This document shows, one piece after another, positions 1-64,000 of a DNA stretch of 64,000 bases; the first letter of the stretch is position 1; each line of letters begins with the position of its first letter. Made by a program: the position numbers and the translations under genes. Source of the stretch: Diplosphaera chodatii (Eukaryota > Chlorophyta > Trebouxiophyceae > Prasiolales > Stichococcaceae); the NCBI GenBank assembly GCA_032358165.1, contig JAALGY010000014.1, forward strand, positions 186,001 through 250,000, written 5' to 3'. The notes beneath the pieces were generated by a model. The model ran no database searches, was not told the DNA's origin, and worked only from the letters and a program-made list of their open reading frames with translations.

Positions 1-48
1 TGCTCTGTTTTTGCTTGCCGTCACCAAATTGTTGTCTGTGTGATGCAG

Positions 49-3000
49 GTCGGTGGCATGGTGTCCAACAACTCCTCTGGCATGTGCTGCGGCGTTAGCC
101 AGAACACGTACCACACGCTCAAGGACATGCGAGTCGTATTTGTCGATGGCACCGTCCTCGACACCGCTGACGCGGACTCGCGCGCTGCATTCCTGGAGGT
201 AAGCAAGCTTACACAGGCTATACGTTGCATGCTTTGCACGATGCCTATGCTGTCACGCCTCGACGTCCTGGGGTTGCCCATGACAACCTTGTGATTACCA
301 GCCAGCTGAAGTCGTGTTTCATTCCCTCCTGGCAGTCGCACAAGGAGCTGTGCGATGGCGTGGTCGCCCTGGCCACCGAGGTGCAGTCAGACCAGCTGCT
401 GACCAACCTCATCCGCCGCAAGTTCGCCATCAAGTGCACCACAGGTGCGCTGCTTCATTTTTGTCTGGGTTCACATGGGGTGCTGACTGCCGCTGCAGAA
501 GATGTACCAGGTTGTTCGTGCTGATCGGTCGCATCTCATACTGCAACTGTCCTCACCTTGTCAGCATGCATACAGGCTACTCGCTCAATGCACTGGTTGA
601 CTTCCCAACGAGCGACCCAATCGAGATCATCAAGCGGCTGATGATCGGCAGCGAGGGCACTTTCGGCTTTGTGGCACAGGCAACCTACAACACTGTGCCC
701 GAGTGGCCCAACAAGGTGTGGAAGGGTGGCTTGCAAGAGCAGAGCCAAGTTTACTGGCAGCTGGGTTACCTGGTCTGCTGGTGTTTTCATTGAGAACCTA
801 TCCATCGAGGGTATGTCGACTGACTCTGCTTTTTCTTCTGTGCAGTCGTCTGCATTTGTGATGTTCCCAGATGTCCACTCAGCCTGCGCCGCAGCATCCG
901 TGCTGCGCGACAACACTGCAGTGGACGCTGTGGAGATGTTCGACCGTGCTGCCCTCAGGTACACTGAGATACTGCAGGTTTCTTGCAAGAATCAGCCATC
1001 CGATGGCAGTGCTGGTCGTGCGCATGCGTATGGCAACAATCTGAACCCTTCTGACTTGTGTATGCACATTATTCAGGGAGTGCGAGATTGATGAGGACCT
1101 GAAGCGCCTGGTGCCAGACATGAAGGATGCTGGCCCCACCGCAGCTGCGCTGCTCATCGAGTGCCGTGCCAATGGTCCTGAGGGTCTCAAGGTCGGTCTA
1201 TCCTGAGCTCGGCATCCAAACACTGTGGTGCATCCGCTGTTGTTTACATTACTGTGTTACTTGGGTGGCGATCAGTCTTCCCTGAGACCTGAGACCTGTT
1301 GGAAGGTGCGTTCACAACCTTGGTGTTCTCACATGTAGGCTCGCATCAACGAGGTCAACAGTGCTCTGAACGACAGCGGCCTGCCTTTTGGAGCTCACTC
1401 AGACCAGCAAAAGGGCCTGGACAACTACCCCTTCCGCAAGGACGATGCCGAGTCCAAGGTCTTCTGGGACGTGCGGAAGGGCCTCATCCCAATCGTTGGC
1501 GGCGGTCGCGAGGCTGGTGAGTGTCGACAACGAAGTGTCTTGCGCACAGCTGCGTGTGTCAGCGCAGCATGGGAACCACCTGCTTCGATGTCCTTGTAAG
1601 CAGCAATGACGACCTCTGGGCAGCTGCTCCGATGCATGCGATGACATGTGTGAGTATGCAGTGCAGCACCTTAATGCAATGTTACCCTGCAATGCAGGCA
1701 CATCCTTCCTGATTGAGGATGTGGCGTGCCCTGTGGACAAGCTGGCAGCCATGACGACGGACCTGGTGGAGATGTTCGAGAAGTATGGGTACAAGGACGC
1801 ATCCTGCTTCGGCCACGCGCTCGAGGGCAACCTGCACCTGGTGTTCTCACAGGTGTGCGCCCGCGCTGAGCCGCAGCGTAACATCTGCTCACTGAACTCA
1901 CTGCATGGCCCTCAAAATGATGTCATGTTGCATCAGTCCCTTTGCTCAAGTGCGTCTGCGATTCGAGCGGCATTGGCGCTGCAGGGTTTCCGCACCCCAG
2001 AGGAGGTCGAGCGCTTTGGCGCCATGATGGACGAGATGTGCTACATCGTCGCCACGAAGCACAGTGGCTCCCTGAAGGTGCGCAGCAACTGTTTCATGGT
2101 TGCACATGCTCAGCTTCAGCTTCTGTGCAGCTGATGAGCTCTCACAGGCCTCATCAATGGAGCATCTCACGTGTGTTGCAGGGTGAGCATGGCACTGGCC
2201 GCAATGTGGCTCCGTATGTCGAGATGGAGTGGGGAGGCAAAGCGTACGACCTGATGTGGCGCCTCAAGTCGCTGTTCGACCCTGATGACGTGCTGAACCC
2301 TGGCGTCGTGCTGAACAAGGTGCTCCCTCTGCTCGTCAAGTCGAGTCACATGTTGCAGCCTCAACCCTGCTGATCAGGAGAAACAGGGACATCAGGATCA
2401 GTCGCTCACTTGCCGGTTTGTGAGCATGACTGTTGTTGGCATGCACCCTACTTCTACCAACACATTGTGCTGATTCTTTGCTGCAACCATGTAGGACCCC
2501 AACCTGCACATCAAGCACCTCAAGCCATCACCGGTTGCCTCGGAGATTGTGGACCACTGCATCGAGTGCGGCTTCTGTGAGAGCAACTGCCCCAGCCGTG
2601 ACATCACATTGACGCCACGCCAGCGCATCGCCTCCTACAAGGAGATGGCCCGCCTGCAGCAGCTGCCCAGCCCCACACAATCGGAGCAGCAGCGGTGCGT
2701 TCCCATTCCTTCCTGCCTTATTGTCTGGCGCCCAATGTCCTGTCAGCAGGTCTTATTCCTGATGTGTTATAGGCAGGGCTATACAATGCTATGTACTTGT
2801 GGTAGTTGTAGTACTATCTGTAGTGCCGTACTACAACTGCAGAGGCACCTGATCCGAACCTTGGTCTGCGTGGTGCACAGGCTGAAGGACTTCAAGGCTA
2901 TCTACGACTACCAGGGCGATGCCACTTGCGCCGCAGACGGCATGTGCCAGGAGAAGTGCCCCGTCAAGATCAACACAGGCGAGGTGATCAAGCACATCCG

Positions 3001-5437
3001 GTCCGAGGAGCTTAAGGAGTGGAAGCGCGCGTCCAGCGGCGCCATGGTGCGTGCCTGCTCTGTTATGATTTAGGGTTTAGGCCTAAACCCTAGAGTGCGT
3101 CGTCTCCTCTGTTTGTGTGCTGCAGGAGCTGGTCCCTGTCACACCTTGCCATCCTGTCTTTGTGGCATGGCAGAAGCAGGGCTTGCAAGCCCTCACTGCA
3201 GGCGCCGGCACACTCGTCAAGCAGTCGGAATGCCTCTTGCAAGCATCAGCACATCTTGACATCTGTTCATGTTGCCGTCCTGCAGTCACTGGCCAACAAC
3301 TTCAGCAAGCTGAACGCGATGGTGCCACCATTGCTGAACGCGGTGGACTTTGCGCACCGGCTGCTGGGCCCCACACCGCTGCAGTACATCAGCAGCCGCC
3401 TCAACAAGGCCAGCAACCACCTCATCCCAGAGTGGAACCCCTACATGCCTCGGGTGCGCAGCTCTTCACCGTGTGCATGCAGTGGGTATCTGGCGCATAA
3501 GCTTTGTAATCAATTCCTGCACCACGTTGAGTGGGTGCAGACGTGATGCATGCTGTCAAACTGCTGACTGGGAGCGATATGTTGTGTTGTGCATTCGCAG
3601 GGTGCATCCAAGCTCAACATGAACCCTCCAAAGCCCACAGCACCTGCAGAGGGCGTGCCCCGCAAGGTGCTTGCTTGTTTTGCTGATGCTGCTTGCATCG
3701 ATTGTGTCTGATCAAATTGATGTATCTTGTTTTGCATCATCTTCAGTTGTGAACACACAGCGCTGCTGGCGTGCGCAGGTGGTGTACCTGCCATCGTGTG
3801 TGACGCGCATGATGGGCCCGTCGCGTGGCGACCCCGAGTCTGAGCCGGTGCACGACAAGCTGCTGAGCCTGTTTGGCAAGGCCAACTACGAAGTCATCTA
3901 CCCCGAGGTGGGCAGCATGCCCTCTTGTTGCATCCACGCTTGCACCGGGCGCTGTTGCAGTTGCTTGCTGTCAGATACATGCAGAGTGGGCAGCTGTTGG
4001 TCCCTTGCTCGTGGCAGTGGCGCTGTGCGAGGCGAAGAGCGTGCTGATTGATACTGACTGCTTTGTTGCAGAGCCTGGGCAACCAGTGCTGTGGCATGCT
4101 GTTCAACTCGCGTGGCTTCAAGGAGGCTGCTGCTGTGAAGGCTGGGGAGCTGGAGGTGTGGCTGCCGCATAAACCTATGCTGATGTGCACGGCTTTCTCT
4201 CTTGTTTGTACAGCACCTGTGTGCCTCCTGTCTGCAGACCTGACCTGGGGCTGAGCTTGTGACTGGTGCTGTGTGCCTAACCTACAGGAGGCGCTCATGA
4301 AGGCCAGCGACGGTGGCAAGATCCCCATCGTGTGCGACACCAGCCCCTGCCTGTCGACGCTGAAGGGCGCACTGCAGACCCCAGACCTCAAGTGCGCATA
4401 TTTGTGCATTGCCAGCTTTGCGCCTGCCAGTGCAAAAGATGCATGCACCGCTGTGCCATGGCCATTAGTCAACAACCCACCCATTGCGCCCTCTCGCCCT
4501 CCCTGATTTCGATCCCAAGCAAGTGTTGACCGGTGTCGCGATGCGCAGGTTTGCGCTGTATGAGCCAGTGCAGTTCATCAAGCTGTTCCTGGCAGATAAG
4601 CTGGAGTTCTCGAAGGTGAACACAGCTGTATCAGATTTTATTCGTCAACATGTGTAAATGGTCCTGAGAGCCCTGCAGCTGCTGTTGCGGCAGTGCATTT
4701 GCACCGCCTACCGTGCTTATGCTGGGTTATGGCGATGCACAGGTCAAGCAGCGCATCGCTGTGCACGTCCCCTGCTCCAGCAAGAAGATGGGTGTGTCGG
4801 ACGCCTTCACGCAGCTGGCCGCCATGTGCGCCGATGAGGTGGTGCCCTCTGGCGTCCCCTGCTGCGGTGAGTCCCTCTGTCATGCCGAATACCTTGTCCC
4901 ATCACCTTCGCCGTCTGCATTGTGTTTGTCCCCGGCCTGCACTGTCATCAGGATGGCAGCAGTGAGCCTGATGCGTCTGCAACATGTGTGTTGAAGCGTG
5001 ACTGCAGTCCTGAGAATCAAAATCGCATTTGCAGGCATGGCGGGCGACCGGGGGATGCGGTACCCGGAGCTGACGGCGGGGGCGCTGCAGCACCTGGAGA
5101 CGTCCGGCTGCTCAGATGGCTACTCCACCAGCCGCACCTGCGAGATGAGCCTCAGCAACCACTCGGGCATCAACTTCCGCGGCCTGGTGTACCTCATTGA
5201 CGAGGTGCGCGATTGCCAGCGATATGCTGTGTGTTCCACACCAGTTGGCATGCGTCGCATGCCTGGCATGCGTTTGTCATTTGCAGAGGAGCGCAATGTG
5301 CATCAGCGTTTGCCGTTCATCACACCATCCCTGTAGCGATGTGCAAGCTGCTGCGCCTGCAGGCCACCAAGCCGAAGAAGGCAGCCAGCAGCGGCGGGAA
5401 GGTACCAGACGTACCGGATGTCACAATTGACCACTGA
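49..5437 (+). CDS. GYD1: Glycolate / D-lactate dehydrogenase, FAD + Fe-S fusion (5' partial)
   Basis: The product oxidises glycolate (or D-lactate) to the 2-oxo acid and passes electrons to a quinone; in green algae this enzyme is mitochondrial and starts photorespiratory carbon recovery. The window opens in an intron, so the N-terminus is missing. From the first exon (GGMVSNNSSGM, FAD-binding PCMH fold) the order is: FAD-oxidase C-terminal domain with GSEGTFGF, GHALEGNLH and GEHGTGRN; a 4Fe-4S motif CIECGFCESNCP (about 2560-2595); a second Cys cluster CAADGMCQEKCPV (2925-2965); then two GlcF-type cysteine-rich domains with GNQCCG (4080-4095) and a CCG motif spliced across the intron at 4868-5035 before MAGDRG. 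About 18 exons are visible and the Lys-rich tail ends at TGA 5435-5437. The GlcD-GlcF-like fusion fits algal GYD1; the bacterial D-lactate dehydrogenase family shares the layout, so substrate preference is inferred, helped by the two glyoxylate aminotransferases next door. Confidence 0.82.
2802..2840. repeat. Intronic inverted repeat (hairpin)
   Basis: Two 13-base arms, GTAGTTGTAGTAC (2802-2814) and GTACTACAACTGC (2828-2840), pair at 12 of 13 positions around a 13-base loop. The repeat sits inside the glycolate dehydrogenase intron that lies between the two Fe-S motifs. Confidence 0.8.
3069..3093. repeat. Telomere-motif palindrome in intron
   Basis: TTTAGGGTTTAG is followed directly by its mirror CCTAAACCCTA, giving a perfect 22-bp palindrome (3071-3092) centred on AGGCCT. 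The arms are copies of the TTTAGGG repeat used at plant and many green-algal telomeres. It lies in an intron of the glycolate dehydrogenase gene. Confidence 0.85.
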
Positions 5438-5698
5438 GAGCTGTCCCGCATTCATTCCCCGGCTGACGGAGCTCGGACACTTTGAAGGCAGTGGGTATCG
5501 ATTTTGGAATTGTTTGTGGGTTTGGTTCGCGAGTGCAGCGAGAAGACTACCAACCTGCCTCATCCAAGCTGGCCGGGCGTTGTGTGGGATCTTGGGGCGG
5601 GTTTCATTGTTATAATTGTGAGGTACTGCTGCTGTGCAGTGCACGGGCTGCTTTACAGGTGCAAGGATCAGGAATACTGCTGCTTTCAGTGATGCTGC

Positions 5699-5703
5699 TG
5701 TAA
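5699..5703 (+). terminator. TGTAA poly(A) signal of glycolate dehydrogenase
   Basis: TGTAA is the usual chlorophyte polyadenylation signal. This copy lies about 260 bases after the stop at 5437. Confidence 0.45.
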
Positions 5704-5757
5704 TTGGAAGACCGTCAACTGGCCAGCAGCGCTCGACCTTCACAGTAATTGCATATG

Positions 5758-5762
5758 TTACA
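5758..5762 (-). terminator. TGTAA poly(A) signal of alanine/glyoxylate aminotransferase
   Basis: Minus-strand TGTAA lies about 108 bases downstream of the aminotransferase stop at 5870-5872. Confidence 0.5.
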
Positions 5763-5869
5763 AAATAATCGAGTTGCGTTTTAACCAGCAAGCCAAGAAA
5801 CAGCAAACACACGCCAGAACAGAAGATTCTTCAAATCCCCAACATGTCGACAACTTGAAGCTGAAGCAA

Positions 5870-8800
5870 TTAGTCCTGATACTTCTTCAAGAAGCCGTTG
5901 TGGAAGTCGGACAGGTCACTCGCAACATGCTCAATGTCCTCTTCGCTCGGCAGGATGGTGGTCCTGCAAAGCAGGTGCAGAAAGGCGTCAGTGCACTCAG
6001 GCTGCACGACCCAATGCAGCTGTCAACCAGATGTGCTGCCCAGTCTATCAGTACATACACTGCATGAGCCTTGTGCCAGAGATGAGGCACACTGTCCCCG
6101 TTACCGGAAGTGGTATGTGCCGTCTGCCTGCTTGAAGCCGCTGCCTGGCACAGTCACGATGCCCTGCTCATCAGGAAAGCAGCAAAGTCTGCACGTGAAG
6201 TGTAACAGCATTGCAATGTTGCAAAATAGCGCACTCGCTGGTGCGGCTGCAAGACGGGGCAGCTGCTGTCACCTTCTCCTGGAGCAAGGCGCGGCAGTAC
6301 ATGAAGTCTGGCGACTTGCCCTCCTCCTTTGCTGCTTCCACTGCCTTCTTCGGCAGCAGCAGCTGTGGGAACACATACAGCGCACCTACGTAACAGCGTG
6401 CCACAATGTCAACCAACCTCCTACAGCAGGCCCACACACGGTTGCACTCCCCGAGGTGCTCCAGGTCCATGCAACAGCAGGGTGCAAGCAAAGGCGGCAT
6501 CCAGACAGACAGCACGAAAGGTGGGGGAACACGGTGGCAGGCAGGGCGCGCACCCTCAGTGGGCTGGCAGGAGATGCCGTCCAGCTTGTTGAGGGCGTCC
6601 ACCATGATGACGGCGCGCCGCTTGAGGCTGCCCAGCACCGAGTCCCGCTCCCTCTCGTACAGCTCGCACGACTCCTCCCCAGACTGTTGCACCAAACATC
6701 ATCATCACAGGCCAGCGAGACGGCATCCCACGCAATAGGTAGGGAGCTCAAAGTCTGCATTGCACATGGTAACGTGTGCGACAGTCACCAACGGTTTGCA
6801 GCTCAAACAGTTATGACTGCAAAATCGCGAGGCACATGCGCATCGCATGCTGCACCTTGGGTGGCTTCATGACGAGCGCCATGACGATCTGGCCGCCAAG
6901 GTTGGAGCACAGGTTGATGGAGGCGCCCTTGTACAGCTGCTGCTGGATCTCGTCACTCATGTTCACGATCTCAAAGTACCTGCACAAGCACAGCGTGCAA
7001 GAGGTTCACTCAAGTTGCTTGATGTAGGGTGACACAGCACGATTCAGTACGCAGCGCAGCATGCTGTCAGAGACAGGGCAGCAACCAACCCTAAACCCTA
7101 CACCCACCCGCCTCGTCGGCCGCACTCCCCAAAGAATCCCTTAGAGGTAGAGTTCATCGAGACCAGAGGCACATCACTCTTGAGGTCCCGCACGATCTTC
7201 CTGAAGCTGTTGAACTCCTTGCCGGCTGCATAGATGTTCGTCTGGGAGACAACAGAGCAGAACATTGGCAAGGTAGCATGGCATCTGGTGGCCGAGGTCC
7301 GTCAGGCGTTGTGCATTCACACGTGTTGTGCATACACGTGCGAGCTAGATGGTCACCTGGTAGACTTCATCTGCAATCAAAACCATGTTCTCCTCCTCAC
7401 AGAACCGTACGATGTCAACCTGTAGGTGACACGCAGCAGTGAACAGGGAAGTGTGCTGACACTGATGCCATCATGTGACGTGCTCATGCAGGTAACCTGC
7501 CTGTGCAGCAGAAGTGCAACTGGTGCCATCACGCGCACCTGGTTGCCCTTGGCCAGCACGCCGCCGGTGGGGTTGCCCGGGTTGATCACCACCAGCGCCC
7601 GCACCGTCTTTCCGTCTGCCTTTGCCTGTGGACGTGGCAGACCCATAGTCGGCAGCGGCAGGGCGAGCGGGATGCGAGATGGTTGTGCGGTTGACACTGC
7701 AAGCAGCCAAAGATGTGCCCAAATTGCGCACCTTCTTGGTCTGCTCCCGCAGGTGCGGGATGCTGAGGCCCCAGTTGCTCTCCTCATCCAGGTAGTAGGG
7801 CGCCAGTGTGGTGCCGTGCAGCGCCAGCGCCGCTGAGTACCTGCCGTGTGAGCTCAGCAATGACTCAGGTAAATGGGTTACATGGACGGCATCTTGCATA
7901 CCCGCACATACAGCAACACGCCAATCTTCTTTGGTTGTACTGTTTACGTTTGATCGGTCTATGATGCCATGCACGCGCGCCTGTGCTCACGGATATTGCA
8001 AAGCACAAGTGGGGGTCATCAACGAGTGGGGGTCGCGCACAAGGGGTACTGCGGGATGGGCGTCAGGAAGGCGTCGTCGCTGTTGCGGGTGAGGAGCTCG
8101 ATGACGCGGTGCACGCTGGGCGACGCGCCGTCTGTCATAAACAAGCAGTTGGTGTCGACGGGATGCCCGTCCCTCTCCTCCATACCCTGCGGCGACAAGC
8201 ACGCCAGCCTGCTGTGTGCATGGCCGAGTGGCTGGCACATTTGCCACATATGCACCCAACCATCATACTAGGGTTACAGACCTGTGCAATCTCCTCCCGG
8301 AACACCATGGCACCCTGCGACTCTGTGTATGCGCCGGTGCTGCCAATGGCGTCCAGATACTTGCGTGCACGCGCCACAGCGTCCTTCGGAAAAATTTTCG
8401 CAGCATTTGGGTCGTCCAGCAGCTGCAGGGTGGGCGTGAAGCGCTCATTTTAGGTCGCAGTACGAGCTCGTCATGCAGGTGAGAACACTGCGGCTGCTAA
8501 TCAGATTGAGTGACAGTCAGGCATGAGGCTCTATGCCGATTTGATCTTGGAGATGCACTCACCTCGGGGTAGTCGCACAGCGCCAGCACTTGGCGGAAGA
8601 AGGTGATGGGCTGCTGGCCCAGTGCCTGGGGGTTGCCGATGTTGCACATGACCACCTTTTTGAATGGAAAGGACTTGCCATCCTTCATCTCCTTCTGGAT
8701 GTTCTGCGCCATCGCCACGATCTCGCCTCGCACTGCACATTGCTGAGGAACAACTGTCGGCCTGTCCTCTAGCAGATCGTCGTGCTTACTAACACATCAC

Positions 8801-9172
8801 AGTGCCTCATGCTCGCCACCGCAGCATCAAGCAGCGTGTTGCTGCATTACTGCTGTGTGTGCACATGCAGCATTGCATGCTGCACTTTATCTGGCACTTT
8901 ATCTGGCAGCATCTCCCATGACGACATTCACGCTTGGCTTCTTGAAGCAAAGAATGCCAGTATAGATCATTCAGTACTACTGATGTGTTGTTTGCTCGCA
9001 AGCAAACGTTGGCAAGCTTTGCCTAATGCATGCAACATACATGAATATGCATAAGCCTTGCGACACACTTGCCTGCATACTGTGCTGTAACGAGGTTCGG
9101 CGAGATGTTGTCGATTGTGATGGGCCAGGCGGGCTTTGCTGCGACCTTCTCCACCTCTGCTGTGGTGACCAT
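5870..9172 (-). CDS. Alanine / glutamate:glyoxylate aminotransferase
   Basis: This is a class I PLP aminotransferase of the alanine aminotransferase/GGAT family; it would transfer amino groups from alanine or glutamate to glyoxylate, giving glycine. The rebuilt protein (about 480 residues) starts at the ATG at 9172 (MVTTAEVEKV) and contains QYAVRGE, NIGNPQALGQ, FMTDGAS, IPQYPL, INPGNPTGG, IADEVYQ and the catalytic-lysine loop STSKGFFGECG RRGG (near 7100-7150). It ends LSDFHNGFLKKYQD with TAA at 5870-5872. These blocks match plant GGT1/AlaAT throughout, with no frameshift. The first intron has a GC-AG border. The gene is divergent from the AGXT-type gene and convergent with glycolate dehydrogenase. 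No clear presequence is visible, so its compartment (mitochondrion or peroxisome) is open, and AlaAT versus GGAT preference cannot be read from sequence. Confidence 0.93.
7087..7100. repeat. Second short telomere-motif stretch
   Basis: AACCCTAAACCCTA is two tandem copies of CCCTAAA in an intron of the alanine/glyoxylate aminotransferase. It also contains a plant 'telo-box' core (AAACCCTA). Confidence 0.75.
8733..9072 (-). other. GC-AG intron 1 of the aminotransferase
   Basis: On the minus strand the exon ends ...TATGCAG and the intron opens GCAAGT; the next exon opens TGCGAGG after TGTGCAG. Joining gives Y-A-V-R-G-E, the exact sequence conserved in plant GGAT, so the GC donor is required by the protein. 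Confidence 0.85.
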
Positions 9173-9682
9173 GCTGTGCAGATGTCTGTAGGTTTGGGAA
9201 GATGCAAATGAGCTGTCTGCGCCCAACAGCTGCTGGCGCGGGACGAGCTGTGCGAGGCGCAGCTGTCGTCGGCACGCGGCGATCAACATGCACGGCTTGC
9301 GGTTTGCCACGCACCCAGAGCAGTGCTGGGCATGTGACTGGCTGCCACATGCTTCGGTTATCGCTGCAATCGAACTGCGAGTCCCGCTGGGAACCCAGCA
9401 AACCTTCGGCCCCGATGTGTGGCGCATCGGTGTGTACGCAAAACAATGCCCAACATAGGCCCAGCCGCCGTAATCGATCCTGCAAATCGGCTTGCAGTCT
9501 ACTGTGGCTAGATCCCGCGGTGCACGGCCGCCTGGGCCTCCACCTTGTGGTTGAGGTTGGGGTGTTGCGAAGGTGAAGTGCGCTTGCTCGACCCGAAGTA
9601 GGGTGCGGATCGCTGGGCGCCAGGCCACAGGATGTCCAGACGAGCGGTCGCCCAGCGGCTGTTTGCCCAAGGGCAGACATGC
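9173..9682. promoter_or_regulatory. Shared divergent promoter of two glyoxylate aminotransferases
   Basis: Only 510 bases separate the start codons of the alanine/glutamate:glyoxylate aminotransferase (minus) and the AGXT-type aminotransferase (plus). No protein-coding exon is convincing here. No TATA box is obvious. Co-regulation of the pair is inferred from the layout only. Confidence 0.6.
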
Positions 9683-12111
9683 ATGCGGTCGCTGAGCACC
9701 ACACCCCAGCTGCAAGCTCCACTGGGCCGACCAGGCGAGGACTGCCCGTCCATCAGCAACAACCACCAGGCAGCGCTGAACGGCAAGATGGTGGTACGTC
9801 TTGGGCTGTAGTGCGCGCCGATCACGATGTCCGGTTACCTATGTACTCCATGCATGATCTGCGCGCAACACGCAACATGCCGCTCATGCGTGCAGTTCAA
9901 GGTCACGAGGCTCTCACATGTGCAGGTGCCCGAGCGGCTGCTGATGGGTCCGGGTCCCAGCAACGCTCACCCTGCGGTGCTGGCAGCACAGTCGCTGCCG
10001 CTTCTTGGTGCGGTCAGAACCATCCCACGCAAGGCCCGGAGCCCTTGCACGTTCTTGTGCAACCGTTCCGGGGCAAAAAGGGTGCACAGCCAACCAGATG
10101 CTCCCTGAGTGCGACAGCACTGTCTGCACAGGACACCTCCACCCGCCGTTCCTGAAGATCATGGACGACATTCAGGAAGGCCTGCGCTACACCTTCCAAA
10201 CAGACAGCAAGTACACCTTGCTCGTGACCGGCACAGGTGATCAGGCTTGTTGAACTGCAGCTGAACCTAATGTGGAGCGGCTGTCGTGTGTTCGGTGAGG
10301 CGCCATTGGGTCGATCTGCATGAGTGTGCACAACTGCAGGTCACAATGGTATGGAGACCTGCGTTGCCAACCTGCTGGAGCCGGGAGAAAAGGTCGTCGT
10401 TGGCAACAATGGCATCTGGGGCAGCCGCGTGGTGGACATGGCAGGCCGCTACAATGGTGAGTGTACCTCAGGGCTTTTGCACACGCTGTCATGGTGATGC
10501 CTGGCAGAGTTCGGCCCAGCAGCACAGCAGCTCATGCTGACTATGTGTGATTGACTCAACAGCGGACGTCGTCAACCTCGAGTGTGAGGGAGGCCGCGGC
10601 TTCACATACGACGAGCTGAAGACCGCTGTGGAGACGCACAAGCCAGCCGTCCTGTTCCTGTGCCAGGTGGCCGCCTCATCACGGCTGGCGGGCTTTCACG
10701 CAGATGCAGAGACCGAGGGTCCTCACACGCACATCACGATTCCGACGCACCTTGTTGAACTGCCATCGCAGGGCGAGTCCAGCACCGGCGTGCACCAAAA
10801 CCTCTCGGGCCTGGGCGAGCTGTGCAAACAGCACGGCACGCTGCTGCTGGTGGACACCGTGTGCACGCTGGGCGGCGTGCCGCTGTATGCCGATGCGTGG
10901 GGCATCGACGCCATCTACTCCGGCTCCCAGAAGGTCCTCGGCGGGCCGCCAGGTGCACATCCACGCACTACAGCCACATCGATACGCTGCCAGCTGACTA
11001 GCACGTCATGCTGCCACGAACGCGGGATGTTCGTTGCGGAAGGACAGAAGGATCTCACCTTGCCACAGGCGCCGCGCCGCTGTTCCTGAGTGAGCGGGCC
11101 CTGCAGAAGATCCTGGACCGTAAAACGAAGCCCGCGACGTATGCGATGGACCTGAACCTTGTGGGCGACTACTGGGGTGAGCAAAGAGAGTTTGCATGCC
11201 TGGAATGCTGCACTCCGTGAGCCTGTTCTTGGAAGGCCTCAAGTCGCACAGTGGTTTCTGACCAGCATGCTGCCCATACCACAGGCTGGTTTGACAAGCG
11301 CTTCTACCACCACACTGGCGCAGTGTCCACCTGGTGAGCATGGCTACACAGTTGATGGTGGTCAGCACGTCCACTGAGGGAGCAGTTGGCATTAGCGATG
11401 TAACTGCATCTAGGGAGGCGTCACTGCGGGTTGCCGGTTGCAGGTACGCTATGCGGGAGGCGCTGGCCATCACGACGCGGCAAGGGCTGGAGAAGCTTTG
11501 GGCGGACCACAGGGCGTGCCACGAGCAGCTGTGGGCCGGCCTGTCGGAGATGGGTGAGCCGGATGAGATGCAGTCGGTACATGCCATGCCTCCTGGTGCT
11601 CTGTCCTTGAGGTTTGAGCAACAAACACACGTGACATATTTACCAACGCCTCCTGCTGGTCGCCTGAAGGTCTTGAGCCGTACGTGGAGAACCCAGACGA
11701 GCGGCTGGTCACCGTCAACACCATCAAGGTTTGCGCATGTATCCTGCAGCATTCCCTCATGTGACGTGATGATGTCTCATGCACAGCGGCTTTCCTGACA
11801 GGCTGCTTGCTATTGCATCGACAGATCCCAGAGGGTGTGGACTTTGCCGCGGTGATCAAGAATGCCATGGACGTGTACAACGTGGAGATCTCAGGGGGCC
11901 TGGGTCCGAGCATCGGCAAAGTGTGGCGCGTCGGCATCATGGTAATGTCGTGGTTTACACGATTGAAGACGGCTGTTGAACTGCCAAGCTTCTTGTCTGT
12001 TTTGCTGACTCCAATTATGTTGTGATGCAGGGGCACAATGCTCGTCCTGCCAACATTGCCATCGTGCTGGAGGCTTTCAGAGATGGGCTGAAGAAGCAGG
12101 GCAAGCTATGA
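9683..12111 (+). CDS. AGXT-type alanine/serine:glyoxylate aminotransferase
   Basis: This PLP aminotransferase (class V fold) would convert glyoxylate to glycine with alanine or serine as donor. The chosen start, MRSLSTTPQLQA (9683), gives a 36-residue N-terminal extension that ends NGKMV at a GTACGT donor and splices to VPERLLMGPGPSNAHP. Ordered blocks follow: DDIQEGLRYTFQT, TGTGHNGMET, GNNGIWGSR, GESSTGVHQN, LLVDTVCTLGG, the PLP lysine in SGSQKVLGGPPG (about 10918-10952), and a GGLGPSIGKVWRVGIMG block near the end. TGA is at 12109-12111. It resembles animal AGXT more than plant peroxisomal AGT1. The short Ser/Thr/Arg N-terminus could be a mitochondrial presequence, which would fit glycolate oxidation in mitochondria, but this is inference. 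The C-terminus KQGKL is not a canonical SKL. Confidence 0.93.
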
Positions 12112-12303
12112 AACAGCACTCACATGCCGCCTGCTAGTCACAATCTGGAGCTCTGCTATTGTTGCTGATCAAGTTGCACCACCATTTCTGAACAACTGAA
12201 ATCTGAGCACCAGCAGCGATGCCCATGGATGCTGTAAAACCGATCAGGCTGCAGCCCATGTGCCCATACATGCATGTTGCCAATTACTGTGTTACAGTAT
12301 CTA
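12112..12303. other. Convergent 3' region
   Basis: This stretch lies between the AGXT-type gene and the thylakoid-protein gene. TGTAA at 12233-12237 is a plausible poly(A) signal for the AGXT-type gene. Confidence 0.5.
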
Positions 12304-14055
12304 CTATGTATCCTGTGCCGGGGACTTTGGTAGCTGTACCTTTTCTGCCACCTGAATGATGAGCTGTTCCAGCTTGGCACCGTTCTCCATCATACCATCG
12401 TACCTGCGAAGGAGTCAGAAGCAGCAACCTCCACCATTGCCTCAGCTGACAATTCGTGTTACACCCTGACGCAGGCACCCAACAACTGGCACGCAGAACA
12501 CCAGAGTGCAGTGCAGGCCTCACTTGACGACGGCAGCGGCAAGCGCGCCTACGATGCCAACCGTGACGAGCAGCTGCACCAAGAACAGGGGCGGGCCGTG
12601 GCGCTTGGACTTGCGCTTGTCCACCGGCGCACTCTGCTGCTGAGCCTGCCACCGGCCCACGACAGCGGTTGCTCGTCGAGACAATAGTTTGTAGCATAAC
12701 CTTGCTGTCAATGGGCAGACTGAATGCATCGATGCGAGTTTTACTGAGCGGCTGCTGCACCTGCTTCGCCGGGCGGTCCTTGGTGTCCTGCAGTATGGCG
12801 GTCTGCTTCTTTTCCGGCTCCACTGCAGAAAAGGGGCTCGGCTTTGACTCCGACTTGCTTGTGTCCTGCAGCAGGCACGCTGAATGAGTCAGCGCCATGA
12901 CGCTGACCCACTGCAACACCTGCATGAGCCAGTGTGCAAATGACTCAAGTAGCACTTATGTAGTGGTGAGTACAGTGGTGAGTACAGTCACCTTGACCAA
13001 GTCATCCCAGTTGAAGCCCTGCGCGCTGCCGGCAGCGTCCTCTGTGCTGGGCGCTGACAACGCTACGTTCATCTGTATGACGGGTGCTGTTGCCTGCTTG
13101 CTGGCGGCACCCGGCGCAGGCACCGGCACCACCGGCGACTCGGTCTTTGGGACATCCTTTGGCGACGAGATGCTCGGACCAGGCGGCGGCTGCACTGGCT
13201 TGGTGGGGATGCTAAACTTGGGTGACTCTGGCATCGACGATTTTGGCAGCTCTGGTGCTGGAATCTTTGGCAGCTCGGGCTTGGCTGATGCCGGTGTCGC
13301 AGCCCCCGTCCTCAGCTGCGGCTGCTCTGGCTTGACACTGAAGAAGGACAGGCCGCCTGCTGTGTCGACGTCGCCGCTGCCGCTGGTGCTGTCTGAAGGC
13401 GCAGACTCTCCGTTGCCCGCCAGCTCACCTCTGCTCAGGGCGTTCTCCCGCCTGCCGACCCAAGACCGCGAATCGTTGAGCATGCCGTTCGAGCCTTTCA
13501 AGCAAGGCCACCACACAGAGCCTGGGCGGGCGCTCACGCTCTGGTGAGAAGGGCTTTGCGGCGCTCGTTCGCAGCAGAGCGCTCTTGCGACGCCGACATG
13601 CCTGCCTGTGTGTGTGCAACATGACGGTGAGCACACGCAGTGAAGCGATAGTGCTGTATCCCACTCGCTGGTCGTGTGCATGCACAACCGTACGCACGTC
13701 ATCATCGGCCAACGCAGGCTGCAGCAGCTGCACATTTGGCGGTGCGATACTGATGCCGGTGCTGAGCACCACGGCAATCAGCGCCGCCTTGCCTGCTTGT
13801 TGCACGCTACCCTGCACAATGTTTACTTCGTGTCAGGGAAACATGTTGACAGAGTGAGACACAGGCGATCATGCACCTAAGCGCGCCATGCATGCATGTT
13901 GCAGCAATGCAGCTGACCTTCAGCACTGCCAGAGGCTGTGCAGAAACAACGTGCAGGCTGTTCCGGTTGACCCAACTTCTTGCTTGGGTCCTGGTCGATC
14001 TGAAGCTTTGATGCAGATTCTGGTGCACATTGCAGTTCAGCAGTTGAGTGGCCAT
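12304..14055 (-). CDS. Probable thylakoid-targeted proline-rich membrane protein, unknown function
   Basis: I do not recognise a family. The start MATQLLNCNVHQNLHQSF (14055) opens a Ser/Arg/Asn-rich, acid-poor segment like a chloroplast transit peptide. It splices in phase to GSVQQAGKAALIAVVLSTG...QPALADDD, a hydrophobic stretch ending in Ala-x-Ala before acidic residues, as in thylakoid lumen transfer signals. A charged exon (QERSAANERRKAL) and a long Pro/Ser/Lys-rich linker with repeated PELPK, PESPK and PTKP motifs follow (about 13400-13100). Near the C-terminus a basic stretch (DKRKSKRHG) precedes a single membrane helix, FLVQLLVTVGIVGALAAAVV (about 12530-12590), then a short helical tail ending SPAQDT (TAG 12304-12306). 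A bipartite-targeted protein anchored by one C-terminal helix is my inference. The middle exon borders (13400-13620) are uncertain. Confidence 0.6.
12962..12988. repeat. 12-bp tandem repeat
   Basis: AGTGGTGAGTAC occurs twice in tandem (12962-12973, 12974-12985) plus three further bases, at the 5' end of an intron of the minus-strand gene. Confidence 0.8.
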
Positions 14056-14708
14056 GCTGGGTCAACTACTTCAGTTGCGGCAGTGGGTCAACTGCTGGAC
14101 CTTTCGATGGCCAGGCTGGTGCTCGATCTATTACGGAGATACCACAGATTGTGCAAGCGTCGGTGTGCTGCGCATGGTCGCGGGGACTGATAAGCATGCA
14201 GCACACTCACGAGGGACAAGGGGAATAGAACTGTTCCCCATGCGAGGGACGAACCGTCCCCCCGACGACAGTGGCAGTCGACGATCTACGCACCCCTCCG
14301 CGTTATCGGGATGGGGTTCTAGTGGGTAGATCATGACCTGGGCTTGGGGGCGACGCCTGGGGTTGCTGCTGCACGCGGACGCGACGCCCGCGGCCTGCGA
14401 TCCACTGGGGTTGGGCCTGCGGCGTGAGCCGGGCTCAACAATGAGCAGCGGCGCCTGAATTCTGTAGCGCTGGTGCGGCGATCTATCCTTCGATGGAGGT
14501 GGGTGCGATGCGATGCGTTTGCTGTCTTGACGTGGAATGCATGGGGGTTGCCCCCATCAAGCTGGCTGTAGTTGGCGAGACACAACCCCTCAAGCTGGTG
14601 TGCTCCATCTCAGAAGAGCGCATGGTTCTCTGGTGTTGTCCTGAGAAGGGACACACACGTGTTTACTGTGGCTGTGCAGGGATAGGGCGTTGCCTGGTGT
14701 GCAGCATC
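14056..14708. promoter_or_regulatory. Divergent intergenic region
   Basis: This is 653 bp between the starts of the thylakoid-protein gene (minus) and the zinc-finger gene (plus). It presumably holds both promoters. An open frame continues upstream of the chosen plus-strand ATG (from 14493), so the plus gene could start earlier. No clear core promoter motif is seen. Confidence 0.45.
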
Positions 14709-17700
14709 ATGGCTGGGAGCAATGCCGACGGCTGGGGTGCACCGTCTATCGGCAGCAGGGGCCCACCGACTGCATCCGAGCCGCCTCGCACGCAGGCCGA
14801 CGGCGCGTCTGCGCCGCCCAACCCCTACGCACGGCATCCAGTTGGCGCTAGGGACAGGTCGCAGCCCGGCACCAAGTGGTGCCTATGGGAGGTGCGGTCT
14901 GCAAAGCCGCCCTTCGTACAGTGCAATCTGTGTCAACATCGTAGAACCACGGTGACATCAGCTTGCTCGATATGTCGCAAATCTGCAATGCTGGCATCGG
15001 CCATGCACAGCTTGCGTTTGAATGACATGCAGGTGCTGAAGGAGTACCGGAGGGGGCTCCCGATCAGCGACATGCTTCGAGAGATCGTCAACCGGGGCTT
15101 GAGGAACTTTGAGGGCAACAAGAATCCACTTGGGCAGGTGACACCCGTCATGACGCATGCACACACGCAGACAGATGGTGCGAACGATGCAGATCTCAGG
15201 TTGGTGTGTGGTCACCTTGTGCCAGTTGTCTGCAGATTGCGGGAGACCTGGTGCGGGACAGGGCGCACTTCTTCCACTTTGCGGGCACAAACATCTGGTG
15301 CTTGAGGTGCGGAACCCACTTTGCTACAACCAGCATCTGCTCTGGTTTCCTACTATTAAGCAAGCCAAGTAGGAACACATCGCAGCGACTACTGGGGGCC
15401 AGTTCGACCACCAGGGCTGTGCATCACAAAGGTGCTACGTGCCGCAAAAGCTGCTGGAGGAGAGCGGTGAGCCGCCGCCGGTGGCGCGGATTGCCAAGGA
15501 GGCGCGGCCGCGGCCCGAGTCTGAAGCCGGTCGCGGTAGCGGCAGCAGGAAGCAGCAGGCCCAAGCACGGAGCAACCAACGGGCAGGCAGCACGGGCGGC
15601 GCTGCGTCACTGCCGGCGCGGGCCGCGCCCCGGCGTGCTGCATCTGCGGGCGTGGCGACGGCTGTTGCAGCAGCGGCACACGGACCTGCAGCGGAGCTGG
15701 ACTCACCCCCCAAGTCTGGCGCACCAGGCGTCATCGGAGTCGACACAGCAGCAGTCGCAATTGCACGCTCGATCTCAGACGGCGCGCAGCAGCACGCCGG
15801 CGCCTCGCCGGGCATGGCGTTGCATGCGCTGCTGGCACTGCAGCCGGCATCGCAGGTGCCAGCGCTGCCGCATGCACCCCTGCAGCAGCTGGGCGCTGCA
15901 GCTGGCCGCCTGCGGCTCACCAAGCAGCAGCTCGTGCGCATGTGCTGCAAGATCTGGTAGGTCTAGACTAGCCCTGGAGCCTGAGCTGCGTTGGCAGCTA
16001 CAGCATCTGGTGCACTGCAGCAAGCTTGACGACTTGGCGGCTGTTTGATCAAGCGGCTGCGTGCTTCAGGTTTGAAAGCGAGGGCAAGTACAAGTTGGGC
16101 GAAGTCATTGGGTATGATCCGTCCAGCGACCTGCACCAGGTAGGCAGCCTGAGCGACATCAATGTCAGGGACGACGACCCGTTGCACGCTGGAGTGATCG
16201 TTGCATGCTACTGGACCCTTGGCTGCCGCTACAGGTGTCGTATGTCAACCGCGACATGGACCTCGGCATCCGCTTCCTGTCCTACGAGGTCGTCACGGCT
16301 CCCGAGGCGCCCAACGGCCTTGCTGTCGTTGTGCAACGGCAGCAGACTGTGCCGCAGCTGTCCACGCGCAGCGATGCCACGCCGGTGTGCCCTGTTCCCG
16401 CTCCCGTATGTCACGTCATGAGACGGATCATGTCGAGCATTGGTGGGATGTCACAGGCTGCACAGGGTACCACAGAACGTTCATGTGCCTACAGGTAAAT
16501 CCTCTTTGTTGCCTTGCATGTGCAGGCACCAGTTCCAAGAGCAGCACAGCCGGCGCCCATCCGCAGGGTACCCAAAACCTGCAGCTTGCCATGTGTGGCT
16601 GGCCTCGCCCTGCAGCATGCCACACCTCAGAAGCAGCATTGCCGCATATCGCCTCAACATAATACTATCGTTGCCCAGGCATGTAGCGCTGATCGGGCCG
16701 AGGGCGATGGGCATGTGCGCCTCATCCGGCCGATCGCCCGCAGCTTTGTCACGCCACAGCCCAGCAGCCCCCTGGACACCGCCAACTCGCCGTGGACGGC
16801 GCTGATGCAGGCGTGTTCATGCAGCACCAGGGCTCAGTTAGAAGCCGTGGGCTAGAAATCAGCTTGCATGCAAGGTAACGGGGGTTCACTGGCGAAGGCG
16901 GCATGTTTCAGCGGCCAGCTTTGCACACGGAGCATGATCTTCACTAAGCGGTGGTAGTGCATGCAGGCGTCAGGCGGCTCGTTGTTTCCCTCACCAGCGG
17001 GCGCATTCATGCAGCCCGGCGCGCAGTCCCCTCTGTCCACGCTGGCAGCGCTGTCACCGCCAGGCCTTCCGGCAGGCTGGTTCTCGCAGCCACTGCCGAT
17101 GTCGCGCGCCGCTTCAGCAACCGCTGCCGAGCTGCAGCAGGCAGGCGCGTGGCAGCCTCGCGTGCTGCACAGCGTGGGCAGTGGCTTGGGACCATCTGCG
17201 CCTGCAGCCGCAGCAAGGGGCTTGCCTCCATTCATCCCAGCAGCATCAACCATGCAGCTCAGCAGCGCAGAATCAACAGGTACAGCGCTGCAGACGGCCG
17301 CTGCCGCGGGCAGTGGCCTGACGCTTCAGGATGTTGTGCGTGGTGGGTTCATCTCTCCAGCATGTCCTCATGAGCAGTCGATGGCATGCGCAGCAGACGG
17401 CAGCAGTGCACCTGGCCAAATGTCAAAGGCAGCACTGAGCGCACAGCAGGCGGCTGCGCTGTCTGGCTTCGTCACCGTGCCAGCAGCGGCACCATGCAAA
17501 TATGCCAGCCAAGATGATGTCTCGCTGCCGAGCGGCCACAACATATTGGCAACAGCAGGCGGCTCCGATGTATCAGCTGAAACAGGCGCAGGACACCACC
17601 TCAACGGGAGAGACGCGCACTTTGACGAGGACACAAACACGGTAGGAGCTGCTGGAGTGCAGGAAGCCCTATGTCAGGAGTAACAAGCTACTGTACATGT

Positions 17701-18166
17701 TCAAGCTGCATGCACATGTTGCAGCATGCTGACAGAGTCCCAGATGAAGTCTGTTCTGTTATGCCTAGCTTGTAGCACCATGGTTTGCTACATTGTTACG
17801 CTGCACACTTGCAGGTGACACGATATGATGGGCAGCGCCGTGCGTTCACAGCAACATCAGCACCGGCGACAGCAGCTGCATTGTGCGGGCGACCTGCTGG
17901 AAGGGAATCACTACACAGCACTGCAAGGCCCTGCGGCTGTTGATCAGCTGCCAAACGATCATGCTGCAACCCAGCAGAACGGCAGCAATACAGAGCATGC
18001 GTACGCGCTGCAGTTGCGAGGCAGCACCCTCGACAAGCGCAGCAACGAAGTGACGACGAGCTCAGCTGGAGGCGTCACCTCAATCATGGGGGCTGCTAAA
18101 AGAGCCAGGCTGGGTGGAAACGGGGATCAGCACTTCGTCCAGCAGCCACTCAGCGTGGCACAGTGA
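14709..18166 (+). CDS. Large nuclear zinc-finger / Tudor-like protein, unknown
   Basis: I do not recognise an orthologue. The start MAGSNADGWG (14709) is followed by a CNLC...CSIC cysteine pair (about 14925-14985), a helical segment and, after an intron, IWCLRCGTHF (about 15290), which together look like a zinc-binding module. A basic Ala/Gln-rich linker follows (15440-15950). A join at 16138|16235 gives GEVIGYDPSSDLHQVSYVNR, the hydrophobic-YDP-x-HxVxY pattern of Tudor/PWWP-like beta barrels. The rest is low-complexity Ala/Gln/Ser/Pro. The 3' end is ambiguous: the frame stops at 17683, or splices from a GT at 17643 to a frame ending at 18166 that carries a nuclear-type motif AAKRARL. I prefer the second because TGTAA follows at 18340. 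A nuclear chromatin role is inference. Confidence 0.5.
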
Positions 18167-19227
18167 GGGGCACACAGGCACAGGACAAGCTCCAAGGGTA
18201 TGACTTGAAGATAGAGGCTGTTGCCAGGCAGCAGCGGTGTACCGGTATGGCATCGGCGGTGGGCCAACTGCACCCAGCTTTGTTCCACACACTTGCTCAG
18301 GGGATGACCAGGCCGTGATCAGCCGGGCCGATTGAAAGCTGTAAATGCTACATCTAAGAAAGCTGAGTTTGACTTGTACTTGTTTGACGAGCGGTAGGAT
18401 GCTGCGGCCAGGGGCAATTCAGATGGCGTCAATGCGCAGTGTCGTGCGCTGCTCAGGATGCAGCTTGCTTTGTAGACATCATAGCTGAGGTATACACATG
18501 CATGTGTAATGAGGCGTTGCTGGGGTGCAAGCGCTTGCCCGACTGAACGTCTGCCAACTGGTGTATGTGATATGGTGCTTGTGTGGGTTGTGATCTTGTG
18601 AACCAATGAGTTTGGAGTGTCGTACCCAGCCCCTGGGGCGGAAATCTCCTGGTCTATGCTGCTGCTCTGCTGCATTCTGTGTCCACACTCAGGTACATGT
18701 TCAGCGCATATGATCGCACATGTAAGCGCCAGTCAGCATTCAATGCGCTGCTAGCAAAACAGCATCTGATCCAATCACATGGCCACATGCATAAAGGTTT
18801 GTGCAAATGCAGAGATCTTTCGCGGATTGCAGCCTGAGCGGCCATGCTGCCATGCTTTCACAACATGTGCACTCAGCTGAGTCAATCGATGCTTTGCTGG
18901 TTGCGTCCATGCAAGCTGTTCCCCAGCGAGGCTCCACCGGCAGACTTGTAGCTGTGCATGAACCGCTGGGCACATTAGAGCAGGCACAGCTCTGCTGACG
19001 GCGAGTCCGCCAGGTGAATCACAGAACAGCGATACGCTTGTGCCGCACAGCTCGAAATGGGCAAGAACAGGACGTCTGCCGTGCGGAAGGGCCAAGTCAT
19101 GCAGCAGAGGTGACGCATCATTTGCTGCATGCGCATTGCCTCTGTACCCGATCTGTGCACGCCGGTGGAAGCCAGTTGCAGGTGCAGAAAGCAAGGTCTA
19201 AGCACCGCGGCCTGTGGCGCGTGACAG
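18167..19227. other. Intergenic or unassigned 5' exon region
   Basis: Just over 1 kb lies between two plus-strand genes. TGTAA at 18340-18344 fits the upstream gene. One or more 5' exons of the next gene must lie here or near 19228, since its first clear exon opens after a splice acceptor, but I could not pick them. Confidence 0.4.
18340..18344 (+). terminator. TGTAA poly(A) signal of the zinc-finger/Tudor-like gene
   Basis: TGTAA lies 174 bases after the stop at 18166. It supports that 3' end over the earlier stop at 17683. Confidence 0.4.
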
Positions 19228-22099
19228 GTCGTATGCAGAGTTGATTGAAAGGCAAGTGGCGGAGCGCGCAAAGAGCAATAGGGACGTGGCTGACATGTTC
19301 TTGGAGCACACCGCCACGCTGGCAAGAGCAAACGGCTGCAGCTTCACACAGCAAGCGATGACTGAGTTTCAGCAGCACAACGCAGCGGAAGCAACAAGGC
19401 ATCCAGATCTGGTACAGCAGAGGTGAATTATGGCTGGCTGCACTGCACAATACTGCCTAGTGCCTGTCAACAGGGCGGTGGTGCATGTAACGATGCCATG
19501 TCGACGAGCACCCGAGAGTGCTGTTGCTGCAGGATCCAGGAGGCACACAGCTGGGGCATCGACGATGTGGAGTTTCATCAGCACATGGTCTACACGGCAG
19601 CACAGACTGAAGTGTTGCAGAGGCCCGCAAATGCAGCGCAGATGCTCTGCGTAGCAGTGCACCTCATCTCCGTGCATGCGCGCTGGACCAGCGGTGGCGA
19701 GGTGCAGTGCCCATATGGCAGAAAAGCCCTTGCTGGCAGCAGCGGCGGCAGTGCCAGCGGCACTGGCAAGGTGCAGAAGCAGGCGCTCAGGGCCAGCAGG
19801 CAAGAAGCCCATGCCGATGACATGCTGCTTGCATGCCTGACGCCGCGGTATGCCGCCGCACTGCAGCGTCCAGGCGTTGCTGCGCACCTGCAGCCGTCGC
19901 ATGCCCATGTGGCACCTGAGCTGGCATCTGCGGCGCTGCGGGCGTGTATCAGCGCTGGGCGGGAGGCAGCTGCGGCTATGCAGCTGGCCACAGCAGCGCT
20001 ATCACACGCGGTCCCCTTTGCAGCTGCTGCCCCGCTGGATACGGAAGCTCGCCTGCGCGTCGCGCGGTCGATCACGCAGCTGGTGGCGGATGCCCTGCCC
20101 GGCAGCGGGCTCCGGCTTGACAGCCAGCAGCTGTGGGAGACGCTGGCGGCAGACCCTGCGCACCTTGCGGCCACGCTGCAGCTGGCAGAGCGCTGCGGGA
20201 CGGCGCTGGGTGATGCAGTGAAGGCGCGGCAGGATGAGGCCCGCCTGCGTGGGGCGCAGCCGGAGCCCGACAGCAGGGACAGCGCGGAGGATGAGTTGGC
20301 TGCAGCGCTGGCGGCTGCCCTGACTGCAGCCGCCGCCCTGCACATGCACGGGGCGCCGCTGCAGGCGCCCCAGGCCGCGCCGCTGCTGTGGCGGCTGCTA
20401 GCCACCGCGGAACACGCAGCCGAGCGGCCCGCCCTCGCGGCGGCAGTGCTGCAGGCGGGGCCGCTCGCGTCAGCGGCCGCGCCGCTGGTGCAGCCGGCGA
20501 CCGCTGCATCTGCACCAGCAGCCGTGGCCGTGAGTTCCGCCCGCGAGCTGCGGGCGTGGTGCATCACAGCGTCAGGGAAGGCCCTGTTGGGCGTGCAGGC
20601 CCTGCTTCCCCAGGTGATGCATGATTTTGCGTACTATAGCCTCATATCTTGGGGAATGATATCCGAGAAAGTACAGTGTCGATGTGTCGTCAGGCAGCAT
20701 CATGAACCAGGATGGAGATGCCAGCATGCATGCCAGTGCTGACAGTGATCACGATCCTGCACAGGCGGCGGCAATGGCGATGTTGCTGCGATGCGCATGC
20801 AGTGCAATGCCGGCAATGGCAGCTGGCCGCGCCAGCCTGCCCAATCGCGTGGCGCTGCCTGTTGCAGTGCTGCGGCAGTGCAACACGTGGTGAGTTGCTC
20901 TCGTGATGTGGGTGCCAATTGCTGGGGAGTGTCGTCCACAACAATCACAGCTGCCCGCAGCACGCAGCACCAGCTACGCTGAAACCGTCTTTGCATGTTG
21001 CCATCAGGTTTGCAGGCAACCACAGGCTGCTGGCCCTGCCGACCACCGCCCCGCTGTGCGGCAACGCCGCCTGCAGGCAGGAGCTGCTGCTCGGGCAGCT
21101 GGCCCGCCTGGCAGACAGTGCGGCGGGCCTCCTGGCCGACACCTGCCTGCAGCTCCTGAGCCAGCGCAGCGCACGGTGGCTGCGCAGGTGAGGGCAGGCG
21201 TGACGTGGCCCACACGCTGAAGGATGGCGGATCACAGCAGAAGTGCTCAGCTATGCAACTGAGCGTCTGCTTGCAGAAAGATGGAGCTGCGACCATGCGA
21301 GCCAATGATCGAGCTCTTGAGCTAGAGCTCTTGTCACTGCAGGGACCCTGTGGGCTACCTTGCTGCAGAGGGCGCCATGCCAGCGCTCGCCGCCTACCTG
21401 CAATGGCCGCTGCCAGCACCCGACCAGGCGGCAGATGCCGCGGCGGCGCCCTCGGCTTGTAACGCCATCTTTGCTGCCGCGGGGTGGCTGGAGGGGCAGC
21501 AGACGGCTGCTCGCGATGGTACAGCGCATGTGCAGGACACTGCACTTGCAGTCGCGTCAGCAACAGCCGCTGCTCTGATGCATGCTGCGCAGCACCGCCC
21601 TGGCCCGGTCAAGGCGGCTGCCTCAGCAGCAGAGCAGCAGCGCCGTGTAATCGCCACCGGCGTGGACATCCTGACGACCATGCTGCTGGCTGAACAGCAG
21701 TCAGCGGCGGATGGAACATCAGACAGTGGCACCGCTGGGGGAGAGCCGCCACAGCCGTCAGCGGTGTCGGGGTCAAAACCGCGCGAGGGGGCCCTGAAGG
21801 GGGTCGCAATTGAGGCCCTCTTCTTCGCCCTCCCTGCAGTCCTGGGCATGCGTGCGGCAGATGCCGCCCCGCTGCTGAGGGCAACCTGCACAGCAGTGGC
21901 ATCGGTGGCTGCAGCCTGCCACGACGGCGGTGCCATTGCTCAAGCAGTCCTACAAGGTGCAGCGCCCAAATGGGCTGTAGCGGAAGAGGCGCTGCGAATG
22001 GCGCCGTCACAGTTGACGGCAAAAGTGCGCCCAGAGGTCGTGGCCATTGCGGCGGCGATGCAGCAGTTGCCCAGCGCCCCAAAGTCAACGCGCCGATGA
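19228..22099 (+). CDS. Alanine-rich helical protein, unknown (5' end uncertain)
   Basis: No family is recognised. The first clear exon reads SYAELIERQVAERAKSNRD (acceptor at 19227) and splices to IQEAHSWGIDDVEFHQHMV, then runs as one long exon to about 20611. Later joins are supported by phase: NTW|FAGNHRLL across 20888|21009, and SARWLRR into DPVGYLAAEG near 21340. The protein ends MQQLPSAPKSTRR with TGA at 22097-22099. It is rich in Ala/Leu amphipathic helices, with no membrane segment or catalytic motif that I can see, so an alpha-solenoid scaffold is possible. Very high third-position GC in 19700-20600 produces a 325-codon shadow frame on the other strand. The true start codon lies upstream of 19228 or at an internal Met. 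Confidence 0.55.
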
Positions 22100-22584
22100 T
22101 ATGCATCACATAGCTCTGCTGTGGGGGCGGGCAGTCCGTGTGCGGCCATGCTGACAGTGCAACGTACTGTGCAACGACGCTTCATACGAGGTGCCTCATT
22201 ACCGCATGCAACCAATGTCGCAGAAAGAAGGGAGCCTTGTACAGCAGCAGAGGCTGGCAGCGGCACTCTGATGTCAGTATGCCAGTGTGCGACTCTGTAT
22301 GCTCAAGCAGTTTGTACATCATTCAGTCGGCGTTCTTGATGCCAGCATCTTGGCATGACTGTGTTTTATGATGTATTCATGAGGGATTTGTATAGGTCTT
22401 GGCAGTGATTTAGACGCTGAGCTTCAGCAATCTTGTGCAAGTGTGAGCCATGGCCGTTTCATTTCCATTTACATTCTCGCACATCGATATCAGCCGAAGT
22501 GATGCATCAAAACCCCCACGCCAGCCATGAAAAAGTTGATGTTTCAGCCAAGCAGCAAATCACTAGGCTGAATGCAGACTGACG
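22100..22584. other. Convergent 3' region
   Basis: This stretch lies between the alanine-rich gene and TFIIIC. Minus-strand TGTAA (TTACA at 22469-22473) lies about 112 bases past the TFIIIC stop. No gene is seen. Confidence 0.5.
22469..22473 (-). terminator. TGTAA poly(A) signal of the TFIIIC subunit
   Basis: Minus-strand TGTAA lies about 112 bases downstream of the stop at 22585-22587. Confidence 0.45.
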
Positions 22585-25500
22585 TCAAACCGTGAAGTGG
22601 GCACGCAGCACATTGCGCGCCAGGTTAGGGGCGTCGCTCTTGCGGTATATAAGCGCAAGGTTGTGCGCGGCCTCCCTCTGTATGTCGGGGCCCGTCCTGT
22701 GCTCGGCGCTGCAGCAGACGCCAGCAGGGTCCGGTCAATGTGCTGTTCGTTGTTCGTCAGGATCCAGCTTGACACGCTGCTGAGGGCAGTACAGCCGATG
22801 TGTGTTTGTGGTAATGCAGCTGTGCAGGCGGCTGTAGCAGTTCCTGACCTGAGGGCACGCTCGTACAGCGGGACTGCCAGGTGCAGCAGGCCCAGCTGGT
22901 GCGCCGCACGCCCAATGTTGTATGCTGCCTCCTGTAGGGGCAGCGCTCTTTGCATCGGCTGGTGCTGACGGTCGCGGTGATGCCACTGCACCTCTCATGG
23001 CGCAGACAAGCAGCACAGTGAAGCCAGGACATCAAGCATGTCACACCTGCGGGCGGCCACGCAGGTTGCCGTACTCCCGCAGGAAGGCAAAGCACTGCAC
23101 CACTGTGAAGTGGCGGTCCTCAACCTTGCGCGACATCACCTGCGGCCGAGCCCAGCTGCTTGGACAGTGATGCAATCGACCAGCACTTCGCGACTGAACG
23201 CGCCCAGCATTGGTGGTGGACAGACGTTTAGCTGACCACATGTACGCATTGGCATGGCTGGCGTGGGCATCTGGAGTGGTCAGCACCTTCAGCGCCAAGG
23301 TTTGAGCGCCTGTGCACCTGGTTGCAGAAGGCGATGCCGATGCTGAGCGCCAGCAGCGGCTCGGTGGGCAGCAGGCGGTACGCATGGAAGTACTGGTTCA
23401 GCGCCTCCCCGAAGGACCCCTACGCCAAGTGCACTCACTGTGCACTGTGCCTGATGTCGCAATACCCTGTCGCACCGCACGTCCGAGTGCCCGGCATGGT
23501 CGCCGTGCAGAAGTGGGCATCAGCAACAGGCTGTGGTGCTGTGCAGCTGCTGGACCCACCGCGCTGGAGTAGCAGTGGCCCAGCAGCAGCATGAGGGGCT
23601 CGGAGTCGGGGTGCCTCATGCGCTGGGAGCGTATGAACTTGGTGGTGTGCGCAACGGCTCCCATTGTCATCAGGATCCTGCAGCAGTATGTGCCCAACTT
23701 GCCTGGCGTGTACTACCTGCACACGGTGCAGGACTCTGCTCCCGCTTGTGCGGCGTGTGATCAGTGCACCCACAACCACACGAGGTGGTTGTGGATGCCA
23801 TCAGCTGCGGCGTGCTGCCAAGGGGCTCTGGGAGAGGGACGGCCACCTGGAAAACAGGGCCCACAGGCGGCGGGAGCGGGGCCAGCGGGGCGCGGCCAGC
23901 TTGAGCTGCTCCAGGGCGCGCCCCGGCTGCCCCGCCGCCAGCTCCGCCTCCGCGGCCACCAGCCGCACCCTGTCCCGCTTCCCCTTGTCCGCCCACCGCC
24001 TGCGCGGCAGACAGCGCGTCAGCGGGTCTGCAGCATCCAGCGCAGAACACTGCGGTTGCAGGCTGCAGGCAACTCCCCCAGCACAACTTGCTCAGCCTGC
24101 AGCTGAGCTGCTTAAAACACCTGACAGTCCCCATGGCCACCTTCGAGCACAGGTGTCCAGAGCAGACAGCTCCTGAGGGTTCGAGGCCACGCACTTGCCA
24201 AACAGCTGGATGCAAGCTGTGCACAGGGCGGCGGCTGTGGCGGGCTGACCGGTCGCCACCAGCGCCTGCAGCGTCGCCGCCAACACCTCGAACTGCTCAT
24301 CGTCCCGCAGCACATCCCCCAGCACCGCCGCCTCGTCTTCGCCCTCACCTGGTGCATCGGCAGTGGAGCTCAACTTTGTGAACTATTCTGGTGGCCTTGC
24401 ACATGCTGATGACTGCTGCATTGCACACAAGGTGACACACGAGCAAACAGCATACTGTCTACAGCCGAACCGCGCATCACCCTCTGTGTCTGCATCCGTG
24501 AGCTGTGCAGCAAGCGCATCCGCCTCCTCGTCTGCCTTCTTGATGTGCGGCTTCCGCCGATCGCGCGTCTGCCACCCCTGCAAGCGGTCGGTGTGAGGTT
24601 GCCCACTCAGCTGGTCGCAAAACCCTCAACCAGCATCAAGCTGGCGGGCTTCAGATGGGACGCAGCACATGGCACCCTGACAAGTCTTCCTGCAAGCACT
24701 GCTTACCACCATGCATGCCGCCATGCTTGTCTGCAGTGATGGACCCGCGTGATTGCAGAGTGTGCCTTAGAGTGGCGTTCAGATCTCCAGCAAACAGCAG
24801 CGCATGGCCCTCAGAGTACATGCAGGCATGGTGCAGCGTTAAGTGCCGCAGATACTGGGACAACGATGATGGTGGATACAGTTATTACAATATACAAATT
24901 TTTAAAGGTATCCGACTAAATTAGCTAAAATCCCATTAAATTTAATTTTTTAGTTTACTAAAACGCGCCTTGAACATGGTGTCCAGCTCCTCGCCCGGCT
25001 GCTGGGCCAGGGTGCGGCGGGCGCGGCGCCGCAGCGCCTTCGCCACCGCCGGGTCCAGGTCCTTGGCGGCGGTGAAGGCCGCCTCGAAGTGCCGCACCGT
25101 CGCCGACACCGCGGGCAGCACCGCATCGACCAGCGCCGCCTGCAACCATGCGGTCTTACTCAAGCGCCTCTGCAGTGCTGCTCCTGCCTGTCAAAGCCCG
25201 CGCCAAGACATGCCGCTGGCACCACCACAGCTGGCTGGGTTGTCCGTGGGGCAACCCAGCCACGGTGGCTTGTCGCCAGCAGGACGCAACCTGCTCGCTC
25301 TGCTGAGCAGCATAGCATGTGGGCCAGGCTGGTGCTACTGTTCAGCCCCCCTGGGCCAGATGCCTGTAACGCGCCTGACCCACAGCTGTTCGCGTCTGGC
25401 TGCTGCCAGTGCTGCTGCTGAGGGGCGTGGTCACCTGGACAGCCGGCTGGCTCTGGCCGAGCTGCATCAGGAGGTGGGCGCGCCTCATCACAGCCGGCAA

Positions 25501-28500
25501 CGCCTGGCCTGCCTGCCCTTGGCTCGGTCCCTGCATCCACACTTGACGGCTCTGAGTCAGATGTGAGGTTTGGAAGCAGGCATCTTCGCATTACAAGGCA
25601 AGCAGATGCCCGCCTAAGAAGCTGCTGTGCTGCTGATGCACATCTGCCACATCAGGACATGCACGATTCAGGCATGACGACCCAGCATAGCAGGTGGCTG
25701 CGGGCGCACCGCATCGCCCGCCCCGCCCAGCAGCAGCTGCGAGGCGGCGTCGGCGTGGCCCACTTTGAACAGCAGGTCTGCCAGCGCCAGCGATGCCTCC
25801 ATGAACTCTGCGCTCCCCTCCTCTAAGCCTGCAGATCGCCACCCAGCAGATCGAGTTCAGTAGGCCATGGCCGCGACCCGGCCCCAAGCTTGCTCTGAGG
25901 GCATCGGGCCTAGACATACCACATTTGTTTGCTCCATAGTGCACACACCACTCATGGCGTCCTGGTATGTGGCTATTGCGCCATTGGTGTCCCCGACCGC
26001 CTGCAGACACTCGCTCAGCTGCGCCCAAAGCTGCGGCCCGTCCAGGTCGCTGCCGCCGTTCCGCACTGCCTACGCAAGTGTAGGCATGGGTACGCACATG
26101 ATGTGACATATAGGTTCTGCGGTGCCTTCCACTTGGTGTGGATGGATGGTCCAACTGAAGTGCATACACTGCCGCAGGTGTGCAATGCAGGAAGACACCA
26201 GAGGGCACCTGCAGCAGCGGGAGGGCCTCCGCATGGCAGCCTTGCGACAGCCACAGCTCTGCGACCTGACAAGCAAACACCTTGTGTTAAAGTGCACACA
26301 ACAGACCTGCTCATGAGCACCCTGTCTCCTGGCGATGCTGTGTTCGCTATGTTACCCCCCACACTGCCATCGACCTCAGGTTCAATGGCGTCACATGCGA
26401 CCATCTGTGCTTCTGCGGCAGTACCTGGAGGAACAGGTCGCCACACTCGGCTGCGTCCTGATCCCGCAGCGCCGCAAAGTGTCGCTGAGCCGCTGCCCCA
26501 TTGCCCTCATGCACTGCACATATGCCCGCCTTCACCTGCAACAGTGTTGGACGCCAGAGCATGTTTTAGAAAACCATGCAGATGCTTCAGCACTGAAGAT
26601 GGAAGTGAGCATATCAGTGCGCATGGGACAACTGTGTTGATAGTGTTGATAGGTCAGCAAACATGCATGAACTGTATCAGAAGCAAAGCATGACCCAGCC
26701 TTCGGTCCAAAAGCTGCTGACACAGGGCCGGGCCGTGCAACAACAACAACAAAAGTGGCTGCTAGAGATGGATTCTATTTACCTGCAGGTCGATGGGCAG
26801 CTCGCCCTCGGCTGCAAGCTGGTCATTTGCATCTGCGATCAGCTTGGAGGCTGCCTTCCAGTCCTCTTGGGCAATGTACAGCTCGGCCAGAATGTTTATC
26901 AGTGTGGCATCTGCCGCCTCTGGGTGGTTTGCCAGAAACTGCTCCAGCACTTGCCTTGCCTTTGGGCCTTCCTGTCATGTGCCTCAGTTTGACGTCAGCC
27001 TCACAGGTTGGTGCATGCTTCTTAACACCGACACTGCTTTCCTTGCAGAACAGGAGAACACCCTTCACAAAAAGGAGCCTGTTTCCAACACAGCAGCTGG
27101 CCACCTTGATGCGAAAGTGCAGCCGTGCCAAGGTCTTCGCAGTCTCAGTCTCGTAGGGCCGCGCCTCCAAGATCTTCTGGAACCCCTTGATCGCCTGCAA
27201 CAGGTCAGAGATTGCCTCAGACTGTTCGACCGCTTGCTCATGTAGGTCTGCTCGACTTGTGACGGCACAGACACCCAGGCGGATGTGAAAAGCAAGTTGG
27301 TGAGGAAGTAGCAACCCAACCTTGCGGGGCTCGTCGACGTTGGAGTACAGCACGGCGCGGTCCCACAGGGCATCAAGGTCGCCCTTGTCCGCAGCAATGA
27401 CCCGGTTGTAGCAGTAGATCGCTTGCCGCATGAAGCCCTGGTCGCTGCTCATCTTTGCCAGGCGCCTCCACAGGCCGACGTCCTGATGCATGAGTCCCAA
27501 TGGCCAGGGCATCAGCAGGGCATCAAGGAGTCGAATCGCCCGTTGCAGATGCACAAACGCAGAGCCTTGTTCAAGCACACTGAGACTTGTGCATTCTATC
27601 AATGTAGCATGCAAAGCGCCTCACGCTCAAACGGCTGAGTGCAAGATCTGCAGGTTGGCATGTTGAGCAGACCAATGTGCGACCTTGCAAGCTGAACAGA
27701 GGCAGCATGCTGGGGACACTGCAACCAGGTCAATGGCAAGAAAATTTGAATGGCCAGGGTGCAGGCCGTTGATGCAGTTACATCTGTGCAACTTGTCACA
27801 AAGTTCGTGGTGGCATCACCCTGGGCGGCAGGTGCGCCGCGATCATGAAGAAGTCGAGCGCCTTGCGGGGGTTGCCCATCGCCTCGTGGATGGTGCCGAT
27901 GGTGATGTACGCATCTGTCGTGTTGGGCGCCAGCCGGATGACCTCGGTGCACAGCTCCACCGCCTCCTTGTTCCTGCCGTCCAATGCTGCTGTTGAGTGA
28001 TGCACATGTTGATGCCCAATGTAACCATGTCCTGACCTGTATGCCTTGTGGCACAGCTTGTCGAGTCCCAAATCTCAATGCAGCGATCGCAGTGCACACA
28101 TGCAGCCCTGCTTCACCGCATGCAGCGGCATGCAGCTGAAGCGCAGAATCTGCTGGACAACAGCTCGGTGCAGACCCACACCGGACATCTGGCAGCTGGC
28201 AACGATCTGCTGAAGCATGTTTGACCGCGAGTGTAGCCCAAACCTGTTGGTGGCATACAACATGTTTGCCTGTCCCAGAAGCTCCTCCGCCTCCTTGGAC
28301 ATTGTGCTCCTGCGCGAGCCCGGCGGCCTGCAGAGTTGCAGCAAGCCGTGGTGTGCTTCTGTGACGCGGGCCGTACGAATCTGTGCAGACAGGCAGAAGC
28401 ATCAGAGCCTCTCAGCAAGCAGCATTCTGCACGCACCTGCCCCGCCTGCGGCCTTTGCGCTGGCCGGTCATGCGTGCGATCTCATCTACATCGGCGCCAT

Positions 28501-29465
28501 GCACAGATTGCACCTGCGTCCTGGCCACCTTGGCACGCCGCTGCATTGCAGTACATGCAGGGGCCATTGCCTTGGTGTCAAGCAACCGCGACTTGTTGCA
28601 CCAACAGCTGACGTTGCATGCTGGGCATCTTGCAGTCCATGGTTAGCTATGTACTTCCAGCAGAAGCAGAGAAACATGCTACGTGAGATTACCGGCGTGG
28701 GGTGTGCTGCCGCGCGGGACCGCGCCTCCAGGACCTGTTGCGTGTGAGAAGGGTTTGCACCCTCAAACCAGACCAAGCACATGCTAGTCCGGCGGCCAGA
28801 CCTCGTGCAACGTGCCACTGTGGTACAGGCACCAAGCCCGTTACCTTGTATGGCTGTGCGCCAGAGCCATCTTGCGCTCCCTCCCCCATCTGCTGCAGGG
28901 CCGCCTGGGGGTCGAAGCCCTCGCCAAAGAACTCTGACGCATCCGAGTCCATCCCGCCCTCGATGTCCGTCTCCCCAGCTGCAACAGGGGACACAGCATG
29001 ACAGCATGCCATGCACGGCGCTCTCGGCAGCAGACCAACACAGCACAGCCGCAGGGGGTCAAGGAGGTACATGCGGACAAGGCTCGTGCGCACCCGTGGT
29101 GCCTGTGAGATATGCGGTCTCGTCATTTTCATGGGTGTCCCATGGGTTCTCTCGCACACAGGCCCAGCCGTCCTCCTGCTCGTCCTCTGTCTGCTGCATC
29201 CCGTCACCTGGACAGATGTTGTCCATCTGTGTTTCGATAGTAGCACCCAAGAGATGCAAACATACCTTCAAAACACATGTACTGACTGAACGTCACCGTG
29301 TCAGCGTCATCCCAAATGTATCAACACTATTATCACTGCTCGTGTTGGGGAGCTTTACTTGCCATCTGAGGGTTCAAAATCGCTGCCAGAGCTGTCGCCG
29401 CTTGCAGAGGCGTCGTCCTCGCTCTCCAACAGCGCAAATTCTTCATCACCATTGTTGCCTGCCAT
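22585..29465 (-). CDS. TFIIIC TPR subunit (GTF3C3 / Tau131 type)
   Basis: TFIIIC binds A/B boxes of tRNA and other Pol III genes, and this subunit recruits TFIIIB through its TPR arrays in the nucleus. The start MAGNNGDEEFALLE (29465) leads into an acidic Ser/Glu/Asp region spread over the first three exons. TPR units follow: ELLGQANMLYATNRF (about 28290), NKEAVELCTEVIRLAP with DAYITIGTIHEAMGN (27980-27860), GFMRQAIYCYNRVIAADKGD (27450-27380), GFQKILEARPYETE (27190), LINILAELYIAQEDW (26900) and LWAQLSECLQAVGD (26030). The C-terminal EAAHNLALIYKRDAPN LARNVLRAHFTV (22680-22590) is the hallmark ending of this family. TGA is at 22585-22587. The gene has about 20 exons; the exons between 24600 and 22900 are the least certain. 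Intron 1 uses a GC donor, and one intron holds an AT-rich island. Confidence 0.85.
24881..24964. other. AT-rich island inside a TFIIIC intron
   Basis: By eye count only 17 of 84 bases are G or C, against well over half around it; the adjoining exon (24970-25130) is extremely GC-rich. The stretch abuts the splice donor of that exon. No ORF, terminal inverted repeat or target duplication is evident. Confidence 0.7.
29208..29362 (-). other. GC-AG intron 1 of TFIIIC subunit
   Basis: On the minus strand the exon ends CCTCAGATG and the intron opens GCAAGT; the next exon opens GTGACGGGATG after TGTCCAG. The join keeps an acidic frame open (SDG|DGMQQTEDEQ), and no GT donor nearby does so. Confidence 0.7.
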
Positions 29466-30563
29466 CCTTGACAGCTGATAGCTTGCTCAGCCTAGAACTG
29501 GCAGGCACGCCTCATGGTTATCCTATGCATGCGCAACGCCTGTGCGCCATGTTGTGCGGTTGTGGAGTGAGCCCAGGGCTGTCTTGCATGAGCTGACGAC
29601 TCGCGATCGACCCTAGAGTTGACACCGAAGGACAGCTGCGGACACACTGCTGCCACCAGAGAGTGTCTGCACAGCTTAACAGTACCAGGACAGGCAGATT
29701 TCGAGGCGGAGGCTCGTCTCATAAGACCCACCTAACGCTGCTGGTGCAAGTCGCAATAGGGTTGCAACCGTACGTAGGGGTGCTTCATGTTTGTTAGTGA
29801 AGCAATTGGCCAGCATTGGGCCAGACGATTGCAAGCCAGCGCAGCATGAGATCAGGGTCTTGGAGGGTGCACAGTGCGAGACTGCGAGTGCACGTGCAGC
29901 AGATTTGCAACAGCGACAGGGCGGCACACTGCTACTGCTTGCTCTATCTTACATGTGGCTCGTGCCAGCCAGACAGACAGCTGTATACAGCAAGACTCAC
30001 GGTTGTAGCATCACCTTGCAGGCACCAGACAACAAGCACGTCATTTTGTCTGTCCGCAAGGTCATCCGCCATGTCTGCTGCGAACGCGAAGACGAGCAAG
30101 GCCTGACCAGCACTTACGTTCCCAGTACAATAGTCTACAAGCCTGCGGCGACACTCCCACCGTCGCCGCCACGTAAAAATGAAGTCATTCGGTACAAATC
30201 ACATCCCGACAGGATGGGAGCTCATTAATGCTGACACCGACATGGTACATACATTGTCGTCTCTGACGGGCGCTGCCACTATGGCAGCGGCTGCTGCTGC
30301 TGTTGCGGAGCAGGAAGGATCACAACATGGCTCTTATGTGCACACGACCAGGGTATCAGGGGTGACCTTCACCGAGGGCCATTGCATGGCCTTGCATGGG
30401 CAGCTCGCGCATTGTGAGCGAGTTCCTGGCCCGGGCTTGCCATGATCTGCTGCGGCGACAGCCTGCAAGCGTTTGCTGATCTACAGTTGCTGCAGCTCCT
30501 GCTGTCGCTGCAGGGCAGCATTGCAGGGCTCAGAGCTGGGGGCTGAGGGAGGAAGTCTGAACG
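29466..30563. other. Intergenic region with one weak ORF
   Basis: 1.1 kb lies between TFIIIC (5' side) and ATG1 (3' side), both on the minus strand, so it should hold the TFIIIC promoter. A plus-strand 88-codon ATG frame at 30179-30445 (MKSFGTNHIPTGW...) is open, but it has no homologue I recognise and no clear splice partners. I do not call it a gene. Confidence 0.35.
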
Positions 30564-33500
30564 TCAGAGTGTCTGGCTAGCAGCGTGGTTCCCGGCACCA
30601 GCTGGCGGCTGCAGGTTGGCGCCCACAGCAGCCAGGCGGCTGGAAATGGCGGCGGCGTAGCGCTGCACGCGCGCCATCTGCGGCGGGTTTAGCTCCAGAG
30701 CCGGCTGAAGCGGCAGTCGGGCGGCCTCGCCGGCAATGAACTCCATGATAGCCACCGCCTTGGCATATGCGTGGGCTGCGGCAGTGAAGTTGCCAAGCAA
30801 CTCCTCAGCAGCAGCGGCCTGACTGAGCTCCAGACCCCCCTCATATGCAGCCTCCCAGGCATCGGGCAGGTCACCGCTGCCAGGGCCGTAGTGTGCCAGA
30901 GCCGTGGCGTTGCGCTGCGCATTGCTTGACACCGCATGCAGTGCGGCTGATATCCGTGGTGAAAAGTCGGCAGCAATGGCCGCGCCACTTGATGCCGCTG
31001 CCTGGTCAAGAGCGCTGTTGCCGCTGCTGGAGGGGTGTGGCACCGGAGCTGAGCTGGAGCGGCAGAGCATTGCGACCTGCTGCTGGTGCTCTGCCGCTTG
31101 TATTGAAGCCGGCGCGTCACTAGCGCCTTGCCCTGGTTGTTGCTTGGCCACTAGTGCCAGCTGCAGCAGCTGCAGCGCCAGCAGCCGCAGTGCCAGGCCC
31201 TTGGACGGGGAGCCATGCCGCGTGGCCTGTATGCATCAGGGCACAATAGCATTATGTCGTGTCGATCCAACAAGACAGTGTGGTCAGCAATTGCTAGATG
31301 GTTGCCAGTTTGGGTTGGACACAGCAGCAGGGTACAGGTGCTGTTGCATGCCTGAGCGGCCAGGGACTCCAGGGCACCAGCCACATGCTCCAGGGCTTCT
31401 GCATAGTCACGGGGCTGCGGCAGCTGGCCGGTGGCTGCAGCGGCGCCGGCTGCCGTGCCGATGAAAGCCGTCATGGCCCCGCCGCCGGCGGTGATGAGGT
31501 GCGGGGGGATGGCGCTGTTGGCGGAGGCTGCTCGTCCGAGCCCGGCTGCGCCCGGCGCTGTCGCTGTGGAAGCGGAGCTGTCTTCTGATGGGCGCCGGGG
31601 GCCGGCCAGGTCGGCTGACTGCCGCCGTGCAGCGGTGCTGTTCAACTGCTGCTGTTGGTTCTGCTGCGCTGCGGCCCGGGGGCTGGGCGGCGGCCTTGCT
31701 GGGGGCACCCGCGGGCTCAAAGCCGCCGCTGGCGGCGTCAGCGGGTGCCACATGGCTGCCAGACCGCGCCTCCGCAGGGCAGCGAGGCTGCAGAGTGGTG
31801 GGTGCAAAGTGCTGATGTACTGGAGCGGTAGATCCTGCTTGTCTCAAGAACACGTGCATGACCAGGCAGGATGCAAGAGGGATACGCCTGCTGTGCGAGG
31901 CAGGCCGTTCATGTGACAGACCTGGATGGGGATGGTGGCTGCTGCTGGGCAAGCAGCGCTGCTGCACGTGCACCGATCGAGGATCCGTCGACCATGACAT
32001 AGTCGTCCTCATCCATGGTGTCCGCTGCGCTGCTGACGGCGGCTGGGCCGGGCCTGCGGCCGCCTGCGCCGCTGCTGCTGCTTGCCCTGCTGTTCCCTGC
32101 CATGTGGGCGAGGCCGGCTGCAGCCAGCAGAGGCAAGCTGCGAGGTGCTCAACTCGTCACTTTTAACAAGGTGGTCCCTGGCATGTTGACCTGAACACAA
32201 TGTGGCACAGCTGAACACAAAGGATGGCAATTCGAAAGCAGCTGCAGAGCGTACTGTCAAGGACGCCAGGGGTGAGCGGTCCAATCAATGCATCCAGCCG
32301 TGTGGATGACAGCAGCAGCGGTGCGCCAGTCGCAGTGTGGACGCCGCCGCCGCCGCCAACAGGCAGAGGCCGTGCTGCGCCAGTGCTGCCTTCCTGAGAG
32401 CCGTCAATCATGAATGGCAGCAGGTCCTCCGCCAAGCCGGTGCCGGTGCTTGCAGCTGAGGATCCTGCAGCTATTGACAGCACCACAGGTCACCTTGGAA
32501 GGGGCCGTGGGGCCGTACTCTCACAGCACATCATGGATGCAGCCTCCGGATGTCTTCTGATGCACTATCGGACATGACAGTATCAATGCTGCAAGTGCTA
32601 CTGGGTTATTAATCACTGGGACGTGGGGCGACCGACCTGCAGGCCGGGTGCCAGAGCCGGCAGAGCGCTCGACGGTGATGTCCGCAGCTGCAGGGCTTGC
32701 ACTTGGGCCGCCAGCCGTCGTCAGCCAGGGGTCCGAGAAAAACTCCTCAAAGGAGATGCGCTCCACTGGGTTGCGCTTTAGCAAGCCCGACAGCAGGCGG
32801 CGGCAGGCATGGGACAGGGTGAGATCGGTGGGTATGCGTGGCGGGCTGCGCTCGATGTTACGCAGAAGCTCTACATGGTTGTCGCCTGCAGCAGGAGACC
32901 AAAGGAAAAGTTGTTATGTGCCGTACGTCAAAGCAGACAAACTGGCTGACAAAGCACCAGAAGGCTGCTTTGCGGCACGGCAGCCAGCATCGGAGATCAC
33001 CATGGAAAGGCGGCCGCCCTGTCAATAGCTCGAACAGGATGGTGCCGACGCTCCAGAGATCCGCTTTGGCGTCGTACTTGTGGAAGTGCAGTATCTCTGG
33101 GGCCATGTACAGGGGCGACCCGCACAGCGTCTCTGCCAGACCCTGCAGTTTGAACATGCACGTTCACGCAGGTGCAATGTGACATGATGCAGGTGCTGTC
33201 AAACGAAAGAGGAATCTGCCGCTGCAGCACAACCAGTGCAGACAAGTCATGTGCAGTACCTGCGGCTGCAGATTTCGTGCAAAGCCAAAATCCGCAATCT
33301 TGAGCACAGCGCCAGGCGTAGCAGCCGATAGCAGCAGGTTCTGGGGCTTGAGGTCCCTCTGCAAGATCGTAAGGCTGTGTGACCAAGCATTGAATCATAC
33401 TGCACTCGTGCACTTTGGAAGCCAAGTGCACACAACCTTCGGCAGTAGCCCGTAGGCGAGGGGCTTACGTGCACGAGGTTGTGGGACCACATCTCCTGCA

Positions 33501-34432
33501 GCCCCGCCGCTAGCTGCAGCATCAGGCCGTGAGCAGTGGCCTCTGGCACACGCTTGCAGCGTCGGATGAAGTGCGCCAGGTCCCCACCCGCGCAGTACTC
33601 CATGACCAGGTACATACGATTCCGCTCCTGCAAGCGTGAGCTCAAAATGTTACCTGTCTAGCGCGATACGTGCAGAAGAATCAACACGCACACGCGAAGG
33701 CTGGCAGGTATGAAAGACTGAGCCTGCGCAGTCTGACTGGGTACTTGCAGAGTCAGCTCGCAACGAACTTGACACCGCTTGCTGCGGCCCCAAGGGCTGA
33801 GGCGCACAGCGAAGAAGCACATGCATGTGTGCTCATACTCTGCTTGCATGGTGACAGCATCGATGGGGCAGCAACTGCGACAAGTCTTGCGCTTGACAGG
33901 AACGTTCAGCTGCAAACATCAGCTGACTGGGCAGAACGCCAACGCGCACGACAAGCGTAGCTCGTCATCTTGTGGCCTCCAGGTGCATACTCTGGAGGCT
34001 TGCACCGGGGGCGAGGCGGGCAGAAACACCAGGGTCGGGGTACCGCTTTGACACACGAAGGACCTCCAGGTACACGAGCAACCTATAGCCCTCGCACCGA
34101 TACGGCCGACCCCGCCGGTCTCACTCATTTCCACAGCCTGTGTCAAGCTGCGTGAGGGCCGCTGAGCGGGGAACGCGCGGAGCACCCACCTCGAGGGTTT
34201 CCAGCAGGCGGACGATGTTGCGGTGCTCCACCCGCTTCAGGATGGACACCTCGCACTCCAGGCTCTGCTTCAGCTTGGCGTTCAGCTGGTTGGTGTTGAT
34301 CTCCTTCACGGCAACCGTGGCGCCGGTGACGCGGTGCTGGCCCTGCCAGACGACCGCGAAACTGCCCCTGCCCAGCTGCGAGCCCAGGATGTAGTTGCCC
34401 ACCACCTTGCGGCGGCTGGGCGCCTCTGCCAT
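30564..34432 (-). CDS. ATG1: ATG1/ULK-type autophagy serine/threonine kinase
   Basis: ATG1 starts autophagosome formation as the kinase of the ATG1-ATG13 complex in the cytosol. The start [17 protein letters not shown] (34432) leads straight into a complete kinase domain: glycine loop [15 protein letters not shown] lysine in VAVKEIN, NIVRLLE, hinge [16 protein letters not shown], catalytic [11 protein letters not shown], metal-binding [18 protein letters not shown] and [19 protein letters not shown]. It closes with the [17 protein letters not shown] block (about 32770-32710). A long low-complexity Ala/Ser/Pro/Gln linker (32500-31150) precedes a helical C-terminus ([20 protein letters not shown] near 30750) that looks like the tandem MIT-type EAT domain binding ATG13. 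The stop is at 30564. All key kinase residues are present. Introns interrupt the kinase domain at least six times. Confidence 0.88.
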
Positions 34433-35040
34433 GGTGTGGCAGCCAGTGCCACTGGCGCCGCTGCGTTACCAGGTCCCGATCAGCATCCTAAGGTGGCCCC
34501 CAGCAGAGGTGGATGCCGGCAACTGGGGTCCTGCTCGTGGCCTTATGCCAGCTCTCCTACCATCGATTGTCGGCTGTGCTGTCAACCTGATACTGCTGGA
34601 AGCTTGTGACCGTCCTCCGGCCTCGCATGCTGACAGTTCGAATGGAAACTGCAAGTGTCGTGGAAACCAGCGAGTTTTTCTGCTAAGGGGCAAACCCTAC
34701 AGATTGTGTCTGGATGCGGGATTGGATCTCCCGATCAATCAACTGAACTTTGCAACTGATGATACATTGCACCTGAGTAGTCAACACATCTACGCCCTCA
34801 CCGCCTACGCCTTCCTCAGTTACCTCACGATCAAGCCAAAGTCTCACAAAGCATGCAGTGCTGTGCTCTGCACTGCGCCAGTTCTCATTTGGGTTGCCAG
34901 GGTCAGCAGGGAAAGGCGGCGTCGTAGCATGACGATCACAAACACCAGAACCTCATGAACAAATGATGGTTTGCTTGCACTGCTATAAGCAACTGCAGCG
35001 TTCCAGACGTATGCAAGGCATGCCACCATGTGCAATGCTC
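34433..35040. promoter_or_regulatory. ATG1 upstream region
   Basis: 608 bp lies between the ATG1 start and the 3' end of the TraB gene, both on the minus strand. It should hold the ATG1 promoter. A plus-strand frame (34395-34958) crosses it but shows no coding signature I trust. Confidence 0.4.
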
Positions 35041-36902
35041 TCAAGCGGCGTGTCGGCGCCACCGCACAACAACAACCGTCGTCAGCGCCAGTCCTGTGGC
35101 CAGCAGCAAATACCGCCGCACGCTGCGCCGTGGCGGCGGCATTGCGGATATCTCCTCGACATCAATATCTGCCTCCCAGTGCTCCCTGGGATTTGAGCGA
35201 CCACACGTAAGGCCGACAACACGTGACTCTATCATGTTTACCTGTGCATCACGTCTGTCCCCATGGTGGCCCTCTCCATTCGAGGACATATGGTTGGATG
35301 CGCGTCAGTGCAAACGCACCTGATGCCGGGTAGGTGACCGGCTCCCACGACCGCCACGACCCGCAGAGCGCTGCACAGCAGCAAGCGCAGCCTTACTTAG
35401 ATGCGTATACTTGCTCCCCCGGCAACAGCCCTCGTTAAGGTATTGTCTCAATCGACCGCGTCCATAGGCGTCATTCGTGGACAGATGCCCGACGCTGCAC
35501 ACCTGCCCGCCAGCTGCCGCATGACGGCCACCATGTACTGGTCCCGCTCATAGATGAGCGGCGCCATGATAGATGGAAAGTGCTGACCCAGCTCCTTGAA
35601 CGCCTGCGCCCCCAAGGGTGCATCTGTCAACCACGTCCTCAACAGCACGCCAACGGTCCGGGGCTATCATGCTGTCAACACGGCATGTATTTAGCCAAGT
35701 GAAGCTTTCACCAGACTTTTGACACCACTGGCAGCAGCAGCATCCTACCTCTGTCATGACGTCTGCCTCCTTGAGGCCTTCAATCATCTCCCGCATCTCA
35801 TCCGCATCTGGCATGAACAGGCCGGTGCCGACAACGCTCCACAGCAGCCGCAGGCGTGACCACAGCCCAAGCGCTGCCCACACCCTCGCGAGAGTAACCT
35901 GCGCACAGATGGCAAGCCAATCAGATTGCAGGGCTTGTACTTGTACTCAGGGGGCGCCTTCTCCATTCAAATTGGACGCCAGCATGACCGGCCAGGGGAC
36001 CACTACTGGCGCTTCATACCTCTACAGAGCAGGGTGCCGGGTGGTTGCAGGGGAGCAGGCAGGCTGTGGACAAGCAGCATGCCTGCACGGGGCGGTCGCC
36101 AAAGCAGATGCGCGCGCCGCAGGCGTGCGCCTCCTGCAGAGCGACCCGGAACTCCTCCCCGGGCAGCACCTCCAGGTTTTCCGCTGTGCACAGACATCGT
36201 TCTCAGCAAGCTCGGGAAGGCCACCGACATGATGCAGCGCTGCGCATATGATGATGGGTTGAGGTATCTCCGTGCATGCAACCGGCGTGATGGGAAATTG
36301 AAACGAGTGCCCCGTGGCATGTCGCACCTAGCCGTGCAAGAAGCCAGGCATACGCAACCTGGAATACCGTGGCTTGCCCCTGCCGCACTTGCGTCACCAT
36401 CTCCGAAGTCGTCGGCACCTGCACCGTCAGTGCTTGGTGGTGGTTTGCGTGCTGCTAGCAGTGTAAGGGTCTTCATGTCCTCACTGCTGGTAAGGGGAGC
36501 TGTACCTTGACCTTTTGCGCGGTCAGGATCCCTCTCCTCGCAGGGCAGAGCTCTATCATCACCACTTGCGGCTTGACTGCTCTCACCAAACGCCTGCGCA
36601 ACATCACAGACTACCATCGCGATGTGTCCCATAGGACCGTGTGCTGATATTGGGCACAGCTCAGCTCAGCGGCTGACACACAACAGCGGCCAGTGTCGGC
36701 CACAAGCACGCCATACTCACCGGACATCTTGGGACGATTTTGCGCTGACGTGCGCTGTGCCGAGCACCCAGAACTTCTGCTCGCTGCCCAGCGGGTTGCC
36801 GGGTTGGTGCATCCGTAGCAGGCTGACCAGCTTTGGCAGATCCTTTTCAGCTGGGTCATCCATCACTGCCTCCTCTGCAGTTGTGACCTGGGCTTGCAGC
36901 AT
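35041..36902 (-). CDS. TraB-domain protein with C-terminal membrane anchor
   Basis: TraB/PrgY/GumN-family proteins are widespread and poorly understood; plant and animal relatives sit at the outer mitochondrial membrane or at ER contacts. The start MLQAQVTTAEEAVMDD (36902) is followed by the family's first motif, FWVLGTAHVSAKSSQDV (about 36780-36720), then VRAVKPQVVMIELCPARR (36590-36520), GEEFRVALQEAHACGARICFGDRPVQ-type motif (36170-36090, partly by joining), an R-W/D-E-M-R-E-M-I-E-G segment (35810-35760) and ELGQHFPSIMAPLIYERDQYM (35600-35530), all of which fit TraB. The end is basic with one hydrophobic helix, RYLLLATGLALTTVVVVRW, then RRHAA and TGA (35041-35043), as in a tail-anchored protein. 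An upstream exon with a targeting peptide is possible. It is divergent from the aldo-keto reductase. Confidence 0.8.
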
Positions 36903-37648
36903 TTGTGCTGCTCTGCCGCAGACCAACTGCCGCGGCAACTATTCGGCGTGAAACAAGCCAATGTTGAAGATGCGGGCAGCTGTTCGCAGTGAGCAGTGGT
37001 TGTTGGGCCTATGAAAGCTGCTGAAGCGGTCGCAATTGAGTCACTCAGCTGGCAAGAGAGTCCATGCCGTTACCGCCAACAATGATGCACTTGCCTGCGG
37101 TACGCAGCCCTGCACCCCGATGCCAGTGCCCCACAATAGAACGTGTTTGTCAACAGCAGTAGACTCACCACAAAACTTCAAGTATCTTCAAGTAGCTTGA
37201 AGCACAAGAGGCCAGTGCATAGGGCTCAATCGTGCCAACACAGCTACGAGACGTCAAGCTAAACAGCCTGGCCAAAACGCGCAGCAGAAGCAGCTGTGCG
37301 CAGGTCAGTCACACATCCCTGGAATGAACCTAAGCTCTGACGGAAGACTTGCGGGGTGTACATGCCTTGGAAATCTGTCGCATGATTCTGCTCCTTGCTC
37401 AGCTGCCCTGCAGCAGCACAGTCAGAGATTGCGACTATTGTCTATACACATTCACCGGCATTCGTGACATAGTTCCCTGATACCATCTGAGTGTCGGCCT
37501 GCAGCTGTGTTTGATACACGTAGCATTGAAGCGACTTCGCAGCAATTTGTAGCACTGCTCGCCGCATGCCATTTACTGCATTGAGGCTTGCACATCGAAG
37601 CGGCTGTGAATCTCATCAGCACTGAGACTGCTCACTTCCTTTGACACG
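36903..37648. promoter_or_regulatory. Divergent promoter region TraB / aldo-keto reductase
   Basis: 746 bp between the two start codons has no convincing exon. At about 37174-37202 TTCAAGTA occurs twice, followed by CTTGAAG, giving short direct and inverted copies of one motif that could be an operator-like element; this is speculative. Confidence 0.4.
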
Positions 37649-39373
37649 ATGAGCAACTACGTGACACTGAATAATGGCGTCAAAATGCACAGGTGAGGCA
37701 GGCGCTGTCATCAAGGTGCATGCAGCTCTGCACCTGCACCCTACGTACAACTGACACACTGCCACATGCCGTAGGCTCGGGTTTGGCACGTACCTGGCGG
37801 CTGGCAGTGATGTGCGAAACGGGGTCAGAGCTGCGCTTAAAGCTGGCATTCGAGCCATCGATACAGCTTCGCTATATCGGGTATCCCTGCGCTGCTTGCG
37901 CCTTCAAGTGCAGGAGTCAAATGGCAATTCCAATGTTCCCCAAATGCAGACACTTTGAAGTGCTGCTATGCAGAACGAAGCAGAGATTGCGAGGGCAATG
38001 CACGAGGCTGGCATCGAAAGGAAGGATGTATTCATCACCTCCAAAGTTGCACCATTTCAGGTGCAGAGTTGTGCACCTTCCACTCACCACCGCATGTGTG
38101 CAAGATCTGCCATGCAGCGCAGCAACTTGTCAACTTGCGGTATCAACTCCAGCGAACTTCAGATGACAATGACCTTCGTGGCGACGTTGTCAGCGCCTCA
38201 ACCTGACATCAGGCGTGACACTCTGCACCAACAACCCCCCTTGACATGTGCAGCAAGGCACCGAGCGTGCCACCGCTGCTGTAGAGAACAGCCTGTCCAT
38301 CTTCGGCGGGTTCGTGGACCTGATGCTGATACATTGGCCGGGAGTATCTGGGCTCCGGGCCAGTTCGCGGGAAAACTCAGTACAGCGGCTCGAGACATGG
38401 CGTGTCCTGGAGTCCATGCACGAACAGGGCAGGTGCGCTCTGTCACCAAGGTTCTCTGCAGGGTGCAGGGTTGGTGGCTGAAACTGGTGATACGATGATG
38501 TTGTGCATCCTGTCCCAGGCCAAGTATATATGCTGCCTCATCCGCAGGCTACGAGCAATTGGAGTCTCCAATTTTGAGGAGCGACACCTCGAGGAGCTCA
38601 TCAGCGTCGCCAATTTCAAGCCAGCTGTGAATCAGGTCCTGCAAAGGCAGCAGATGCAAACGTGCACCTGCCACCGGCACCTTGAAGCTTGGCTGACCGC
38701 TTGGCGTTGCTATATTGCAGGTAGAGTGTCACCCAAGGTTACCTCAGAACAAGCTCCGGGCAGCATGTCAGCGGCTGGACGTTGTTGTGACAGCCTACAG
38801 CCCCTTTGGAGCAGAAGGTGGGATGACACTGGTGGCTATTTTGATACTCAATCATAGGCAGTACCGGGGCATGTGCGACGCTCTGTACACAATCGTGCAG
38901 GTGCTCCACTGCTGCGTCACAAAACGGTCCTCGGGGTAGCACAGGCTGTGAAGAAGACACCAGCGCAGGCATGTGTACGCTTGTAAGATTAGCGTCTGAT
39001 GTCCTGCCTTCAGCTTACTGATGCGTTGCCTTGGCTGAGCCTTCGTGCACATCTGCAGGTGCTGTTGCAATGGTCTCTGCAACACGGCAATACCGTTATT
39101 CCAAAGTCGTCAAACGAACGGCGCATCCAGGTGATGGCCATACCGCACCCAGCTTGCCTTGCATCACGGTGATACCACGGCCAAGTCATGCATGTCCGCT
39201 GTCGTGTGCGTGTCTTGGTGAAACCATCGTCATTGTGATGCATTTGGTGATGTCGGCTGTAGGAGTGGGGCATTGGGCAGGAGGAATGGCAGCTAGATGA
39301 CGCCAGCCTCAAAGCGTTGGACGCCATGGCCGATGGGCACAGATACCTGTGGGATCCCACTGATGTCGCCTGA
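37649..39373 (+). CDS. Aldo-keto reductase
   Basis: This is an NADPH-dependent AKR of the 2,5-diketogluconate/prostaglandin-F-synthase-like group, reducing small carbonyl compounds in the cytosol. MSNYVTLNNGVKMH (37649) splices to RLGFGTYLA. AIDTASLY holds the catalytic Asp and Tyr; Lys lies in DVFITSKV and His in LMLIHWPG, completing the Asp-Tyr-Lys-His tetrad. AIGVSNFEERHLEEL, NQVECHP, AYSPFG, TPAQVLLQWSLQHG and the NADP-binding VIPKSSNERRIQ follow in order across separate exons. The protein ends DAMADGHRYLWDPTDVA with TGA at 39371-39373. Length (about 290 residues) and motif order are normal. Natural substrate cannot be told. Confidence 0.9.
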
Positions 39374-39971
39374 GTACTGGCAGTTGCACCTGTCTCCTAC
39401 AGCCTGATCTGGGTGATGGGTGGTGATGTACACTTCATGTACACTTCATGTACACTTCCAAGGCAATGCAGCAGCAGCAAGCTATCAGCTATGCAAGTTG
39501 CGCAAAACCATCTACACCAAAGCACTACAGATGACAAGGGCATGGCAGAAATATGATACAATGTGCACAGCGTGTGGCTACATGTACAGCTGTGCACTGC
39601 TGAGGCTGCATGCCGCGCTGACTCACAGAACAGGTGTTTCAGACGTGGCTAACATCCTGCATGAGGTGCAATGCGGCGGCTCCGCGGGGGCTTCGGCAAG
39701 TTTTCGGCTAGTTCCCTGATCAGCTGTCACTCAGGCCGCAGCTCGCCGAGCAGCCTTCTGAGGTGGCGACGAAGGTCCTGCGCCACCAATGCGAGGACAG
39801 GATGAGGGTCAACGGCAGATGTGCATACAGTCACATGTCATGCAAGACGGATAACGGCAGTTGAATCGAGTTGTCATAGGCCACGACAAACTGTACCATG
39901 CTCAGCACATTGAAGCATGAAGAGCAACCTTCAGCATGGAAAAGGGTATGCAAGAAGCCGTGCTATGCTTT
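39374..39971. other. Convergent 3' region with small tandem repeat
   Basis: 598 bp lies between the 3' ends of the aldo-keto reductase and Ariadne. Apart from an 11-bp triplicate nothing gene-like is convincing. Confidence 0.5.
39426..39458. repeat. 11-bp tandem repeat, three perfect copies
   Basis: ATGTACACTTC is repeated at 39426-39436, 39437-39447 and 39448-39458 without mismatch, about 50 bases past the aldo-keto reductase stop, so it is likely in its 3' UTR. Confidence 0.9.
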
Positions 39972-42900
39972 TCAGGATCCTGTCGACCCATGGAGCGGCA
40001 GGGTGGCACACAGCAGTAGCAGCACACCATTATCATTTGCCGCGGCACCGACGTCGGTATCCAGCATTGACAGGCCTGTGCGGGGGCCGCTGCCGTCCAC
40101 CGACCCGCTCCGAAGTGTGGACTGCCCCTGCGCCAATGCAGTTATTGGGTCGCAACAGCAACAAATAAGCAGATTGCATGTCAAGATGGGGCTTGCGTGT
40201 AGGGTAGGGAGCAGTCATAGTCTGCAGTTGCCTGCGAGCATGCGCACCTAATCACACACAATGAAACACACCTTATATGGCGCGCAGGCGGCTGCAGCGC
40301 CTGACAGACTGGCCAGTATGTCATTCTCCAGTAACTCATACAGCTTCACCAGCCGGGCGTCAATATTGACGGTGCTGTTGATGATATCGAGGCGCAGGCT
40401 GCCACTGGCGTGTCCGCCCCCCAAACTGCTTGACAGCCAGAGGCGCAGGCTGAGTGCATGTGCAATGACAAGCGCGTGTGACTGACCGAACACGTGCTGC
40501 ATCTGCCTCGCCAGATGTGCTGCTCAGCATGCGACAGAGCAGCCCGACAGTTGTGCAGCTACCTGTTTGTTGCCATGTCGCCGGGCACAGGGCCGTCAGT
40601 GCCCAACTCCTCAGCTGGGGTCTCGATCAGCTTCGACAGCCGCTCGACCTGCGTGAACAGCCGAATATATTGCTGTGACCCCCAATGTGCAGAGAACGCT
40701 GAAGCGGGCACTGTCGGAGATGCTGGAAACCGCACCTCCCCCTCCAGCCGGCTCTGTGCGTTTTCGAAAAGGTTCCTGAGCAGGCTGTTCTGATCTGAGC
40801 TGAAGTCCTCAGCGTATGTCACGCCGTCAAACAGGTAGAAGCACGCCACATACGAGTAGCCCAGAATGCGTCGAGCCACAAACAGCTGGTCCAGCGCCTG
40901 CAAACACATCCTGCAATGGTCGACAAGCTGTAGAAGCGAGAGCTGCAAGCCACGAAAAAGGTTTTGCCTGGGGGCGCCCTTCTCTTGTACACAAGCAGGG
41001 GATGCGCAAGGACTGGGCCCTGTAGATGCATGGCTCGCACACACCTGCTGCAGCCAGGTGAAGTCCTTGAGGATCGGGGCGCCACCAGGGGTGCCTGACT
41101 CCTGGGCCTCCAGCGTCGCAATCTTCTCCTGCACATGTGAGTACGCGCTGGCGGGTGGTCCATCATGCCATGCTGCAGCTCAGCCACTGTCAACCTGTAG
41201 AGCACAATGGGCTCAACGAGCTGGCAGCGCTACCTGAATGGCCTTGGTCTGCTCCTCCTCAAGCTTCTGGCTGGCCACTTGTGCCTCCCACCGCCCCAGA
41301 TAGTGGTGGTACCGCTTCAGGTCCCTTCAGGTACAATCCAGCACGTGTCAGCGTGACAATCGCAGCCATGTGTGCTGTTGGCAATGTCCAAACCGGCCAT
41401 GGCAAACTCCATGGCTAGAGTTGCTGACGGGCGGTAGGAAAATTGATGTGGCTGACGAAAGAGAGCGATGCAGACACCTGGCTGCATTTGCGATGCGCAC
41501 GTCTGCTTCCTCCTTGTACCGTCCGCAGGTGTGTGCAGCTATGGACGTCCAGGTGTGCGACATCCCTGTGGCCGCGCCGCACAGCCAGCAGAAGTGCTGC
41601 AGCGCACGCGGTGCAGGCATGCTCAAGGTGCTGCTGGCAGGTTCACCATTGCACGACCTGCCAAAGCACTGTTCTCAGGCTGCCCCAGGCCACCAGCTGC
41701 AAGGTCGCACCTGGCCGCAGCGGCAGGTGACGTGGTTGCACCCGGAGCTCTTCTCCACAGGCCACTGGCACCTGGGGCATGGCTTGGTGTTGGCCGTCAT
41801 CCACGTCTTGTTTTCGCTCTCGCCCGAGGTTTTCTCCAGCCACATGCGCCAACTACATCACACACAGCACCGTCAGGTAAGAGCGGCGGGCCTCGGTGGC
41901 ACCTGCCATGCCCAACTTCCAGCACTGTTGAACGGCAGGATATTCAAATTCCAGCATAATGGGCATTCTGAGCCGTCGCACATGTCGCAGGAGCAGGGGC
42001 TGTGGGGCGCCTGGCAGCAGGCAAAGCAGAACTGGAGGCCGCAGTGGCAGGCCGGCTCGCAGTGCGGCTCGCTGTCCACCTGCACCGCCCGCCCGCAGTG
42101 CGGCACGCTGGGGCACCTGCTTGTGCAGTACAACACATTCAGAAGCACAGATGGATGTGAGTGTCTTGCACACAGATCGGGCAGTGCTTTGGAGTGCTCA
42201 ATGCTTTCACGAAAGCATGTGCAGGAGCGCACGCAGTAGGATATGCATGCAGTTTGGATACAGCTAGACGCAGCAATGAGAGCACGTCCCAGATGCAGCA
42301 TGCTGCCAGTTGCAGCTAGGCTGCTGCGCACCACTTGACTCGCTTGTTGTCATCAACATAGCTGTCCAGTAGGGTGTCTGTATAGCGCTGCAGGAGCGCT
42401 GGCTGGTCTGTGACGAGTTGCTTTACCTGCCAGCAGAGGCAGAGGCAACCACTGATCGGCATGATCCAAATAATTGGTTGCGTACATAATGCGGGCGCTG
42501 TTGCCCATACAGTTCGACTCGGCACAGGACGGTTATATATGACGGCAACTGCAAGCCACGCACCCGGCTCTCATCACAGATGGCGCCGCATCCAGCTGCC
42601 ATGCATGCCAGGTGCCGAGAGCGGCCCTCGCTGATCTGAATCCTGCAATGTTGCCGCCAGCAGTCGTTGCAGAAATTGTGGCCGCACTCCATGGTCGTCG
42701 TTTCAGGGCGTTCCACATTGCAGAAGCACGTGCCGCATGTGATCTCGGCTGCGCTGTCACCTAGCCAGGAATCAGGCAGAAGTCACACCCTAGCAACTTT
42801 GTTGGGTGCTGGTTGGCAAGTATGCACATCTGCTACCATCGGCCGCCACTCTGTAGCAGCCCTTACAACAGCATGTGGCCTCACCACTGGGCTGCGGTGG

Positions 42901-43651
42901 CGTCTCATCTGTCTTTGGGGTGACATGTGCCAGGCGGTAAATAAACTCAACACCTCGCTCAGCCAGCGCACCTGTGAAGATGGTGTCCACAGCTTTTGAC
43001 TTCCTATAAATGCATTGCTGCAATTGGTGCTGAGCTTGTGCACATAGCACTGTGACCCGCACCAAAGAGCAGGTCTGAGTCCCAGCGAAAGTGCATCAGC
43101 AGCAGCCTGGCAGTGGATCGGCTGCAGCCAAGGATGTTGATGACCGACTCCAGGGCCTCGGCCTGCGTAGACAGATACTGCTTACTACTTCCGTTCACCC
43201 ATCAAAATCGCTTGCCATATCGCATGCTATTGACCAGAGACTGCGGCAAGCAACATCCGATGATCGATGCCACAAACACAGGACACGTACCTGCATGTGT
43301 TTCAACCGTTCCCGATCCAGGATGGACCAGCCGCTCTGTGGCGCCTTTGCCACAGATGCCGCCGCGGGCTCGGCAAGAAACCCGGTGTCATCATACTCCT
43401 CCTCTTCGTCTTCCTCCTCCTCGTCCTCCTCCTCTTCAAACCCCTCGTCACTGCGCCAGTCCTCCTCCTGCTGCACGTCCGACTGGTCGTCCCCTTCTTG
43501 AGTGGAGCACAGGTCGATGCTGCAGCGCAACCTGGGCCAGGCTCAGCAACAACGGCAGCAAAGGCATTGCATCAGTTTTCGCAGAAGCAGCCAACGTGAA
43601 CAGACACGCCGTCAGATCACATGCTCACATGTCATGATCGGGGCCGGGCAT
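39972..43651 (-). CDS. Ariadne-type RBR E3 ubiquitin ligase
   Basis: RBR ligases take ubiquitin onto a RING2 cysteine before passing it to substrates. The rebuilt start MPGPDHDIIDLCSTQEGDD joins 43651-43629 to the exon at about 43523. An acidic Glu/Asp run (EEEEDEEEEDEEEEYDD, about 43450-43390) and a helical UBA-like exon (ESVINILGCSRSTARLLLMHF) follow. RING1 has TMECGHNFCNDCW (about 42700-42650). The IBR domain has HCEPACHCGLQFCFACC (42080-42000). RING2 has CPRCQWPVEKSSGCNHVTC (41790-41740), whose last Cys is the catalytic position, then HFCWLCG (41590). The Ariadne four-helix domain follows (GRWEAQVASQKLEEEQ to RLVKLYELLENDILASL, 41300-40290), and a Gly/Ser tail ends LPLHGSTGS with TGA at 39972-39974. 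All zinc ligands I could trace are present. Confidence 0.88.
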
Positions 43652-43652
43652 G
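43649..43652. promoter_or_regulatory. Overlapping opposite start codons (CATG)
   Basis: The palindrome CATG supplies an ATG on the minus strand for Ariadne (43651-43649) and an ATG on the plus strand for the mS26-like gene (43650-43652). If both are right, each 5' UTR runs inside the other gene. Confidence 0.4.
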
Positions 43653-45525
43653 GCCGCAGCGGCGCCAGGGCCGCTGCTCAGCGGCCGTTCGCGCTTTCTG
43701 GTGGCGCCCGTCAGTGTGTCCAGTCGGTATCGGCAGCGTCAGAGCGCCCCGTTGCGGTCTCAGAATGAACAAGCCAGCGCGACGGATCCTCAAGTGTGCA
43801 GACAGCACCCTAGGGCAGCTGCTGAGGAAGGCCAATGAAACTATTTACTTCGTAGGTGTCAGTGGAGAGGCTGAAAAGTGTCAACGGTAGCAGGGACATC
43901 ACGCAATGTGCATGACACAAACACGTATATGCTGCTTTCATTGAACAAAGCTGGTGTCTTCAAATCATCCGACGGTACTGCTCACTGCCTGGGCGTGGAT
44001 CGACACCGAACAAATGCGCCGGTTGCAGATCCACAACGCTTGCCATTGATCGGCCTTGTGTAGACTCCGTTCGACTAAGGAGTTCCTGTCAAAGGTGACT
44101 GTGCGGGCACAGTGATTGCCAATGCGCGCTTCGCCTGCTGCGAGCAGTACTGCTGCAGGGGGGGTGCTGGCAAACTTTAGCTGCAACACGGACGCCGGCA
44201 GACCGCACATACCTTCCTGCATGCAAGATCCAAATTGTGTGCTCTCCTTACCACTGCTGCCCTGACAGCTTGACCGCCCCTGCGTTGTTGGTGGAACAGC
44301 ATCAGTCGGTCGACAGTGCCACACAGATACAATGCTGCATGCGGCTCCTAAACGGCTCTGCAGCAGGCCTTGCAGTGACTTGGTTGAGTATGCTATAGAT
44401 CTTGCCTCGCAGCACCGCTGTGGACTACAGAGTCTACACAGTTCAGCACGGCATGCAGCAGATGCGGCAGCGGCTTCAGCACAAGGTGGGGTCGGATGTG
44501 CACCAGCCTGCACGGGTGCACACCCATTTCATAGTCTTTGCACCCGCCATCTGACGCATCAAAAGAGATTTTTGCTTGCGCAGAGTCAGACGTCACGGCA
44601 GCAGGAGGCGCGCCTGACACGAAGGACGGTGCAGCGCTGAGCAAGGCGCTGCAGCAGCAGCGGGTGCAGCACCGTGCCGCGCTCAGCAGGCTGCGCAAGC
44701 AGTGGGGCGACCAGCAGGCAGAGCTGCAGCAGCAGAAGCAGGCTGCAGCGGCAAGGAGGGCAGCCGCTGCGGCAGAGGCCAAGGCAGAGGCAACACGCCG
44801 GCGGGAGGCCAGACAGCGGGCTGAGGCAAAAGAGGAGCAGATCCATTTGCGAGAGGAGGCCCAAGAGCGGGTGCGACCATCTGCTGCTTTACACACAGCT
44901 CACACACCAGAGGCCACCGTGATTGTACACCTCTGTGTCCATTCAATTGCTTGATGCTGGGTGACTGCATGGTGCAGGAACGCTTGAAAGAAGAGGCAGC
45001 AGGGAGGCGGCGTGCCACTCAGCTTGTGTACGACATGCACAGGGAGGATCGGTGCGGTCGTACGCCTTTCTGCTGGCAGCAGCACAACCTTGTGATCTAC
45101 AGGCATATGCTGGCTGAACTGTGTGCTTGCGCTCAGCTGTCAGCTGCATCGAAATGTGCACGCTCCTGCAGGGTCCAGTGGTTGGCAGAGCAGAGCCGCA
45201 ACTGGATTGCACCAGAGCAGCTGGAGGAGCGTATCAATTGGGCGTTGTCAAACCCGCAGGTCAATCTGTCTGCAATGAATATGAGTGTGTGTGTATTGTG
45301 TGTATAATTTGGAACCTTTCGTGCATGCTACAGTCTCCTTGATGCATGGCACATCCAAGTCACATCATAGTGAGTGTGTGTGGTCGTCTTACTCTGCAGC
45401 CGCTTGGCAGCACGACCAGCGTGCTGTTTGCCGAGGCGCAGCAGCGTCAGCACATGCAGCAAGCAAGGCGACGACGGGCGCAGGATGACCGAGTGGCAGA
45501 GTGGGCAGAGGGCAGCAAGCCGTAG
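43650..45525 (+). CDS. Probable mitochondrial small-subunit ribosomal protein mS26
   Basis: mS26 is a coiled-coil protein of the mitoribosomal small subunit. The proposed first exon, MAAAAPGPLLSGRSRFLVAP (43650), is Arg/Ala-rich and acid-free like a mitochondrial presequence; its donor is uncertain (GTGTGT at 43714 is the one that fits phase). The exon at 44581-44878 is a long Ala/Gln/Arg/Glu coiled coil (LQQQRVQHRAALSRLRKQWG). Then come ERLKEEAAGRRRATQLVYDM (44980-45040) and the diagnostic block WLAEQSRNWIAPEQLEERIN (45180-45240), which resembles the conserved mS26 'NWI-x-EN/QL-x-x-RI-x-x-AL' segment. A basic tail ends EWAEGSKP, TAG 45523-45525. The identification rests mostly on that last block. 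It is divergent from, and overlaps at the ATG with, Ariadne. Confidence 0.6.
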
Positions 45526-45679
45526 CCAAACCAGATGCATGTAGCGGCAATGTCAGCCATCTGTCCATATCAGCCCGCTTACGAGTCCCGCCTGTGATAC
45601 ACAATCAGAGGTGGTCCGCATCCATCCAGTAATGAGTCTGGTTGCAACCAGCAGGTTCTCACGGTCTGTCCGGCACAGC

Positions 45680-48600
45680 TCAGATGCCTCGATCCCGGGC
45701 ATCCTGCAGCCAGGCTTCAGGCTGCTTGCCCAACTTGCGAGCGACTGCCTCAATTTCTTCCCTTGTCATTGGTGCGACTGCTGGGGACGCCTCCTCCGCC
45801 TGCCTGCGAGGTCTGCATTCACAGGCAGCTGCCATGAGCACCACCCTCACGTGCACTCCAGGTGGAGACCACCACGTACTAAGCTGTGCGCATGCAACTG
45901 CATGGGCATTTGGAAACGGTGGTATGGTTGTAGAGCACCTGGGGTTTGCACCCTCGAAAGGGCTTTTGCGCGAGATTGTAGGACGGCCCCGGCGGCGGAC
46001 GGCAGGGCCCTGCTGCCAAGGCGATGCTGTGGCTGGCACAGCGCTGCGGGGTGGCTGCATCGCCTCTTGCCCGCCAGCAGAAGGCAACACTGCAGCTGCC
46101 GCCTCATCAATCAGGCGCTTCAGCTCGGCAGGGTCCATGCCGCTGCGCAGCGCCGCCTCAATTGCGTCCCTGCTCGCAATTCGGCAAAATGCCTCATCAG
46201 GACGTCTCATGCGCACATGACATGTCAGCATGCATGTGGGAAGAGCTTGGCGTCATTGTTCGCCATAGCTCAGCCTCTTTGCTGCATCTGCAGGGCTGCA
46301 TGCCACAGCACGGTGCCACCCGAAGCCTGTGCACATGCCTGTCTAGTGGCCCGCTGCTGGTTGTGACGCGTTCAGCTGCATCTGTTTTGGGCGCTTGCGG
46401 CTGCTCCACGATGCGGTCAATGGTGTCGAAGTCGCCTGTGCTGCCACGGAAGCGACGACGCTGCTGCAGTTCCCGCCCCTCGAGCACGTCTGTCCGTGTG
46501 ACGCCAGTGGACTGCACCTGCAGTGTTGCAGGTATACAACATCAATAATGTGCACCAGAGCATGACATAAGCCAGACTTGCATGATGCGCAAACTGACAT
46601 GTTCACGCCTTCTGCCAATGCAATATGCCTGCAGGGCTCAATTGTTCTGACAGTGATCAGGACCAGGCATACAAAACCATGACAAAACTGCAGCACGGCA
46701 TGTGCTAATGGCAGGACATTGTAGTCTGCTATCCTGTTGTAGGGTTCTTACAACGCTGACAGTCTGACTGAAGTGCTGCTGCAGCAAGCACACAGGATGG
46801 CAGGACGAGGCTGCAACATGATACGGGAGTTGTGATACAGTAGCATGTCTCACCGATGCAAGTTCAGCCTGCCAGCCCAGCGGCCCCGCGGGCACATCCG
46901 CGGCCTCCTGCGCCTCGCGCTGCATAGCCAGGGTCTCGAATGTGTACTTTGCAAGGAAGTTCTCGTGTGCATCACTGTTCGGCTGGCTGTTAGCTGATCC
47001 CGCCGATCTGGCTGCTGGAACTGCATCCGTCTGCCGCAGTTGCTGCTGCTCCTGCTCTGCCCCTGCATCTGCCTCCTGCTGCTCCTGCTGCTGCCGCTGC
47101 CTGAGCTCCGACAGGAACTGCTCACGCTCAAGCAGACCAGGTGGTGGCTGTGGCCCTGCTGGCTGTTGATACATGCTCTGCCGACTGGTACTTTGCTGCT
47201 GAACATTTGCGGCTGGGCTAGTGTTGGTCGGAGACGCATCCTGTGCATTCAGACCACTGTGAATGCTGCTGGGCTGTGCAGGTGTTCGCTGGTTGGGCAC
47301 TGAGCTCTCAGCCCCAGTGGAGGGACTGTGTGCTGCTACGGTGTGGGAGCCATCCACCGGGCTGCTTGCGCCTGCAAGCCTCTCAGGCGCTGTGGATGCG
47401 TTGTGAGGATGTGCTTGACTGGGGCCTGCCGCTGCTGCACTCTCTGCTGGCTGCTGTGCCCGCATGGTGTCTGCTGCAGCAGCATCTGTGGGGGCCACCG
47501 ACTGCCGCTGTGGTACAGGAGCAGCCGCCTCCTGTGGGACGGCCATCACACCTGCAACCCCTGCTGCCGCACTATCTGCTGCCTCTCGCGCCTTGAGCTG
47601 CTGCACCTCCTCCGGCGTCATCTCAATTGCACCTTCTGCCAGCACTTCCTCCAACCTGCCCTCCTTTGCAGCACTCTCGAATTGCTGCAGCAGCAGAGCT
47701 CACATCAGAAGCAGCCGGTGACTGCACAGCCAACATACCGCCAGTTGCGACCCTGCAGGGACACGGCAGCCCACCGCCGTATGCACATGCACCCACTTGC
47801 AAGCGGTCCGAGGTCGCCTCCTTGATGAGGGTGTCAAGATCCGGGAGGGCATCTGACACCCGCGGGCTGTCCTCCCACAGCTGCTTGCTGGGGTTCTTGC
47901 GCCCGCGATGATCCTGAAGCAGAGGGTTGGCAGACAATCCACACATGTACATCTGCATGTGTGCTTGACGTGGTCATGTGCATGCATGAAGGTCGGTGCT
48001 GCAGCAGGCTGTCGAGCAGCACATGCGTGAGAGAGTCGTGAGAGAGCACGACTGCTGCTTACCCGCACAGTCTCAGCGAGCACACGGCCCAGCGGCTGCT
48101 GTGCATCTTCTTCATCCGCCATGGCCACGCACAGGGGCGGGAGGCCCGACTCCTCCAGGACCTCCACTGCCGCCGCCACCGCCTTGACGCTGTGACCAGG
48201 GAATGCCCGTTTGGCATGCTAAGCAGGGCCCCATGACAAGTAGTAGGCAAGGCCGTCGTAGGCAAGGCCATCTATTGTTTCAAAACATCATCACATGCGC
48301 CTCGGAGGTGGGAGCTGACCTGAGGCCGGAGAATAGGGCCACACGCTGAGAGCCCCAGCCGCCGCCATGCGCGGCATCAGGCGCGCGAGGCTCCTCCCAG
48401 TTGGGCTCTGGCGTTTCTAGTGCCATGCGCAGCGGCATTTGCAGCATTGCAGCGGTCGTGGGCACCACCTTGACCAGCAACAGCCACCATTCAGTGCAAC
48501 GACGCTCCTCAAATGTGATTTTGCAGGACCCTGAGGCGGCAGTCCATGCCATGTTGACACACAGCACCGACCTTCACTTCGGCAGCGCCAAGGGCATCCA

Positions 48601-49246
48601 TAATCTCACGTGTCACCGCCACCTCCTCCAGCCGCAGCCCAGCAAGTAGCAATGCCTGAAGAGGACACAGCAGGAGTGAGCACATCACCGGCAGCACCTG
48701 CGGAATTTGTGCAAACCGAGAGCAGCACGGAGAGATCGTCGACCTGATAACGCTTCAAGCGCAAGTGAACCCCAAGCGGCTACTTGGACCATGAGACGTA
48801 CCTTAGGGCCCCACACATCTGTGGCATCCGATAGAGCCGCCAACAGGTCAGGCGATGCGTCTGGGTTCACATCCGCCATGCTCTCCAGGTCGTCCTCATA
48901 GACACCCATCGGATCTGCATCGTGTTCTCACTGTTTGGCTCAAGTGCCGAAATTGTAACTATGCTGCAGCAAGTCTGCTGCATGCCGCTGGCAACCATGC
49001 GGCACCTATGTCGTCTGGCTCATAACTCTTCTGCGCCTCCCGCTCATCCTCATCGATGCCGAGATCCTTGTAGAAAGCATCGTCTAGCTTGATGTCATCG
49101 TATGCCGGCTCGTCAGGAACCTGCAGGCTGCGAACGACAGGCCTCCTGCGGTGACACCAGCTCGTTTGCTGCTGTCGACATTGGGCTGGCCGTGCCTGCG
49201 GCACGGCCAGCGAAGTCCCGCACACCGCTTGCAAAGATGCCTTCAT
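45680..49246 (-). CDS. Plastid-targeted DUF3783-like protein
   Basis: The biochemical role is unknown to me. MKASLQAVCGTSLAVPQARP (49246), followed by Gln/Arg/Ser-rich sequence to RRRPVVRSLQ, is a good chloroplast transit peptide. Next come acidic DDIKLDDAFYKDLGIDEDE (about 49110-49050), YEDDLESMADVNPDASPDLL and ATDVWGPKV (48900-48810). Two related alpha/beta segments follow: ALLLAGLRLEEVAVTREIMDALGAAEVKV, and RVALFSGL (48340) leading into AAAVEVLEESGLPPLCVAM with RVLAETVRDHRGR (48170-47890). These resemble the DUF3783 fold of plants and bacteria. A Gln/Ala/Ser-rich region (47650-46900) precedes two conserved-looking C-terminal exons (VARKLGKQPEAWLQDARDRGI, stop TGA 45680-45682). Its long plus-strand shadow frames are not genes. 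The family assignment is tentative. Confidence 0.6.
48243..48269. repeat. Short direct repeat
   Basis: GTAGGCAAGGCC occurs at 48243-48254 and 48258-48269, a 15-base period duplication inside an intron of the DUF3783-like gene. Confidence 0.75.
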
Positions 49247-49560
49247 GATGTTTGCATCAACAGTACCACTCCTCACGCGCAAGGACTCCCCACTACAGCG
49301 GTGGCAATGCTGGCTTGACTGACTGTGCAGAACCGCCACAGGGCTGGTCTGCACACATGCACTTGCACATGCACAGCACCTGCACGCAGCAGTCTTCCTG
49401 TTCACAACTGTACGTCATTCCGTCAGCGTACACATAATATTGGACATCACTGGCAAGAGCTTCTGTGCTCAGCAGTTGCATTGTAAATACATGCGCATGC
49501 CGCATGGCCGCTTGTAAGCCTTGATACATCGCAGGCCTAAGTGAACCTCGCACACAGACA
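49247..49560. promoter_or_regulatory. Divergent promoter region
   Basis: 314 bp lies between the starts of the plastid protein (minus) and the RING-H2 protein (plus). It contains no exon I can support, and no strong core motif. Confidence 0.45.
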
Positions 49561-51129
49561 ATGGACAACGAACAGGGCACATGCCCTTTGACCGCTGAAC
49601 GTATCCGGGCGGTGATAGACCGTGCACATTCTGCAATCAACAGAGCAAATGCGCTCACGTCAGAGGTGCACCACCTGCAGCGTGCTGCAGAAGACCAGCA
49701 TGATCAGGCGAGATCGGCACTGCGTGATGCGTTGGAGCTAGATGAAGTGGGACTTGCCAGAGCCACACACGCTTGGATCGCGGGCCGCCCCATGGGGCAG
49801 GTGCCAGCAGACCGAGCAGGGGCAGTCCTGCGCAGATCTGCAGCCATCACCCAGGCTAATGAGTCTAGGTCAGAAATCAACGGCGGCGCCAGCAGCGCGG
49901 CCATATCGGCGCTCAGAGCGGAGCCAGCTGCATCAGGCCGCTCACATCAGGACGTACTGGCAGATGCCCATGCTGCCACCGTGGCAGCCCGCCAGGTTCC
50001 TGGGCGCCCGCTGCATGTAATGGATAGCAGGACCGCTGCCATCCGCCAGCAGTACACAGACAATGTGACTGCGACCGCATCGCTGCGACGGCGGCAGCTG
50101 CGGCTCCGGGCAAGCCAGATGCGTGCGCTGCGGTGCCTGCTGGCCGCTGAACCGCAGCTGGCCGGCTACTCAGCAATGGTGTGCTGTTTGGCACACGCTG
50201 TGTTGCTTGTTGTGCCCAAAGCTGTACCTGGCCAACCTGAACAGGATCTGGTAGGCAGGGCATACTGACTTCTTGCCTCCCAGCAGCCATCTTGTATTTC
50301 GCAGGACAGCATGGTGCAGCAGGCAGTGTTGCTGCTCAACACCGCGCTGATGCATGTGGAGCTGGCCGAGCGCGTGTTGAGCGGTTGGGAGGCAACGGAG
50401 ACGTTGCCGCTGATCATAACCCGTGCAGACGATCGGGCGGAGGCCGCGGCGGCTGTAGCACGAGACCTGCTGCACAGCCTACACAGAGGTGTCAAAACAT
50501 ACCCAAGCACCCAGGAGGATATTGCTGCATGCATACTTTTGCACCTGTCGTGGGTGTTGCATGGCACCATGTGAATGCCCGTCAGGTCTCAATAGCGATG
50601 CCAGAGCTCCATCAATGCACTGCACAGGCAGGCAGCATGATGATGCCCACAGCCCACTCCTGCAGCTGCAGCCTAAGGTACTTGGCGCGACAGCTGGGCA
50701 GATCGAGAGACTGCGGTGTCACATGCTTGATGCCGCTGGCGTCGAGCTGCTGGCCAACAGCTGCTCCATATGCTTGTGCAGCTTTGCTGTCGGTGACCAC
50801 GTGCGTAGCATGCCGGTGAGCCCAGGCTGCATAGGCCTGCACGGCATACTGCTGGGGTGGCATGCTGCCGAAGACTGTCTGAGGACCCTTGCCACTGTGT
50901 TAATGGTGTTGTTTTCTGTGTGCAGTGCACCCATGTTCATCACAAGGTGAAACACATGTCAGCGCCTTCCTCTGCATTCGTATACTCTGTGAGCAAGCAA
51001 TAATCCATCAGCCAACAAATAGTGCGTTGACATGAAACGGCATGTATCGTGCAGGACTGCCTGGACGAGTGGCTCGCCATAAAGGCTACGTGCCCACTGT
51101 GCCAACAGGAACTTGTGCTTGAATCCTAG
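49561..51129 (+). CDS. RING-H2 zinc-finger protein (probable E3 ubiquitin ligase)
   Basis: The ATG at 49561 opens a long first exon (MDNEQGTCPLTAERIRAVID) of Ala/Arg-rich amphipathic helices to about 50180. A second exon, DSMVQQAVLLLNTALMHVEL (50304), is also helical. The RING is split over three exons: NSCSICLCSFAVGDHVRSMP (about 50757-50815), CTHVHHKDC across 50925|51054, and LDEWLAIKATCPLCQQELVL (51060-51120). Joined, the ligands are C-x2-C-x11-C-x-H-x2-H-x2-C-x10-C-x2-C, a proper RING-H2. The protein ends ES with TAG at 51127-51129, so the RING is C-terminal. No membrane segment is seen. E2 binding and ligase activity are known for the fold; the substrate is unknown. Confidence 0.8.
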
Positions 51130-51941
51130 TACAACACTGCAGCAAAGCCGCACCAACATCAGCTAACGCACCGGCCGGATGGACAAGCAACCCTGCAGTG
51201 CACGCAGGTACGCATCACATGCAGTTGCACGTGAGCGCATACTTCTGATGAGAACTTGTAACCATGGTGTGAAGCCCTCGTCTAAGGTTGGTGCTCTACA
51301 GGTGACCCATTTGTTTGCTGCGCAGCGCAGGGTGTCAGGCATCCAGTCAGCAGCGCATGAGGCGCGCACATGGCAGTCACAGCATGGCTCAAGATGCCAC
51401 ATGCACGGCATCGACAGCGATGCAACAGCTTGGGTGATGTGGTGATTGTTCTTTGCATCACATGCTTGATAGTAGGAAGCACGCAGTGGGGTGCCAGGTG
51501 CACACTTGCTTTGATAGGCGCGCCAGGAAAACTTCTTTCGTCGTACCGTATCCACGGGGAATCCTGTAGACGTATATCACAGCATGTGAGGCGTGTTGCA
51601 TGCGCATCGTGTCCGCGTGAGTGCAACCAGGGAATTGTAGCGAATGGAATCTCAGGCGGAATATCAGGCGGGGAAGTAAAAGAGGTGCAACAACCCCGCG
51701 CTGTACATTGAGACGGTCAGCACGCATGTCATGCAATACCATCTATCATCTGCAACTTGCCAGAACGTGGCCACTTTGGCCATTGTCAGCTGACGCGGAG
51801 AAGCAGGACTGAGCGTGGCTGGCAAGCCCGCTTTCCAGGACATTTAGTCAATCACTTTTGTTTGCAGCAAGCAAGCAAGCAGGACTGGACTGATTGCAAA
51901 CAGCCAGCTGCGCGGTGCTGTGCCTCAACTACTCAGTTGCC
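51130..51941. promoter_or_regulatory. Intergenic region upstream of the kleisin gene
   Basis: 812 bp lies between the RING-H2 and Rad21 genes, both plus. TGTAA at 51257-51261 fits the RING gene's 3' end. The rest should hold the Rad21 promoter. Open frames here on both strands look random. Confidence 0.5.
51257..51261 (+). terminator. TGTAA poly(A) signal of the RING-H2 gene
   Basis: TGTAA lies 128 bases downstream of the stop at 51129. Confidence 0.45.
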
Positions 51942-54900
51942 ATGTTCTACTCGACAGAGCTGCTGGGCAAGAAGTCGCCCCTCGGCCAAGTCTGGTGGGA
52001 GTGTCAACCTGGCCGTGTGTGATGGGTGCTGTGCGCCTCTTCCACATGCGAGACAAAACTTCAGCTTGGATGTCCTCAGTCTGCAACCTACATGATCCGT
52101 CGCAAGCCATGAACGTATTGCGACTGACTTGGATGAACTCTGCGTAGGATTGCGGCGCATGGCAGGAAGTTGGTGCGCAGCAGGCTGGCTGGTGTAAATG
52201 TTGTGCAGATCTGGTGAGGGTCTGCGATATTAGTTTTGGAATCCGTCTGGCTGAACCTCGCTCCCAGCACTACATGTCGTCAACTGAGTGGCCTGCACAC
52301 TTGCTGTACCCGGCAAACCGCATGTCGCCCCTGCTCTGTCGCCGTAAATGGACAGATCACACGTGCTGGTGCTCGTGGCTGCAGCAACAACATCATGCAG
52401 CCCGAGGTGCCTCAGGCACTACGGCTCCAGGGTATCCTGATGGGCGGCATCGTCATCATATATTCCCGCCAGACGCACTTCCTGTTGGAAGACTGCAAGG
52501 AGGTCATGGTATGACATGTGTCCCCAGTGCAGCGCTTGCTTTACATTTGTTGGATGTAAGACGTGCTTATGCCAAGTGTGCTGGCACTGCTTCTGTAAGC
52601 ATTAGTGGGTTTTCGAGGTAGGCACATGGTTGACCACTCAGGGCTGGATGCTTTGTCTTCACTGCAGAAGAAGATTAACACCATCGGAGCAGTGCATGAT
52701 ACTGATGGGGCCAACACGCTGCTGCAGAGGCGCAAAGCCACTGGCAGGTGCAGCATGCACAGGGTGCAAGAGGGCACTGACTCACAGTTTGCATCACCTC
52801 CTGAATCTGCTAGGTATCCGGTTCCTTTTCGTTTGAGGAGTCAGTAATGAGTCGATGCTCTCGAACGTCCAGCTCACAACATGCATGCAGGGCAGAGGCC
52901 ATCACAATGCCGGAGGCAGACGAGGCAGTGGACGTGCAGCTGGACCTGCCCCTGTTCGAATCCACCTTTGACGCAGACATTACGGTGTGTACCCGGAAAT
53001 ATGCAGAATGCTGAAATTCGGCTACACTACCAACTGTGGCCGCTGTGCACACCTGTGGGCACTGCAGGCCAGCGGCACTTGTCGATGACAGTATCTGTAG
53101 TGAGCAACTGTAGTTTCTGCTGGTGCACAGCATGTGTGACCAAAGGTCTACAAATTGCTGGTGGTATGACCCAGAACAAAACCACCGGGGCTGACGACAC
53201 CGTGGCTGTGCAGCTGGGGTCGGATGTGTTCATGGTGCGGGCCACGGGGGAGGAGGGCGAGGAGTCCGGGCTGCCAGGCGACGCGCTGCTGTCGGCGGGC
53301 TGCGGCCCGGCCCCCCGCCACCAGCTGCCGCCCGACCCCGCGCCCTTCCACCTGTGAGTCCCCGCCATTGGCACATGCCATGAGCTGGGCAGTGCCGCAG
53401 CATACGCTGCTGATGGGCAGACGGAACTTGGTGCCATGTCCCATGTTCGCCACGACCCGCACCCTGAGCAGCAGACGTCTGCTGGCAGTACACGAACCTC
53501 ACGATTTTGTGCTGTGTGTTGCTGCTGTGCAAATTTGGCTATGAAGGGTGCGGGCGCCAGCTGAGCTTCTGTATGCATACAGGGGTGTGGACGAGGTTTT
53601 CGAGCAGGCAGATTTGCTGGGCCAGCCTGAGATCTTCGAGCAGGTGGGGTGTGCATCCCGTGCGCTGCACGCTTTTGTGGTGCTGTCAGCTGGTCCCCTT
53701 CCCTGATGCAGGAGGCACGGGCTTCTGCACCCACTATCAGAATGGAATCACACTTCACATCTGATGTAACCTGTTTGACAGGTGGACATGGACATGGACA
53801 TGGACATGCCTCCGATGCCAGACCTGGAGGACGCACCTCCCATCCCAGATGCGGCTCAACCACCAGACGCCCTGCCATCGCCCGTGCAGCAGACGACTAC
53901 AACAGGTTCGAATATGCACGATCAGTAGTTGCATTGCTTTCGTGCAGCAACTGGGAGATGGCAGAGCTCTTGCAGCTTGACAAAGAGATGTGCCCTGGTC
54001 TCTCAACGTAGAACTGCAAAACATGCAACCACACCTGCCTGGTATTGCAGGCAAAGACCTGCAGACTACCCCGCAGCTTGCACAACAGCAGCAGGATATG
54101 ATGCCTGGCACCCCTCAGGTTTGCCTGTCTTACATACAGATAGGGTTACCATTATAGCACAGTATCTGCTGTACAGCTAGATGTCCTGAACACAGCATAC
54201 AACCGTTTTGCACCTTAGGTCATGTTGCAAAGGTGGTGCTATGCAGCATATGTCCACTGATGTGTAGGTGGAGGATAAGGCAGAGCGACGGCAAAAGAAG
54301 CAGCAGGATGCTGCCGAGCGCAAGCGCTTCAGCAACCTCGTGATCGACAGGACAGATGCAATGCAGGTCCCCAGCAAGGTGCGCAGTGGAACAAGCCTGC
54401 CCAGTGTAGCTCAGGATGTCTGCAGTGGCAGACACTTGCAGAAAGCCCACACCTTTCATTTACATGCAGCATTTGCTTGCATGGGCCAGCAATGATGTCC
54501 TGAGGGTAAAAAGCAGTGGACAGCAGCAGCCTACCAGTGAGCAGTCGCACGACTCATGGCCCACCATGCCTTTAGCGGGTGCTATCCTTGTGTGCAGGTG
54601 TTCAGGGAGTGGACGGTCGGGCGCAGCGACCTGCTCATGGAGCGGCCGGCAAAGGCGGCCCGCCGTGAGCTTGCAGCCGTCGGCCGCACGTCCACTGCGC
54701 TGCAGGGCCTGCCGATGAGCCTGAGCGGTGCTTGTGCAGTTTGTATTGTTTGTGTAGAGTGCTCGAGTAGTAATGTATATGCACCGAGCGGCTTCACCCC
54801 AATGGGCATGATGCCAGTCGCCATCGAATTGCAGGGGTATGCGCAGCACCACTGCTGGATGTTTTCCGCACCGGCCTGGTGCTGCAACAGGGATCAACGC

Positions 54901-57065
54901 CTGCTGCGCCACCTGTCAGCCCAGAAGCGCCCACAGGTGCAGTTGATCCCGATACATCTGACTGCTGAAAGCATTGCTTGCTCATGTTTTCAGCACTGTT
55001 TGCCTGACATACTGTCTATACCATGGTGTGTCCCATGGTCAAAAACATCTGTGCAGGCTATCACAGGTGTCAGACAATTCTGCATAACAATGCAAACTAC
55101 ACAGGACAAAAAGGGGTGTGAATCCGAGATGCAGGGCTGGCGCCAGGCAGTCCTCCGCAGCCGGACTGGACGCAGGCGGACGACGTGCCCATGCCAGATG
55201 CGCCCGAGCCCCCAGATTTCGAGGGGCCATTTGTCGGAGACCTGCAAGTCGAGCGGTGTGCAGAACAGCTGCGCCATAGGAGGAGTTGACGCAGGCGGGC
55301 AGACACATACTAGTTGCTGACACTGTCCAGATCCTTACATACATGGTGTTCGATCCACTTCAACGCTCCCAGTGATCACCTATGCAGGCTGCGGGCGGCG
55401 CTGAACTCGCCGGCCACCGGAGCAGACCTGCTGCGCACCGGCCTCACGCCTTCCAGCAATGCAACAGGTGTGCCGCTGCTGCTTTCCATCATGGGAGGTA
55501 GGTGTTTGTAGCTGGGTCTTTACCCATTGCTCTCTCGGTGCACGACACCCTGGTCGTCATGCTGGTATTGAGAGCAGGTGTAGACCAATGCTGGACGCAC
55601 AGGTTTGCTCTGTTGTGTCAGCTAACGCCACAGCTTGTGTCTCGCAGCTCCTGGCACAGGCCTCAACAGGCGGCGGCGCTCACGCACCGCAGGACAAGAA
55701 TCGCTACCCGCGCTGTCCGATAGGTCAGCCACCAAAGTATCCTCAAACACTTCACTGAGCAATGCTTGCCTTACCCGTAAACCTCATCACTGCAAACCGC
55801 CTCACTTGTCAGCGCCCGCACGAAAAGCACAGGCCTGCTGGCAGAAATGTGGATGTTGCCACTATGCAAATAGTCTTGCTGTAGCTGTGGAGCGAAGGCT
55901 CATCTGTGCCGCAGGTCGACGCCCCGCTCCAGGGCGGGGTCCGCGGAGCTGCAGGAGGACGCTGCGGGCCCCGCCGCCGCCCACCCCGAGGACCTGCTGC
56001 CCACTGTGCACGAGGACGAGCTGCCCCCGCTGCCCGACCCCCAGGTGCAGACTGCTGAGCGCACCCTGGTCGTGTCGGCAGCGCTCAACTGGCTTTGGTG
56101 CGGTGTTTTACATCTTGGGGTCACTGCTGCAGACTGGGACAGGCAGCCCATGGTTGCTCGGGTTGCCACAGATTCCTCTCAGAGGAGGGTTGAGGGACCC
56201 TGGACATGAATCATTTGCATGAGTCCAACCAGCAATAGGCCGAAGTGTTGAGCGGTCATCCTACAGGTGTACTTCTCATCGTGCTTGTTGGTGTGCTTTT
56301 GCAGGATGTCGAGGAGGGCCTGACGCAATTCCAGCTGGCGGTGGACTCGGGGCGGGGCACCGGCACCAGCACGCAGCTCACGCCCAGCGCCTCCCTGTCC
56401 CGCAACACCCTGCTCATGCTGCAGTGCGTGCACCCAGTGCTCAGCACCTGCTGGGGACCTTCATAGTTCCAAGAGTACTGAATGTGCCGCCACCTTCTGT
56501 TCAGCTCCAAACGTTTGCATGCATGCGTGCATGCCCGCTATCTCCAGCTTTCCACGCAGAACCTAGTGCTGGGGCAGACTCGTTTTTGTTGGCAGGCTGC
56601 TACTGCAGCATGTGCATTGTGCATCAAAGATGCTCTGCACCCTGAGGCGTCACATACAGTCAGTTGCTCGCCGCAGGGTGTTACAGCAGCGCTTCGACGA
56701 GCAGGGAGTGGCCCTGCCCGACATGCCGAGCCTGCACCTGAGTGATGTGGCCGCTGGGCTGTCGCGACTGGAGGCCGCTCGTTTGTTCTACCAAATCTGC
56801 AGTGAGTCCGTTGTGCCAGGTTTCTGGTCCAACCTGCCAGACTGTGCATGCCCAGGACCTCCCCAATGTCATGCAGGCATCGAGGCTGGCAAGACCAACT
56901 TGACAAGGGTGTTGGTCCATAATTCTGTGCACCCTGACCACAGTGTGATGTGCTCGACAACCAATACCCTGCCTCCTTGCAGGCTCCACTGCCAACCGCT
57001 ACCTGGTGGCAAAACAGGAGACGCCTTGTGGAGAAATCACACTGTTTCCTGGCACGCTGATGTGA
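51942..57065 (+). CDS. Cohesin kleisin subunit Rad21/Rec8 (SCC1) family
   Basis: The kleisin closes the SMC1-SMC3 ring and holds sister chromatids together in the nucleus. MFYSTELLGKKSPLGQVW (51942) splices at GTGGGAG to IAAHGRKLVRSRL and then to NNIMQPEVPQALRLQG ILMGGIVIIYSRQ, the kleisin N-terminal helix-turn-helix that binds SMC3. The long central part is acidic and poorly conserved (FESTFDADIT, PGDALLSAG, VDMDMDMDMPPMPDLEDAPP), with basic KAERRQKKQQDAAERKR (54275-54320). The C-terminal winged helix is clear: LHLSDVAAGLSRLEAARLFYQIC (56730-56800) joined to STANRYLVAKQETPCGEI TLFPGTLM, TGA 57063-57065. About 18 exons are seen. Rad21 versus meiotic Rec8 cannot be decided by eye. Separase sites (E-x-x-R) were not confirmed. 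Confidence 0.88.
53785..53808 (+). repeat. GACATG microsatellite in kleisin exon
   Basis: Four tandem GACATG units in frame encode an Asp-Met repeat (VDMDMDMDM) in the acidic middle of the kleisin, just after a splice acceptor. Confidence 0.85.
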
Positions 57066-57308
57066 GAAGCAGCCCAGCGTAGCCAACACAATGCCCACGA
57101 GTGGGCGCAAGCGCTACACTTTTATATGATGCATGCCGCTGAACGAGTGATTGCCACCGTCGCAAGTAGTATGCAACATTCCGGGCATACTTTCCACTTA
57201 GATAGGCTGGACCATGTTATTAGGGACTGTGAAGACTTCTGCTTCATAACGATTTGGTGTATCCCTGCACAGTACACCCATGATGACGCCATGTCACTGC
57301 TACAGCCT

Positions 57309-57313
57309 TGTAA
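57309..57313 (+). terminator. TGTAA poly(A) signal of the kleisin gene
   Basis: TGTAA lies about 245 bases after the stop at 57065. Confidence 0.4.
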
Positions 57314-57385
57314 AGATGCTGCATATGCTGATGTATGACCAAGAGCATGTGACCGACTCTGAAGAGCGCGTGGACGCGTTGCTGA

Positions 57386-57390
57386 TTACA
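57386..57390 (-). terminator. TGTAA poly(A) signal of the glutathione-dependent dehydrogenase
   Basis: Minus-strand TGTAA lies 63 bases past the stop at 57453-57455. Confidence 0.45.
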
Positions 57391-57452
57391 TCTGAGCAGC
57401 TTCGATTGATATCTGGTCCACAACCTGAAGCAGAATACCACGGTGCATCTAG

Positions 57453-60547
<3,095 letters not shown>

Positions 60548-60896
60548 CTTAGGTTGCGGCTACAGGTTTGGTCCCTGACGTCAGGTGGTGATGGGCAAAT
60601 GGTGATCAGCCAACTAGGGGCCCACAAGCTTCTGTCACGCTCAACTCACACAGTTATCATTCATGTATATCTGAGGATGGGTTGTGCCAATATTAGCTTC
60701 ATCACTGGCAGTTTCCGCGCTGCGGGACTTGTCTGGAAGCTGCAGCTGATGTCCCCACTGCGGCCGGTGGGCTGCCGCGTTGGGGACGGCAGTGCCATGC
60801 CAGATAGCGAGTTATGTTTGCTGCTGAGTCGCTGACATATGCAGTTTCCGCAGCTGCAATGTACGCCCATATAACTCCCCCAGCACGCTTGTACGC
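60548..60896. promoter_or_regulatory. Divergent promoter region
   Basis: 349 bp between the dehydrogenase start (minus) and the type II membrane protein start (plus). A TATA-like CATATAAC lies at about 60868-60875, roughly 25 bases upstream of the plus-strand ATG. No exon is seen. Confidence 0.4.
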
Positions 60897-63800
60897 ATGC
60901 ATGTGGTGCGCAGATCACGTCTCATGACAGCAGAATCATTGAGCAACAGAATTCCGACACTCCATGCAGCACGCACACAATTGATGCCGCAGCGTTCTCG
61001 TCGGCGCAGCATCTGGGCACTCAGCCATCGGAAGCAATTCTTATTGCTGCTGCTGATTATTGTTGTGCAGTCGGTGGTTGTGCTCCAGCAGCACGACGGT
61101 CCAGCGCTGGAGCATGAGGCGTTCCGACAGCTGCAGCACGACTGGCAATCCTACGCCCTGACACAGCGCAGCTTAAATGGCTCGTTCAACCCAAACTGGC
61201 GGAGTGACGGTCGGTGCGGTCCTGGCTGGTCAGCGCAGGGCGGCTCGCAGGCCATCTGCAACCCATTTGGCGCTAGGCACTGCTGCTCGCACTGGGGGTG
61301 GTGCGGGCATAGCAGATTGCACTGCAACCCGGGTCTGGTGAACCCTGGCAACTCAACAGTCACAGGTGGTCACTTGAGCTTCCTCCTCAGTCGCATGCAA
61401 GCAGGTGTTCAGCATGCATGAGTCAAGTGTCAACAGCGTCCTCTGCCGTGCCTATTGCATTTCTGCGTGAACCACCTCGAGTCAGTGTCGCAGGCCGTTC
61501 TGGGTTGGTGGGAAAGCTCCTGCAAGCTCTGGCATTGCACCCAGATGCATTTCAGGCTATGCGTGCCGCAGCGGGGGCACCATTCCCACAGCAGTTCATC
61601 GGCGGCAGGCCGGTGCAGCCGGGCGCTGCACACGTCACATTACAGCGGGTCTGTCAGGGTACCGATCGTGGCGGCATTGGCAGGCGGCATACAACAGCTG
61701 ACAAGCAGACGGGTGCCACAGCGCATGTGCATGCTGCCGTGAGCGGCAGAGGCCGTGCGGCAAGACCTCAGCGCCATCACAAGCTGGTATCCGAAAGTGG
61801 CGCTCAGCAGATGCCAAGGGGCCATCATGCCGGCCGACAGCTGCAAGCAAACCACGTCATTCGCAGGCAGCGGCACACGGAGCAGCAGCGTAACCATGGC
61901 CCAATGGCAAGCAGCGCCGCTGCCCGCTTGCACGCTGAGCAGGCGGCAGTGCATTCCCAACATCATGGCCAGCAGCAGCAGCACGCCATCGGCGCTCAGG
62001 CAGAGTGGCGCGAGGCGGCCCTGCAGCAGGTGTCAGTTGCTACACAGCGATGCGGGGTGCAAGCAAGAGCATGTCAGTATGTGCCCACAGCTCCTTCATG
62101 CCAGGCCCGCACAATGCAACCCGTGTATTTTGATACTTTCGCAGTGGCAAGCTGGGCAGAGTGTGATGGACCTCGCCGGTCAAGCAGCAGCGTTGGCTGC
62201 AACGCGGGAGCATGCTGCCGGGCTGACCCTGGGGTTTGAGGGCTCGAATGCGCTAGGTGAGTGTGGTATGGCTGTTGCTCGCTTGGCCTAGAATCTGCAA
62301 CATGTTTCCGAGGGAAGCTCCAAAGCTATGACGCAGCGGGTGCACCTGCAGTAGCGGATAGCAACAGCAAACAGAGGGACCAGGCTGTAATCGGGCCTGT
62401 GCGGCATGTGTCATGGCTGTCTGGGCTGCGGGGCTCCGGCACCAACATGAAGCCAGCACCCCGCGGACCCTGGACACGGTGCAACCCTAGACGCTGGATA
62501 CACAGTGAGCAGCCACATGCATTGTGCACACCAGACGCACAACTGCACTGACTGCAGCATCGTTGCTGCCATCCAGCCCTGTCCGGCTGGATTCACCCAT
62601 AGACCATCCGGAGAACTTTGTCATAATACAAAGAGCAAGGCGCACTGTTGCGAAGTGGTGCTGCAGGTGCTATGCACCCCGTGCAGCGGGATGGTGTGGT
62701 GCGACATCCAGCCAGCAGGGCGTCAGGCTCACAGAGCAACAAGGCTGGGCACCACAGTGGCAAGCTGCCAGCAACACAGCGGCTGCTGGTCATTTATCAC
62801 CATTTCGAAGACATCCGCAGCTGCCCGGCTGATGAGGAGGTTCAGCTGGTCCGCACCAATTTTGCGTTTTTCCTCAGGTGACCAAAGCCCTGCAGTGTAC
62901 ATGCCATATGCCCTGCATCCTGCGGGGCCCTGGCTAGAGCAGTCTGTACAACCGGTGACGCTGCGGCATGCTGCTCTGCAGGGCTGCTGTCAAGCCAGAT
63001 GATGGAGCAGACTACTTGATAAACCTGGGTAAGACATGCATGTTGGTTGGCTGTGTATGGCTGAGAGTGGAGCCCTCTCAGCCCAGTACATTTGAGCCCT
63101 GAGTTGCTGCTGCAGCGGGACGTGTGGACACAACGCTGGTCAGCTTGGTGCCCCCATTCAGCAACGTTCACATCAGGCTGGTGGACGGCGAAACCGCAGG
63201 ATCCGACACCTGCACCTTTCACCGCACTCTCCTGGAGCAGGTACATCAGGCACAACGCCTCAGCATCAGCGCATCAGCGTTGCACGGACAAGGGTCTGGC
63301 GTGTTGGGCGACTCTTTTGTACGTAGCACTTCGCACAGTGCACAATCACTAAGCCCTGTGGGGTAACGCTTTGCACCAGGGCCCAGACATGTTCGACCGC
63401 TACACACACTTCGCTCTGATCAACAACGGCATGCGCGGCCCTTTCGTGGTGGCTGAAGACAGCGCAGTCAACGAGCATTGGGCTGCACCGTTTATTGGTC
63501 TGCTGGGGCACGAGGTCAAGCTGGTGGGCAACTACCTCAGCTGTGAGCTGGGCGTGCACCTGCAGGGGCCATTTCTAATCACAGACAGGTGTGCCGCTAC
63601 TAACAGCAGCAAGACGGCACCTGGTTGCTTGTTGATAATTGCATCTGTGTGCATGTGTGAGTTGTCTTCGCGGACATCTCCGATCACATGGACACGTCAT
63701 GTATAACCTGCCCTGCAGGGTGGGTGTGCAGATTGTGATGGATACATGGGGCAATGGCACCTGCTGGGGCTCACACCAGGCGGACATCAACCGTGGTGTG

Positions 63801-64000
63801 CTTGGCAGCACTACATCTGCCAGTGGCTGATGCTCTCCTCGTGTGCTTGGCCAGTGGAATGTGCAGGCTTGGCCGTTCTGCAGTGCATACCCTTTGCGTG
63901 TGTGTTTGCAGGTGAGGTGGGACTGTCGCGGGCGGTGTTGTCAGCAGGCTACAACATTGCTTCCATCCAGCCGGAGTATGCAGGCCTCGACTTTCGAAAG
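60897..64000 (+). CDS. Type II membrane protein with chitin-binding-like domain and glycosyltransferase-like domain (3' partial)
   Basis: The ATG at 60897 gives a basic cytosolic tail, a signal anchor (FLLLLLIIVVQSVVVLQQ, about 61040-61095) and a lumenal Cys-rich segment GRCGPGWS...CCSHWGWCGHSRLHC (61209-61324) like hevein/CBM18 chitin-binding domains. Further on, exons read YHHFEDIRSCPADEEVQLVR (62798), AVKPDDGADYLINL, TTLVSLVPPFSNVHIRLVDG (63130), DMFDRYTHFALINNGMRGPF (63388), EHWAAPFIGLLGHEVKLVGN and GEVGLSRAVLSAGYNIAS (63911). This resembles an algal glycosyltransferase-like family of unknown activity. The frame continues past the window. The Gln/His-rich stretch 61420-62300 is unresolved: it may be a linker, or the break between two genes (first ending near 61420-62300, second starting near 62500). 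A Golgi wall-polysaccharide role is inference. Confidence 0.5.

Follow-up and report, generated by a model that had tools for sequence, protein, structure and literature searches.

A cluster of five photorespiration genes in Diplosphaera chodatii and a second genomic copy in which two of the genes lack introns

Analysis of a 64,000-nucleotide stretch of the Diplosphaera chodatii genome (contig JAALGY010000014.1, positions 186,001 to 250,000; hereafter, the window) and of its surroundings identified a nuclear cluster of five photorespiration genes within 19 kb, in the order HPR (−), SGAT (−), GYD (+), GGAT (−) and AGXT (+). A second, diverged copy with the same gene order was present on contig C32, where GYD and GGAT lack all of the introns that they contain on the contig of the window (C12). 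The observations are probably explained by an old five-gene cluster encoding part of mitochondrial photorespiration, in one copy of which two genes were replaced from cDNA templates. The initial annotation did not include HPR and SGAT, the presequences or the C32 copy with its intronless genes; of these, only the presequences can be seen within the window.

The initial annotation had described three adjacent genes, GYD, GGAT and AGXT, and these were found to be real. The exons were placed manually, guided by splice sites and homology, and then compared with the intronless frames of C32, and the spliced models gave full-length proteins without internal stops. GYD (fused FAD/Fe-S glycolate dehydrogenase; 1126 amino acids, 23 exons) begins approximately 1.3 kb ahead of window base 1, with the start codon at L008:8704 (C12:184704) and exons 1–3 lying before the window. 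Exons 4–23 occupy positions 1–5437 of the forward strand, where bases 1–48 are the end of intron 3. GYD is convergent (tail to tail) with GGAT (putative alanine/glutamate:glyoxylate aminotransferase; 528 amino acids, 13 exons), which lies at positions 5870–9289 of the reverse strand; the spacer between the stop codons (positions 5438–5869) measures 432 bp, and 424 bp in the C32 copy. AGXT (alanine-glyoxylate aminotransferase of the animal/cyanobacterial type; 424 amino acids, 12 exons) lies at positions 9632–12111 of the forward strand. The head-to-head orientation proposed for GGAT and AGXT was correct, but their predicted start codons are 342 bp apart rather than 510 bp, because in both models the protein begins earlier, with a presequence that the C32 copy also has. 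Their common upstream region (positions 9290–9631) is a candidate bidirectional promoter. The GYD and GGAT models were independently checked against a single open frame for each gene on C32, with agreement at 34/34 exon junctions; the AGXT model was checked by projection onto C32 only, where it had equal length and no stops.

The search for more photorespiration genes ahead of window base 1, as the initial annotation had advised, revealed SGAT (L008:8460-5883) and HPR (L008:5413-3168), both on the reverse strand. SGAT and GYD form a second head-to-head pair, with 243 bp between the predicted start codons, and the intergenic spacers within the cluster measure 243–469 bp. Five non-homologous genes of one pathway stand physically side by side; SGAT and AGXT share class V of the aminotransferases but belong to separate subfamilies. 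It is not plausible that such an arrangement arose by coincidence; if the genome is assumed to have some 12,000 genes, about 15 of them in the pathway, the chance can roughly be put at well under one in a billion.

By homology, GYD would convert glycolate to glyoxylate, GGAT and AGXT would aminate glyoxylate to glycine, SGAT would take serine and glyoxylate to hydroxypyruvate and glycine, and HPR would take hydroxypyruvate to glycerate. In all five proteins, residues 1–30 include 4–5 arginines, 0–1 lysines and 0–1 acidic residues, consistent with arginine-rich, mitochondrial-like presequences, and the presequence-like N-termini are conserved in the C32 copy. These N-termini suggest that the five enzymes may be imported into mitochondria. 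The step from glycine to serine is encoded outside the cluster: whole-genome family searches, which covered SHMT, GDC-P, GDC-T and GDC-H, placed all four on other contigs or far away. No further pathway gene was found nearby in a Pfam scan of 20 conserved coding pieces, out of approximately 93 outside the cluster (14 without a match, the other six of no photorespiration family), a sample that leaves room for small or divergent extra members. No title reporting a photorespiratory gene cluster was present among the matches listed in the literature searches.

The comparison with other green algae, also proposed by the initial annotation, showed linkage that is kept in part. It covered GYD, SGAT and GGAT, with linkage read from locus tags and contig sizes. 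GYD and SGAT were on the same contig in 4 of 13 named genomes (and not in the other 9), GYD and GGAT in 8 of 10, and SGAT and GGAT in 4 of 11. Consecutive locus tags were observed for GYD and SGAT in Chlorella vulgaris (D9Q98_005775/005776) and Nannochloris (g09647/g09646), and for SGAT and GGAT in Coccomyxa elongata (g1801/g1802); in Symbiochloris, three of the genes were on contigs all 444,206 bp long. The partial linkage in these algae resembles that described here, in that GYD adjoins SGAT or SGAT adjoins GGAT; the linkage read there concerns pairs or subsets of GYD, SGAT and GGAT, and that read here all five genes. In Gonium, Volvox and Tetradesmus, the genes were linked at tens to hundreds of tags. 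The Chlamydomonas reinhardtii genes are scattered (GDH Cre06.g288700, SGAT Cre01.g005150, HPR1 Cre06.g295450, AGT1 Cre06.g294650 and AAT Cre10.g451950; PMC8320531 Table 2). The enzyme names are the same (AGT1, AAT and HPR1 being likened to the present genes by name only) and the mitochondrial dehydrogenase likewise takes glycolate to glyoxylate, but the locus numbers fall on chromosomes 1, 6 and 10, with three of the five on chromosome 6, and the available part of PMC8320531 makes no mention of a cluster. The best explanation, judged probable jointly with the cDNA replacement, is that the linkage is old, leaving subsets side by side or sharing a contig in several other green algae, and was broken up in Chlamydomonas and its relatives.

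The two short candidate divergent promoters of SGAT/GYD and GGAT/AGXT would drive the enzymes together at low CO2. A point on the other side is that Chlamydomonas jointly controls its photorespiratory genes although they are not clustered (PMC8320531 and PMC12174325). It is possible, but in our view doubtful, that the clustering is instead historical, the ancestral order being held by inertia without regulatory meaning. The pathway is present in algae with GYD and SGAT on separate contigs or chromosomes, and the loose linkage in Gonium, Volvox and Tetradesmus resembles slow decay. However, Chlorella, Nannochloris and Coccomyxa retain consecutive tags, and the GGAT/AGXT spacer is 88.9% identical between the two Diplosphaera copies (ungapped columns), compared to 80.3% for the SGAT/GYD spacer and 53–83% for 20 SGAT and AGXT introns.

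The C12:156-250k region is collinear with C32 over 94 kb, of which 73.8 kb is in aligned blocks. On C32, all introns of GYD (22 in C12) and GGAT (12 in C12) are absent (34/34), exactly at the splice sites, with no residual base and with the frame kept. The introns of SGAT (9/9), AGXT (11/11) and HPR (8/8) are retained (28/28). The coding DNA of the two copies is 93–94% identical, and the Ks is about 0.24 (SGAT 0.241, GYD 0.237, GGAT 0.299, AGXT 0.216). As these values are alike and their bootstrap intervals overlap, the intronless genes belong to C32 itself and were not recently copied from C12. The Ka/Ks of about 0.04 and the full-length frames argue that the C32 genes work. A six-frame search found GGAT copies on C12 and C32 only. 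Three alternatives were rejected: bacterial contamination of C32, given the collinearity over 94 kb; a recent gene conversion from C12 to C32, given Ks values matching those of the neighbouring genes; and the removal of introns from an entire chromosome set, given that loss in this region is limited to GYD and GGAT, apart from one gap, and that intron-like pieces are absent in the opposite direction once in C12 and twice in C18.

As the loss of 34 introns is precise and whole-gene, we infer a cDNA mechanism: most likely, the inner convergent genes GYD and GGAT of C32 were swapped for intron-free versions through homologous recombination in which cDNA made from their own mRNAs served as template, in what may have been one event or two. 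An assembly artefact, in which RNA-seq polishing or gap filling stripped the introns from highly expressed genes, is improbable. Genes of the affected kinds often have high expression, and the junction sites are almost without relaxation (3/170 changed in the intronless pair vs. 0/140 in the genes that retain introns and approximately 6% at other sites; Fisher p 0.25), both of which would fit an artefact. Nevertheless, the loss is all-or-none per gene, complete in two genes beside three pathway neighbours that kept everything, and the C12 partner, with 93–94% identity in coding DNA, retains every intron. Furthermore, the 94-kb comparison showed only one further precise gap each in C32 and C12, in a scan that detects only breaks between aligned blocks and missed 2 of the 34 known losses, and the assembly comprises 55 contigs and 85.6 Mb, which suggests long reads. 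The few junction changes indicate that the loss was recent or, less likely, that it is artefactual.

The enzyme names in the initial annotation were borne out by homology. GYD combines GlcD-like FAD domains with an Fe-S/CCG half in one protein (PF01565, PF02913 and Fer4_8 matched), carries the motifs CIECGFCESNC and CCG in the same order as Chlamydomonas GYD1 (CHLRE_06g288700), and is 67.5% identical to it in a 1050-column alignment. By orthology, the substrate is predicted to be glycolate rather than D-lactate. It is very improbable that the enzyme acts mainly on D-lactate or D-2-hydroxyglutarate and that the cluster is not photorespiratory. Several sources do call the family D-lactate dehydrogenase, and the NCBIfam glcD score (157.8 bits) is similar to that of the D-2-hydroxyglutarate dehydrogenase YdiJ (157.0 bits), both far under the cut-offs; however, the identity to GYD1, whose mutants excrete more glycolate (PMC12174325, in the part available), and the four neighbours from glyoxylate, serine or hydroxypyruvate families argue against it. 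GGAT is a full-length class I/II aminotransferase of the AlaAT family (3tcm, barley alanine aminotransferase, 582 bits; 3ihj, 450 bits), and its use of glyoxylate is putative, by homology. AGXT is a class V enzyme nearest to known AGTs over its full length (2huf, 414 bits; 1vjo, 403 bits). Among solved structures, SGAT is nearest to the Arabidopsis-type SGAT and not to the AGXT type (6pk1, 425 bits vs. 152 bits for the next chain). As its best NCBIfam model, the aspartate-glyoxylate aminotransferase BhcA, scored 471 bits against a cut-off of 650, the amino donor is only putative. HPR contains D-2-hydroxyacid dehydrogenase domains (PF02826, 159 bits; PF00389, 65 bits), and its nearest solved relatives are glyoxylate/hydroxypyruvate reductases (2dbq, glyoxylate reductase, 210 bits). 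Four proteins were compared with NCBIfam, and among the rows listed no model exceeded its cut-off; in these rows, the GYD and SGAT scores were under every curated cut-off.

Chlamydomonas GYD1 contains introns, according to the available part of PMC12174325, which points to loss in the case of GYD. The reverse, an ancestral intron-poor state with 34 introns gained in C12, has only the difference itself in its favour and can be practically dismissed, given the introns of GYD1, the 28/28 introns common to both copies in the flanking genes, and the lack of parsimony in 34 gains, against none in the neighbouring genes, over a Ks of about 0.24.

One-copy intron losses were also identified in SHMT and GrpE on C51, NFS1 on C49, GDC-T on C7 and an ATP synthase subunit on C26. 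These pairs (C1/C51, C46/C49, C18/C7 and C27/C26) were picked since the family searches showed an intronless copy, and they give no rate; C12/C32 was the only pair chosen independently of intron state. In the Cpn60/TCP1 control, no intronless gene was seen among 113 matches (87 of 134 candidates scored) in about 11 hand-grouped pairs, the longest match covering 149 of 490 positions. One HSP70 pair (C47, C15) was open in both copies, and HSP70 at C10:506470-507468 was open over positions 1–330, where C37 has several exons. GDC-H is uninformative on intron loss, as each of the two copies encodes the domain in a single open frame. The SHMT/GrpE pair is divergent and its 3′ ends are not shared; overlapping 3′ ends are thus no general cause of neighbouring losses. 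A broader proposal, which we consider unlikely, is that whole-gene cDNA replacement is active in this alga, in both chromosome sets, mainly hitting nuclear genes for abundant mitochondrial proteins (GYD, GGAT, SHMT, GDC-T, NFS1 and the ATP synthase subunit) and sometimes neighbours jointly; that GYD and GGAT were replaced in one step by a single joined double cDNA across overlapping 3′ ends; and that the intron-free copies were kept for faster induction at low CO2.

Intron loss mediated by mRNA and reverse transcriptase is known, for example, in Cryptococcus (PMC2395259) and rodents (PMC3652778). In the available parts of these papers, adjacent introns were lost precisely, as here, and cDNA recombination was the explanation; the present case differs in that one of two homologous copies within a single genome lacks every intron, including those at the 5′ end, in a pair of adjacent genes transcribed in opposite directions. 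The allodiploid hybrid Auxenochlorella UTEX 250 is likewise a trebouxiophyte with two diverged chromosome sets, and has efficient homologous recombination (PMC12636532); it is, however, a different alga, and no whole-gene intron loss between haplotypes was reported in 12 of 36 places in that paper. No title reporting whole-gene intron loss in algae or homeologs was present among the matches listed in the literature searches.

Algal photorespiration has mostly been studied one gene at a time, and the cluster offers candidate shared promoters; being partly common to other green algae, it is also a simple marker of the history of the pathway. Within a single genome, C32 encodes both GYD and GGAT at a locus that otherwise matches C12 but lacks all 34 introns, which offers a natural test of the forces shaping gene clusters and introns. 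If real, the C12/C32 pair would allow a direct measure of the intron contribution to expression and CO2 response, and such losses would be unusually complete cases for testing the cDNA model of intron loss. The JGI contig behind P0241 (93% GGAT) is 5464 bp long, which is about the size of GYD, the spacer and GGAT without introns.

Five photorespiratory genes are clustered on contig JAALGY010000014.1 (C12; other contigs of the same assembly are numbered likewise), within a eukaryotic assembly of 85.6 Mb and 55 contigs. The 18.9 kb cluster (C12:179168-198111) has the order hydroxypyruvate reductase (HPR, minus strand), serine:glyoxylate aminotransferase (SGAT, minus), fused glycolate dehydrogenase (GYD, plus), alanine/glutamate:glyoxylate aminotransferase (GGAT, minus) and alanine:glyoxylate aminotransferase (AGXT, plus). 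Exon models were spliced by hand. GYD (1126 amino acids, 23 exons) starts approximately 1.3 kb before base 1 of the window. GYD, GGAT (528 amino acids, 13 exons) and AGXT (424 amino acids, 12 exons) had been proposed in the initial annotation and proved to be real genes, their spliced proteins containing no internal stops. That annotation also raised the possibility of further photorespiration genes upstream of base 1, and both SGAT (466 amino acids, 10 exons) and HPR (420 amino acids, 9 exons) are present in C12:156001-186000. The spacers, in order, are 469 bp (SGAT stop to HPR ATG), 243 bp (ATG to ATG between the head-to-head SGAT and GYD), 432 bp and 342 bp. Every intron of the five C12 models is GT-AG except GGAT intron 1 (window 9073-8732), which has a GC donor and a GC-AG boundary.

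Whole-genome family searches placed serine hydroxymethyltransferase (SHMT) and the glycine decarboxylase proteins GDC-P, GDC-T and GDC-H away from the cluster, which thus comprises the glycolate, glyoxylate and hydroxypyruvate steps without the conversion of glycine to serine. Beyond the cluster lie ~93 conserved coding pieces; Pfam analysis of 20 of them identified no photorespiratory family in those 20 (14 had no Pfam match, and the other six were non-photorespiratory). A zinc-binding dehydrogenase-like coding piece (PF00107) lies downstream, outside the cluster, at window 58662-58814 on the minus strand.

GYD combines three domain types (FAD, FAD-oxidase C and 4Fe-4S). It shares the CIECGFCESNC and CCG motifs of Chlamydomonas GYD1, with 67.5% identity across 1050 alignment columns. 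The nearest named relatives among the matches listed were from Myrmecia bisecta (74%) and Coccomyxa (73%), as would suit an alga resembling trebouxiophytes. Among solved structures, SGAT scored 425 bits with 6pk1, a serine:glyoxylate aminotransferase, and 152 bits with the next chain; AGXT matched the alanine:glyoxylate aminotransferases 2huf and 1vjo (414 and 403 bits), and GGAT the alanine aminotransferases 3tcm and 3ihj (582 and 450 bits). HPR has both 2-hydroxyacid dehydrogenase domains, its best solved relatives being glyoxylate reductases. No NCBIfam model scored above its cut-off among the matches listed; GYD scored almost equally with GlcD (158 bits) and the D-2-hydroxyglutarate dehydrogenase YdiJ (157 bits), and the best listed model for SGAT was BhcA (471 bits, cut-off 650). 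The first 30 residues of all five proteins contain 4-5 Arg, at most one Lys and at most one acidic residue, and mitochondrial-like targeting is predicted from these N-termini. In Chlamydomonas, excerpts of two reports describe a dehydrogenase converting glycolate to glyoxylate in mitochondria (PMC8320531) and increased glycolate excretion by gyd1 mutants (PMC12174325).

Linkage in other green algae was assessed by comparing locus tags and contig sizes across GYD, SGAT and GGAT protein searches (best 120 matches each), counting named genomes with a contig given in both tables of a gene pair. Among the matches listed, an equal-length contig, counted as the same contig, carried GYD and SGAT in 4/13 genomes, GYD and GGAT in 8/10, and SGAT and GGAT in 4/11, where the length for multi-member protein clusters may be another member's and GGAT matches may include paralogues. 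The initial annotation proposed comparing gene order in other green algae; by these measures the pairs are linked in some relatives and not in others. GYD and SGAT were linked in Chlorella vulgaris and Nannochloris (both with consecutive tags), Apatococcus and Symbiochloris, and not in Myrmecia, Pedinophyceae YPF-701, Volvox reticuliferus, Chlamydomonas eustigma, Haematococcus, C. reinhardtii, Edaphochlamys, Sanguina or Scenedesmus NREL; Auxenochlorella was excluded because its two rows derive from separate assemblies. Both tables also contained four unnamed contigs, of 13,245, 51,067, 104,581 and 323,881 bp. GYD and GGAT were linked in Micractinium, Gonium, Volvox and Tetradesmus (tag distances 6, 28, 54 and 334, although tag numbers may differ from order on the contig), Symbiochloris, Elliptochloris (170 kb contig), Myrmecia and Pedinophyceae, and not in C. 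eustigma or Edaphochlamys. SGAT and GGAT were linked in Coccomyxa elongata (g1801/g1802), Micractinium conductrix, Chlorella sorokiniana and Symbiochloris, and not in Myrmecia, Pedinophyceae, Volvox, C. eustigma, Edaphochlamys, Astrephomene or Monoraphidium. We infer that the linkage is old, mostly retained in trebouxiophytes and looser or lost in Chlorophyceae. The closest outside GGAT among the matches listed (P0241, 93%) is on a JGI contig of 5464 bp, approximately the length of GYD, spacer and GGAT without introns; the contig could represent DNA that lacks introns or else a convergent transcript joining the genes.

C12:156001-250000 is collinear, in reverse, with contig C32, which carries a second copy of the cluster. 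Ks between the copies was 0.24 for SGAT, 0.24 for GYD, 0.30 for GGAT and 0.22 for AGXT; the copies may be homeologs, if the alga is a hybrid, or else strongly diverged haplotypes. The C32 GYD and GGAT are single frames of 3384 and 1587 nt (94.3% and 93.2% identical to C12), lacking 22/22 and 12/12 introns with no residual bases; the sole indel is one codon in the GYD presequence. Their spacer is retained (424 bp vs 432 bp on C12), as are all GT..AG introns of SGAT (9/9), AGXT (11/11) and HPR (8/8). Alignment blocks covered 73.8 kb of the 94 kb compared. A scan for precise breaks between them gave 33 gaps in C32, 32 of them within GYD and GGAT, and one in C12; it overlooked two GGAT introns absent in the full alignment and is therefore not exhaustive. 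The one precise C12-side difference is an intron-like piece of ~112 bp, present on C32 and missing near window 13216 (window 13202-13481, C12:199202-199481). Between the two copies, identity reaches 88.9% in the GGAT/AGXT intergenic region, above the SGAT/GYD region (80.3%) and the 20 SGAT and AGXT introns (53-83%), which suggests a candidate shared, constrained promoter.

Recombination with reverse-transcribed mRNA is expected to leave the pattern seen here, in which genes of either orientation lose all their introns precisely and keep intact frames and a low Ka; such recombination would have removed every intron from GYD and GGAT on C32. Adjacent precise losses are given as the mark of cDNA-mediated loss, and high expression as its predicted correlate, in excerpts of PMC2395259 and PMC3652778. 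As the Ks of the intronless genes is that of their neighbours, the cDNA that replaced each copy would have been that copy's own. Of the junction sites, 0/140 had changed in intron-keeping genes and 3/170 in the intronless pair (no significant difference between the two sets, p 0.25), against ~6% elsewhere, which is compatible with recent intron loss or, less probably, with RNA polishing of the assembly. That RNA polishing of the assembly artificially produced the intronless genes is improbable, given the all-or-none pattern per gene and the untouched partner copy. The enzymes and the concept of cDNA-mediated intron loss are already known. Among the matches listed from open-licence literature, no title described a photorespiratory gene cluster or, for algae or homeologs, genes stripped of all their introns, and as far as these searches go the five-gene cluster and its paired intron-stripped copy are new.

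Six-frame searches identified GGAT copies on C12 and C32 only. Other one-copy intron losses were found through the intronless copy, and so give no rate. SHMT and its divergent neighbour GrpE are intronless at C51:80617-83790 and intron-rich at C1:1981706-1988644 (16 and 8 gaps), and a third, minus-strand gene nearby (C51:74612-74938 vs C1:1975186-1976006) lacks three intron-like pieces on C51. An NFS1-like cysteine desulfurase is one frame at C49:1155945-1157558 and split at C46:944117-946921 (8 gaps, of which one is inconsistent in strand). At C26:2716501-2719500, 12 introns are missing from an ATP synthase alpha/beta family gene that has a mitochondrial-like presequence, compared with C27:1527201-1531200. 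HSP70 is one frame over positions 1-330 at C10:506470-507907 and has several exons at C37:205147-207921, perhaps a partial, 5'-side loss on C10. Domain searches assigned the GrpE and class V aminotransferase (NFS1-like) families; mitochondrial SHMT, NFS1, GDC-T and beta subunit are our readings of the sequences. Both copies have introns for GDC-P and for the other SHMT pair (C21, C32), and no intronless gene was found among 113 short matches to the control family Cpn60/TCP1. GDC-T has lost 9 introns at C7:1469301-1472300 compared with C18:1620301-1623800; its opposite-strand neighbour on C18 lacks two intron-like pieces kept on C7, and intron differences therefore run both ways.
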